DNA from: Chaetoderma sp. LZ-2023a
Lineage: Eukaryota; Mollusca; Caudofoveata; Chaetodermatida; Chaetodermatidae
Assembly (NCBI GenBank): GCA_034401795.1
Contig: CM067374.1
Location: 91,635,222-91,699,221, forward strand
Reading direction: 5' to 3'
DNA: 64,000 nucleotides
Shown here piece after piece: positions 1 through 64,000 of the stretch. The notes under the pieces are model-generated. The model was not told the DNA's origin. It searched no databases and saw only the letters and a list, made by a program, of their open reading frames with translations. Every line of letters begins with the position of its first letter. The first letter of the stretch is position 1. The position numbers and the translations under genes were made by a program.

Positions 1-150
1 TAATCTGATTGCTGTCACATTGACCTTTGACTCTGAGCCTAAGTGTATCACACCTCTTCGAGACCCAACGGGCAACTTTCCACCCATGTCTGGTCAAGAT
101 ATCTCCAGTAGAACCATAGTTATTGACAAATACGCTTTGGTGGCTAGCTT

Positions 151-194
<44 letters not shown>
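151..194. repeat. (TCTG)n microsatellite
   Basis: About eleven uninterrupted copies of TCTG directly precede the much longer CTGG-type array. It is simple sequence and not coding. Confidence 0.95.
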
Positions 195-204
195 GCTGAT
201 TAGC

Positions 205-908
<704 letters not shown>

Positions 909-1769
909 AGAGACATGACGGTTTATGGAGCTGCTACCCGAAGCTAAAAATAGAAACATGTCAGTTAGTACAATTTTGAAGACGAAGTAAGAAATGATAT
1001 ATTGAATATTTCGGACTTTATTTGTTTGGAAGTCATTGCTGCATTGTGGATTCAATCAGAATCAGAATTGCTCACCAAGCGTTTTACTTACTGCGTCGTT
1101 TGATGACCATCTCGATTGAATCATAAATCAAAAAGAGGTATTCCCCCTCTGGAACCGCTGGTCCGATGAAGCTAAGATTTGGGAACTATAATTAGCCACG
1201 ACGACCCCTTGTTCAATTGAAGAATATGTTTATTTAAAACATTTTAACAACAATATTGACATGTAACTTATTTGGGTCCGAATTCGGCATACATGCTCGA
1301 TGATATGGTTGGTGGTCATATTGATTACGTCATAAATTACAAACAACATATCTTCTGGTACTTCTGAACCAATCCAGTAAGTAGAATACTCAAATGCAAT
1401 TTATCTCTTTAAAAACATGGTCTAACAGATTTTGAGAATTTTGAGGACATGTTATGGAATTTAACAGTGATAATGTCTCGCTGTATGCCATTTGGCCTCG
1501 TGAGTCGGAATTTGTCACTTACATAGATGTTGAATGATTGATTTTCCTGCCATCTAAAAAGAACGCCTTCTATCGACCTTCTGAGCCGGTCTAACTGAAT
1601 TTCTGGGAATCAGATCATAGCTGAAAATGCATTCAATGTAGTTCAAGGGAAGCTCATATCATACAAGGTCGTAGAATCTAGGTAGCTGCGGGTTCCCGAT
1701 TTTTTTATATTATCAGATGCTTTTTCGGATCACGAAATCTCTTCGATCATATATAGTCAATGTGAATTA
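909..1769. other. Unassigned stretch, one weak hairpin-H relic
   Basis: No gene seen. Around 975-1040 the words GAATATTTCGGAC and GGAAGTCATTGCTGC resemble a decayed half of hairpin module H. Around 1310-1345 ATTGATTACGTCATAAATTAC resembles family A. The rest is AT-rich and not recognised. Confidence 0.4.
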
Positions 1770-2161
1770 ACATTCCAGCCTAATACTGTATCCATCGACA
1801 TCGATCATATGACGTCATAATCAACTACGTGACGTGTAGAATGAAATCATAACCAATGACGTCATTATGATGTCATGAATGACGTAAATATGTACATCGC
1901 GAACGCATGTTTGAAGACGGACTATGTGTTGTTGTAAGAATTGCATGTCTTTACTATTTAATAAATATCGTGTTGAATATTTTGCAACTAATTTGACTGG
2001 AAGCTGTTAAATAAGTTGCAAAATATTCAACAACTTAACTGTATAGTTTTCAGGAAATTGATAGTCAGGGCATTCTGGGATCGATTAATCCCAACACGGC
2101 GAGGTGTGGGTGGAGCTTAGCTAGTGATGGGCGGGGCGTAGCTAAAACTGGGAAGGTCCAT
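1770..2161 (+). mobile_element. Family A1 MITE copy
   Basis: The left half carries a run of TGACGTCAT/CGTCATAATCAA words. It is followed by ACTATTTAATAAATAT, hairpin module H (about 1970-2035) and a right half with TGATAGTCAGGGCATTC, ATCCCAACACGG and GATGGGCGGGGC. It ends in AACTGGGAAGGTCCAT. The order matches the other A1 copies in the window. The H loop is shortened compared with the consensus. Confidence 0.8.
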
Positions 2162-2249
2162 GACGGTACCACTATGATTATACTCATATTTCATTCTGTC
2201 TAATTACGTTGTCCGTCCCCTTTATCATACCAAAATACCAATATTGAGG

Positions 2250-2610
2250 ACAACGGAGGGGTCCGATCGGTCACTCAAGTATCTGACGACATAATCTCAG
2301 TACGTCACTTGCTAGCTGACGTCACAATCAAAAGAGGTATGTCCAACATGAAAGTGGCACTGGTTAATTGTGTCTTTCTGTAAATTCACAATTTCTTAAA
2401 CATTCTGTTGAATTTCTTGAAATTAATTTGACTGAGAAATATCGCCGCTCGCTGGCAAATTAGTTTCAAGATATTAAATGGCTTACCTGTATCGTTACCT
2501 TGGTATTGAGATTCTAAGAATGCAGGTTAAAATCGATTCAAGCGCGCATACAAGTGAGCAGTTTAGCTAGAAAGTGGCGGCGAATAGCTAGAAATGGGTC
2601 GCTAAATTTG
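2250..2610 (+). mobile_element. Family A2 MITE copy, diverged
   Basis: A2 differs from A1 by its left end (GATCCGATCTGTCACTCAAG type) and right end (AGAAATGGATCCCTCCATT type). This copy has CACTCAAGTATCTGACGAC, decayed hairpin arms around 2400-2480, and TTTAGCTAGAAAGTGGCGG near the right end. It is noticeably older than the A1 copies. Confidence 0.65.
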
Positions 2611-3365
2611 ACTGAAATATGTCTATGGTAACAATAACTTTCAGTCAAATTGTTCTGAAAATATACAACATATTTCATACATATAACCCTGAAAGTGAAT
2701 GTGTGAAATCAAGACGATGAGTCATACATGTAGCCTACTAATGAGTAGCCGTTCGGTTCAGCAGATGTGGGTTCACCAGCTGCTAAGCTCGCCTGTTTGT
2801 TGACATTCGCTCTTCGACGCGCTGTCAAACATCGATTCTCACCACCCTGTGACGTCATTGTTTGGGAGAATAGGAGCGTATCATGGGACGATTACGTCAC
2901 TAAGCCTGACTCCGAACTGGCACTTGATTTGATAAAGACACTGGCGAGATTAGGTATATAATGCAACGCATCTGTTCTTTGGGTGTATTGTTACGCAGTT
3001 TTCTTTCTTTCTACACCAGTGTACGCGCCGCCGCCGCTGTCACCGCCACCATCACCACCACCGCAGACCGTACTAAAGCAAGGGGCGGGGTGGTGGCGGG
3101 CGGGGTAACTATACCGATTACAGGCGGAGTTCGGCCGTACGCAATCACGGGCAACAGTATTCGAGCTATCCGAGTGGTAAACTTTCAAAACAGTCTTCTC
3201 TTATCTTGTAGATAACCATTCCACAAAACCACTACAGAGGTCGGTTTGGCCCGCTTGGCCATTAAAGGGTTGTGCATAGGAGTAGTGGCACCGAAATGGA
3301 GTCCTTGTTCGATTTTAGATCCCAGGCGGCGCCTTGATGGAATTCTCGACATTCTCTACAATGGA
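2611..3365. other. Unassigned stretch
   Basis: A possible hairpin half lies at about 2610-2670 (CTTTCAGTCAAATTGTTCTG). Two short open frames (2767-2961 and 2961-3215) have no recognisable domain and are rich in CCG/CAC simple sequence. I do not call a gene. Confidence 0.4.
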
Positions 3366-3705
3366 GACATCCGATCTGCCAATCAAGTAGGCCCCTATAT
3401 GACGTCATAATCAATTGTCAATTGCAGGCTGACGTCACAATCAAAGCGTGTAATGAATGAAGTATTTAGCCAAGTTATGAACATTTAAAAGTCCGTCCAG
3501 TGTGCAAATAGTAAGCCGTTGACTGATTTACTGTCCCCATTAATGCCCTGTCATTACTGACACAGTCCAATTAGTTTCAAAATATTCAACAGCTTAGTGC
3601 CTACCTGTACGTATTTGAAAGTGGGATTCTGATAATTCAGGATTCGTAAACCGTGGGTGGAACTTAGCTAGATATGGGTGTGACATAGCTAGAAATGGGA
3701 CCCTT
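3366..3705 (+). mobile_element. Family A2 MITE copy
   Basis: Starts in AATGGAGACATCCGATCTGC and contains TGACGTCATAATCAATTG and GGCTGACGTCACAATCAAAG. Only the right arm of hairpin H remains (about 3565-3595). It ends in GACATAGCTAGAAATGGGACC. The left hairpin arm appears lost. Confidence 0.7.
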
Positions 3706-3827
3706 TATAGGGATTTTTTTGTTATCAATTCCGGAGCATGACCGGATGTAGGAATTATTATTGCGTCCGGGTTGACGAACATTGTACTGGTAGTAAGAGT
3801 TGTCTAACCCTTGCTATGGCTGTCTAC

Positions 3828-4045
3828 AACAATGGAAGGATCCGATTTGTCACTCAAGTATCTTACGTAATAATCAAATACGTAATATATTAGCTTACGT
3901 CACAATCAACACGACGCATGTCCGTCGCCAAAGTCTAAGGATCCTTCATCACCTGTCGAATTTTTTGAAAATAATTTCACTGAGAGGCTTAGTCAGCTTA
4001 CCTGTATAGTTACCTTGAATTGGGATTCTGCGAATTAGGTCTCAA
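3828..4045 (+). mobile_element. Family A2 MITE copy, internally deleted
   Basis: Begins AATGGAAGGATCCGATTTGT, matching the A2 terminus, and carries the CGTAATAATCAAATACG type words. The central hairpin is largely missing. It runs into the common right-half sequence TACCTGTATAGTTACCTTG. Confidence 0.65.
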
Positions 4046-4059
4046 ACAGTTAAAATGAG

Positions 4060-4440
4060 GGCATCTCTGTAACTCAAGTAGTCCCTGTATGACGCCATAT
4101 CCAATTACGTCACATGTGGGCTGTCGTCACAATACACATTGACGTATCTACTAGCTCCGTCAGGAACAATGAAATGCCCGTCAAGTATACGAATTGTATT
4201 TCTTTGATGGATTTACTATTTAATAAATATTCTGTTGAGTATTTTGAAATTCCTGTGTAATTACATTGAAATTGGGATTCTGGTTATTTAGTCTTCAAAG
4301 TATATAAATCGATCCCAACACGTGCAAAACGTAGGCGGTGCTTAGCTGGAAATGGGCGGGGAATAGGTAGAAATGGATCTCTCTGTTGATTCTAAGACGC
4401 GCATAAAGTTAGAAAGGGTGGGGCATAACTAGCATGCCAC
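4060..4440 (+). mobile_element. Family A2 MITE copy
   Basis: Contains ACTCAAGTAGTCCCTGTATG, GTACGAATTG-type sequence with TTTACTATTTAATAAATATTC, and the right half with GGCGGTGCTTAGCTGG and GGGTGGGGCATAACTAG. The 3' hairpin arm is missing. The extra CTAG-rich tail may be a partial second copy. Confidence 0.55.
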
Positions 4441-4544
4441 TATTATATGCGGTTTTCTTCCTCATTATGACGTGGATGGCGTAGAGGACCATAGAATGAA
4501 TATTTCATTGCAGTACAGCGATATAACCAGATTTATTTGTCATC

Positions 4545-4860
<316 letters not shown>

Positions 4861-5459
4861 TGGGATAGATGTCTTGACCGCTGGATCGTCACTGACTGAT
4901 TGACATCTGACGCAGACGATCGGCTATGTATGTAGCCTCCAAAAGTAAGTAAATTCTTTTTTTGTTAATTCGAATAGAAATTCTGCTTAAATAGCATGCA
5001 AAATACGGAACTACAAAACTACAGTAAAGATAAATAGGGGAAATACGGTAATACGGCGAGGCGGTAAGCATTACAGAATTGCGTTAAAACATAACGCATA
5101 TATCGCTGCTATATGACTATATGATAATTTCTATTCATTTTGGAAATTGCTGCCGTAAACCGTTGCTGCACATATCTAGACAACTTTCAGCATTAGTGTT
5201 TACATAAGCTACACAAATCTGTCTTGTACTGACGGTGAAACAACTAGGCCTAGCCTTTGAAATCAGCAAGATAATGGTGAAAGCGAGGGTTTTTTATCTA
5301 GCAGTTTCCCCGAAACCTGACACCGTTTGGCATGGAAAACTTCAAAAATAAATTAGTACGTTTTCAAAACAAGGTAGAATTTCTGGTTTTCTTTGCAAAT
5401 ATAGTGCCTTATTTACATGTATGAGCTGTATGGTAAAACTGCCGACTCATGGTATAGAG
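4861..5459. other. Unassigned stretch
   Basis: AT-rich DNA with no recognisable coding or repeat structure. The 60-aa minus-strand frame at 4889-5071 has no domain. Confidence 0.4.
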
Positions 5460-5660
5460 CATCTATCTATAGAACAGCTATGTCCAACAGGAGCATTGAA
5501 AAGTCCTTCACCTGTACGAATTGAAGAGCTTTTTACTATTTAATAAGCAGCAACACCCAGTCAAATTAATTTCAAAATATACAGCTCACCTCCATAGGTG
5601 AAAAGGGGATTCTGGGAAGTCATGGTTCAAAGTATGTATATAATTCACGACGACTACGAC
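5460..5660 (+). mobile_element. Family A2 MITE, partial copy
   Basis: Carries TTTTACTATTTAATAAGCAG, the right arm of hairpin H (CACCCAGTCAAATTAATTTC) and GGGATTCTGGGAAGTCATGG. The left CRE-rich half is absent. It continues directly into repeat K, as the copy near 9110 does into CACAATGACGACGGCTATG. Confidence 0.6.
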
Positions 5661-5734
5661 GAATGTGTGTGTAAGCGTATCATCTCTTTCCGTGGCCGCT
5701 CAGCTCTACGCATTCACTTGGTTGTGTCTAGAAT

Positions 5735-6497
5735 GGACCATTCCACATTATCCATCCATCACAATCAACTACATGACGTCTAGAATGGCATCATAATCAA
5801 TGACGTCATTATAACGTCATGCATGACTTAGACAAGTACGTCATGAACACATAATGGACCTTTCCAGTTTCAGCTAGGCCCCGCCCACCTCTAGCTAAGC
5901 TCCACCCACATCTCGCTCGTGTCGGGATCGATCGATCCTTGAAATACCTGACTATCAATTTCCAAAAAACTGTACAGGTAAACTGTTAAATATTTTGAAA
6001 CTAATTTGACGGGTTGCTGTTGCTGCTTATGGCAGCAACAGCGCCCAGTCAAATTATTTCAAAATATTAAAGAGCATGTTTATTAAATAGCAGACATACA
6101 ATTCTTACAACGTGTTGGACGATTAAGAGTTAAAGACGGGCCAACTAGAATCATTTATGACGTAATTATTATGATGTCAGCATGCGTGTCACTTAGTTGT
6201 CTATGACATCATATGACGTCATATAATCGAAGGATAAAATTGGAAAGGTCCATTGAGAACGGACTATGGGCTGTTGTAAGAATTGAATGTCTACTATTTA
6301 ATACATATTCTGGTTAATATTTTGAAACTAATTTGACTGGACCCAGTCAAATTAGTTACAAAATATTCAACAGCCTACCTGTATAGATTTCAGGAAATTG
6401 ATAGTCAGGGCATTCGCAGGGATCGATCCCAACACTGGGAAGTGTGGGTGGAGCTTAGCTAGAGGTGAGCGGGGAATAGCTAAAACTGGAAAGGTCC
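5735..6497 (+). mobile_element. Family A1 MITE, outer member of a nested pair
   Basis: Runs from GGACCATTCCACATTATCC to AACTGGAAAGGTCC and is flanked on both sides by AT (5733-5734, 6498-6499). It inserted into repeat K. It is itself interrupted at 5856-6251 by a second copy in the opposite orientation. Without that insertion it is about 365 bp. Confidence 0.85.
5856..6251 (-). mobile_element. Family A1 MITE, inner member of a nested pair
   Basis: A full copy of 396 bp with terminal inverted repeats GGACCTTTCCAG at the left and TTGGAAAGGTCC at the right, flanked by AT on both sides. In order on + it has GC-box-like GGCCCCGCCCACC, ATCGATCGATCC, hairpin H, TTTATTAAATAGC, and CRE-like TGACGTCATATAATCG. 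It is oriented opposite to the element it interrupts, so it is the younger of the two. Confidence 0.88.
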
Positions 6498-6804
6498 ATT
6501 GCCTATAGGCGCTGCCATTTTGCGCAAGGAATTGTGGTCATTCACGTTCTCGCCAGATCTACCGCTAACGAGAGCGAAATATTTTTTTTAACGAGAGCGA
6601 GGTAGCTCGCCTCGATTTAGATTGGAATCTTAGATTTAGGATATATTGTCTAGATCTCTCCTGTGCATTAAACGCATACCCTCACTATTGGGGCTAGTTG
6701 GTGGCCTGGGCTAATTGCTTAATGTACATTTGCATCAGAAAATGGTATTGTGATCTGACCCACTGTACCCACGTACATCCCTTAATCTCCGCTTCAACAC
6801 TTGT

Positions 6805-6985
6805 CCCGATCAAATTGGCCAAAGTGGCGTCTGTAGTAATCTTGAGAAACTACCAAAGACATCTAACAGGTAGACATTTTTGAAAATTTACAACTGGAAT
6901 GACTGGTTCGATAACTGAGCCTATCATTCCAATGGTAAAGTGCCCAAACAACGGCCTCTTGGTCTGCAAATCGGCATAGGATATA
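6805..6985. mobile_element. Family B palindromic MITE, diverged copy
   Basis: Arms TTTTTGAAAATTTACAACTG and TCATTCCAATGGTAAAGTGC flank a GGTTCGATAACTGAGCC centre, with CTTGGTCTGCAAATCGGCAT outside. These match the better-kept B copies at 31383 and 37168. Both TTAA ends have decayed. Confidence 0.65.
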
Positions 6986-6999
6986 TCTATGATAAATGG

Positions 7000-7160
7000 A
7001 TGGATCTGATCTGTCACCCAAGCATATGACGTCATAATTATTTACGCCATTGTAGGATGATGTCACAATCAAAATACGCGATGAATGATGTAAACAGCCT
7101 CATCAGGAACATTGAATAGTCAATCACGCGTACGAATTTTGTCTTTATGATTTAATCCCC
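7000..7160 (+). mobile_element. Family A2 MITE, left half
   Basis: GGATCTGATCTGTCACCCAAG, TATGACGTCATAATTATTTACG and ACTGAATAGTC-type words match the A2 left half. It stops at the (AATC)n run. Further A2 right-half scraps (TTTACTATTTAATAAACATTC) resume at about 7250-7500. Confidence 0.6.
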
Positions 7161-7167
7161 GGGATTT

Positions 7168-7208
<41 letters not shown>
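7168..7208. repeat. (AATC)n microsatellite
   Basis: About ten copies of AATC. Confidence 0.95.
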
Positions 7209-7209
<1 letters not shown>

Positions 7210-7234
7210 GCAAACAGTCTTTATTGACAAATCC

Positions 7235-7500
7235 AACATGTGGACATACAGACAATATTCAACATTCTGTTGAATATTTTGATACTAATTTGACTGGGCA
7301 TTGTACGAATTGTATGACCTTACTATTTAATAAACATTCTGTTGAAAATTTGAAACTAAGTTTCCTGGGCATTGTATGTCTTTACCCTTATCAATTGCGT
7401 CCTATAAAAGCTTCACAGGCGTCATAGTCAACACACTTAGTGAATGACGTCTTTAGCTCCATCGTGAATATTGAATAGTTCGTCAAGTGTACACATTTTG
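7235..7500 (+). mobile_element. Family A2 fragments in tandem
   Basis: The words TTCTGTTGAATATTTTGATAC and TTCTGTTGAAAATTTGAAAC occur within 90 bp of each other, each with ACTGGGCATTGTA or CTGGGCATTGTA after it. A left hairpin arm has therefore been duplicated. ATGACGTCTTTAGCTCCATC follows near 7445. Confidence 0.55.
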
Positions 7501-7507
7501 TTTTTAC

Positions 7508-8395
7508 CAGGGTTGGCAACAAATATATATTTTTTCGAAAAAATCTGATTTTTTATATTTAATCAGATTTTTTCGATTTTTACGACTTTTTTACTTCTAT
7601 AACAAAATCGTTGATTCTTTACATGTACTCATGTTCTGAACTCAATAGAATCTAATCTCTAGGAGCTATAAACAATGTTGACCTTATTTATACTATTATT
7701 CTATTAAAATGTATTATGACAATAAACATCGCAGAATTTGTTCTTGTTGTTCTTAAGACATTTTTAAATTTGTTATCACATTTTGAAATAACTTCTGTTC
7801 GACTGGATGGGTCATGACCAAACATCAAATAAACACGCCTACACTACCGTAACCATGGTCTGTCTACACTTCATGAGATACATTTTAACCATCTTAATAT
7901 TTTGTGGATACAATTTTCCAGGCTGTATAACTCTGGACATGGTATAAAATATCTCGAAAACAATTTAACTGAATGTAGTCAGCAATTACTGTCAGTCAAA
8001 TTAGTTCCAAAATATTAAGCAGGGCTAGAGTTATTACTGTCTATTGAAATTATTGTCTAGAGGCTGGCAGCAGACAAAGGCAGGTCAGTTAAAAAATAAT
8101 GTCCACAGAACTGTTATAAATATTACTGATTTGTGCTGTTTACGTATCAAATAACAACTAAAGAAAGTTTCCACTAACTGTAGTACTGTACTGATAGAAA
8201 TAAAGCTTTTTAGTTCTTATATTAGCATAATGTTTTATAACCATGCCTATTAACTATCTGAAACAATAACTACAATAACTTTTAACAACCCCAAAAAATC
8301 TTTATAAAATTTATATTGCAAATGAGTAAAGTTGATCTTTTCAGCTTGATTTAATCATTGATTTAATCATGATTTAATCGATTTGATTAAATCAA
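7508..8395 (+). mobile_element. hAT-like terminus and decayed body
   Basis: CAGGGTTGGCAAC at 7508 matches the usual form of an hAT terminal inverted repeat. The following AATCTGATTTTTT/TTTAATCAGATTTTTTCG stem mirrors TTTAATCATGATTTAATCG near 8360-8395. The expected closing terminus is not visible, so the right edge is only a guess. No transposase reading frame is present. A decayed hairpin H lies at about 7940-8027. Confidence 0.4.
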
Positions 8396-8399
8396 AACA

Positions 8400-8600
8400 T
8401 GAAATTAATTTGACCCGGCACTGTTACGGCCATAGGCAGCAAAATCACCCACTCAAATTAGTTTCAGGATATTCAACACCTAAGCTGTATAGTTAGCTTG
8501 AAATTGGGATTCTGGGAAGTCGTGAATCAAAGTATATAAATTGATTCCAACACGCCAAAAGAATGGACATAGCTTAACTAGAAATGGATCCCACCTTTGA
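8400..8600 (+). mobile_element. Family A2 MITE, right half
   Basis: Starts in the hairpin (GAAATTAATTTGACCCGGC), then GGGATTCTGGGAAGTCGTG, ATTGATTCCAACACGCC and CTAGAAATGGATCCC. Confidence 0.65.
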
Positions 8601-8796
8601 AATTGTCATGAACAAATTTGATCATTAAACGGCCAATACCACTTAGTAATGTGTGGTTCTACCAACATGGACCACTTGTAATAAGTGACCACATATTTTA
8701 GCAAGGGCATTCAGATAGTTAGCTTTGCCCTGCCGGACGCATGTAGACCCAATCGCAATGCACTGATTCTCTTATGAAAAGTGGGGATAAGTTATC

Positions 8797-9112
8797 CAAC
8801 CTGTCACTCAAGTGTTGACGTCATAATCAATTATGTCACATGTAGGCTGACGCCACACTCAAAATACGTAATGAATGACGTAGTTATGGCCATCAGGAAA
8901 GTTGAAAAGTCCGTAAGCTGTACGAATTGTATTTCTTTACAATTTAATAAACATTCTGTTGAATATTTTGAAACGAATTTAACTGTGTTGCTGCTATAAG
9001 CACCGACAGCAGCTAATCAAATTAGTTTTAAAATATTCAACAGCTCACCTCTATAGCTACCTCGGAAATGGGATTCTGGGAAGTCACGGTTGAAAGTATA
9101 TAAATCACAATG
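8797..9112 (+). mobile_element. Family A2 MITE copy
   Basis: AACCTGTCACTCAAGTGTTG, TGACGCCACACTCAAAATAC, TACAATTTAATAAACATTC, hairpin H (about 8955-9045) and GGGATTCTGGGAAGTCACGG occur in the family order. Confidence 0.7.
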
Positions 9113-9155
9113 ACGACGGCTATGAATATAGGCCTATCATCATCTCTTATTGTAT

Positions 9156-9400
9156 TTTAACCGCTTCATGGCATAGCTGGTCAAACTGGCCCCTACAGTG
9201 ATCTAGAGCAAAGTCATATTGCATGCCATGAGGGGGCAGTTTTTGATAATTTACCGCTGGAATGACTCTCAAGACACTCATTCCAGATTCCAGTGGCAAA
9301 ATCTGCGAAAAACATCTTCTTTTGGCCTGCAAATGGACATTCAATATACAAATATTTCAACATTCTTCACCAAATTTAGACAGTAAAGCTTTAATATATT
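9156..9400. mobile_element. Family B palindromic MITE, diverged copy
   Basis: Starts TTAACCGCTTCATGGC, has TACAGTGATCTAGAGC, then arms ATAATTTACCGCTGGAATGA and TTCCAGTGGCAAAATCTGCG, and ends with GGCCTGCAAATGGACATTC. It matches the family B plan with the right end worn away. Confidence 0.65.
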
Positions 9401-9639
9401 ATGACGGCAAAACCAGGTACTGTGTCTATTTCATGTTTTCCCTTATGTATTATAGCATAAAACACTAGGCTGAAGTAATTTATTGTCCATAACACTTCAC
9501 TGGGAAAAGATCCATGCATGCAATTATTTAGCATTATGTATAGACAACTAATGTTCCGAATTTCCAGTCAAACCGCTGTCAATAACATTGTAGCGGGTGG
9601 TTAGATACATAACTCAACAGAAAGGGTATGTATGTGCCA

Positions 9640-10850
9640 AGTTAGTAATGCCTGCAATGTGTTCGGCCCAAGAATTCGACCCATATGGTTAGATAGGTAT
9701 CTGAATATGCTAATGAAGTATTGAGTTAAAAATGTTTACCATGAAGTAATTAATTCGTTGTACACGATTTCATACCAAAAATTGGCTGAAATTTCAGCCA
9801 ATTCACAGTCTGCACTGCTCCATTGTCTGTAGGTTATGCTCGGCCCCAGATTTTCACCCACATAAGCTTGAGTTTAAAAAGTACAATTTAGCCTAAATTA
9901 CATTGAGCTGTAAACAATATGATATCATGTCATTGCTAGCTATATTCATAATTAAAACAAATTCTACAATGAAATAATTCCGTAGTCCGCAATTCCATAC
10001 CGAAATTTGGCTTAAATTTTGGCAGATTGGTGATTTTCAGTACTATACTGTCTGCAATAAGTTCGGCCCATATTCGGTTCGAAATTCATACATGTGGTCA
10101 GATCGGTATATGAATACGCTAATGAAATATCAAGCTTAAAAATGTCTACCAAGAAATAATTTCGTAGTACACAATTCCATGGCAAAAATTTGCACAAGTT
10201 TTGGCAAATCCATGGTTTTCGGTAGCATACTGTCTGTAATAAGTTTAGCCCCAAAATGTCAGACAGATATATAAATACGCTAATAAAATATCGATTAAAA
10301 TAATTCCACCGTAAAGTAATTTTATAATACACAACTTAGTAGTGACCAAAAGTTGTCAGATGCCAACAATTTACGTACCGATATCTATGTACTCTGTCTG
10401 TAACCAGTTTTCGAACATCTAGCCATGCAGAACTCAATATGTATTATTATGTACTAGTGCTGTACGAAATATTACACGATTCTACAATCGAATAATATCA
10501 TAATTACCAAGTATATCCATGTAGTTACTTAATCGCAGTATGTCCCCTTTGAAAGATAGTTGGGTCGCATTAGCCACAATCGGATAGATGTCAATATGTC
10601 CTGGCATATCGCTTGTAATAGGTACGGTTCCTGAATTTCACCCATATGTTTACATAGATATATATGAATGCGCTAATAAAGTAGTTAAAAAATTCTACTA
10701 TGGAGTAATTTCTAAATATGCAATTTAGTCGCAACTTACAGTTTTCAAATGCTAATAATTTACTATATATTCGGAATCTCTGTACTCGGTTTGTAACCAG
10801 GCCTTTGAACATAATACCATCTAGAACTCACTTATGATCATGTCGATAGT
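9640..10850. repeat. Diverged tandem repeat, about 180-220 bp period
   Basis: The words GTTCGGCCC / CTCGGCCCC / GTTTAGCCCC recur near 9655, 9838, 10059 and 10242. Each is followed by a motif like CATATGGTCAGAT-ATATGAATACGCTAATGAA and then by TACACAATTCCAT. At least five units are visible, with substantial divergence. No gene is seen. Confidence 0.7.
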
Positions 10851-10910
10851 CACTTACATGACTGGCGGTATGATCAGCGAACGAAAAGAAGAAGAAGAAC
10901 TCACTAGATA
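10815..10910 (+). mobile_element. Short GAA-tailed retroposon, copy 1
   Basis: The body contains TATGATCATGTCGATAGTC and GACTGGCGGTATGATCAGCG and ends in AAAAGAAGAAGAAGAA. It is flanked by AGAACTCACT on both sides, a target-site duplication. Two more copies are at 29786-29878 and 30892-30931. The length and tail suggest a SINE or a 5'-truncated LINE end. Confidence 0.7.
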
Positions 10911-12249
10911 TTGCACGATTCTATCATTAAATATTTCTTGCAATAATGTGAAAGTCTTTCTATATATCCTATAATTTGGCTCCAGATAAAATCTGAATTA
11001 TCAAACAAAACCCCCAGAATTTACGCATATGGTCAACAAGATGGATGGAAAGATAGACGGACTGCCCGAAATATAATCTGCTTCTTCCTATAGCCCATAT
11101 CTAATCCTATCCAAGGCCGATGCCATTACAACGATCTTAAAGATATGACATTACCAAGAAACTATCATTATTACAATTGCAACCACCATCGGCACTACAT
11201 GGTACAGGTAAGAAACGGTAATTGATAGTAAGAACCTATGTAATATTTAATGTTAATATAACAAGATAAACCCATTTCTTTCTGTCCTGCAAATATACTG
11301 TCAATTTATCACATGTCTAATGGCTATATCTTTATAGTACATTGACTTTAACTTGAAGCCCATGTTTTCCTATATTATATAGTTCCTGTGCCAGTTCTAC
11401 ATGTATAATTTATTTTTTGTTCTATGTAGGAGTCCAAGGTCTAGATATAGTCACTGTCTTTGGCGGACAACCTGTTGTGCTATTGCAAATTGTATATTAT
11501 ATATAAAAAACAATTTGAAGCTCAACTTGAATTATAATAATCTCCGGCCACGCTTTTTGCCATTGATGCCTTGCATCAATATGTGTACTTGTTTATTAAC
11601 TGATTGATAACAAATCAAAATAGCTTGACCCCAGAAATATATGTAGGTCTATATGCCAGCCCCATCTTTCCTGACACTATTATATGAGCTGCCTGCTATT
11701 TTTTATGTTGGTGGCCATTCTTATAATAATATTTTTGTGTTTCTAAATGGTTAAAGTTCGTAAAAGTACGTGGAAGTACGTAACTCATTTTATCATCCGA
11801 AAACTGTTTCCTATAGATCGTGTACCGCCTAGGATCGCCGGACGGCCATCTTGAATTCCTAGGCAGAGAAACATGCAGTTGGACACCGCAATTATCTTTC
11901 TAACAGGTCTAGGTAGCATGAGAGACCTAGTCGCACATTTTGGCGGCCATCTTGAATTTATTTTTAAATGTATAATGGTGTCAGTTTAGCATCGTGTAGA
12001 TCCACAATCAGGAGCGTGTCGAGATTTTTAAAACCAGAAAAAACCAAAATGGAGTACATTTTATGGGTTCTTGCCTCTTGGTCTGACCACTAGACTACCA
12101 AATGGTATCGATACACAAGGCCTATAAGCCGCCATCGTCTGGACGCAAACACAGGTGGCATTAAGGCCATGTTAGACAGTATGCCATTATCGACATGTGT
12201 AGGCATGTATAGCGAATGTTTAAATTAGTTTAAGCCCTCTTATATCAAC
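10911..12249. other. Unassigned stretch
   Basis: AT-rich sequence with no recognisable gene or repeat family. The short frame at 11401-11607 shows no domain. Confidence 0.4.
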
Positions 12250-12600
12250 TTAACCCTTTAATGGTCAAGTTGGTCGAAAACGACCCCTGCAGTGATCTTG
12301 AGAAATCTCCATTTGCAGACAAAGAAGAGTATTTTTGAAAATTTACCACTTAAATGGCTGTCATTTCAGTGGCAAATTTTCAAAAATACTCTTCTTTGTC
12401 TGCAATTGGACAGTTGCTAAGCAGAAATTTGAATTTTCTTGACCATTACACTTTTGATGAATGCCCATTTGAAGGATAACAGAAATCTATTTTATTTTTC
12501 AATTTTCGTTATAAATTTACAAAAATACCCTCTTGGCTGCAAAAATTAAAATGTCCTTGAAAAGTATTGGCATTTAGGCTAAATGGTTAATTGGAATAAA
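12250..12600. mobile_element. Family B MITE (TTAA-flanked)
   Basis: Starts TTAACCCTTTAATGG and ends AAATGGTTAA. Inside, the arms TTTTTGAAAATTTACCACTT and TGGCAAATTTTCAAAAATAC form a long hairpin centred near 12362. CCATTTGCAGACAAAGAAG and TTCTTTGTCTGCAATTGG lie outside it. CCCTTT termini next to TTAA are typical of piggyBac-type elements; no transposase is present. Confidence 0.75.
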
Positions 12601-13296
12601 TAGTATTTTTACGCTTTAACGCGCTATTGACACAAGAGTGGTTGAATCCATGGATTTCGGGATAATTTTCACATTCCAGACAAAAGCGAGCAGATTTTTG
12701 TTTCCACGTTTTAGACAACATCAACATGTTCTATAATAATTACTGGGTTCCAGATTTACAATGTTTTCTATAAAGGCCTTAAAACGCCGAGCTTTAATAA
12801 ATATCTTCGTTTAAAAAAGAATAAATCGTTGTAAATCGGGAATTGTCTGGAAAAGTTTGCGTTATTACCATAAAAATGTAGCGCTTGGGCGATTCTGGTG
12901 AATACGCCGAGATAATATTTATTAAAAAATTAGTTAATTGGGCCTTGATGTAGAAAAAGGATTTTAACACAATGTTCTCGTGGTATTTGTCCCCCGGAAC
13001 ATTACCGGCCCATCCAGGCAAAACATCCAGTCTGCAGTCTAGAATCCACCATAGGCTACTTTCCGTGATGTATTAAGCCTCATTACAATTGTTAATTTTT
13101 AGAACCTCTTATCAGCTGTCGTGTGGCATTATCATACTTCACAGCCTAACTAAGCATTTTATCCTAGATATTCTCAAATACGTACGCCCCTCCCTCCTTC
13201 TCTCCCTATCACCCCTCTCTATGTCTGTCTTCACCCACCCGTCTCTATATAATCCCACTTCACCATCCAATGAGCCCCTTCTCTGTATACCGATAC
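12601..13296. other. Unassigned stretch
   Basis: No gene or known repeat seen. Confidence 0.4.
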
Positions 13297-13454
13297 GGGG
13301 GGGGGGGGGGGGGGAGGGGTGGCAGGGTTGGAGGGAGAGGGAGGGAGGGAGTGAGGGAGAGTGAGAGAGAGGGAGGGAGGAAGGGAGGGAGGAAACGGGG
13401 GGAGAGGGTGGGAGGGAGGGCTGGGGAGGGAGAGGGAGGGAGGGGGGGAGGAGG

Positions 13455-13507
<53 letters not shown>

Positions 13508-13560
13508 TGAGATAGAGAGAGCGCGTGAGAAAGACAGAGAGAGAGAGGGAGGGAGGGAGG

Positions 13561-13638
<78 letters not shown>

Positions 13639-13880
13639 GAGAGAGAGATATAGGGGGAATGAAGATTGGGCGGAGGCAAGCGGGTAGAGGGAGAAAGGAA
13701 GGGGGAAGGGGTGTAGAAAGAGATAGCGAAAGAGGGTGTGGATGGAGGGGTCTTGGAGAAGAAGGGGTGGGGAGTGGGAGCTAAAGGGGAGGGAGGGAGG
13801 TGGAAAGAGAAGTGGGTGGTGTTGTAGGAATGAAGAGGGGGAGGGGGAGGAGGTGGAGGGAGACATTGGGAGGGATGGAA
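13297..13880. repeat. Purine-only (+ strand) tract: poly-G, GGGA and (GA)n
   Basis: An 18-base G run is followed by GGGAGG-type sequence and two (GA)n blocks (about 13459-13505 and 13565-13632). Nearly all of about 580 bases on + are purines. ORFs rich in Ser/Pro/Leu on the minus strand are by-products of CT repeats. Such mirror-symmetric purine tracts can form triplex DNA. Confidence 0.9.
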
Positions 13881-14445
13881 TTAAGATTCTCGTGGCCGGA
13901 TGCCTATAGAATACCACGCATGTGGTCCCATATTTCGATTGGTCGTTTGTCGACTCGATAGAAGCTATAGGCCTATATTACGGTATGCTAACCACATTTC
14001 CACTGATTATTTTGATAAATATTTGACTGAAGTGTGTTGCATCATCTACGTTTTGAGTACAAATGTATGATCCATTCAAAATAAAATGGTCTTGCTACAT
14101 GTACGCTACTAACGCAGGTTAATGAGGCCTGTAGCGTGCCGATACACGATCAAAACGGCCAGGTATAGGCTCAAATACAGGCTCAGTACCGGCCAACTAA
14201 CCTACGGTATCAGGGTTGCAACAGTTCTTAGCGTTCGGACACTAAATAGTGGTTATTACTCCAGGCAAGGCTAGCAACAGTTTTCAACAACACCAGTCTT
14301 CCTTTCACCCATTTATTCAACACGCTGGTTTCTGATCGTAGCAATATGCGGATAAACATTAGCGCCTCGTTAAATTTAATCATAATTGTCTCGCTATTGC
14401 AAACCACCAGACAATTATTTCAATGAACAAAACCTCTTGACTTTC
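13881..14445. other. Unassigned stretch
   Basis: No gene or known repeat identified. Confidence 0.35.
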
Positions 14446-14529
14446 TGAATATTTTGAAAACAATTTGACTGAAAGTTGTTGGTGGCTTAGCCACCAACAA
14501 CTTTCAGTCAAATTGTTTTCAAAATATTT
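14446..14529. repeat. Stand-alone hairpin module H, near-perfect
   Basis: Arms 14448-14486 and 14490-14528 are perfectly complementary over 39 bp around a 3-base loop (TTA). The outer arm reads AATATTTTGAAAACAATTTG. The flanks show none of the family A words, so this copy stands alone. A decayed copy follows at about 14924-15006. Confidence 0.85.
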
Positions 14530-15006
14530 AGCGAAACCAGAGATATAGTCCCTAGAATGTGTCGTCTGCAAAGACACAGTAGTTAGGCGGTTAAAATGCA
14601 TTCGTTTTCCCCCATGCACAAGTTAATGCTATAATTCCTTTACACACCCGCAAACAAAGATGGCGTTAAAATATCTTCCGGTCCGACAATAATTTGTAAT
14701 ATTCGCGTGCTATAAATGCAAAATTTCCCCTTAAACTAATCATCAAATGTCGGCTACTATTAACATTTTACTGAGACTTGCACATCGGGCGAAACCCAGC
14801 CCTCGCGCGAAACCGCTAGCGCCCAGACACACCCAGCCTTTAAGCTATGCAACCCTCTTTATTCAACGTACGAGAGTTGGACATTTAGACGATTTAATCC
14901 CTGCTATATCCAAGCTCTTCTGGAATAGTTTAGAGAGGAAAATGACAGAAAATAGTTGCTGTATGTGACCGGCAACAACTGTATGTCAAATCGTTTTAAA
15001 ACGTTG

Positions 15007-16818
15007 AACTTGTACCATATTTTGTTCAGCTGAAACCAAGTGCATACGGTCGCAGAACTAAATTGGTTAATTTAAGCGCCGCTTCTTTATAATCATTTGT
15101 TCGCGAGTTCAATGAAAATTATAACAACGCGTAGGACTATCAGTATTTTTTGTACAAATATGCGTACATTTTTTTTTCGTTTAAGCGTTTTCCAAATTTA
15201 ATTCTTCTATTTCAAGTACCCTGCTTTAATTTAAAATTTCATTTTAGACGAAAAAAGAGAATCGTATAAAGTTATAGCTACAAAGAAATATAGCACATTG
15301 CAGTCCATAACAATAATATAAAGGTTCTAAAATCGTTTCACATGGTTGAAAAATATGTCATTGTGAACGCGATCAATTATTAAAATACAATCTGACATGT
15401 GTAGATTTTCCTTAATATTAATCAGCTGTTATCCACCACTACCCACCATCTCTCAGTTCATCATCACCTTTCGACCCACTTTCTGCAACCTTTCACCTTA
15501 GGCCTAACAATGCGTGCTTTCTCAAGGACGAATCATATTTATATTTATAGAAACACATGTGATTAAATTCACACATACCCACACATACCTAACGCGCACA
15601 TACACGTATACGTGGGCATAAAATCATACACATTTTGGTTGGGACACGCAACTAGTGTACGTCCGTCCACCCGCCCGCCCACCAGCTCGCCCGCCCGCCC
15701 GTCCGTCCGTCTGTTAATTTTTTACATTTCTGACAAAGCCGTCTATAAGGTCGCGATTGTACTGTGTACCCTGGGGCTGCCATGAGGCATGCGTGCGTGC
15801 GTGCATGCGTACAAAAGTTAGAAATGAAATTCTCTCAGCTGCCATTTTCTACATTATGAGTTATGGCCAGCATCTTTATGTTGGTTGATTCCTACCTTTA
15901 ATTTGTGTTTATGTCAGTAAAATAAAACTGTGAAATAAGTTTCCAAAGACTCATGTAGGTTGTGGTGTGGTTGGCGCGAGCATCGCCGTTTGTGCCCGAA
16001 CCGCTTGGTATCGTTCCTGCTTCTCACTCTGCTTGGGCGTCAGTACTCTACTTGTCCCTTGTATTTCACGTAATTACCTAGCTCAGATGTGCCATTGTGT
16101 CTTCTTCTCATTTTGTTCACCCCTCCATCTCGTCGGTGCTGCGCCACTGACCAACCGTTCCAGATACATTTCCCTATGGTTCAGTTTGGATGGTAGAATG
16201 TAATCACCACAGTGCTACCACGCAGAAGTTGACAGAACATCAGCTCTTCATGGTAAATGAAACGACAAAGCGATAACTTATGGGAGTTTTCTCATCTTTC
16301 GCTCAGAGCTCCTTAACCAGACGGAAACTTGTGCGATACACATTCACGCCCGACTAATCAATAGACCACAATGTGCACTGCGTGCCCAGAGACTCCGAAA
16401 GAATTTTAAGGTCTTCCGAAATTTGGAAGATATGTATTTTCACTATACTATTGTAACGATGACATATGGTGGGTGCAATGTTCACAATGGTTTAGCGTGC
16501 ATCAACTGGTACGGTAGAGTATACCAGAGTTACTATTAGCGCTGGTAGCTCTATTGTAATGTAACACGAGAAAACTAAAATTGAGTGTATCTTTCTTATT
16601 ATTTATTTGAGACACGCTACGATTGCAGACTTGAAATGAGGAGCTAAAGGTAAAAACTACAATAGAATTTTAAAATTAAATAGTTAAAAAGATCTTTTAA
16701 AAACTTAGCCATCAAATTCTGACAAAGCCGTATAGAAATGGGAGCCACGATTAGGCATAAACATGATGTCTGTGCTTAGCTTAAATTAATAACACTTACA
16801 TCATCAACCCATGACAAG
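15007..16818. other. Unassigned stretch with small CCGT/CCCG patch
   Basis: No gene recognised. At 15660-15760 a GTCC/CCGC-rich patch is followed by TTTCTGACAAAGCCGTCTA. A related word without the microsatellite occurs at about 16718 (TTCTGACAAAGCCGTATAG). See the finding on this microsatellite-linked repeat. Confidence 0.4.
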
Positions 16819-17158
16819 GGACCTTTCCAGTTCACCCATCTATCATATGACGTCATATTCAACTATGTGACGTGTAGGATGACGTCATAATCAATGACGT
16901 CATGAATGGCGTGCATATAGTCGTCACAAATGTTTTACGGATTGTATGTCTTTAATATATACTTATTAAACATGCTGTTGCATATTTTGAAACTAATTAC
17001 ACTGGGAGCTGTTGCTGCTATAGGTAGCAACAGCACCCAGTTAAACCTGTATAGCTTTCTGGAAATTGATAGTCAGCGAGTTCAGGGATCAATCGATCCC
17101 AACACAGGCGAAGTGTGGTTGGAGTGTAGCTAAAGATTGGTCGGGCATGATTCTTCCA
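16819..17158 (+). mobile_element. Family A1 MITE copy
   Basis: Begins GGACCTTTCCAGTTCACCC, carries three TGACGTCA/TGACGTCAT sites, hairpin H with a TAGGTAGCAACAGC side, and a right half ending in ATTCTTCCATTGC. The right hairpin arm is cut short after CACCCAGTTAAACC. Confidence 0.8.
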
Positions 17159-18514
17159 TTGCAAAAAGAGCCACAACCTCCAGCTGCACATTCCTACACA
17201 ATAGAGTTTCCTACTTCAGATGTCATGCAGATCTTCTTTACGAGAAAATGAGTAACAAGAGAATAATTCCATAACCAATTGAGTACTCATATTTACCTTT
17301 GAAAATGCACGAGATGTTGATGTAAGTTGTCTAAATCAGCAAAGGGCGTATAGTGGCAATGCTTTCAATGTGGACCTAGAGCAGCAGCTTTCGTACTACC
17401 CCTTACGGCGTAATAGTTTAATTTTTGTAATTAACATTACATATGCTAATACGATCAATGAATTTAATAAATATCGTCACAAGCTCTTCCCCGCCCCAAT
17501 ATCACCCACTCCCCATCGTGTACAAGAATCCCGCTGCCCGATCCAGCCTTCAACAGGTGGGGCATCAATACAACGCATCTCAAGTGATGACGGTGACACG
17601 GCGTTCCTACACGGCCGAGAATGGCCCGGCACCGCCCTGTAGCGATTCACCGAGATAAAGCCAGTCAGCGTCCACAGATGCTACAATAGAAGCGGTTTTA
17701 CGGAGCGGCAGGGGACATGTTTCTGCGATGTAGGGCTAATTTTGGCCATTCAAATGCATTAAGTATTCCCCTGCCACTACAACAACCGTCACAGCTAGAC
17801 ATACAACGCTCGCTGCCACGCTAAATGCACACTGTATAAGACAATATATGTGGTATTTAAGCAGATGAACGATCTCATTAATGTGGTGCGCAAAAGTCAC
17901 CCTTTCTTCCAAGAAATCAGGTTCTTAATCTCAGTCAATGCACCAATGCAGTGGAACTTTTGTCTAATTTGCATTGCGCATGATGGGGGAGGGAGGGACG
18001 GGTGGCATTGTGCGTGCGCACGTGCGTGCGTGGGTGCGTGCGTGCGTGACAATATTTATTGATCACAAATTAGCATGCATACGCGTAATGCTAATGACAA
18101 AAGATAGATTTCGGTTAAATTAAACACATTGTCACGTTGTTTTGCCAACACAACTCCCTCCACCCACCACATTCGTCATGACAACCCGGCTGATATGATA
18201 AAATTCAAAATCTTTTATTTACCAAAATTATTGCTCCACTAGAATCTTTCATGGTCCAAAAGATGTTTATGATATGGATAGCGGTGATTAAAGGGCGCAT
18301 CAATATTCAATCATATATTCGTCCAAGCTTCGGTGATCAAAGCGGAGGGTCACAGCTACGCGCCAGGTTTTGACGGCATTGAGCGATAACTAAGCTAATA
18401 CGGTAGGTAATAAAACTAAAACATTTCAGAAACCTGGTTTACGGGGCAGGTACCGGAGCAGTACGAGCCCAGTAATCTGCGTCATCGGGGGAACTGTGCT
18501 GCTGTTCAACGAAT
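17159..18514. other. Unassigned stretch
   Basis: No coding sequence supported. Short GTGC/GTGCGTGC simple sequence lies near 18009-18050. The overlapping open frames at 17370-17658 have no domain. Confidence 0.4.
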
Positions 18515-18911
18515 TCACCTTTCCAGAGTATCCGCCTATCACCTGGCGTCATATGACGTTATAATCAGCTAAGCGGCGTATAGGATGACGTCATAGTCAT
18601 TACGTCATAAACAATTATATTGTGCCCATCTTTAGCTCTTAATAGTCCGACACGTTGTACGAATTGTATGTATCTACTATTTAATAAACATGCTGTTGAA
18701 TATTTTGAAACCAATTTGACTGGACACTGTTGCTACCATAGGCAGCAACAGCGCCCAGTCAAATTAGTTCCCAAATATTCAATAGCTTACCTGTATAGTT
18801 TTCTGGAAATTGATAGTCATGGAGTTCAGAGATCGATCGATCCCAAAACGAGCGAGGTGTGGGTAGAGCTTAGATTGAGATGGGCGGGGCATAGCTAAAA
18901 TGGAAAGGGCC
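18515..18911 (+). mobile_element. Family A1 MITE copy, complete hairpin
   Basis: CACCTTTCCAGAG start, TGACGTCATAGTCATTACG, TCTACTATTTAATAAACATG, an intact hairpin H with loop side ATAGGCAGCAACAGC, GATCGATCGATCCC, GAGATGGGCGGGGC, and end ATGGAAAGGGCC followed by AT. Confidence 0.82.
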
Positions 18912-19385
18912 ATTGAGCAATGTAATGCATTAATCAGCTTCTATATTCCATTCAAAACACATTTACTCATATATAGTAACAGAATCTTTATCCAAGGAAT
19001 AAATAAATAAACAACTAATTAAATAAATAAGCATCACCGTTGACCATCTTCCCAACAGCTGAGATCTGGAAATCAATTATCGCGTGACGTCATTGTTTGG
19101 ATGCCATCGTAACGGCGACGTGTCAGTTTTCTTGTTGAATGAAATCAACATCGGCGGGGAACCAAATACCGTAACGTGGCAACGACTCCGCCCTAGCTAC
19201 CGCACGAGGTGTTTATTTTGAAAATAGTGATGCTAAATTTAAAACCAATTATATACGAAGTCAGCTTTAAATTGGCCATTATGCCCATTGGAGTGAAAAG
19301 TCTACGGACTAAGATAATGGTGTAGTAACTACCATTAAGACACAGCAGATGGTATAGGCTACTTACTAGAAACTGCCGCTGCTGG

Positions 19386-19476
19386 CCTGCTGCTGTTACT
19401 GTCGCTTCCGCTGCCGCTGCCGCTGCCGCTGCCGCTACCGCTGCCGCTGCCACTAACGCGACCGCTGCCGCTGATG

Positions 19477-19557
<81 letters not shown>

Positions 19558-19560
19558 GCA
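19386..19560. repeat. GCTGCC-type hexanucleotide array and (CTA)n
   Basis: Repeats of CCGCTG run at about 19399-19470, then about 28 CTA triplets to 19557. Homopolymer-like peptides in these frames are by-products. Confidence 0.92.
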
Positions 19561-19704
19561 CCAAGGCCAGTGCCGCGATAGAGACCGGGTGAGGGCATAG
19601 CATACACATCATACTGTGTGCATCCAAAAGATAGTCTCATATGAATTCGACAGTGTATCAGTATATCCGACATGTGAAAGCTGGTCAGCTAAACCAAGAT
19701 TCTG

Positions 19705-19850
19705 TCTTGTCGCGGTGGTCCAGCGGAAAGATGCCTGGGTTGCTGACGTTATGCGGAATTGCAGGATGGCGGTTCGATCCCCGACCGGGGAAATGATGAT
19801 CAACAAAGTAAACTAACGGGTACACTCCGTAGGCGGGGTTAGCTCGGAAA
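19705..19850 (+). mobile_element. tRNA-like SINE head (A and B boxes)
   Basis: TGGTCCAGCGG at about 19713 matches an RNA polymerase III A box, and GGTTCGATCCC at about 19771 matches a B box, spaced as in a tRNA. The surrounding CGGTTCGATCCCCGACCGG could form a T-arm-like stem. It lacks a clear full cloverleaf and is followed by unrelated sequence and then a (TAC)n run at 19889 that could be a SINE tail. It could instead be a tRNA pseudogene. Confidence 0.5.
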
Positions 19851-19887
19851 TTGAAGTCATCGCGTTGCCAGTGTGTTAAAAACTAAG

Positions 19888-19888
<1 letters not shown>

Positions 19889-19950
<62 letters not shown>

Positions 19951-19995
19951 CAACAAGAGAATCATTTGTTGTCGTCGTCGTCGTCGTTGTTGTCG

Positions 19996-20047
<52 letters not shown>
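19889..20047. repeat. (TAC)n then (GTC/GTT)n microsatellites
   Basis: About 20 TAC triplets, a short spacer CAACAAGAGAATCATTTG, then GTC triplets grading into GTT triplets. Confidence 0.93.
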
Positions 20048-20611
20048 GAGAATGTTGGCGAGATATCATAAACAAGTCATGACATGCCGAACGCAAGCGG
20101 AGCGGCCATACAGTCATAAACAAGCCATGAGGCGCATGTTTTGCAGAAGACAGATTTTTGCATGTGTTAATTAAGGGAGCTATTCCTCCTGGTGGGTCTT
20201 TGATGGCACTCTCAAACAGGACATAGATAACGCGTGTAAATCAATCAACAACCAGCGGGAGAAATGCGCATGGAAGTGAACGAACACAAACTGAACGAAC
20301 ATGACAGAAGCCTTAAAATACAATCCTTCATAACTGTATTAGTATTGTGCGTATATTTAGATACCAATACTGAACAATGAGGTTCTTAGCGCACAAATTG
20401 ATGCAATATTTGTTCAATTATTCATTCTTATTTATCAACATACCCATCCATCAGCTAGCCAATCCATCCATTTATCTCTTAGACGGTCTGGTGCGTTCAT
20501 CCACTACTCTGCCTATATATTTATGTAGGCTATGGCAGCTCAAATCCTATCTATCTAACCATATCCATATCAAATGGCCATTATTCCTTGTTATTACATA
20601 TTATAAGCTCG

Positions 20612-20636
20612 CTAATAATAATAGTAATAATAATAA

Positions 20637-20703
<67 letters not shown>

Positions 20704-20704
20704 C
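20612..20704. repeat. (AAT)n microsatellite
   Basis: About 30 AAT triplets with two interruptions. The Asn-rich open frame is a by-product. Confidence 0.93.
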
Positions 20705-20880
20705 GTTATTTATTGAGGGTAGCACTTCAAGTACACGGCCTGATCTAGCAGAGGCCCTCATTAACATATATACAAAAAATTTTTTTATATAATATGTACA
20801 AATTTATACATCTATGTACAGACAAAGAACTTAGGGAATCTATTTCTTATAATCATATAATATTCTGAATGTATTAAGAG

Positions 20881-20955
20881 TAATTTGAACAAAAGCTACT
20901 GATGCTTTCAACAGCAGCAAACTTTCAATCAAATTAGCATTGATATATTCAGCAT
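20881..20955. repeat. Decayed hairpin module H
   Basis: GCAGCAAACTTTCAATCAAATTAG resembles the right arm of H, and TAATTTGAACAAAAGC the left. Confidence 0.45.
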
Positions 20956-21165
20956 TGTAAAGTAAATTCCTTTCTTTTCTGCCGAGATGCTTTGGAAACA
21001 ATGCAAGAAATAGAAATAACGATATTTTTATGTGCTAAAATACAGAAACTAATTCTCAATTTCGTAGACAAATACAGCTAATCACATTATAACATACGAT
21101 TATACATACATACAGAAACAATAGATTTAGTACAATTATTACCATTACCCACGCCGTCGAATGTC

Positions 21166-21497
21166 TTAACCCTTTACTGACTAAATTTGTCAGGAAAACC
21201 TCGATTGGGTCTATCTATTGTGAAATGTCCGTTTCCAGAACAAGACAATGCCATTCTTGGAAATTTACCACCGGAAAGACTGGCTCTATTATCGCGCCTA
21301 TCATTCCTGTCATAAATTTGCAAAAAATAGTCCTCTGGACTGCAAATGGTAATTTCTCTAGCCGATTTTATGGACTTGTTTCTAGGCTTGTGCATTTATG
21401 GGTCAAAGAGCGGAAGAATCACCAAATTTTGCATAGCACTTCATAATGTAGGGTAAAATCAGAAGGTTCAATCGAAGGTTTGTATCTTAAAGGTTAA
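21166..21497. mobile_element. Family B MITE, diverged, TTAA at both ends
   Basis: Opens TTAACCCTTTACTGAC and closes AAAGGTTAA. Internal arms GAAATTTACCACCGGAAAGA and TCATAAATTTGCAAAAAATA show the B palindrome. GGACTGCAAATGG corresponds to the family word GGTCTGCAAATGG. Confidence 0.65.
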
Positions 21498-21686
21498 TTA
21501 GGCATATATAGTTTACTGAAATTAAGAACTCACCAAAGCACATGCACTCCCAATCACACACACTCACTTCCACACGCACATGAACTCATGTACATACACT
21601 CCCGTGGGTTTACATCCAATATAGTAGGTCTACGCCAACATCTAACCATTTCAACACTAGTATTGGAACTCAAGTCATGCTATTAA

Positions 21687-21780
21687 GCTGTTGCATATCT
21701 TAAGCATAATTTGAATGAAAGGTCTTGATACCTTCGGCAGCAACACTATCCAGTCAAATTAGTATCAAAATTATACAGCA
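21687..21780. repeat. Hairpin module H, diverged
   Basis: The right arm CCAGTCAAATTAGTATCAAA is clear. The left arm AGCATAATTTGAATGAAAGG is worn. It stands alone, with no family A flanks. Confidence 0.55.
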
Positions 21781-22004
21781 AGGGAACCTATTTTGTGTCT
21801 ACATTTCGTGCTCTAATGATAAAGGATCGGGAAAGTTGAAAAATATACGATAGATATATTCATCACAAAGTAAGCATATGCCCCATCACATACTAATGTG
21901 ACGGACAATAGTATAATACAATTTCACAATGCATACACAAAACTATTTACATTAGGAGAAGTATTTTCCATGCATGTACTATATGACTATCCTGAAACCC
22001 TAAC

Positions 22005-22365
22005 CTTTGGATTGGCGATATGTGAAATGGTCATTTGCTGGTCCGGAGGAGTGTTTACGACAATTGGACACAGGAATGATTGACTCTGTTACCGAGCCAG
22101 TCATTCCAGTGCTCCATTGTCGGAAACACTCCCCTCCTAGGCCGCCAATGTCCTTTCATTGTATGTTTACGGTTCTCTTTTTTTTTTCTTTTTTTTTTTT
22201 AAACATATTTTTATTGTAATAAATGTATTTAGAGAAACGGATCTTGTGGCATGCTCGTTTAACATACAAATATCCTTTTCAAATAGAAATATTATATAAC
22301 GGTAGTTAAATTAGCGAGCGTGCGAGTGAGCGAGCGAGCAGGCGAGCGAGCGAAAGAGGGAGAGA

Positions 22366-22424
<59 letters not shown>

Positions 22425-23100
22425 GGAGAGAGAGAGAGAGAGAGAGAGAGAGCCTTTATAAATGATAACACAAAGAACTATTAGCATTACATTGCTCGGA
22501 AATGATCATATGCAGACCAAAAGAACACTCCTCCTGAAAATGTATGACCCGAATGACAGGCTCAGTCAGTGAACCAGTCATTCCAGTGGTAAACCCGCAA
22601 AGAGCAGTTGACCTTTCGGTCCGCAGATGGACACTTCCCAACAGACAATGCTCTGGAGAGTGCTCTAACTGTCTTTAAAGCAGACATTAATTTAATTCAA
22701 ATGATTATAAATAAACAATTGTTAAATAAAATTTAATAGAAGATGTGTATGTGTAGACCAGGAGAAGACTCTTCTCGAGGATTCATCACTGCAACGACAG
22801 GTTCAGTTGCTGAGCCAATGATTCCAGTGTGCAGCCCTCGAAAACAGTTGACTCCTGGCCAGCAGATGGGCATTTTGTTCAACATATTGCTAACCTATCG
22901 GGATATACACATTATAACTGTTCTCAGTGATTTTAATTTGCAGTTATAACTATTGTTCCGATGCCCATTTGCGGGTCTGGGAGAAGTGTTTCCGAGAATT
23001 GGACACCGGAATGACTGGCTCGGTTTCTAAGTCATTCATTCTGCTGCTCATTTTTCGGGAACACACCTCTCTTGATCAACAAATGGTCATTTTTGTATGT
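22005..23100. mobile_element. Cluster of four family B-type palindromes (variant subfamily)
   Basis: Copies at about 22020-22155, 22500-22640, 22750-22875 and 22960-23095 each have a central GGAATGACTGGCTC/GTCATTCCAGTG-like hairpin between TTTGCWGGTC-like and GACC/CAGCARATGG-like ends. Three of them share arm differences from the standard family (GTGTTTACGACAATTGGACAC or GTGTTTCCGAGAATTGGAC). A (GCGA)n-(GA)n run sits between the first two. No TTAA ends are evident. Confidence 0.55.
22313..22452. repeat. (GCGA)n and (GA)n microsatellite
   Basis: GCGAGCGAGC-type units grade into about 45 GA dinucleotides. Confidence 0.93.
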
Positions 23101-23167
23101 TTTATCTCTATTGTGCTAAATGATCAGGGTTATTGTTCTTCCTAGTACTATGCCTTGTTATTCAATA

Positions 23168-23583
23168 ACCATATCACAGGCTCGTTATCCCATGACATTC
23201 CTTATCAAATGACCGTCATTCTGTGTTACATGTATGATATGGCCGTTATTCCACATTATTCCTTATCATATGGCCGCTATCCCGTGTTATTCCATATCAC
23301 ATGGCCGTTATTTCGTGTTATTACTTAGCATATGGCCGCTATTCCGTGTTATTCCATATCATATGGCCGCTATTCCATGTTAGTCCATAACATATGGCCG
23401 TTATTCCGTGTTATTACTTAGCATATGGCCGTTATTCCGTGTTATTCCTTATCATATGATCGTTGTTCCGTGTTATTCCTTATCATATGAGCGTTATTCC
23501 GTGTTATTCCATATCATATGACCGTTATTCCGTGTCATGACTTATCATATGGCCGTTATTCTATGTAATTCCATATCATAGGG
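23168..23583. repeat. 31-bp minisatellite, about 13 copies
   Basis: The unit starts ATGGCCGTTATTCCGTG and continues TTATTCCTTATCAT. Copies differ by a few bases, mainly ATGGCC/ATGACC/ATGAGC and CTTATC/CATATC/CTTAGC. No sign of coding. Confidence 0.92.
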
Positions 23584-23599
23584 CTGATTATTCGTTATT

Positions 23600-24182
23600 G
23601 GCTGTTTCAGTTTTAAGACAGGAATCATAGGCAGCAACAGCTGCCAGTTAAATGAGTTTCAAAATATTCAACACAATAGTCCTTCCATTATAAAGAATTA
23701 GTAATTTATGGTCTGTAATGGGTTAATATCGCTTAATAATTATACTGAGTATTAAAGTATTCATTATCATCTTATAGGCCCTAAGTGTGTCGTTGCATAG
23801 ATAGTTAAACGGATTCTTTCACTGATCCGGGCGTAACGAACACGATGGCGGAATCCGTCGTTAGACAGCTGAAATTAATTAAGAAGCTATCTTCCACTGG
23901 AAATGAAGCTTATAAAACCGTCAATTAATGCAATTGTAAATGTATTGGCCCCTTATTTGAAAATGTTATGGATCGTGTAGACTAAACGAATAAGCGGTCT
24001 ATAGCATCTGTATCTATGCATTAAGGAGCTAAGATTAATTTATACACGTAATGAAGTTGTAGTTCTGTGGAAGATAATGTCAAGCAACAAAGCCATGGGC
24101 CAAAAAGATGATACGTTTTAAGGGTTGTATGCATGATCAAGATGAATTTCAAATTTTAGTTGCGAGGCGCAACTGGTAGTTG
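23600..24182. other. Hairpin half and unassigned sequence
   Basis: 23631-23672 holds only the right arm of H (GCCAGTTAAATGAGTTTC). The remaining sequence is unassigned and has no recognisable gene. Confidence 0.45.
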
Positions 24183-24497
24183 GTCCGTCCGTCCGTCCGT
24201 CCGTCCGTCCGTTCGTTCGTTCGTTCGTTCGTTCGTTCGTTCGTTCGTTCGTTCGTTCGTTCGTTCGTTCGTTCGTTCGTTCGTTCGTTCGTTCGTTCGT
24301 TCGTTCGTTCGTTCGTTCGTTCGTTCGTTCGTTCGTTCGTTCGTTCGTTCGTTCGTTCGTTCGTTCGTTCGTTCGTCCGTCCGTCCGTCCGTCCGTCCGT
24401 CCGCCCGCCCGCCCGCCCGCCCGCCCGCCCGCCCGCCCGCCCGCCCGCCCGCCCGCCCACCCGCCCGCCTGTATGTATGTCTGTCTGTCTGTCTGTT
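24183..24497. repeat. Tetranucleotide array TCCG, TTCG, CCGT, CCCG, TCTG
   Basis: Ordered blocks: TCCG (24183-24210), TTCG (to about 24376), CCGT (to about 24402), CCCG (to about 24470), then TGTA/TCTG. Arg/Ser/Pro/Thr repeat frames are by-products. Confidence 0.95.
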
Positions 24498-24567
24498 TCT
24501 CGAGCCGCCTATGTCGCAACTATAGCGCGGTGTGGTTGTTATATAGACATGTATTAAAACACCAGAC

Positions 24568-25150
24568 GGCTTGATGAAACAGACGACGCAATAAAGTAGG
24601 CGACCCAGTGCAGGAGACGACTCAGTTAAGCAGATTACTTATTAAAGTAGTCGACTTATTGGAGCAGACGACGTGTTGAAGCAGGCGGCATGTTGAAGAA
24701 GACTTGTTGAAGCAGGCGTCTTGTTGAAGCAAGCGACTTGTTGAAGCAGAGGACTTGTTGAAGCAGACAACTCGTTGAAGCAGGCAACGTGTTGAAGTAG
24801 ATGACTTGTAGTCGACTTGTTGAAGCAGATGACTTGTTCAAGCTGACGACTTGTTGGAGCAGACGACTTGTTTAAGCAGACACTGCGTTGAAGCGGGCGA
24901 CTTGTTGGAGCAAACGACTTGTAGACGACTTGTTGGAGCAGACGACCTGTAGCCGACTTGTTGAAGCAGGCGACTTGTTGGCGCAGACGACTTGTTGAAG
25001 CAGACAACTTGTTGAAGCAGCGTACGTGTTGAAGCAGACGACTTGTTGAAGCAGAGGATTTCTTTGAAGCAGACGGTTTGTTGAACCAGGTGACGCATTG
25101 AAGTAGGCACCGTAGTGAAGAAGCCGAATTGTTGAAGCCGATGAGGATTT
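24568..25150. repeat. 17-bp minisatellite, about 30 diverged copies
   Basis: The unit is close to GACTTGTTGAAGCAGAC. The centre (about 24690-25080) is regular and the edges are worn. Because 17 is not a multiple of 3 the reading frame cycles, so all three minus-strand frames stay open and give Ser-Thr-Ser-Arg-Leu-like peptides. This is not evidence for a protein. Confidence 0.88.
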
Positions 25151-25468
25151 GCTGTAGATGACATGCTAGGCAAAGAATCAGTGAACGAACAAAGACATCT
25201 TGTCACTGGTCATCGTGTCAAAACACAAGAACACGTATGATCGTAGGCCCACATCATGAAGTGATCAATGTTTGAATAACCAATAAAGGAAGCAGTTGTA
25301 TACACGCAGTAACGTCCTGTGTAATTCGAACAAAAGCTGACACGTTGCATAGCGCCATTAATTGAATTGTTTTAATACGGTACAGCCCAAGATTAAGTTA
25401 GAATGTTTCCAAAACAAAAACAGAAATATGTTAATTAATACAATTTTAACACGATGTATAGCGGTGTT

Positions 25469-25553
25469 CTGTTGAATATTTTGAAGATGTATTTGGAAAA
25501 CATTGCTGCCATACGCCGCAATGACTTCCAGCGCAGTTATGTTCAAAATATTT
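25469..25553. repeat. Hairpin module H, variant with TTCCAAAACA flank
   Basis: TGTTGAATATTTTGAAGATG on the left and GTTATGTTCAAAATATTTAG on the right, around CATTGCTGCC/CCGCAATGACTTCC. The upstream AATGTTTCCAAAACAAAAAC and ACAATTTTAACACGATG recur beside the copies at 31270 and 37560. This variant may therefore be part of a longer element. Confidence 0.65.
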
Positions 25554-25652
25554 AGCTGTGTGTGATAAGTTATTTCTGAGCTGCATTGCTTATTGTATAT
25601 ACGGATGTAGCCGCATAGGTCTACACATTCTGAAAAATGACACAAACTCTAT

Positions 25653-25892
25653 TTAACCCCTTACACTCATATCAGCCAAAACCGGCGTCTGCACTGGTCT
25701 TGAGAAATATCCATCTGCAGACCAAGAGAAGATTATTATTTTAATTTACCACATGAATAACTGGCTCGATGATCGAGCCAGTCATTCCAGTGGTAAATTT
25801 TCAAAACATAGCCTTCTCTTAGTTTGCAAATGGACTTTTTCTATGAGAAAATTGGAAATTTTCTTGAACAAATTTGAGGGTTAAAGGGATAA
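25653..25892. mobile_element. Family B MITE (TTAA-flanked)
   Basis: TTAACCCCTTACACTCATATC at the left; GAGGGTTAAAGGGATAA at the right. The central hairpin is TAACTGGCTCGATGATCGAGCC/CAGTCATTCCAGTGGTAAATTT. The left CATCTGCAGACCAAGAGAAG mirrors the right CTTCTCTTAGTTTGCAAATG. Confidence 0.8.
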
Positions 25893-25948
25893 TGTGTAAG
25901 CATTTAATCATTACAGACCAGAATAGTCAAACTCTTTATAAGGCAAGG

Positions 25949-25992
25949 GATATTCTGTTGAATATTTTAAAAACTAATTTGACTGTGAGCCC
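25949..25992 (+). repeat. Single left arm of hairpin H
   Basis: TTCTGTTGAATATTTTAAAAAC then TAATTTGACTGTGAGC. The mirror arm is absent. Confidence 0.6.
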
Positions 25993-26776
25993 TGGGCAGG
26001 TATCCATTATAAACATGTTTGTTTGTAGGCCTATTCTTGACCCATACGCTTGTCTATTTAAGAGAGTAGTCCAACACAGATGATGATTGTAATCGGGAAC
26101 TAGCGATTAATTTGGACATGACGTATCCAGACATAGATCTCTATCTGGCTGTATGGTTAGGCTGATATTTTCAAAGATGCAGCCCTTCAGTATAATTGAC
26201 CTACTCGCACGCACACACGTACACGCACACTCTCAAAATAATTCTAAATATAACCTTGTTAATTTTGACATATATGTTAATTAGCAGCAACATTATATTA
26301 TTGCATAGTACTTCCCTGTTAAATAGGAACAATAATCTTCTCGTTAACAACGTCAAGTATAAAATCCCCGCCATTGTTTCCCCCCGCCTCATGAAAACTA
26401 GATCACATTTCTCAAATCATGCCAACCAGTTCACACTGTCTGCCAAACAGTCACGCGAACACTTGAACATGGCGGCCGTCGATTAATTCATATTAATATA
26501 ATAACCCCCAACCCCACCCACCCGGATTTCAAACGTATACTAGTTAGTTGACATTTCCAGTTTATCCATCAATCATATGACGTCATAATCAACTACGTGA
26601 CGTTGATGACGACGTCAAAACCAATGACATCATAAATTACGTTATTAATTCGTCACGGGCGCATAATTGATTAATTGGTGACGGACTAAGGCGCTGTTGT
26701 ACGAATTGTTAATATTTACTATTTAATAAACATGCTGTTGAATATTTTGAAACTAATTTGAATGGGCACTGTTGCT

Positions 26777-26913
26777 GCCACTGGCAGCAACAGCACTCAG
26801 TCAAATTAGTTTCAAAATATTCAACAGCTTACCTGTATGTTTCTGAAATCCATACAGGCAAGCTGTTGAATATTTTGAAACTAATTTGACTGAGTGCTGT
26901 TGCTGCCAGTGGC
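26777..26913. repeat. Inverted repeat, 63-nt arms with one mismatch
   Basis: The left arm begins GCCACTGGCAGCAACAGC, the right arm ends GCTGTTGCTGCCAGTGGC, and the spacer is 11 nt (26840-26850). The only mismatch is ACCTGTATG against CATACAGGC (T versus C). Confidence 0.92.
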
Positions 26914-26930
26914 ATGTTTATTAAATAATA

Positions 26931-27006
26931 TTGATTATGACGCCATATACGATCATTCCAGAACAACGCGTTGTTCTGGAATGATCGTATATGGCGTCAT
27001 AATCAA
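26931..27006. repeat. Perfect 76-bp palindrome without spacer
   Basis: The halves 26931-26968 and 26969-27006 are exact reverse complements. The centre is AACAACGCGTTGTT and the outer ends are TTGATTATGACGCC / GGCGTCATAATCAA. The outer sequence is the A2 left-end word. Confidence 0.95.
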
Positions 27007-27608
27007 TTACATCACATGTCGCCCAGCGTCGCAACCAAAATGCGTAATAGCTCACAGATCCGTCGGGAACATTTAAAAGTCTATGAAATGCACGGATTGT
27101 ATGACTTTGTTATTTAATAAACAATCTGTTGAATATTGTGAAAGTAATTTCACTGGGCGCTGTTGCTGCATAACAGTCGCCATAAGCCGCAACAGCACCC
27201 AGTCAAATTAGTTTCAAAATGTTCAACAGCTTACCAGTATCGTTACCATGATATTGGGATTCGGGGAATGCATGGTTCGATCGATCCCAACACGGACAAA
27301 GCGTGAGCGGAGCTTAGCTAGAGATGGGCGGGCAGAGCTAGAAATGGATCCCTCCATTCTCTCTAGAGAACTTTAACTAAATGGAAAAAACATAGTCAAT
27401 AATGAAAACGGTTCTTGCTTATCTTCCACCGGCGAGGCATGCCCATGCCGTGTGGCAATATCTATTTCAAGGAGTTCTCAAGGAACAGTTGCATGAGGAT
27501 AACAAGCGGGTAATATGCCTAATGAAGCGTTATTTAAAGAGGGTAAATGAGACATAATATTGACTACTTTACTATCCCCATAGCTATTGGCAATGTCTGG
27601 ATGCTGAT

Positions 27609-27693
27609 AACGCCAGTTACTGGGCCGGCACCGGACCAATACCGGGCCGTATATGCCCGGTATTGGTCCGGTGCCAGCCCAGTAACTGGCGTT
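27609..27693. repeat. GC-rich hairpin, 39-nt arms, 7-nt loop
   Basis: The left arm 27609-27647 starts AACGCCAGTTACTGGGCC; the right arm 27655-27693 ends CCCAGTAACTGGCGTT; the loop is CGTATAT. There is one mismatch, which would be a G-U pair in RNA. The composition is far more GC-rich than the surroundings and it belongs to none of the other families here. Confidence 0.92.
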
Positions 27694-28730
27694 ACCAATG
27701 TTATCTCATAGGACAAGGTTATTAATTGTAGCCATATCAATGCCTTTCATGTGTCATAGCTTAAACATTTTGTGAAATATCCGTATGTTGGATGGTACAC
27801 GGTTGTACCGATCGTCTGTACCAACTAAGATAACCAATGATCACTTAAAGTAGAGGACAACATTTGTCGCAAATTCCCGGTTGCGGTAAAACTGGACACA
27901 AGTATTGCGATCATTTTTCTTCCGCGTTGATCAGCTGAAATATGGTATCCTGCCAAATTGTTGTAATTGTATTTGCCTAAATGATGTGATTACGTATGCT
28001 GTTATGTTTTAGCTATATAAATTAATGTATTTTACAAGAAACGAGGGCTTGACTACGTATCTAGAGCTAGAGGCGGTGGGTCGCTAAAAGCTGTTGCTGT
28101 CAGAATACGCACTAGCTAAGATGCTGAATGCCATTGCATTGTATGCGTCACGCGCCAATATCGAATTTGAGGCGCAGGGACCCATATCGAATTTGATATC
28201 GGCGTGCCCGTTGGTCAACGGCTCAGCTCCAATATCGAATTTGATATCGATGACGGTATTTGGTCAACTGCGCAGGGGACCATTATCAAGTGTTATATCT
28301 CCGCCGATATGAAACAATATCAAGCTAGTTAAATTTCTGATTCCTCGCTAATTGGCGTGTTGGTATTAACTCTGGTGTTATATAAGAAGTTTGGTATTAT
28401 CGGTTTTATATTGCATTACTAACAGTGGCAGAAATGTTTCACTTAGAAAATAGGCGATTTTTTTAAACACAGAATACAGGGAGCTAGCATCTTAAAAGAA
28501 CTTCGTACCACAAAATATGCATAACGTTCCATCCTGATTCTATGAGTCTAGAGGGCTGCCCCACTCGTATAGGCTCCTATGCCTGGATGCTCGGGTGCTT
28601 TGCATAGGAAAATTCTCTCCACACGTGTACTCTCCAATGTTGGAAGAACCCTCATACACACGTATTCACACAGCTTTCAGTATTGATCCTTTGACAGTGT
28701 CTCAATTTTAAAACATATATACAAGGAAAG
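27694..28730. other. Unassigned stretch, short ATATCGAATTTGATATCG repeats
   Basis: Three copies of a word like ATATCGAATTTGATATCG, itself palindromic, lie at about 28157-28250. No domain is present in the open frame across them. The rest is not recognised. Confidence 0.45.
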
Positions 28731-28836
28731 ATATTAAATATTTTGAAACTAATTTGACTGGGACCTGTTGCTGGGAGCTGTTGCTCTCGTGGGCAGCAAC
28801 AGCTTCCAGTCAAATTAGTTTCAAAATAGTCGACAG
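28731..28836. repeat. Stand-alone hairpin module H, tandem loop
   Basis: Left arm TTAAATATTTTGAAACTAAT; right arm CCAGTCAAATTAGTTTCAAA. The inner left side reads CTGTTGCTGGGAGCTGTTGC, so the loop-proximal CTGTTGCTG segment has been duplicated. Confidence 0.75.
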
Positions 28837-28964
28837 AATAATCCCTACATTATAAATAATTTGTGATTGCTGATAGTTTGAGAGGTTAAAAGGCTAAGAA
28901 ATTGTATATACAGTACAGGTCCTAGATAAGGTAATATATTTTCAAAACAAAAGCAGAAAGAAAC

Positions 28965-29286
28965 ATGTTTCCATTTTTAGCTATGCCCCGCCCATATCTA
29001 GCTAAACACAACCCACGCTTCGCCGTGTTGGGATTGATCGAACCCCGAATGCCATAACTATCAATTTCCTGCAAACTGTACAGGAAATCTGTTGACTATT
29101 TTGTAACTAATTTCACTGGGTGCTGTTGCTGCCCATGGCAGTAACAGCGCCCGGTCAAATTAGTTTCAAAATATTCAACAGAATATTTGTTAAATAGTAA
29201 AGACATACTATTCGTACACAAACGCATAGTCTGTCTTCACGTAGTTGATTATGACGTCATATGATGGGTGGATACTCTGGAAAGGT
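28965..29286 (-). mobile_element. Family A1 MITE copy
   Basis: TTTTAGCTATGCCCCGCCC, GTGTTGGGATTGATCG, hairpin H (about 29088-29182), then TAGTTGATTATGACGTCATA and CTGGAAAGGTGAG. Confidence 0.8.
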
Positions 29287-29287
29287 G

Positions 29288-29360
29288 AGTTGGACTGGAA
29301 GGCATGATTGCCTTAGGCAACAATGTCTTCCAATCCAATTATGCTCAAGATATTCAACAG
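29288..29360. repeat. Stand-alone hairpin module H
   Basis: TTGGACTGGAAGGCATGATTG with CAATGTCTTCCAATCCAA and CTCAAGATATTCAACAG. It resembles the TTCCAAAACA-associated variant, with only the inner stem well kept. Confidence 0.6.
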
Positions 29361-29549
29361 TACGTTTTATTTTGCCTTAGAAACAATTTAACGTATTTCT
29401 GATGTGTACCGTACCGTTTTTCTGCACTAGCCTCTGTCATCGTTATCTATCGGGCGCAAATCATGGGCTCTCCAGGTACAGACTTGCGCTACGTGCCTGT
29501 TAGATACGCTTGATCCACTAATTTGATGCGTGCCCATATTCACCTTGGC

Positions 29550-30025
29550 AATTGACCTTTCCAGTTTTAGCTACGTCTCGCCCATCTCTAGCTAAGCCCC
29601 ACCCACATCTCACTTGTGTTGCGATCGATCCCTGAACTCCATGACTATCAATTTCCATAAAATTATACAGTAAGTTGTTAAATATTTTGAAACTAATTTG
29701 GATGGGTCCTGTTGCTGCCTATGGCAGCAACAGCGCCCAGTCAAATAAGTTTCCAAATATTCAGCAGCATGTTTATTAAATAGCAACTTCTTCTTCTTCT
29801 TCTTTTCGTTCGCTGATCATACCGCCAGTCCTAAAGTGACTATCGACATGATCATAAGCGCTTATGATTAAATAGCAACGACATACAATTCGTACAACGT
29901 GTCGGCCAATTAAGCGTTAAAGACGGACTATATCGAGTCATTCATGACGTCTTGATTATGACGTCAGCATACACGTTACTTAGTTTATTATGACGTCATA
30001 TGATGGATGGATAAACTGGAAAGGT
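29550..30025 (-). mobile_element. Family A1 MITE carrying a retroposon insertion
   Basis: GACCTTTCCAGTTTTAGC at the left and AAACTGGAAAGGTGAATT at the right. A complete hairpin and several TGACGTC words are present. It is interrupted at about 29786-29866 by a GAA-tailed retroposon. The sequence TTAAATAGCAAC occurs on both sides of that insertion. Confidence 0.85.
29786..29878 (-). mobile_element. Short GAA-tailed retroposon, copy 2
   Basis: Read on the minus strand: CATAAGCGCTTATGATCATG, then GACTGGCGGTATGATCAGCG, then AAAAGAAGAAGAAGAAGAA. It is flanked by a 12-13 bp perfect target-site duplication (GTTGCTATTTAAT on that strand). It sits inside a family A1 MITE, so it is younger than that MITE. 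Body about 80 bp. Confidence 0.82.
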
Positions 30026-30163
30026 GAATTCTAATAGCGACTGTCATCGTTATCTATCAGGCACAAATCATGGGCTCTACAGGTTCAGGCATGTGTTACG
30101 TGCCTGTTAGATACGCTTGATCCACTAATTTGATGCGCGTCCATCTCCACCGTGGCAATTTTT

Positions 30164-30891
30164 CATTCAGATGCATAAACAACTCAAGACACATGTTAAG
30201 CAGATAAGTTCGTTAGTTTTATGCCTGCTAAATTGGTCGAGCCAGCAGGTTGCAAACACGATGTCAACCGGTAGTCATGGCAGGGTCCAGTGACGGACAG
30301 ATGGACACGAGCTGGGTTGGGCAGGCTAGACAGAATTAGATAAAGGATGACATTGGCAGAGATGTAGAGATAATAACAAAAATTAATGAGCAAGTTTAGA
30401 AAGTATTACTTATGTTTGAGAGCATGTGATAAACGTAATTTCTTTGTTGTAATAGCGTAGGACCAGTGGGGAGAGGTGTAGGGTGGGGTGTGTGTGTGTG
30501 TGTTTGAAACGGACGAAAGAGAGGCCTCACAGTTTTTCTGCAAAATGATTGTGAAGCGAAATATGATTGCTGTTTATTACTCAGAATCCCGAAAATTGAT
30601 TCTTATGCCGTGTTCTCACTAGAGAGTTAATCAGTAGTAACGCCATGCGTCAGTTTTTTGTGGGAGGTTTTGTTTTAAACATATTTTATTGTCAATTAAC
30701 AACAATTGGATTGAGTCAAAAGTCAAACTGACTTAGATTCGACTCTTTCCATAAAATACTATAAAATGCGATATGTTATAATTTTACATAATAATTTTAC
30801 AGTAAAATGCAATTGGATATTTACATATATACATTAACATTATTTATGCTACATATTAAGAATAGTGAGACTAATAATTGATAATTACAGG
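30164..30891. other. Unassigned stretch
   Basis: A short (GT)n lies near 30489-30502. No gene seen. Confidence 0.4.
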
Positions 30892-30931
30892 ACTGGCGGT
30901 ATGATCAGCGAACGAAAAGAAGAAGAAGATT
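30892..30931 (+). mobile_element. Short GAA-tailed retroposon, copy 3 (5'-truncated)
   Basis: GACTGGCGGTATGATCAGCG followed by AACGAAAAGAAGAAGAAG. The flanks ATTGATAATT (before, about 30879) and ATTGATAATT (after, about 30930) form a target-site duplication. It is truncated at its 5' end compared with the other two copies. Confidence 0.78.
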
Positions 30932-30944
30932 GATAATTGAAACT

Positions 30945-31080
30945 GAAATGTGCGTCAAGTTTATCGATTGTATGTCTTTGATAGATTTTAGTAAACATGC
31001 TGTTAAATATTTTGAAACTAACCCGACCGGGAACCATTGCTGCAAAAAGGAGCAACGGCACCCAGTCACACTAGCCTCAT
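30945..31080 (+). mobile_element. Family A fragment (hairpin plus left flank)
   Basis: GTGCGTCAAGTTTATCGATT, TTTAGTAAACATGCTGTTAA and a worn hairpin (ACCCAGTCACACTAGC). It lacks the CRE-rich end and the GC-box end. Confidence 0.6.
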
Positions 31081-31298
31081 CATGGGAGGTGTTGGGGTGG
31101 GGGTGGGGGAGGGGGTGGTGGAATACCCCGGACCCCAACTCTCTATATGAGAGGAACAACCCCTGCCCGGACCCACCCCACCTCAGGTATCCCAGATCAG
31201 TATATTTTCCTAAGCCTATGAATAGAGGCTGGCAAAGGATTTGCAGCACAGCTCATGGATAGCTTTAAATGTTTCCAAAACAAAATACGATGTATTTT

Positions 31299-31372
31299 TT
31301 TATATTTTGAACATATTTGTATTGGAAGACATTGCTGCTGTCTTCCATCCAATTATGTTCAAAACATTTAAT
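31299..31372. repeat. Stand-alone hairpin module H, TTCCAAAACA variant
   Basis: TATATTTTGAACATATTTGT and AATTATGTTCAAAACATTTA around GGAAGACATTGCTGCTGTCTTCC, preceded by ATGTTTCCAAAACAAAATAC. Confidence 0.65.
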
Positions 31373-31382
31373 AAGGCATTTC

Positions 31383-31622
31383 TTAACCCTTTAAGCCTCA
31401 TATCAGCCAAAAACGGCTTCTGCAGTGATCTTGGCAAATGTCCATTTGCAGACCAAGAAAAGACAATTTTTGACAATTTACCACTGGAATGACTGGCTCG
31501 ATAACCGAGCCAGTCATTCCAGTGACAAATCTTCAAAAATAGTCGTCTCTTGGTCTCCAAATGGACATTTTCGATGAGAAAACCTAAAAAAATTTGAATA
31601 AATTCGAGGGTTAAACGGTTAA
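31383..31622. mobile_element. Family B MITE, best-preserved copy, TTAA both ends
   Basis: TTAACCCTTTAAGCCTC to AGGGTTAAACGGTTAA, 240 bp. The central hairpin is CACTGGAATGACTGGCTCG / GAGCCAGTCATTCCAGTG, extended outward by TTTTTGACAATTTAC / CAAATCTTCAAAAATAG and CCATTTGCAGACCAAG / CTTGGTCTCCAAATGG. TTAA target plus CCCTTT termini point to mobilisation by a piggyBac-type transposase. None is encoded here. Confidence 0.85.
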
Positions 31623-33596
31623 TATCGTGCAAAAAATGGCGCTAACTAACATGTTTCTGTTATTGTTTTAGAACCATGTTAAGTTATTTCTTAGCTGCGC
31701 TGTACACGTGATGAAGTACAGTTGACAGGTCATTCATTGATTTCTTGCAATGATACCATAGATAAATGTTTTCTGCGTGAAGTTGTGATAATACACTAGA
31801 GCGTAAGTAGGCCTACGTACGTACGCGAGTGCGTGCGTGAGCGCTTCAACGATCATTCCAGCAACTTCACAGACACAGATGAAACATTTACAGACATGAC
31901 AGAGGTCTGAGTTTAGCACGCCCGCTGACCAATGTCTCATTGGATATTTTCTTAATTACTTCCATGCTTGCTAATTATCTGTCTCCTAAATCAGTGCATC
32001 CCGCTAATCAGCGCGGGGGAGTCTGGGTGATAAACACTCTGGCATCTTCACGCGAAAACAGCGCTCCCTAGGGCGACACCATTTGGCAGCTTACCATATC
32101 ATGTGATCTCAATTTGGTTCAAAATTTTAAAGCACGTTTCTAAATATATATTATAGTTTTGAAAATTATGCGTAAATACAGATAATGAAATTAGCTTTAT
32201 TGCTGCTTTCGATTACATTGTTTTCTAAACAGTCATCGTGGTTTTAGCTTTGCTCATAACATGCACTGGGGGTTAGGGACAGATGCCACCTTTGTGGCGA
32301 ACGTAGACGTTCTTTTAAACGGATGGTACCTCCCACCCCACTCGCACGCACGCAAACACGCACGCCATGCTTCACCCTACATCATCACCACCCCACCCAA
32401 CCCCAGTAGTCATTATTGAAAGTAAATTAAAAATAGTGCATTTTCACAACTAAATAAGCGATTGTCAACATGACTATTAGTCTGTATGTTATCAAACATC
32501 CATCTATTATTTATTATTCTTTTAAAAAAGATTTTTCTTTAAAATAGGGGTTGCTTCGTTTGAACCACTCGACCCCACCCACCTTATGGGCCCGGCACAA
32601 GCATATTTGATGAACTTCAGACAAAAGATAATAAATTCGAATAGATTGTAAGGGGAAAGTAAGATTCTGATAGATTGGCCAGATATTGTTTTCATTACAT
32701 CTACCACGTGTCACAAGCTGCTACCTTTTTACGCATTTACTTCGAAAGACCACACGTGCATGGGAACATAGCTGCACTCGCGTATGGCGATCAAGTCTTT
32801 TATAGAATTGTCAAAATATTCAATAAAGTTTCCTAATTAGGCCTAAATAACAAGATGAAAAAGCTTAGGAGATAACTATTGTAAGGAATTATAAATAAAA
32901 CCTGTTTTGTTAAATTTGTTAAATTTATATAAAGGAGAACAGCATATGGGCAGAATCGGTTTACTTCTTTTTCTCTGCGGGAGTAAACATGTGTATCTAG
33001 CGAGCGTTCTTCTGATTGACCATGGTGTAAAAGACAGCTGGACATTTCTCGCTGGCTGGTCTGATGGTCAAAGAGGTCATGGACATGATGACCGCACTAC
33101 GGTACAATGTGTCCGACTTGACGAGTTTACCATTCTCTACACTTGTCACACCGGTTTCAAAACACCAGTGTTCACTCAAGATATTTATTTGTAAAACATC
33201 CTTGGTATTATTTTAGAAATAATGTGCCTGGACGTTTTTGTTGCCAAGCAAAGAGAGCTGGCTTTCAGACATATTATTAGCCAGCGATAGCTATCATCTG
33301 CAGAATAATTGCATGACATGTAGAGTGAACTGGGCGGTTAGAGTGTTTGGTTAGGGTTAGGTGGGCTTGTACCATGCCGCGAGCACTTGATAGCTAGTCA
33401 CCCTGAAGTGGACACTAAACATGTAGGATTGCGCAAGAATGAACAAGATGAACCTGTACGTGTAAATCTGACGAGAGATAAATGAAGGAGCTTCCTTTGA
33501 CCATAGACTGTGACTGACTGCATGGGTTCTGAAAGCCAGACATGATGCAATAACGCGTCACTTCGCTGTGTATTGAAGAGGAACGTCCCAGAACGT
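31623..33596. other. Unassigned stretch
   Basis: About 2 kb with no recognisable repeat family and no ORF with a domain. Overlapping frames at 32907-33194 and 32997-33179 look like chance. Confidence 0.4.
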
Positions 33597-33646
<50 letters not shown>

Positions 33647-33837
33647 AGGGGGAAGGGAGGGGCGGGCGGGAGGGAGGGAGAGAGAGGGCGGGAGGGAGGG
33701 AGGGGAAGGGAGGGGAGGGAGGTGGAAGGGAGATAGGGAGGGAGAGAGAGGTGGGGTGGGGGGGGGGGGGGGTGGTAGGGGGGGGGGGGGGAGGGGGGAG
33801 GGAGGGAGAGATGGGGAGGGACGGGGGAGAGAGATTA
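33597..33837. repeat. Purine-only (+ strand) tract: (GA)n then G-rich
   Basis: About 20 GA dinucleotides, then GGGAGG-type sequence with G runs of up to 14. The Ser/Pro/Leu-rich minus-strand frames are by-products. Confidence 0.9.
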
Positions 33838-34168
33838 CAAACACTGTAAAGCAAACAATAGTGAACTGAATTAACTGATGTGTTCGCGTTAGGATGCAAA
33901 GGCTATTTATGGGTCAATTTCAAGAAAACATACCAAAAGGATGGTACAGAAACGTCAAATTTCATACCGTTTTCATATAAATTATGACTTTTTTTAGTCG
34001 TTTGACTTTTTTGAAGAGGATGATTAGATAACTCACAATGCTTAGTCATAATCCATTTGCTCAAAATTTTGTACTCACTGCCCCCAATTCCAATTGAGTT
34101 GGTCAAAAATATCACACGGGATCAGGTGATTTGATCAAGAGTAATGCGCTCTATGCATGTGACGCACA

Positions 34169-34500
34169 ATGGACATTTCCATTTTTAGCTATGCGCCGCC
34201 CATCTCTAGCTAAGCTCCACCCACCCCTTTTTCGTGTTGGGATCGATCGATCTCTGAGCTATCAATTTCCAGAAAACTATACAGGTAAGTTGTTGCATAT
34301 TTTGAAACTAATTTGACTGGGTGCTGTTGCTGCCTATGGCAACAACAGTGCCCAGTCAAATTAGTTTCAAAATATCCAACAGAATGTTTATTAAATAATA
34401 GAGACATAAAATTCGTACAACGTGTCGGACTATTAAGAGTTAAAAACGGTCCTAATAGAATCGTGTATGACGTAATGATTATGTGACACAGTAAGCGTCT
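34169..34500 (-). mobile_element. Family A1 MITE copy
   Basis: GGACATTTCCATTTTTAGC, GCGCCGCCCATC, GTGTTGGGATCGATCGATC, a full hairpin H (34290-34382) and ATGACGTAATGATTATGTG. It abuts the next, oppositely oriented copy directly. Confidence 0.8.
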
Positions 34501-34501
34501 G

Positions 34502-34876
34502 AATGGAGGATTCCAGTTCCTCAGACAATCATATGACCTCATAATCAACTACGTTACACGTGGGCTCACGTTATAATCAATTACGTCCTGAAAGACGTAG
34601 CTAAGTTCGTCACGAGCGCATAATTGATGACGGACTAAGCGTTGTTGCACGAATTGTAACATATGTCTTTACGATTTAATAAACATTGTCTTGAAAAAGC
34701 TTTGAAACTAATTTAACAACACCCAGTAAAATTAGTTTCAATATACTCAATGTGTACATGTATAATTTTCAGGAAATTGATTCAGGGAGTGCAGTGATCG
34801 ATTGATCCCAGCACGGGCGAAGCGTGGGTGAAGTTTAGCTAGAGATGGGCGGGGTATAGCCAAAACAGGCCATTCA
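34502..34876 (+). mobile_element. Family A MITE copy, head-to-head with the previous one
   Basis: AATGGAGGATTCCAGTTCC, a CATATGACCTCATAATCAAC CRE-like run, a decayed hairpin (left arm CTTGAAAAAGCTTTGAAACT), GATGGGCGGGGTATAGCC and AAAACAGGCCATTC. Confidence 0.75.
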
Positions 34877-34964
34877 TCCATTAAATACATCTAAAACAAA
34901 AGGCTCAATGGCTCTATAGCAAAAAATACCGAATTAAGTAAATAAGACTGGATTCTTCCATTGT

Positions 34965-35165
34965 ATGTCTTTTATGAAGTTATAATTTAATAAATAGTAT
35001 GTTGAATATTTTAAAATAGGTAGCAACACTTCCAAGTCAAATTAGGTTCAAAATATTCTACAGCTTCCCTGAAAGATTATGGGAATTCGTGGTTCAAATT
35101 GTTAAAATCGATTCAAAGACGCGTGGGCACAAAGTGGGCGAAGCTTAACTAGAAGTAGTTGGACA
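34965..35165 (+). mobile_element. Family A2 fragment
   Basis: TTATAATTTAATAAATAGTA, a left hairpin arm TGTTGAATATTTTAAAATAG joined directly to the right arm (CAAGTCAAATTAGGTTC), then TGGGAATTCGTGGTTCAAA and GGGCGAAGCTTAACTAGAAG. Confidence 0.6.
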
Positions 35166-35211
35166 TTTGGGGCAGATGAATCCCCCATACTGGTGTCAAT
35201 CTACAGCTAAT

Positions 35212-35550
35212 TCATCTTCCCAGAGTAATGACGTCATATGACTGTAGGATTGCGTCATAATCATTACGTCATAAATGATACTATACCGTCTTTACCTCTT
35301 AATAGTCCGACACGTTGTACAAATTGTACAAATTGTATGTCTCTACTATTTAATAAACATGCTGTTAAACTAATTTGGCTGGGCGCTATTGCTGCCATAG
35401 GCAGCAACAGCACCCAGTCAAGTTAGTTTCAAAATATTCAACAGCTTACCCATATAGTTTTCTGAAAATTGATAGTCAGGAAGTTCAGAGATCGTTCTAT
35501 CCCAACACGAGCGAGGTGGGCGGGGCAGAGCTAAAACTGGAACGATCCAT
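35212..35550 (+). mobile_element. Family A1 MITE copy
   Basis: CTTCCCAGAGTAATGACGTC, TACTATTTAATAAACATGC, a hairpin missing part of its left arm (CTGTTAAACTAATTTGGCTG), GGGCGGGGCAGAGC and AACTGGAACGATCC followed by AT. Confidence 0.75.
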
Positions 35551-36456
35551 TATTCAAGCCGCTTCCAAGACATCTCTCGAAATAACAAGACAGTCTGGAT
35601 TCCATTCCGAAGTAACTATATGTCCCCGGCGCGTGTCCAAGTTTCTGTGAAGGGCACTGGTCATGACTGGACGCGATTATTCGGCCCCCATTTATTGACC
35701 ATTCAAATGTTGATGACTTCAGGATGCAATTAAGCGACTGCTTAGCGTAATGTTGATGTGGCTACCACGTGGCGATAAGAAACCAACGATTGTTCGTCTC
35801 GTCTTTCAAATTCTATCAAACATGTCTTCTGTTCCAACAAATCGACTGCTTATTGGCATACACATCGTTTGATTTATTCTATCACTAATATCGACAAATC
35901 GGCATCGGAGCAGCGGGCATGCCCCGAACCCGATCTTTGGATGGACACCATATATGATGCGACTGATGTCCCCGAATAAACAGTGAAACGTTTTGTCTAA
36001 TAATCAATCAAATCAATTTTTTATGATTAACGTTAAACGCTCACACAAATGTTAATTATATTGTTTCTTGATATGGCTACCCAGAGTCCAAATTCAGAAT
36101 TTTCAATGGGATGACCCGCAAACCGCCTGATGGTTGGAAGGGGACCCCTCGTCTAAGGCAGAATCCCAGGTTGGTCCTCTCAACCAAAATAGGTTGAGAT
36201 CGTTCTATCGTCCTAAATCACTAGCCCGTGTGGATTAAAATCTCTGCAGAGTGAAACGAGATTGGTCATTTAGTTTTCCACGTAGCGAATTAGAATTTTA
36301 ATACAGATTTTCTAAACTGGTCTTCTAAATTATTCTCAGCTGTCTGGATATGAAATTTGACGGTGTCGCCATTACGTATACAAGGGTGGACAATTATTGG
36401 CGGATCTATAAATTTCTAAAAGTGCAAATTTGATCCTCTGAGAAACCATTTGACAG
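35551..36456. other. Unassigned stretch
   Basis: No gene or known repeat found. Confidence 0.35.
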
Positions 36457-36574
36457 TTAACCTTTTGACGCTCATATCAGCCAAATTTTCAAAATTAGTC
36501 TTCTTTTTCTGCAAATTGACATTTTCTATGGGAAAATTGATATTTTCTTGAACAAATTGTAGGCTAAAAGGGCT
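36457..36574. mobile_element. Family B MITE, internally deleted
   Basis: TTAACCTTTTGACGCTCATATC joins directly to AAATTTTCAAAATTAGTCTTC and the right end GGCTAAAAGGGC. The central hairpin and left arm are lost. Confidence 0.7.
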
Positions 36575-37167
36575 ACTACGAGATGCATTTACTATCTACA
36601 TATTAAACAAATCAAAAGCTTTCAAATGAATGTTAACATCCTCAACATATTTCCTGTATCATATAACTGTGTCGTGTTGGTCTATGACCCAGATAGGCTA
36701 ATACACAACTGCTTCTATAACACTTTATTTGTTGTCTAAATTAGTTAACCTTTAAATTCACAGTATTAATAACTTAGGCCCTATATTAATTTAAAATATC
36801 GTACGTTCGCAGTCATACAAGAAAGTAGCTGAATATTGTGAAACTTAGTTACTTGACTTAGCCTATACTGGTAATAATTTTCAAAAAACGTCTGCCAACT
36901 GAATTAATTTGTCGATGCCGGCTAGTTGAATTGCGTTCTTCATTTACATCCCTTACCGTATATTATTATTCATACATGTTGAATCAATGGGCGATACAAT
37001 AATTCTTCGTTTGTGGTATAAGGGAGATAACTCCCTCGGGCAATTATTCTCGGTATTTGTAGACGGTACAAGGGATGTAACTGCATTTGAAACGTGTTTA
37101 TAAATTCCGTATGTATTATTCCCCTTGATTATGGATTTATAAGTTCCGCATTTAAACTGTTTCGTAC
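36575..37167. other. Unassigned stretch
   Basis: No gene or known repeat found. Confidence 0.35.
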
Positions 37168-37392
37168 TTAACCATTTAACACTCATATCAGCCAAAAACG
37201 GCTTCTACAGTGGTGTTGAGAAATGTCTATATCCGGACCAAGAACTGACTATTTTTTGAAAATTTACCACGATAACTGAGCCAATCAGTCCAGTGGTAAA
37301 TTGTCCAAAATAGTCTTCTCTTGGTCTGCAAATGGACATTTTCTATGAGAAAATTGAAATTTTCTTAACAAATTTGAGGGTTAAAGGGTTAA
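37168..37392. mobile_element. Family B MITE, TTAA both ends
   Basis: TTAACCATTTAACACTCAT to GAGGGTTAAAGGGTTAA. The central stem is shortened (CACGATAACTGAGCCAATC). CTTCTCTTGGTCTGCAAATG is well preserved. Confidence 0.82.
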
Positions 37393-37559
37393 GACACGAA
37401 ACACACTATACTACCGGAAAATATTAAACAATTATTGAATTATTACTGAACAACAGAAATAATAACATTGATAAGCTTGTCAAATAGTGACACTAGGCCC
37501 TACACTGTTCTTAAAGATCATCATACGACTTACCTAGTATTGTAAATAATTTTACATGT

Positions 37560-37745
37560 TTCCAAAACAATAACTGAAACGTGTTAGCTATAGCACAATT
37601 GAACACTATGTAAGAAATGTTCTGTTGAATATGTTCGCCTTAATTGGATTGGAGCCCCTTGGTGCCTTAGGCAGCAATGGCTTCCAAACAAATTAAGGCC
37701 TAATTGGTATTCAGCAGTAGACCTACGTTTTAATTTGTTTTGGAA
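37560..37745. repeat. Hairpin module H with TTCCAAAACA-type flanks
   Basis: TTTCCAAAACAATAACTGAAAC and CTATAGCACAATTGAACAC precede the hairpin arms (TTCGCCTTAATTGGATTGGA / CCAAACAAATTAAGGCC). The arms differ from standard H in the middle, but both arms changed together. Confidence 0.65.
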
Positions 37746-37783
37746 ATATGTTATGTTATTTCTGTGGCCAGGCAGCCACCGTA

Positions 37784-38030
37784 CATTGACACCTGTCCGC
37801 CGCACGTTGGTGGGTGGGGAATGGGTGTCCAGTCATCGCTCAAGTCCACATACACGGTCTCGAGCATTGACGCATGTCTGCCGTGCGCTGGTGGGTGGAG
37901 GACGGGTTTTCGGTTATCGCTCAAGTCCACATACACGGTCTCGAGCATTGACGCATGTCTGTCGTGCGCTGGTGGGTGGAGGATGGGTATTCGGTTATCG
38001 CACAAGCCCACATACACGGTCTCAATGTGA
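37784..38030. repeat. 81-bp minisatellite, about three copies
   Basis: Units start CATTGACGCATGTCTG at 37784, 37865 and 37946, exactly 81 bp apart. They carry CCACATACACGGTCTCGAG near their ends. 81 is divisible by 3, so frames on both strands read as 27-residue repeats. With so few, nearly identical copies this does not show selection on protein. Confidence 0.93.
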
Positions 38031-40740
38031 TATAGTTTAAGAAGAAGCCAAGCCTTGCACGCTGTATTTTCAGTCAGAGGCGGTAGTCTTAGAAAGCGAA
38101 ATATTTTGCAGCTAAGGCCTCTAGTGGACACAGAAGGGCGATATTGATTAGGTTATGCGAAATCTTCTACCCTCGCAAAGTCGGGCGAATCGACCTCTTG
38201 GAGATGAGGACCGCCTTGAGTGGCGTTAAGAAAGACTTGATGGAGTCCAAGAACAACCTGGCCAAGAATCAGAGACGGGTTCCAACTCATGTAATTAAGA
38301 GGAAAGAGTTTGAGGAGTCTATTTCGAGTCTAGGCGCTTCAGCGGTCTAATGCGATGGCTGTCTGAGGAGAGCGCGGTCGAATCAGAAATGGCTCCAGAT
38401 GACCTGATGGTTATCCGAGTTCAGTCACTAAAATAGAAAGTGATAACGCCGGAGTCGCGAAACTAATCATTTTAGTCTGACCATGGCCTGGGTGGTCGAA
38501 AAGAAAAATGAGTCGCTAATTGATGGAGAAGATCGTGCCATAGTGAGTTCCAGTTACGGTTGCGCTGAAGATGTGTTAGCGGCTGTTGCGATGTTTAAGT
38601 GGCAACATCTTCTCTAACGGGGCAGAAATAAAAGGAGGCAATGGGTCACAGGACCTGCTAAAAGCCAGGTGCATGGAAAGGGTGCAGTGTCAGATGAGAA
38701 TACATCAAGCAGAAAGCGCGAGGAGGTGGCACTCAAGAAAAGAGTGGTAAAACGTGAGCTGAGGAACATGGCAAACCGGAGGCTCGGTATTCCTTAGCCT
38801 ACAACTATTGGCTGCTCAAAAGCGGCATTCAGGTCTGCTAGAACAAGCTTGGATCATGGTGTCTGAGGCACACAACTGTCATCACTGTCCTAGACGACAG
38901 CTATCGGGGAAAGATGGTTAAAAGTCCGCCAATGACTTTCGATTTAGAGAAGTTCTAAGTGAAGTGCGGTGGCCCTAATCTTCTAAATGGGAAACCTTCT
39001 TGGTGGAAAGAAGCATATCCGTCGCAGCGCTATTATTTTTCTTCATGCTGCACAGAGGGGGACGTCCTGGTAACTATTAGAAAGGTGACACTCCTGGCGA
39101 CGCTAATGTATATCTTCATGTCAAGCAGGGTGTGAGATCAGCATCCGAATTTGGCGGCTAAGAATATCCTAATGTAAAACAAGCTCCAGTAAAAAGAAAC
39201 GAAAATAGAAACTGAAACTTCACTCAATGTTAAGCATCAGGCGGAAATATCAACAGCGTTGGATCTGTAAAGAAAAGGAAAAGTTGCAGATGTTAGTGCA
39301 TTTAAGATTTAACACAGTTCACAAGAAGGAAAAAGTCTGACATATAGGGTCTATGTTCTGCAATTGTGGACGTTACTGGCTTTGAACCAGCCTTGGTAGG
39401 TATATTTCCAAGACATAACATCGTGCGGTGACTAAGTCCTCAGTGGTCGGAGATAACAATATTGAGAAGATGACTTACAGTTTTGGCCGGAAAAAGTTTG
39501 TACGTTTCTGTTGAATGGGAGCGGAAGAAGATCGTTCACAACAGGCAAGTGGCACACAGAGTCCGCGAGCGGTCACAAAATTTTGCACCAAGAAAGCGTA
39601 TGCAGATTAATACGAGATGGTTACAGGTTTATAATTTAGTCTGCGGCGACGGGAACGCAAATTTCCTTGCACAAGTGCCCAGGCTGTTCAAAGAGGCTGA
39701 AAAGTCCTCGAAAGAGATGGCAAAACAATTTGGGTTGTTAATTTGGTTGCTTTTCTGAGCAGCCATCCAAAACTGGGAAGAAGTCACGTGGCTGATGACT
39801 GTGTAAATGTCATCACTGCGAGTGGTCAAAAGGAGAGTTCTGTGGTGCAGGGTCACTGGTGGCACCACAGTGGAGCAGGTAGGAATGGAAAGATCATCTG
39901 CTGGATTCGTTGCCTTACTCGTTTCTTCGTGGCGTTTGAGCAGAGTCGTCTGCTGTTATACTGGCTAGCTCTGCATCACATTAACCCTTGTGGAATGGCT
40001 AGCGTCTTAGAAACGCTCTCAGCCAATCAGGGGTTGGCAGTGTGAGAGTGGGATCTCTAGCAGCATCTACACGAGAGAAGCTAGCCGAGCAATGGCGCGG
40101 TCAAGTTTGTGTTTTCGCGAAAGTTTAACTGCTCTTGGGTGAAGATTCCTTAGTTCGAGGAGGAAGTCAAGCAGAATTGGTATTTACAGCCCAAAAAGGT
40201 CCAACAAGCCAATGACATCAAGTGAACGTGGCCATGTCCTGTCTTTCAAGAAAACCTGTCCGCTACGGGGATACTTCCAGTGGCCTACGCAGGAGAAGCA
40301 AATAGTCTCTTCAACTTTTCCCAGGCTGCACTTTCGTACTGACGTCTGTCGGGGTAACCATAGCACAGCCCGATAGGGGGTATTCACTGGTTCTGAATCG
40401 GCTAGACCTTCCCGTTACCGACCACATTTCGGACTTAGGATGTAGGAAGCTGGTGGGAGACTTTCTTGACTCTCAGCTTACCAACTGTTACTGTTATGTT
40501 GGCCCGAACACATAAAGATCTCTACTGGCCTTTTTATTTTTATTTCCTTTTATTGTTTTACTGATACTGTTTTATTCCTACCATTTACACAGGGGGAACC
40601 GGGACATTATTATTTGCTGAATTAATTTTACACAAGCAATCCTAAGAGAGAAATCGACAATTTCAAATCTCCTATCTCGCATGTCTTTGAGTCTTGGCAG
40701 CAATCAAAAAGCACTACCATACTGGATGCAATTAACACCA
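38031..40740. other. 2.5-kb MITE-free stretch of unknown origin
   Basis: Higher GC than its surroundings and no recognisable MITE copy, which is unusual here. Short frames exist (38144-38350 with a Lys/Glu/Asn-rich, possibly coiled segment; 39483-39758; 39743-40045 +; 40184-40387 -). None joins into a known domain. It could be an old retroelement or a pseudogene. I do not recognise it. Confidence 0.4.
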
Positions 40741-41216
40741 TGGATCAATCCCGTTTTAGCTATGCCCCACCCATCTCGAGCTAAGCTCCACCCACGCTTC
40801 GCCCATGTTAGGATTAATAGATCTCTGCACTCTCAGAATCTCATTTTCCAGAAAACTATATTGGTAATCTGTTGAATATTTCGAAAGTAATTTAACTGTG
40901 TGCTGTTGCTGCCTTTGCAGCAACAGCGCCCCCCTCAAATTAGTTTCAAAATATTCAACGGCATGTTTATTAAATAGTAAAGACATACCATTCGTACCAC
41001 CACGTTTAGTCCGACATCAATTATGCGTTCGTGATGAACTTATCTATGTCGAATTAGTTTCAAAACATGCAACAGCTTACATCTGTATAGTTTTCTGGAA
41101 AGTGATACTCATGGAGTTCAGCGATTGATCGATCGTAACACTGGCGAGGTGTAGGTGGAGCTAAGCTAAAGATGGGCGGGGCCATCGTTAAAACCGGATT
41201 CCTCCATTACTTCAAG
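40741..41216. mobile_element. Mosaic family A: minus-strand part fused to plus-strand part
   Basis: 40741-41050 reads as a minus-strand A1 (TTTTAGCTATGCCCCACCC, hairpin, ATTATGCGTTCGTGATG). At 41051 it switches to the plus-strand right half (GAATTAGTTTCAAAACATGC, GATGGGCGGGGC, GGATTCCTCC then AT). The switch falls at the hairpin arm, as expected for foldback template switching. Confidence 0.75.
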
Positions 41217-41254
41217 GAGACTTTGACAGTGGAACTAAGCAGGCGTACACAACT

Positions 41255-41420
41255 TTAACCATTTAATGGCCAAATTTGTTTGAGAACATTAAAACATGTG
41301 CTTATTAGATGCCCATTTGCAGGCCAAGAGAATACTATTTTTGAAAGTTACTACTGGGGTTAATCGGCAAATTTTCACAAGAAAATTAATATATTAAAAT
41401 TAAATTATTTGCTTGTTAAA
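41255..41420. mobile_element. Family B MITE, truncated
   Basis: TTAACCATTTAATGGCCAAAT, CATTTGCAGGCCAAGAGAATA, TTTTTGAAAGTTACTACTGG. The second arm is mostly gone. Confidence 0.55.
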
Positions 41421-41849
41421 GACCCAACTTAATATACAGAGATATTTGCATAGAAAGGTTCTAGTGTGGCAATACTCGCATCTTGAACATCGTTTCACAT
41501 AAATGCGACCACTCAATAGTAATAAAGATGCGAATTACGTATTTTACAAATAGTAAAATTATAAACATAAACCTGAGAACTAACAACTTTCACCAGAACG
41601 CAGAACGCCAGAGTATTTAGGGTGTCCGAGCGCTTGTTATCAGCTCTATAAATTATTGTTGTTCGGCGCTCGGCGCTGTTCAGATTCAGATTTCCGATTT
41701 TTTTTATTTACACCCAGGCCACATAATGGCATATGGGGAATATGAATTTACAGAACTTATAAATGTTATGGCGATCAGACATTATATATCAATTCATAAT
41801 TACATATTTTGGTATTTATCTATTTATATAAACACTGTTTGTGCTTTCG

Positions 41850-41857
41850 TTAGTAGT

Positions 41858-41919
<62 letters not shown>

Positions 41920-41970
41920 TAGTAGTAGTAGTAGTAGTAGTAGCAGCAGCAGCAGCAGCAGCAGTAGTAG
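41850..41970. repeat. (AGC)n / (AGT)n microsatellite
   Basis: AGC triplets with an internal AGT block. Poly-Ser, poly-Ala and poly-Leu frames are by-products. Confidence 0.93.
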
Positions 41971-42392
41971 CCTGAGACAACCTGAGGGTCCGTGGCACAC
42001 TGGTGCCAGTATTTTCAGTAACTGTCTAGCTATGTTTAAGATTTTCCGAGTCCTCTCCAATTTGCCCAGTTCCGTAAACAAATGTCAGAAACATTTGTAT
42101 ATGGCTCTATTCTCAGAATAACAAACCCCCAAAAAATCCGAATGGTCTGAATTTGTGCATAAAAATTAGTATGTATTAATATTAAACCAGTACTATTATA
42201 TTACAACGAAAATAGTGGATAGCATTTCAAGGGTTGTTGGTATGTTACTAAGCTGTAGATTTATGAGCATTGTATACTGTTGTCCTATACTAGTTTCAAT
42301 CTGTTTTATGAGTTAACCCCTATATGCCAACATCGTATTAAAGTGCTCAAAATGCTATTTATATCAATTAACCATGCAAGGGTCAAGATTTT

Positions 42393-42994
42393 TTAAAGAA
42401 TAACTAACCTCATCGTTTGATAGCTGTTCAGGTGACCTAGTATGCCACTCATAAACTATGCAGGTAATTTTAAGCTTTTTGTCATGCCGCTAAAGCAAGA
42501 TATTCTGGCTTTACTAGCTAAATGTTGGTACATTTATATTTGGTACCTATGATGGCTGTCATGATTTACTTTTCAACCAATCACAAAAAACCTTGTGTGT
42601 TTGCCTCGGTATAGATGCTCAGTCATAGAGGTGCCGTCTATAGTTTGGCAATTTGGTATAAAAGCACGCACAGAGGTAAGCTGTTGAATATTTTGACACT
42701 AATTTGACTTAGGCAGCAACAACTTCCAGTCAAATTAGTTCCAAAATATTCAACAAAATGAGTATTACATAATAAAGAATGTAATGCATTGGTACTTACA
42801 TGACATCACGCACTATCTCTGGAGGAGACAAAATGGTGGCGATCAAAAGTTCAACATTTATATTATATTATATTGCAAAGCAGATAATTGTGGTACAGAT
42901 AAGGGAATGCGCCGGGACATGAATGATATAGAATCTATGGAACATAATCTGTCCGTGCCATACAACATTTGAGATGAGATTAGCATCCCTTTAA
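42393..42994 (+). mobile_element. Family C MITE, copy 1 (TTAA-flanked)
   Basis: 602 bp from TTAAAGAATAACTAACCTC to GAGATTAGCATCCCTTTAA. The inverted ends (TTAAAGRATAACTAACCTC / TTAAAGGGATGCTAATCTC) agree at most positions. It contains hairpin H (42681-42755), then TAATAAAGAATGTAATGCAT and GGAGACAAAATGGTGGCG. Copy 2 at 62090-62809 has the same plan, so H belongs to family C as well as family A. No coding capacity. Confidence 0.82.
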
Positions 42995-43052
42995 GACAAT
43001 TTTAATATTTGCTCTGTGATTGTCCCTTTGCAGTCCATGATACGAGTGAGAG

Positions 43053-43064
43053 TGCGCATGCGCA
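43053..43064 (+). promoter_or_regulatory. NRF1-type palindrome in the LINE 5' region
   Basis: TGCGCATGCGCA equals the consensus NRF1 site in animals. It lies about 240 bp before the first ATG, where an internal LINE promoter would be expected. Function is inferred from position and match only. Confidence 0.45.
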
Positions 43065-43301
43065 AGTTAGAAGAGGCAATTTTTTTTCCTCAACAGTGTT
43101 TCTTAAATTATCTAAAGATCGTATCGTTTTAAACTACTCAACTTATCATCTGTTGATATATTTGAACTATTGGAACATCTCAATACCGGATATGTAATGT
43201 GAACACTCGTTTTGTGTTGTTGACATTGGAAACGTAGGAAATAGCTGCCATTTTGTTTGTATCGTGGACATCCCGCCTCATAACAGGAGCACAAGTTTGG
43301 A

Positions 43302-43931
43302 ATGGCGTCCTATGCATTCTCACTGCTGCTATTGTTAACATTACGTCAGCACGTCGTGACACGGTGTGACCATCAATCAACTTTCTCAGTCATATTGCCT
43401 AAATCAATTATTGCTCTTCGTTCATCAAATAGAACATTATGCTACCCGAAAACAAACAGTACTGTATTTATGCTACTTCTGCTATTATCTGGCGACATTC
43501 AATCAAACCCAGGACCCAGAACTAAGCAACCAAGTACATACCCGTGTGGAATATGTGATTATACAGTCTCGTGGAACTCTAGAGGTACTGCTTGTGATGA
43601 ATGCAGTGTGTGGTATCACAAGTTATATACTGACCTGTGCAGCGCTGACCATGAACTGTTAAATCAGCCAAGCATAAACTGGATTTGCTATAAATGTCAT
43701 AACACCAATTGTAATAGCTTCACTTTTCGCGGTTATGAGCTTGAGTGCTCAAACTACTGCAGTCCAATGTACGATCCAAACATCATCCTACCCTCTGTAT
43801 CATCTGCTTTTGCGTTTAGTCCACTGAGGTCCAAACATCATCAGCTAAAGACTTATCAGGTTGTAAAACATCATCATCAGATACCTCTGCTATTTTTAAC
43901 ATACCTAAAAAACAAGACCTTAGAATATTGA
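43302..43931 (+). pseudogene. LINE ORF N-terminal part: 2A-like leader and PHD-type zinc finger
   Basis: A frame of 209 codons starting ATGGCGTCC, a fair start context. Residues 1-12 hold a Leu-rich hydrophobic segment, and residues 55-63 a second one (FMLLLLLSG). Residues 64-72 are GDIQSNPGP, a 2A-like translational recoding motif. Residues 82-132 form a PHD-type Cys4-His-Cys3 pattern: C82xxC85, C98xxC101, H106, C113, and WIC129xxC132. Similar fingers precede the endonuclease in some CR1-group LINEs. The correct frame switches to the next one near 43830, so residues after about 176 are out of frame. Confidence 0.8.
43491..43517 (+). other. 2A-like ribosome-skipping motif (GDIQSNPGP)
   Basis: 2A sequences end in D-x-E-x-N-P-G-P and cause the ribosome to skip a peptide bond between G and P. 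Here the E position is Q. Some CR1-like LINEs of invertebrates are known to carry such motifs. The preceding Leu-rich stretch is also typical of 2A context. Skipping would separate a 71-residue hydrophobic leader from the PHD-endonuclease-RT protein. Confidence 0.75.
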
Positions 43932-45688
43932 CTATAAACTGTTGCAGTGCCTTTGACAAGAAATCTGGGTTGTTTGCTATCCTTGACTACATCAAACCAG
44001 ACATTGTCTGTGGGACAGAATTATGGCTTCACGGTATCCAACCCAGTCGAAATCCATCACCCAACCACATAAAAGCATGCGACGTATTCCCGGACAATTA
44101 CACAGCCTATCGGAATGACAGATCAACCGCTGGTGGTGCCGTGTTTGTCCTAGTTCAGAACAACTTAATGTCAGTCAAACAACCTGATCTTGTCACAGAC
44201 TGTGCACTTGAATGGGTCAAAATTAAATTACAGAAAGAAAAGGACTTAATGATCGGTGCCTTCTACATGCCACATCGTAGCTCCAAAGACATGATTGAAC
44301 TAGATAAATCCCTCCAGCTCATGTCATCAAGAAGCCTAATGCAGAAATAAGTCATTCTAGCAGGTGATTTCAACTGTCCAGATATCAACTGGGAAAACTG
44401 TTCCATAAACCAGAACGGCACAGACAAAGCCATACAGCAAATGCTAGTTGAGATCTCATCCGATGCCCACCTAACTCAAATCCACATGGCACCGACTCGT
44501 CAAAGCAACACCCTTGACCTAGTATTCACATCAAACCCCACACTTGTGAAGTCATCGGTGTCAGCCCCTGGCATATTGGACCACGACCTGGTCATAACAT
44601 ACATGACCACGAAACCACATTACGTCAATCAAGCACCAAGGAAATTCTATCAGTACTCAAAAGCCAACTGGCCCCAACTAAAGAGAGAACTGGATGATTT
44701 ATCAAATGCTATTACCAATCAATACCATGAAGGCAACAGTGTTCCCCTGCTATGGAGTGTTTTCCATACTCGCCTCATGTCATCAGTAGAGCGGTCCATT
44801 CCATATAAAATGCGTAAGAACACGACCTTTCTTCCATGGTTCGATAGATCACTAAAACGGATGTTACGACGAAAAAGCAATCTTTACACACAAGCTAAGA
44901 AATCAGACAGCTGGGACACCTACCGCAAATTTCAACGCATGTGTAAGCTAAAAATGAGGCAGGCAGAGTGGGACCGCATCATTAACATCATCCTAGAAGG
45001 ACTGAAATCACACAACTCCAAGCCATTTTGGAGATACGTGAAGAGTAAATGTCAGGACAACATCGGCGTCTCCCTGCTCAAAGAAAAAGGTTCATTAATG
45101 AATGACAGCAAATCAAAGGCCCGAATCCTGCTAGAACAATTTAAATCTGTGGTCACACCACATGTTGAAGACGCCACTAACCAAGCCATGCCGCCTGTCA
45201 ACATAACATGCAAGCAAGCAATCACAAATATTATCATTACGCAGGAAGGTGTGACTAAGCTGCTAAAAGATGTCAAAGCATCAAAAGCCTCAGGACCAGA
45301 GAACATCCCAAATAAAGTCCTAAACGAATGTGCTGAAAACATCGGTCCTGGTCTAAGCCTGATATTCCAGAAATCCCTGAACACTGGCGCTCTACCAGAG
45401 GACTGGCTTACAGCAAATATATCTAATGTCTACAAGAAAGGAGATAAGCATGTTGCAGAGAACTACCGACCAATCTCCCTTACCTCTGTGTCATCTAAGC
45501 TACTAGAACAAATCATATGTAAGCACATCCTTGACCACCTTGCGCGAAACAGCATACTGACGAACCTCAACCATGGCTTTCGTTCTGGTTACTCATGTGA
45601 AACCCAGCTGCTCATCACATCTCACGATCTGCTCAAATCCTATGATGCAGGAACACAAGTTGACATCGGCATCCTAGAAGGCCTTTGA
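43823..45688 (+). pseudogene. LINE ORF middle part: AP endonuclease and start of reverse transcriptase
   Basis: After the frameshift the frame reads LRILTINCCSAFDKK, the start of an APE-type endonuclease, with GTELWL (catalytic Glu at 44018-44020), then an in-frame TAA at 44348-44350 just before VILAGDFNCPD. The final endonuclease motif is GILDHD (44570-44587), where ISDHD is usual, so the Ser is replaced by Leu. RT sequence begins after about 45260 with ASGPENIPNKVL and NYRPISLTS. It breaks at about 45678 just where the DxxKAFD motif should be complete. Confidence 0.85.
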
Positions 45689-46742
45689 CACAGTACCACA
45701 TGACACACTTCTATACAAACTTGAGAGGTATGGCATTAGAGGCACCACTCACCAATGGCTAGCATGCTTTCTAACTAATAGCATGCTGCGTGTTGTCCTC
45801 GAAGGTGAATCATCAGAGGAAACTCCTGTCATATCTGGCGTCCCTCAAGGCACTATATTGGGACTTCTCCTATTTCTATGCTCTATAAACGACCTGCCAA
45901 GCAGAGCCAAATCCCAAATCCGATTGTTTGCTGATGACTGTCTAATATATCGTGAGATAAAATCACCATGTGACCATTCTATCCTGTAACAAGACCTTGA
46001 CGCATTTGAATGTTGGGCATCTGACTGGGGCATGCAATTCAATGCAAAGAAATGTTACATACTAAGTGTGAAAAACAAGTCTCAGCACTACTACAGCCTT
46101 GGCAACACCATCCTACAGCAGGTCACTAATAACCCATCCCTCGGTATCCAATTCTCGGAAGATCTTAAATGGACAACCCACATAAGCAAAATTACAAGCA
46201 AAGCTAATGCTACACTTGGCTTCCGTTGATGGAACTTAAGGAACTGCCCCACATCATGCAAGAAGAATGCCTATCTATCACTTGTACGATCCATACTTGA
46301 GTACGGCGCCATAATCTGGGACCCATATCTCCAATCAGACATCGACCGGTTAGAAAAAACTCAAAGATTCATCACTGGTGACTACAAGAGCAGAACACCG
46401 TGATGTGTTACCCAGATGCTGCACGACCACGACCTAACATCATTGCAAGAAAGGCATAAACAACTCCGATTGACATTCCTATTCAAGGTGGTTGAGGGGT
46501 CGATCCCGGCCATCCCTCCTCATGAATACTTGACAACCAAACGTCCAAGAAGAGCTGTTCGCACACGCAAATTCGAAGGATAACTAGCAAGTAACATCCT
46601 CGAAAAGCAGGTCACAAACAATTCTAGATGTTTTTGTGCACCACCAGCAAAATCTGAACACTTTAAAACATTCATTTTTCGCACAAACAGTAATAGACTG
46701 GAACCATCTAGATGGCAACTATGTTTGTGCTCCAACTGTTGA
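45678..46742 (+). pseudogene. LINE ORF C-terminal part: reverse transcriptase palm to C-terminus
   Basis: Resumes as KAFDTVPHDTLL, a few codons having been deleted at the junction. It keeps SGVPQGTILG and the catalytic FADD motif (45927-45938), followed by WGMQFNAKKC, LGIQFSEDLKW and the jockey-type tail EYGAIIWDP and KTQRFITGDY. In-frame stops at 45987, 46227, 46401 and 46581 are single-base changes. The likely native stop is TGA at 46740-46742. Confidence 0.88.
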
Positions 46743-46872
46743 CAGTTTCCGGTCCTCACTCCATAGTAGACCACCTGTATAATATTGAACGCACTCTCTC
46801 ATCCATTGTGTTATGCCAGTATTGGACCTACAACGTACTTCATACAGATATAGATACAGATACAGATGTTTT

Positions 46873-47570
46873 TTCGTAAATTTACAACTAGAATTTGCAA
46901 ACATACCTTTCTATTGGCCTACAAAGACCATTTTTGTCATGCTGTAGCATGTTTCAGCGACGATTCCACTATACATTGTATGACAGATGTAGACCAAAAC
47001 TAATTTTGGTTACAACTCGCACAAGGCTATCTATCTGTCTATTTGTCTTTCGATCAGTCAAATATTTGCCATTTCTGACAAAGCTGCCTAAGTAGCAACT
47101 ATAGCAGGTGAAATGTGTTCCTATAAATAGTTAAGTCTAATATTATTAAAAGAACTTACAATTTTCTTGAGAACAAACCTGTCATAATATATGATTGGTC
47201 CCACACAGTATTAACAGATGGTTATGAGAGAGTGGTTGCATGTTAATGGGACTGTTTATTAGCTGAGCAGATACATGGCCTATCTACACTGCAAATGAAA
47301 ACGAACATTATGCTTAGGGATAATGAGCACAGATAGTACGTTCTTACAGTCGTATTGGAAAGGAAATCTATTGTTCCTTTGTGCAGGGATTTCTTAAAAT
47401 AGGCCCTTTTATATTTTTTTGGTGGCGGGAATAGAGTGGCTCATACAATCCCTACAACCACCCCCACGGTTTACAGACCGTGAGCAGGCTGCGAGCTTTG
47501 CCCTCAATCTGGAAATACCACGCCACTTCTATTTTTACTTTTGCAAGCATCAGCCATGGCATCCCATCTG
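46873..47570. other. Unassigned stretch with microsatellite-linked repeat scrap
   Basis: 46876-46950 resembles a family B half (AATTTACAACTAGAATTTGC). 47030-47105 has TCTATCTGTCTATTTGTC followed by TTTCTGACAAAGCTGCCTAAG and AGCAACTATAGC, also found beside other tetranucleotide arrays. Confidence 0.4.
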
Positions 47571-47652
<82 letters not shown>

Positions 47653-47655
47653 GCT
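47571..47655. repeat. (CTA)n microsatellite
   Basis: About 27 CTA triplets. Poly-Thr, poly-Leu and poly-Ser frames are by-products. Confidence 0.95.
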
Positions 47656-49120
47656 ACTCAAATGGTCAGTTATGTCGTCATGAACACACAGATAGCAGGA
47701 CTGACACCTAACATCTATTTACAAATTGACACAATCCAGTTGTATTAATAACTGAGCTCCCAATACAAGGCCTGACACTCAGAATGAGTTCTTTTATGTT
47801 CCCCGTGGCACAGACACCACACGAGACAGGACTGACAGCTCTTAAGGATACGGCATGTGAATGACGCATGGAGAAGAGCCGTTTTTTACACATTGATCAC
47901 ATCATTATCATCATCATCATGATCATCTGGTACGACAGTAAAATTGTTGAGGCCTATTGTCGATCTAAAAATCACAATACGATTTACTGTTGCTTGAGTA
48001 ATCAGGTGTAGGATAGATATGTACATATATACATGTATATACACGTATATATAGTGTTTACATATACCTCGTGAGTTGGCAGTATTTTAATTTTAAAAGT
48101 TTTTCTTCCAAAGTATTCAGTAGTTTCTGCTCATCAGATTGCTGTACTATGATATCTGTACATGTATGCACAATATATTACAATTTACAGTAGATACTTT
48201 TCTTGTTATTTTTATTTTTTGTTTAAAGTTTCGCATATGACTTTGGAAGCCAGTTACCTGCACACGCACGCACGCACGCTATGGATATCATTTCGCAATG
48301 GGAAGCATGCGCGACTCAACAGTTTAACCGTATTATCCAAAGCGCAACACAACTCATACGGTTCACCTGAAGGTCTCAGAAACGAGAGGCGGGAAATGCA
48401 ATACAATACTACTACAACAAGAAGAACAATCGGGAAGGTTAGCAACCCAAAATATTCCTAAATTAAGAGGCGTAGTAAATTAATTTAATGGAGATCTGTA
48501 GTCAAGTTATTTGGGATTTGTTTTGTGACAACCGTTTCAACTCCGCGCTGAAGACAAGTTGATACAGTTTGATCGTAACCAGTTTTCGTAAATAGATTTT
48601 TGCAAAACGTAGATTAAAAATTTTTAAAGTTATATTCTTCGCCGGCGTTCTCCGAATTGTAGTATGTGTAGTAATATAAGTCTATATCTCGATTCTACCC
48701 CCTTCCCATAAGTTTATTATTTATCATGGGCTTTGAGTTGGCCACGAAATCTGGTTAAAAGTTAATAAAACGCATACACCATTTATGATATAGACGGTGA
48801 CCATTTATTGATCAAATAAATAGGACAAATTTGTATAGGTCGAATTATCCTAAATACGTATGCCCATGTATAGTACATTTGAAGCTAATTTTTCATCCTG
48901 CTTGGAGGGCATTCTGGTAACTCCAGTCCACAATATAAACAACATGTGTATGCCCAATGTCAGTGATATCATTAGACAGATATCTGCCAGCATTGTTGCA
49001 TCTTTTACCGGGGCCTACACCATTAAATAGTTGCACCAGTCCAATGATGTCTTAAAATTTGTACCGACGTATCAATGTGCTCCTCATTAGTTGGGGAAAT
49101 ACAAACAGGTTCATAGTATT
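47656..49120. other. Unassigned stretch
   Basis: Short ATC and TATACA simple sequence lies near 47890-47930 and 48015-48055, and CGCACG near 48265. No gene or transposon remains identified. Confidence 0.4.
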
Positions 49121-49823
49121 GTAGAGTATCCAGTTTCGGTGAGGCTCTAGTTTTGGTGAGCGTTTGTTACGCATGCGCTGTGTAACAACACAAGTTCTCG
49201 TGATGTCATAATTTTGTACTCAACCAGTACGGTAATTATCGGTAACGCTTACTGCGTTTCCCCTCAAAATTCACATAAAAATGTTGTTCTTCCCCATCAT
49301 CTGTTTTATTTATGTCAAAATCCAGACTGGACAGGGTGGTTCAAAAGTCAACAGCGCAGGGCGTGTTCTTAGCACATTATCAAAATCAAGGAGTATATGC
49401 ATAGTATAATATTATTCAATATCTTTTGCACATTTGCATTTGATGCTTTAGTCAAGCCCTCACAACTAGCTCCAAGTCTGAGGAAAATGTCCACCACCAT
49501 CACCCGAGAAAAAACAAGAAAATGACAATAAAACACTTCCCCATTCTGACGACTAAGAACCTCAGCATTTTTTGCTCCATATGGTAGCTGGATTGTCTAA
49601 AAACAGAAATTTGTGCGAGCCTGTACGGTTATCACCGAAACAGGATACCATCGTTTTTGTTTGTTTTGAAGTACGTCATCGCCTAATGGCGATTTTCTTC
49701 TAACTTGGTGCTGGATAAGGGATAAAGTCACGAACAAATTACGCCAATTTATTTTTAAATATTTACGGTATTTATTAAATTATTAGCAATTTCTGCTTAG
49801 GCGCCCCAAACTGGATACTCCAC
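49121..49823. mobile_element. 0.7-kb element J with 16-bp terminal inverted repeats
   Basis: Left end GTAGAGTATCCAGTTT, right end AAACTGGATACTCCAC (one mismatch). Subterminal CGGTGAGGCTCTAGTTTTGG on the left and ATCACCGAAACAGGATACC near 49630 add partial symmetry. No long ORF and no clear target-site duplication, so the superfamily is open. The TIR match could also be coincidence of one pair of words, but 15 of 16 makes that unlikely. Confidence 0.55.
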
Positions 49824-51569
49824 GCTAACTATAACATAATGAAATATCATCCGCTGGAATTTTTAAATCGCGTTTATCCGGACATAAGCTACAAAAGCAA
49901 GGGTATTAATGCATGTCTGCGAGTAAATACATGAATGTACATTCCATCTGGGTGCTAATGTGTTAAAAATAATCCGAGACAGTCAACCAAACCTCATATT
50001 GCATTTACAGATGCATAAATAGGAGTAAATAATGTTTTTATCTGGTCTGCATCAGACTATTTAATCATTTTACATTCTGAAGTAAATGTATGCTATTTCG
50101 TGATAAGAATATCGCAAAAATTTTGGACATACAAAATAAATACACCGTAGGTTTCCCTAAAACAACTAGGGGAACATACGCATAATGAAGACCCATATCC
50201 CAAAATGCAACGGGTGCCCATGAAGATATCAGAAAAGCTATATCATAAGCCGGAATCATAACCGAAGTATATATATTTTAGTTTGGTTCCCTGTCCCATT
50301 TTCTGTTGATTTTTCCTCATTGGATGTATGTACTTGTTATCTATATGGAAAGCCATTGCTCACTGCGTTCGCAATTGGCATCTTTCTATCCCCCTGCATG
50401 TATAGGATTTCAATGGACTAACGGTTTTCGGGTTTTCACTTGAATTATCGCTTGAAATACATGAATACAATGTTTATTCTCTAAAATGATGGGAATAAGT
50501 ACAGATATATATTTTTGCAGATTTTTTCCGTTAAACCTTACTAGTTTTCGTAGGGTGATAGAAAGACCATATTGAAAGAAACATATCAGTCGGATCGAGT
50601 TTTCTTGTGCCGTGCCAACTTTCAATTCAATCAGATTGCGAGTTTTGAAACGGTTCATAGAACTCGATTTCGTTTCTTAAATGTAGGAGGAACATTCGTA
50701 TTCAATGTTTACATGTCGTGTTTCAAAAAATTGACATACAGTGGAGTTTGACGGCGCAGCTATAAGTAGTGGACAGCCAAACACAGGTAGCTGACCACAT
50801 TTAGTATGGGAATGCATTTGTTGGATGAGTAGTCGTCATATAACTAGTCATAGGAGACGAACACATATTTTCAGCGGTACGTTTTTTGTTAAGTTCCAGA
50901 TTTGCATAACAAAGAAAGAGCAGTTAGCAGAGCTCCAGATAAGAATTAGTCTTTTGAGCATTTTACTCACAGGGGATAATTATAATTGAGTATTCATCGT
51001 ATTAATTGGCTATTTCAAAATACCTTTACTCACAGGAAGTGGCAGGAATTGAGTATTTGAGGACCCCCTTAGACGTGAAAAAACTTTGTATTACTAGAGA
51101 CTAATTGACTATACTGAGTACTAATAATACATTTTTTAACTTCAAAAGTACATGTAGACAAGTAGACAGTCTAATTGTGGGAGAGCTGCGGTGCTGGAGC
51201 GGACTTCATAGAACCACAAGCCAGTAGGCCCTATGGCCCAGTAATGAGTCACCAGGTGAAAACAATGTATGTTTCAATTGTGAGTTGTGACTGCGCTGAG
51301 TCTGATTATGGTATCAGTCTATCAGGATCACTTGACCCACCGTATTTCTCCTATTAGAGACCTATGCCTTAATAGAAGCCTACCCCCAAACTCCGCAATG
51401 TCAGTCTCTAGATTTTCTTAACACTTTGAAAATGGGAAAAAACCCTAATACAAGCCAACCCCCAAACTCGGCAGGTTGATCTGATAAAATTTTCCAATTA
51501 TTGACATTAATAAATAATTTGTTGTTTATTACTTGAAATTTTTTTTTTAAATGATACAAAAAAATAACA
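49824..51569. other. Unassigned stretch with two short tandem duplications
   Basis: TTACTCACAGG followed by AATTGAGTATT occurs twice, 64 bp apart, at about 50963 and 51027. A CCCCCAAACTC word occurs twice about 80 bp apart near 51382 and 51462. No gene seen. Confidence 0.45.
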
Positions 51570-51790
51570 CGAAATTAGAACACACTTAATTTTTCACACC
51601 AGAAATTCTTACCATCTTATGCCTATGCTTAATGTATACCTTAAATCCATCATCACGGGAGTCAAATTATTAATTGGGGTCATCTAAATATTGCGTATGT
51701 TTTAATAAACATTGTTTATTTCATCAAAATTAATCCAAAGTTTTACATAAAAGGCATCGAGAAAAAATAGAAATCACATGGATGAGTTTA
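51570..51790 (+). repeat. Dispersed repeat I, copy 1
   Basis: TCATCACGGGAGTCAAATTA and AAATATTGCGTATGTTTTAAT match TCTTCACGGGAGTGAAATTA and AAATATTGTGTATGCTGTAAT in the copy at 52885-53100, in the same order. Confidence 0.65.
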
Positions 51791-52026
51791 GGTTGTTACC
51801 CGAGTAGCGCGAAGACGCTAGTAGTATTACCCGACTAGAGATTTGCGCAATCCACAAATTAATCTAAAAATAGAGGCATGGCTTCTACGAGAATACGCTT
51901 CTCGATCTCGAATCGAGGGAGATCTCACGAGATACGAATGTCCACAAATAGGACGGGAGCTTCGAGTAGCTACAAGAGTGATGGCATTTGGTCAAATGTA
52001 TATCGGCCAGTATGATCCCCTAACAA

Positions 52027-52052
52027 CACACACACACACACACACACACACA
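52027..52052. repeat. (CA)n microsatellite
   Basis: About 13 CA dinucleotides. Confidence 0.95.
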
Positions 52053-52159
52053 AAACCCATGCACCCGGCGCAAAACAAACAAATGAATATCTTACATTGT
52101 TGTGTCTTGCTTATTTAAGCAACCTTGCCCAACCCACCCACCACCACCATGTAACCCTA

Positions 52160-52325
52160 AAACTTATTCACGAAAATTTTAATTTTCTCATAAAAATGTC
52201 CTTTTGCAGACCTAAAGATGATTATTTATGAAAATTTACCTATGGAATGACAGGCTCATTATGAGTGGAAGCCCTAAGGCAGTAACAGCCTCCAGTAATA
52301 TATTTTCAAAATATTCAACAGAATG
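52160..52325. mobile_element. Half family B copy followed by half hairpin H
   Basis: TTTTAATTTTCTCATAAAAATG, CCTTTTGCAGACCTAAAGATG and GAAAATTTACCTATGGAATG give one B arm ending at the palindrome centre. GCAGTAACAGCCTCCAGTAA and TTTTCAAAATATTCAACAG give the right H arm. Confidence 0.55.
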
Positions 52326-52570
52326 TGCTTTAATTTGTAAAGAATTACACCTGTATCAAAGAACCACCATCTTAATAGCCCCCAAGTCAAGTGTCCACTA
52401 TACACAGGTTTGACTGTGTATTGAATAGCGTGCAGACGACATGGTAGGGGATTTCCCACTAATGAGGAAGTTCACAGCAGCAATTTCCTGGAAATAGGAG
52501 AGCTATATTTAGACAAGCGGCTACTGTGTATCAGATTTTGGTGAGAAATAACTCCAGTAAAAGGATCACT

Positions 52571-52658
52571 GTTAAATATTTTGGAAACTATTTAACATAA
52601 GGTTGTTGCTACCTTAGGCTGCAACAACCTTCTGTTAGATATTTTTTTAAATATGCAG
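52571..52658. repeat. Stand-alone hairpin module H
   Basis: TTAAATATTTTGGAAACTAT with AAGGTTGTTGCTACC on the left, and GCTGCAACAACCTTCTGTTA with ATTTTTTTAAATATGCAG on the right. Loop TTAG. Confidence 0.7.
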
Positions 52659-52884
52659 TACTGATAGCTGATAGTTGTCATGACTGTAGTGGCCCTGTTG
52701 CATGCTGTCAAAAGTTTATAGACCTATGGATTTGTCATTCTCTGCAAATTGGTTGTTTTCAAATGCAAAAAGCATATTCTCATTTTCAGTTGATATTCTT
52801 CTTTATAATAACTATAATGATTAGCAGTTCACCCCGAAACGAGCGTAGCGTACTCTCGTTGCAGGGCACATTGACTATCTTTAA

Positions 52885-53100
52885 TAACACAGAAATAGGA
52901 CACATTTCCCTGGTTCAAATTATTTGCGTCTTATAACTATATATAATGTATACATGTCCATCTTCACGGGAGTGAAATTATTAAGTGGCACACTGTATAA
53001 ATATTGTGTATGCTGTAATAATGATTGTTTTTGCACCAAAATTCTTCATAAAATATAACACAAATTTGTCGTGAAAATCTACAAATCATGTGATGTCAGG
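52885..53100 (+). repeat. Dispersed repeat I, copy 2
   Basis: Partner of 51570-51790, diverged but collinear over about 210 bp; it ends with AAATCATGTGATGTCAGG against AAATCACATGGATGAG. Confidence 0.65.
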
Positions 53101-55039
53101 AATTTGCGAGTAGATTCAATATTTAGAGCCAGTACTCGGCATTGTCATCTGCTACTCACGGATCTGTAATTTTATACTCGAATTTCGAAATTACTACATA
53201 TCTCGCGAGATCTCCTTCGATATAAGATTGAGAAAAGTATCTTGTATATATTGAGTAGCCATTGGCGTAGTGATTTTCACCAGAATATGGTGGTAGAGAG
53301 AATTGAAACTTAAAAGGACACAAGCGCTAATCTCTTCATAGCAGACAATATTAATTCACCTAAAACGAGATGATATAAAGCCTATAGTAGTCTGTTTAAA
53401 AAGTAGTTAACAGAAAATAGTCCCTCTGAATTCATCATAAAATTCAAATCTGGCACACATCTGTCACACACAAAATGAGGTCAAGAATTTGCTGACGTTG
53501 CGTGGATGTTGATATCACACAAACCACTGGGTGGATCGAGTCGATTTTAATGTCTGTATTAAGCTAGTGATACAGAGGTTAAGATGATACAAATATCAAC
53601 ACGATCCACAGAGTTGCTTTTACTGTCCGCTACAGAGATAGAATGGGTCTGGTCTCCGAAGTGGAGTCTGTGTAACAGTCTAGTCGTTGTGATGACGTAA
53701 TAAGATGACCGTTCAATACATTAGAGGTGTATTCTCGAAGAAGCCACGCCTCTATTTTTAGATTGAATATTATCATTCTGTAATGGTGACCAAGTACTGC
53801 AGGTTTGATCCGATCCACCTAATGGATACCCGTTTGAGCATTGATAGGAATCGTGTATACGCTTGACTTATTCAATATTTTGCGTATTTGGTAATTAGGT
53901 TGCGTTTTTAATATGCTGGGTGATTTAAATTGGTTTTTTAAAATATATTTTTGCGTATTTACGCAAATACACTGCTTATCTGGAGCTCTGGCCATTAGAC
54001 CGACATGTTAACCCCCTTATTTTTGATAATCTGTTTAGGGATTCTGGTCAAGATGCTGGCGTATTGGAATGCGTCTGATTTTCTTCAAATGATGTTGCTG
54101 AAAGTTTTTGTAATGCACATTGCAATGATTTTTGGCCATTATTTGATGGATTGCTTGCATATTCTTTGACCGATGCTTTCTTGACCAGGGTGTTTGACAG
54201 CATTCAGAGATAATTTGGGAGCATGTCAATTTGGAGCTATGCTTAGGCGGACTTGCTGATCTTGGTAGCATGTACATTGTGCAGGTTTTTCCGTTTGAGA
54301 CATTTTTCATAAAACTACAGTCTTCTCAAATTTTCTATCTCTTGGTGTCTGTACTCAAACGTTGTTCCAAACATAAAAAATATGTGTCTCACTTACATGG
54401 TCTCTTGCTAACTTCTAATATTTTGATAACTGTAGACCTAAGTTTCTGGAAGTTCTGGTCGTAAGAACTTAATTCTTCGACAGTGTTTAGCTTAGTGTAG
54501 CAACTTGGATTAATTTGAAGCCAGTTATAATTTGTGTGCTCTCGCCTTATTAATTTTTACTGTACATGTTTAACGTGAAAGGCATTCTTACAAGTAATAG
54601 TTTCAGCCAGCCTAACTGGTTAATCCATAGTCGATTGTACCGTGTGCATGTTTCTTAATTTGTGGCTAATTCAGTTATAATTCAGAGTTAAATGTGTTAG
54701 CTTGAGGACACGAACCCGGGACACAAGACGCCAAGAGCAAGGAGGCATCTTTTTGCTGCTTAACAGCAGGTAAATATTTGTACTGATTTGCCTCCCATAC
54801 CAAATTATCCAGAATAAACCTTAAGTTTATTCACTTCCATTTTCGCTATTTCCACTTCCGGTTATCTGTTCCCTTCACTTTTCGAAGAAACAGGGATAGT
54901 GGAAATACAGTCCATTTTTATAGAGACCTTTAAGATTCAATTTCAAGTAACTGGTACAGAGGCGCCTCGCAATATTGTCTGTTAGATTTTGTCATAATTT
55001 GTACTGTCTCTGAAGAGTATCTTTGGTAACATTAAGCCT
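53101..55039. other. Unassigned stretch with inverted partner of 51855-51896
   Basis: GCCACGCCTCTATTTTTAG at about 53742 is the reverse complement of the CTAAAAATAGAGGCATGGC word near 51866, extending over about 35 bp. The rest holds no recognisable gene. Confidence 0.45.
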
Positions 55040-55270
55040 GATCTAGTAGAAGCAAGTTTCTAGATAGCAGAAATTTACCGGTAATCAACACTGAGATGCT
55101 ATTTTGTCCAGTAAATCTTGTTTTTCTGTAAAAGCAAGTTATCGAGTTGCAGTTAACATTAGCAGAGAACCAGCACTGAAATACTTCTTATTATCCAGTA
55201 GATTCTGGTTTCCTGTTGAAACAAGCTGCAGACAGCAGTCAATTCATAGATAGTCAGCATTTTCTTTTTA
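55040..55270. repeat. Diverged tandem repeat, about 85-bp period
   Basis: GAAGCAAGTTTCTAGATAGCAG, AAAGCAAGTTATCGAGTTGCAG and GAAACAAGCTGCAGACAGCAG start successive units at about 55049, 55131 and 55218. Confidence 0.6.
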
Positions 55271-55273
55271 TTA

Positions 55274-57569
55274 GTCCCCTACCGGTAAAACCGTGGGGGG
55301 GGGGGGGGTTGTCTGTCTGTCGCAGTTGGTTTTCCAGACGTTTTTCGCAGTCCTTTAAGGTATTCAACTGAGAATTTGTATATGCATCAATTTTTTATGG
55401 AGTTATGCCCCCGTAAGAAATATGAGAAATATCAGCTTTCCGAAAAAAATTTCGCACTCATTCAAGATATTGTACTGAGAATTGGTACATTGCTTTGGAA
55501 TGAGAAGTTACAGACCAAGTTTGAGTTTCAGACATTTTCGTAAATTCTTCATGGAGTTATTTCGGCTTATGAAATGCAAAAAATATTAGTTTTCTGCACT
55601 TTTTTTTAACATACTCAACTGAGAATTGGAACGTTGCCTCTGGTATGAGAAATTACAGAGCAAGTTCGTCTTTCAGGAGCTTCCATCAATTTTTGGTGGA
55701 GTTACGCCCCCTTTCGACATTAAATACGAAAAATATCCATTTTCCACTTTTTTTCGCAATCCTTCAAGGGATTCAACTGAGAATTGGTAGGTTGCTTTAT
55801 TATAGGGAGCTACATAGCAGGTTTGAGTTTCGGCCATTTTCATCATTTTTCCATGGAGTTATGGCCCTTTTCGTCTTAGGAAATAACAAAAAATTTGTAT
55901 TCCAGAATGTTCTTTGCAGCTCTTCAAGATATTTTTAACTGCGAATTGGTATTTACATGACGGTATCGGTGCCATGAAAGATACCGCGGTACCACGGTAT
56001 ACCGTCATCTGAGCTTGAGGCATGCCGCGAAATTAGAACAATTTTTTCCATTTCCTTTTCACTTCCATCTCCAATCAATGGTAAATATAGGTAAAATAAA
56101 TAAATCTGCTTCCTGATTTAGAGAAGAAAAACAATTTAAACATGGCTATTGCGACTGTTTAGTTTCACGATTTTATTGGGTCACTATTTTTATTGACGTA
56201 ATATCATTCACAGGAATATCGGTCAACGGGTGTGGTCGACTCGCTAACTATAACCCGCTGTTTGAGCCATTGGGTGCACTATTTTCAATCTGGATTGTTC
56301 TTGCTATTAATGCGTGCGACCAGCAAATGGTAAATTTTATTTTGGCAGTCGAGCGCTTTGATAAACAGAGTCCAGACAAAATCTGCGAGTATTTAAACGG
56401 GGCAAGTATTGCACTCTTTTATTTCTGTTGGAGTCGTATATTCTGTTACTCGTGAGAACAGGCCTATACACATACATATAACACGACATTGAATATAGCC
56501 GATTCCAAAGCTTCTGATAATTACTGAGTACCCGATGTACAGACTCGTTACTCGCCATGCTTCACGTGAACAATGCGTGTAAAAAGCTATTTCCGCAAAC
56601 TCCGACGTGTAGCCAGTTGAAAAATTAATTACAAAAACCAAAACACTATAATTTTTAGGTGTCGTTACTTAAACTGGATTTAATCCTTAAAGAAATTTCT
56701 TAAAACAAGCCAGAAAAATAGAAAATAACGACTTCAATGCTGCTCGTTGTTAATAAATTAGCACGTGATCAAAACGGCGCGAGCAAATACTACATTTTAG
56801 TAAATTTTCATTGATAAATTCAGCATAGTAATGTATTTTCCCACAGTCTAGTTCATGAACAACCAATCACATATGTCTTTGCGAAATTGCTGTTGTGTTT
56901 GAATAGCACACAGTTTGTATGTTATTTTGTTATTCTAGCGTGTTTGTTCGGTGGCAAAATGCTTGGAGTAGTAAATTACAAATAATAGAAACGGGAATAG
57001 GGAATATATTATAGTGTACTTACTACCGGCAGATGGCCAGAGAATGAGTTTAGATGTTTTAAATAAAGCAATTTTACCGTGAGACTTTCAAGACATACGT
57101 TTTACATACAATTCTGCCTGTCATAACCTATTTCCCCTTGGTCAAGTCAGATTTTATGAATATATTTCGCAACTATTGCGCAAACATTATGGACGGTATT
57201 CACAGTATTTGGAAATGTCAACGGTCACGGTATCAGTTCACGGTATACCGCGGTCCTCACGGTACTACCGTCAGAACGCGCAGCTCTAATTGGTACATTG
57301 CTTTGTTATGAAAAATTACAGAGCAAGATCGAGTTTCAGGCGTTTGCATCAATTTTTTATGGATTTATGTCCCCTTTCGACGTATGAAATGCAAACATAT
57401 CAGCTTTCAAGACCTTTTCATTCTGCTTTACCATATATAACTGAAACTTGGTTTATTGCTTTGTTATGAGAAGTTACAGATCAAGTTCGAGTTTCAGCTG
57501 CTTCTGTCAATTTTTAATGGAGTTTTTTACTGTCAATCTCTAAAGATTTTATATCACCAGGTAGGGGAC
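55274..57569 (+). mobile_element. Element E: short TIRs around internal tandem repeats
   Basis: GTCCCCTACC at the left and GGTAGGGGAC at the right (10-bp perfect inverted repeat), the left followed by a G run and TGTCTGTCTGTC. The inside consists of about six diverged units of 144-162 bp, each with ACTGAGAATTGGTACATTGC, AAGTTTGAGTTTCAG and ATGGAGTTATGCCCC words. It is interrupted at 55953-57288 by element D. The superfamily is unknown. Confidence 0.65.
55953..57288 (+). mobile_element. Element D, copy 1 (hAT-like, non-autonomous)
   Basis: Inserted in a tandem-repeat unit of E. The interrupted word AATTGGTACATTG is split, with ATTGGTA on both sides (55945-55951 and 57289-57295). The right end reads CGCAGCTCTA, i.e. 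TAGAGCTG inward, as in hAT termini. The left end lacks the outer 20-odd bases seen in copy 2 and starts TTTACATGACGGTATCGG. Both ends are rich in ACGGTA/TACCGT and CCGCGG. No transposase frame. Confidence 0.75.
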
Positions 57570-57604
57570 ATGTATTGCAAAGCAATACTTACAGAATGCT
57601 TGTT

Positions 57605-58354
57605 ATTATTGTTCTGTATATTCATCCTGTCATAGGACAACAGTGGCGGGTAACTCACAGATACATGTACTCACAGATCCTCTTCTGACATAGGTTTTTT
57701 AGGAATCCTCGTCTGTCAGCTCCGTGTTCACACTATATACTTTAGTGGCAGTTGGGCATATTCAAATTTCTGTGGTTATGTCAACCAGAAACAATCAAGC
57801 CCTATTTCCAAGCTCTTAACTGTTGGTGCACTTATAGGCCCATGCCTGGTAACTGGTTCTGTGTGTCTACGGCCCATATAGTGAATAAGTATTTACTAAT
57901 GTCAAGGCTTGGCCCTGTTTTGAACAATTTATATCAATGACCTCTTGTTGCATTGTCTACACTCAATGGCATGAATCATGAGAAGCCTCACTGTATTTTC
58001 TTGTCATAACCTTGTACATTCCAACCATGTCTCCTCTGGAATGAGGGTATTCTAGGCTTGATAGATGCAGCTTTCCCAATCTTTCATAGTAACTGAGAAC
58101 TGACATCCCAGGTATTAATTGGGTTGCACATATTTGAACATTCTCTATCGCCTCTATTTGCCTTTTGCAGTGGGAACACCAGCTCGATTACCATATCAGC
58201 TGTGTGGTCTTACACGAGCCATGCATAGCAGTTTGAATCTCTTGCAGTCCGTTAATTTGATTCTACCATGAATAACCCCCATCATTGAGTTAGTCTTGTT
58301 TACAATTTCAGAAATATGCTGATCAAAGGTCAAAATAATTGTCTATTGACATGC
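57605..58354 (-). pseudogene. 5'-truncated LINE fragment: RT C-terminus
   Basis: Read on the minus strand with small frameshifts, it gives HISEIVNKTNSMMGVI, a worn YGNRAGV (usual form YGNPVW), and near 57850 DTQNQLPG (usual DTWNQLP), the order of a CR1/jockey-group RT tail. The 3' end is an AATAATAAC-rich tail at about 57605. Flanks AATACTTACAGAATGC (57584) and AATACTTACATACAGAATGC (58356) form a target-site duplication with a 4-bp internal duplication. Only the RT C-terminal quarter was inserted, typical 5' truncation. Confidence 0.8.
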
Positions 58355-58680
58355 CAATACTTACATACAGAATGCTTGTTTAGTAGATTCCACTCTTGAT
58401 TATAGGAGCACGTTAAAAGTTTTTACAGAATCATTGTCATTGTAATCAGTTTAGAATCACATCACATAGGCACACACAGAAGATGAATTGTTGATTATTT
58501 TTACACCACTAGGAGCTATTTTTCAGTATTTTATTGTGCCATAACCATTTGTAAGTGCTGGTGCTAAGAAGGTGCCTGCCTGCCTTAGTAACTGTTCAAG
58601 CATAATTGTGACGTCATAATCTTTCCGTATCGACTAATTATCTAATACGTCCAGACTCCCCTTTGGTTAGGCTAGGATAG

Positions 58681-58866
58681 GTGAACTGGATATGGTTCCA
58701 GTTTTGGGATCATGCAAGTAAACAAGTACTCGAACAGCTTCATGATAACAGTGGGCATTTAGCAGTTGAACGTACTCGTGAAATCTGCATCCTAAAGCTA
58801 AATTATCTAATCTGGTTTCACATTAAACCAAGCATAGCATTACAGGCCATCCTTAACACAGGGTAG
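58681..58866 (+). pseudogene. Gypsy-type integrase zinc-binding scrap
   Basis: One frame contains VLEQLHDNSGHLAVERT, which matches the His-His half of the integrase H2C2 zinc-binding domain of Ty3/Gypsy elements (LHD--GH-G--RT). The Cys pair that should follow is missing, as are neighbouring integrase or protease domains. A short relic is the best reading. Chance cannot be excluded. Confidence 0.55.
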
Positions 58867-60149
58867 GGTAGTCTGAAAGTTTAATTTTACTTGATCGGTT
58901 TAGTTTAAACTTGATCTCTGTTGCCTGTGATTTCAACTGTTCAAATCAGCTAAAATTCAGTCTAGAAACTCAGACACGTTTATAGAACAGAGGTCATAGG
59001 TCAAGGTCATTAGCTAAGAACCTGCAACCGGTAGTTAGAGGGAGCTAAGCTTCTTGTCTCCTAACTACAAATTTTCAAGGAGATCGTTCTTATACTTTTA
59101 TATTTGATTTATGTTACCGGCTGTTTCAGAAATTAGTCCCACCCAGCTTACTTATGTTGTCCCTAGAATAGCTTTCAAGTGAAAGCATCTTGTTTACTTG
59201 TCAAATAAGCGGCACAAGATTCTTTTCTTGAACAGGTTATTCTAGGAGTGTAGGCCCAACATACTTCTAGACAGTGTCCGGGATCTTAGTATTTGTTGAT
59301 TATCAACATCAGTTGAGTTAGCAAATATGTAAGCCAGATAGAATTTATATTGGAGTGTTGTTGCTAGATAGTGTGCTCAATCGCTATCGATTAAGATACA
59401 ATATCTGAGCATTGTTAACTGTTGCCAGATTGTTGCAAGCACAACATTTCCAAAATAACTGTAGGCATTATTGCCAGATAATGCACTCAATCTCTATCTT
59501 TTACTGTACAAAATTTGAGCATTGTTAACTGTTGCCAGATTATTTTTTATTCAAACTTAGTCTCTGGGCTACCCAATGTTTAGGGTCACTTAGTTGACAT
59601 TAAATTCAATTTATAGCAAGTTTGATGAAAATCATCTGGTCAATTAAAATTGACAATTATATAAATTGTCCTCAATACAACTGCGCACTTTACACTACAT
59701 GTTAGTCAGATAAATTTAACCCCTGGCTAAGAATTGGAGTAAGGAATTATAAGCTAGTTATTTAGTTATTTAGCTGATAAAAATCTTAGAGCGCGACAAG
59801 TTGTTTGCTAACTGAGGATTACTTGTGTAGACTAATAGGTGTTCAACCAACGTGACGTTATTTACCTAAGTTGCTTAGTCTTGTGGCAAAACATTTTTGT
59901 TCTTCTTTTCGACGTAGCAGACTAGACACAAGTCTTTAGTAACAGGGCATAATTTTTCTGGTATCGCATCTCAATTTGCTACACATGTTTAAGCAGTTGC
60001 TATACATTCTGCAACCAACATAGCTGTATCTGCTATGCAAAATTTGTAGGCAATTGCAATTTATCATTGATTTTCAAAATTCTATCATTAACCCTTTTAA
60101 CAACAAATCCCTGAAAAAGTGCATTCTTTACAATGTATATCATATTTTG
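58867..60149. other. Unassigned stretch with a 110-bp tandem duplication
   Basis: GAGCATTGTTAACTGTTGCC starts at 59407 and at 59517, each preceded by a GCTAGATAG/GCCAGATAA and CTCAATCTCTATC-type word. Two diverged units lie at about 59352-59545. No gene recognised. Confidence 0.5.
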
Positions 60150-60236
60150 TTGAATATTTTGAAATTAATATGACTGGAAGCCATTGCTGCCTAAGGCAGC
60201 AATGGCTTACAGTCATATTAATTTCAAAATATTCAA
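60150..60236. repeat. Stand-alone hairpin module H, 42-nt arms
   Basis: Arms 60150-60191 and 60195-60236 match at 41 of 42 positions around the loop TAA. Outer TTGAATATTTTGAAATTAAT, inner GCCATTGCTGCC. The flanks carry none of the family A, B or C words. Confidence 0.9.
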
Positions 60237-60810
60237 TAGCTTTCCTATTTGTTTGCTCTGAGATTGAGATACAGGGAATTTATCGGTGAAAGAGTTGATC
60301 AGATTGCTATACATTTTTGCCGATAGCTATACAATTTTTAATTTGCATAGCAATACATGCTATGCAAATATCAAATTCTAAATTATGCCCTGAGTAAACC
60401 CATTAGGAATTTGGTGCCACCCTGCCAACCCATCCTTTTCCATTCTAATAGCCTCTGCATGGCCTGCACTTCCTTCTTTTTTCAAGACTATTTTTTCAAG
60501 GTGTACCTTGAGTGTCCTCTAAACCCACAGTATGGACTTTTCATCCGCTTGTCATCAGTGGATCATTCAAATGCGTCTAGTGCTTGAGAGATGCATGGAA
60601 TACAGGCAGATGAGATCTCATGTAGCCTCAAGGAACAGGGACAATGTTGTTCATGAGCTAGAACTTGTAACCGGCTGGTGTAATGGGTAATCTGTCGAGA
60701 CAGATTGGCTAAGAAGGGAAAACAACTGTAGGGGTGGTGGGAGGAGATGGGGCAATTGGGGTGCATCACACACACACACCCAACAGCCTGGGAACTCGCC
60801 ATCTTGCCTG
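60237..60810. other. Unassigned stretch
   Basis: Overlapping frames on both strands (60563-60971) have no recognised domain. Confidence 0.4.
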
Positions 60811-60935
60811 ATGAAATCCGCAACTCGACTGTGATAACACCACCACCCAGGTTCACTTTTCGGCCCACAGCTTTAACTTCGCCAAAGAGAACTCCGGGTG
60901 GCAACACAAAGGTCAATAAGCTGAGACCCAGAATG
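60811..60935. repeat. 120-bp repeat N, copy 1
   Basis: GAAATCCGCAACTCGACTGT to GCTGAGACCC recurs at 62361-62480 at about 90% identity. The words TTTAACTTCGCCAAAGAGAA and CTCCGGGTGGCAACACAAAG are identical in both. Confidence 0.8.
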
Positions 60936-61105
60936 CATGACTTCTACACCAATTTATCCATCACTTCATGACCAGCAGAGCATTTTCCCCCCAGTTTCAC
61001 TACAATAGTGCCCTTTTTTGCCATACGATACGAAGAAAGCGGTTCAACTAAATAACAGAAATAAACTTGAGTTACCACTTCATGAGGGGAAAGAGTAAGG
61101 ATATA

Positions 61106-61381
61106 GGTAGAGGGTTTATCCTGTCCTCCTCAGTTACGGAAGTTAAAACCTCATAACTAGGATGTGCATTGTATTATGGGGAATCTGTTCCTCTTGATTT
61201 CAAGTGCATGCGTATGAAGTTATAAACGCAACTTTCGTACTTAGAAAATTAGCGAGATCACACATTCTAGATTTTTAGATATAGAGACCGGTATCCAGTC
61301 AATTTACCCACAATACAGTATGTGTCCTAGTTATGATGTTTTGTCTTCTGTAACTGCGGAGGCCAGGATAAATCCTCTACC
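61106..61381. mobile_element. MULE-like MITE with about 58-bp TIRs
   Basis: The left arm 61106-61165 starts GGTAGAGGGTTTATCCTG; the right arm 61322-61381 ends CAGGATAAATCCTCTACC, with about 48 of 58 positions matching. The flanks AAGGATATA (61097-61105) and AAGCATATA (61382-61390) make a 9-bp duplication with one mismatch. Long TIRs with a 9-bp duplication suggest Mutator-type mobilisation. No ORF. Confidence 0.65.
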
Positions 61382-61599
61382 AAGCATATAGCCGAATGTA
61401 ATTTTCTCATTTCTGACTATCACTCTCCGGCAGCATCTTATCTTTTAAAACTTGTCAATTCAAGACGTGAAATGATTAAATATCGAGTTGTATTGTCTAG
61501 AAAACATGTTCACGATGTTCTAATAGTAGCTTAGTGGTAAGATCTATAAAATCTATGATTCGATGATGAGTTACAGTGGGTTCAGGAGCCAAGTTAAGC

Positions 61600-61986
61600 G
61601 GATGGATCAGTTGTCAACTCTCATCCTTCTTCAGCAAGGCAATATATAGGGAAACGGTATTTCACCAAATTCTAACGTGCTGAATAGAGAGGTTCTGCAG
61701 GAGGTTCAAGATAGTGGTCATGCTGCCCGTATAGGTACAATTGCTTGTTCAGCTCTGACGGTGACGGATGACATTGCATTGTTGATCCCAGTGAATGGTC
61801 GATCATAGCACGCTAGCTGTTCTCAAGATTGCTGAATACCGGTTTAATAAAGACCATATAAAGATAAATGTGTATATAATCAATGATTTTGAAGTATGAC
61901 AACTCTAAATATGGATTATGTAAAGAGATGGTGATAGGAATAAACTCCAAGATTGTGAGAACAGCAGAGAACGAGGTTCATCTGGG
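61600..61986 (+). pseudogene. LINE reverse transcriptase fragment, 5' part
   Basis: 61683-61790 reads REVLQEVQDSGHAARIG and then TVTDDIALL, the stretch of a non-LTR RT up to the catalytic -ADD motif (here TDD, so likely inactive). It is interrupted at 61987 by element D and resumes at 63741. The clade is not assigned. It differs from the 43-46 kb LINE. Confidence 0.65.
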
Positions 61987-62089
61987 TAGAGCTGGCTGAT
62001 CTGATGGTAGTACCATGAGGACCGCGGTATACCATGTACTGATGCCGTGACCATTGACCTTTCCAAGTACCGCGCATACCGTCATGTAT

Positions 62090-62809
62090 TTAAAGGATAA
62101 CTAACCTCATCTCTTGATAGCTATTCAGATTCTCTAATATGCCACTCAGAAATTATGCGGGTAGTTTTAAGCTTTTTATTATGCTGCTAAAGAAAGATAT
62201 TCAGGCTTTAGTATCTAAATGTTACTACATTTCTACAGCCTATGCTGGCTGTCATTATTTACTTTTCAACCAATCAGAAATAGCCTAGCGTGTCCGCCTC
62301 GGTATATACACTCAGTCATAGAGTCTCCGGCTATAGTTGGCAATGTTTTTATAAAAGTATGAGATCCGCAATTCGACTGTGATAACACCACCACTCGGGT
62401 TCACTTTTTGGTGCACAGCTTTAACTTCGCCAAAGAGAACTCCGGGTGGCAACACAAAGATCAACAAGCTGAGACCCTAGGTAAGTAGGTAAGCTGTTGA
62501 ATATTTTGAAACTAATTTGACTGCAAGTTGTTGCTGCCAACAGCTTGCAGTCAAATTAGTTTCAAAATATTCAACGAGATGAGTATTACATAATAAAGAA
62601 TGTAATGCATTGGCACTTAATTGATATCACACACAATCGCTTGAGGAGACAAAATGGTGGTGATCACTGTTCAACATTTACGCGATATTACAAAGCAGAT
62701 AATTGTGATAGAGTGACCGCAATGTGACAAAATATGAATGATATGGAATCTATATACCATAATCTATCGGTGCAGTATAACATTTGAGATGAGATTAACA
62801 TACCTTTAA
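62090..62809 (+). mobile_element. Family C MITE, copy 2, nested in element D
   Basis: TTAAAGGATAACTAACCTC to GAGATTAACATACCTTTAA, with TTAA at both edges. Compared with D copy 1, the D sequence is continuous across it (before: CGTCATGTATTTAA; after: TGAGCCATATTTGAG). It contains hairpin H (62494-62575) and a 120-bp repeat N (62361-62480) that copy 1 lacks. Confidence 0.85.
62361..62480. repeat. 120-bp repeat N, copy 2, inside a family C MITE
   Basis: GAGATCCGCAATTCGACTGT to GCTGAGACCC. The matching place in family C copy 1 (TATAAAAGCACGCACAGAGG, about 42660) has no such sequence, so it was inserted or acquired. Confidence 0.75.
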
Positions 62810-63740
62810 TGAGCCATATTTGAGAAATAAGCCATAAAATCTGAATGTCTTGCATGGGTAAATAGGCGCTGATAGTGCCAAAAATACAAGCATTCCTAAC
62901 TATTAGCCGCATTGAGGTGAGGGAGGGAGGTTTTGTAAAAACAAACATCAAGACGACAATGACAAAATATTGACTGGCAGAATTGTATGTGGTATGTATG
63001 TCTTGCAAGTCTCATGGTAGGATTGCTATATTTAAAACCGAAACACAATTTCTGGCCGTCGAGCAGTAGTAATTATTAATTAAGCTATAATATATTGCGT
63101 TTTCCCACTTGTATTATTTTTAATTAATAGTCCAAGCATTGTTGTCGCTGAACAAACACACTAGAATAATAACATAATGTACAAACTGCGTTCTATTCAA
63201 GCACAATAATATTCTCGTAATGGCGTATTTGATTGGTTATTCGTGGACTAAAAAATCCCATTACTATACTGCATTTATCAATAAAAATTTATTGAAACAT
63301 AGTATTTTGTCTGGACACTGTTTAGCATCACGCTCGACTGCCGAATTAAAATTGACCATTTGCTGGTCACACGCATTAATAGTCGGAATAATCCAGATTG
63401 AAAAACGCTCACTTTAATGTCAAATAGTGGATTATAGTTAGCGAGTTTAGCATACACTGACAACATGGCCGATATTCACGTGAATGATATTACATCAATA
63501 AAAAATAGCGAGACAAAACATTCGCACTAGCCATAATGTTGATTTCACTCTATAACACGAGACGTATTTGTTTTACCTATTGTAGCTGTTGATTGGAGAT
63601 GGAAGTGAAAAGGAAGTGGAAACAATCAGTCTAATTACGTGGCATGCCACCTCACCCTCAGATGATGGTATACCGTTAGACCACAGTATTTTTGTATGGT
63701 ACCGATACCATCATGTAAATGTCAATACTGGCCAGCTCTA

Positions 63741-64000
63741 CATCTGGACATTAAGGGCGATCCTGGATCAAATATGAATAACCTTAGTCACAGATATGAT
63801 CAAATCAGCATCTGCCGGGATATACCAATTGTTAGACGCTGGTTGTCATAGGAGAAATGGTCTTAACCCACTGGCTATGCAACATTTATGGCAAACATGC
63901 ATTAACCCATGACTGCTATGTGTTTCAGAGGTTTGTAAACTGAGTAACAGACATATGCCACAGCTCGAGAAATTTGATTCATTCATATGCTGATTGATGT
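63741..64000 (+). pseudogene. LINE reverse transcriptase fragment, 3' part (runs off the window)
   Basis: After element D the same RT resumes. 63793 onward reads DMIKSASAGIYQLLDAG, then NGLNPLAMQHLWQTC, an in-frame TGA at about 63916, and LSNRHMPQLEKFDSFI. These match the usual non-LTR RT thumb and C-terminal order. It is interrupted by the window edge. Confidence 0.65.

Follow-up and report, generated by a model that had tools for sequence, protein, structure and literature searches.

The hairpin at 60150–60236, called H here, is read as the core of a central cassette of about 90–170 bp that occurs in several MITE-like non-autonomous families with different ends; active lineages would retain this cassette, and it would pass from one family to another (probability about one half). 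The window, which is the whole 64-kb stretch of DNA analysed, contains ends of four target-duplication classes around this hairpin and its relatives: an AT core in family A, TTAA in family C, a 5-bp AGTAA in element E, and TTA or TTAA in family F. With four sets of ends, therefore, no single transposase explains H.

The stem-loop that the sequence-only reading had described at this position is confirmed by a palindrome scan:

60150–60236, forward strand: hairpin H, with 43-base arms and a 1-base centre (palindrome scan and RNA fold)

H is about 90 bases long. The predicted RNA fold energy of 60147–60239 is −64.5 kcal/mol (z −15.5), which none of 200 shuffles equals, and all six H copies that were folded do better than all 200 of their shuffles (z from −7.6 to −16.1). 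A profile made from seven copies, including those at 60150 and 14446 and with both strands merged, matches 38 loci of the 64-kb window at 15 bits or more. The palindrome scan of the whole window gives 20 non-overlapping palindromes: 12 are H and one is an inverted duplication of H; the unrelated family D accounts for three, an AT array for one, and the other three are of different kinds. An exact scan with a 27-base H pattern gives no hit in the viral contig set and none in the genome contig set. The H profile has no match among at least 120 viral-contig stretches picked by a 16-base pattern; the family A profile has one weak match among them (E 0.009), taken as chance.

Such a hairpin could be a precursor of miRNA or siRNA that transposons have spread and that is retained for its small-RNA product, which we consider quite improbable. 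Near-perfect 43-base arms would suit siRNA better than miRNA. In the window, every Rfam family stays below its gathering score, so that no described microRNA family is matched there, and the 29 weaker matches at 60150 are likewise below that score and reflect the hairpin shape. In favour of a small-RNA source, the hairpins are stable and, in terms of sequence, so on both strands, and MITE hairpins are known sources of miRNAs (PMC1784062). The mismatched arm pairs of 13 copies (18 G-T, 32 A-C, 32 others) allow no conclusion about strand-specific RNA pairing, as a fixed A-C site in family A inflates the 32 A-C pairs.

H was said to lie in the middle of family A, and it does so in the copies whose hairpins were located:

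18528–18913, forward strand: family A copy, hairpin 18693–18785
5855–6237, reverse strand: family A copy, hairpin 5983–6074
29554–30026, reverse strand: family A copy with ends GACCTTTCCAG and CTGGAAAGGTG and AATT on both sides, hairpin 29676–29766
34170–34484, reverse strand: family A copy, hairpin 34292–34382

Fifteen copies of the family were aligned. They are about 300–470 bp long, end in ACCTTTCCAG and CTGGAAAGGT, and have an AT-core duplication (AATT on both sides in one copy, by eye in the others). Family A is thus short and non-coding, with terminal inverted repeats (TIRs), a target duplication and many copies, as MITEs are. Two fresh fold-back rearrangements are visible in a family A cluster at 26776–27007: one at 26776–26914, with 64-base arms that are 98% alike, and a perfect 39+39 palindrome at 26930–27007 that joins two family A left ends. 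Elsewhere, the left end of an inserted A copy cuts into a variant hairpin at 29272–29360, which is therefore older than that A copy.

The presence of H within the TTAA-flanked family C also holds for both copies, those with hairpins at 42681 and 62494:

42397–42990, reverse strand: first family C copy, with TTAA at either border and imperfect inverted ends; hairpin 42681–42754, one arm shortened
62094–62805, reverse strand: second family C copy, with TTAA at either border; hairpin 62494–62575

TTAA is found at four of four borders, and the inverted ends are imperfect. In one arm of the 42681 hairpin, the stretch nearest the loop has been lost. Compared by eye, the ends of A and C look unrelated. 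In family C, at 42650–42690 and 62345–62500, the AGGTAAG of the hairpin edge is preceded by a TATAAAAG box, an arrangement that might have the look of a promoter followed by a splice donor. As a splice donor, the AGGTAAG at the hairpin edge of A and C was dropped, being absent from E and from the copy at 28733.

The copy at 60150 had been listed among those lacking the context of either family. In fact, an element of 450 bp, which has a TIR and a duplication of its own, surrounds it almost centrally:

59943–60392, forward strand: element E, holding the 60150 hairpin, with TIR and AGTAA duplication; single copy in the window
60117–60280, forward strand: stretch of E resembling the middle of family A (the hairpin, about 30 bp to its left and about 50 bp to its right)

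E has the TIR and the target duplication of a MITE: its ends form a 13/13 inverted repeat, CAGGGCATAATTT, at 59943–59955 and 60380–60392, and AGTAA is found on both sides (5/5). E also has a pair of similar subterminal stretches, each about 70 bp long. No second copy with E ends is found in the 64-kb window. None of 20,000 Markov-simulated centres gives a TIR and duplication pair like that of E. In the TIR scan, E scores 18.0, which is only at the 98% point of random window centres because these include family A inverted pairs, and the Markov control is the cleaner test for E. Thus E is a third element with H, neither A nor C.

A further set of ends surrounds a variant of the hairpin in family F:

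37555–37750, forward strand: family F copy that ends in CATGTTTCCAAAACAA, with TTA at either border; variant hairpin 37622–37717
31269–31678, reverse strand: family F copy, variant hairpin at about 31302–31374, interrupted by a nested element D at about 31389–31621
25403–25558, forward strand: family F copy, one end recognisable, TTTCCAAAACAA at 25406–25417; variant hairpin 25469–25554

Two copies have both of the family's own ends and the third has one. The TIR-scan score at 37555–37750 (16.5) is near the 95% point (16), so F rests on the recurrence of its ends. Indeed, TTTCCAAAACAA occurs exactly four times in the window, always in an F copy, and eight times with at most one mismatch, versus 0.81 expected. 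The H profile scores 33.6 bits on the F hairpins at 37622 and 25469 and 11.8 bits on that at 31302; by these scores, the F hairpin is a diverged relative of H. The element nested in F belongs to family D, an unrelated TTAA-flanked palindromic repeat also found at 12308–12410, about 25640–25892 and about 37171–37392; its ends, TTAACCCTTTAA, are presumably piggyBac-like.

The unit in common between families is larger than the hairpin. When flanks are compared with those of family A outwards from the edge of the hairpin, with a Markov null (15 rows, uncorrected, minimum p 0.0007), the left flank gives p 0.0013 for both copies of C, 0.006 for E and 0.0007 for 52260, with weaker values for 23626 (0.045), F 37622 (0.041) and 28733 (0.24). 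The right flank gives p 0.0007 for E and for 28733, 0.047 and 0.020 for the C copies and 0.019 for F 37622. The copies at 14446, 52569, 21688 and F 25469 never do better than p 0.035, in either orientation. C, E, 28733 and 52260 therefore have sequence next to H in common with A, and for F the likeness to A is marginal on these p values. About 30–34 bp on one side and 7–56 bp on the other are common to A, C and E, with the same polarity. This polarised stretch speaks against a bare hairpin having been inserted into each of the three elements separately.

The copies for which no family ends were recognised are the following:

14445–14531, no strand assigned: near-perfect hairpin, private changes in both arms, no ends and no convincing flank similarity
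52569–52657, no strand assigned: decayed hairpin, arm changes in common, neither ends nor flank similarity found
28733–28835, reverse strand: hairpin with about 50 bp of family A flank on one side, own ends not found
52260–52321, reverse strand: partial hairpin with about 40 bp of family A flank, own ends not found

The claim that four copies (14446, 28731, 52571 and 60150) are free of context survives in part. The copies at 14446 and 52571 have neither recognised ends nor a convincing flank likeness; that at 60150 is inside E, and that at 28731 has about 50 bp beyond H in common with A on one side (p 0.0007). The copy at 14446 is still possibly a stand-alone one. A TIR search around 14446, 28733, 52290, 52613 and 23649 gives nothing above chance, a weak negative in that the scan also misses the imperfect ends of C. 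Two stretches of about 130 bp, at 51604–51732 and 52918–53044, are directly repeated with 76% likeness and bracket two hairpin copies.

It had been pointed out that H would not be a unit of its own if every lone copy were a decayed A or C element. The flanks that 28733 and 52260 have in common with A fit such decay, but E has its own ends and duplication and F has its own ends. This reading is refuted for 60150 and has next to no chance of holding for all lone copies.

Another proposal is that H is an independently mobile foldback unit. In its most explicit form, H would be a palindromic MITE of the Made1 type, composed of two 43-bp TIRs back to back. One transposase would read both repeats, so that these would change in step within each subfamily, and H would have been inserted separately into the ancestors of A, C and E and into those of F. 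The size and plan of H match those of Made1, which has two 37-bp repeats around 6 bp (PMC1784062); Made1 and hsa-mir-548 are, like H, short near-perfect palindromes of about 80–90 bp derived from transposons (PMC1784062). The arms of H also share changes by lineage, 14446 and 52569 have no ends or convincing flanks, and the flank likeness of F is marginal. However, Made1 is itself mobile (PMC1784062), whereas H lies centrally within larger elements whose ends are different. The flank outside the hairpin that A, C, E, 28733 and 52260 have in common means that these are not separate insertions of H, and 60150 is inside E. Moreover, none of seven copies tested has a target duplication directly at the hairpin base: with the boundary left free, as for a duplication at the ends of a palindrome like that of Made1, the longest matches are chance-like (4–6 bases, none above 6) and have no common boundary. 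The proposal of a mobile H is therefore weakened and, as a Made1-type element, doubtful, even if 14446 and 52571 could still be independent insertions. A Helitron-type end was also considered at the left edge of the module (TCTTTACTATTTAATAAA, which we take to resemble Helitron starts) and was dropped, as no matching 3′ end is seen by eye.

The sequence-only reading had asked whether the two arms of a copy share private changes, and changes common to both arms are found at 60148 (6), 14446 (10) and 52569 (8). Changes were counted against the family A arms and consensus, and are given here as left, right and shared: 7, 8 and 6 for E at 60148; 11, 12 and 10 for 14446; 17, 13 and 8 for 52569; 6, 4 and 3 for C at 62494; 2, 1 and 0 for C at 42681; 14, 14 and 7 for F at 37622; 15, 12 and 5 for F at 25469; and 4, 6 and 1 for 28733. 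With the inner 39 positions alone, 5, 7 and 7 are shared for 60148, 14446 and 52569. The 12 copies outside family A, among them 29272, 21688, 23626 and 52260, whose right arms are damaged or missing, have 53 same-base and 18 different-base doubles, versus 32.7 doubles expected. The 14 copies of family A have 39 left and 48 right changes, with 3 same-base and 5 different-base doubles, versus 4.0 expected. The arms thus changed together between lineages and decayed independently within family A, the pooled contrast of same- and different-base doubles (53/18 in the 12 others versus 3/5 in A) reaching only p 0.042. From these counts, pairing was kept or renewed along the lineages that founded families, and then lost copy by copy.

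Renewal could also occur with no selection at all, if template-switch palindrome correction restores the arm pairing at times and the centre is passive filler. Template switching is a mutational route to new or renewed perfect stems with compensatory changes, and can create and mend hairpin stems (PMC8794818). The fold-backs at 26776–26914 and 26930–27007 are fresh fold-back events, and one correction event each could account for the changes that the arms of E, 14446 and 52569 have in common. The template-switch study deals with RNA genes (PMC8794818). In the 14 copies of family A, which are dead, renewed pairs are not in excess: there are only 3 same-base doubles, among 8 doubles in all for about 4 expected. 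Correction alone also leaves unexplained why H has changed less than the rest of A, and we consider this account unlikely.

Indeed, H is the slowest-changing stretch of family A. In 15 copies with CpG sites masked, the mismatch to the consensus is 103/1227 (8.4%) in H and 552/3090 (17.9%) outside it; for the 40 bp that adjoin H on each side, it is 164/1118. As the left side is in part poorly aligned, the right side is the fairer comparison: by column means, H is at 8.4% versus 14.1% for the right side (p 0.0004), and 11 of 14 copies have the lower value in H (Wilcoxon p 0.002). The difference from the right terminal 52 columns of A has p 0.018, and the near left flank does not change significantly faster than H (p 0.13). 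The divergence excess between H and flank in A is found mainly in the older copies. In family C, H alone is not significantly slower (10/76 versus 104/527, p 0.21). When the adjoining flank is included, the difference becomes significant (14/124 versus 100/479, p 0.008), this block having been delimited after the alignment was seen. The suggestion that H is kept for a function gains support from this slow change and from the co-change of the arms between families.

A cassette that passes between families and is kept in active lineages could come about as follows. Filler copying in interrupted gap repair is a model for the birth of MITEs. By this route, which is the simplest one, the cassette would pass between families as filler copied between transposon ends when gap repair after excision is interrupted, and the hairpin may favour strand switching during that repair. 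Active lineages with a perfect hairpin would leave more copies, and dead copies would lose the pairing of their arms afterwards. The benefit of the hairpin would act at a step independent of the transposase, either as fold-back DNA in repair or replication or as a folded transcript. In a stronger form, put forward tentatively, H would be a selfish passenger hairpin cassette with no one home transposon, outliving each of its hosts by being re-captured between unrelated ends served by different transposases, and kept perfect by selection on the hairpin in each active lineage. No active element, transcript or transposase is seen in the 64-kb window.

MITE centres are usually taken as dispensable filler. 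If a centre is common to several duplication classes and kept as a hairpin, part of the success of MITEs would be independent of the transposase, and the families described here would be a tractable case for the birth of MITE families from an old centre and new ends. The CMITE families of Acropora corals have different TIRs and a conserved internal region that is more alike between families than the TIRs; the authors suggested a role in transposition for this centre, whose origin is unknown (PMC2872659). The H families are similar in having a common conserved centre and different TIRs, the centre being more alike between families than the ends, which were compared by eye. In contrast, the coral elements are about 100 bp long, all TTAA-flanked and piggyBac-like (PMC2872659), whereas the H families are about 200–710 bp long and fall in several duplication classes. 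PiggyBac-type ends with TTAA are thus not found in every H family, the duplications of A and E being different. The centre of the H families is a long hairpin with co-changing arms, unlike that of the CMITEs, and the CMITE probe sequence does not resemble H by eye (PMC2872659). The passages on silkworm MITEs in PMC2997013 describe no shared centre, and in the literature outside subscription journals and Repbase, by the titles and opening lines of abstracts that the searches listed, no MITE families with a common centre and different ends were found besides the coral CMITEs. The latter are the closest precedent, and H extends their pattern across duplication classes and adds a co-changing hairpin.

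The rest of the window gives some context. No tRNA is found in it by ARAGORN. A CR1-like LINE at 43284–45688 has endonuclease and reverse-transcriptase matches, and its presence indicates that the window is eukaryotic, probably from an animal. Its first reading frame contains GDIQSNPGP, which we take to recall a 2A peptide; a text search of the literature on this found no paper. At 24131–25161, arrays of 8-base and 17-base tandem repeats lie next to each other.
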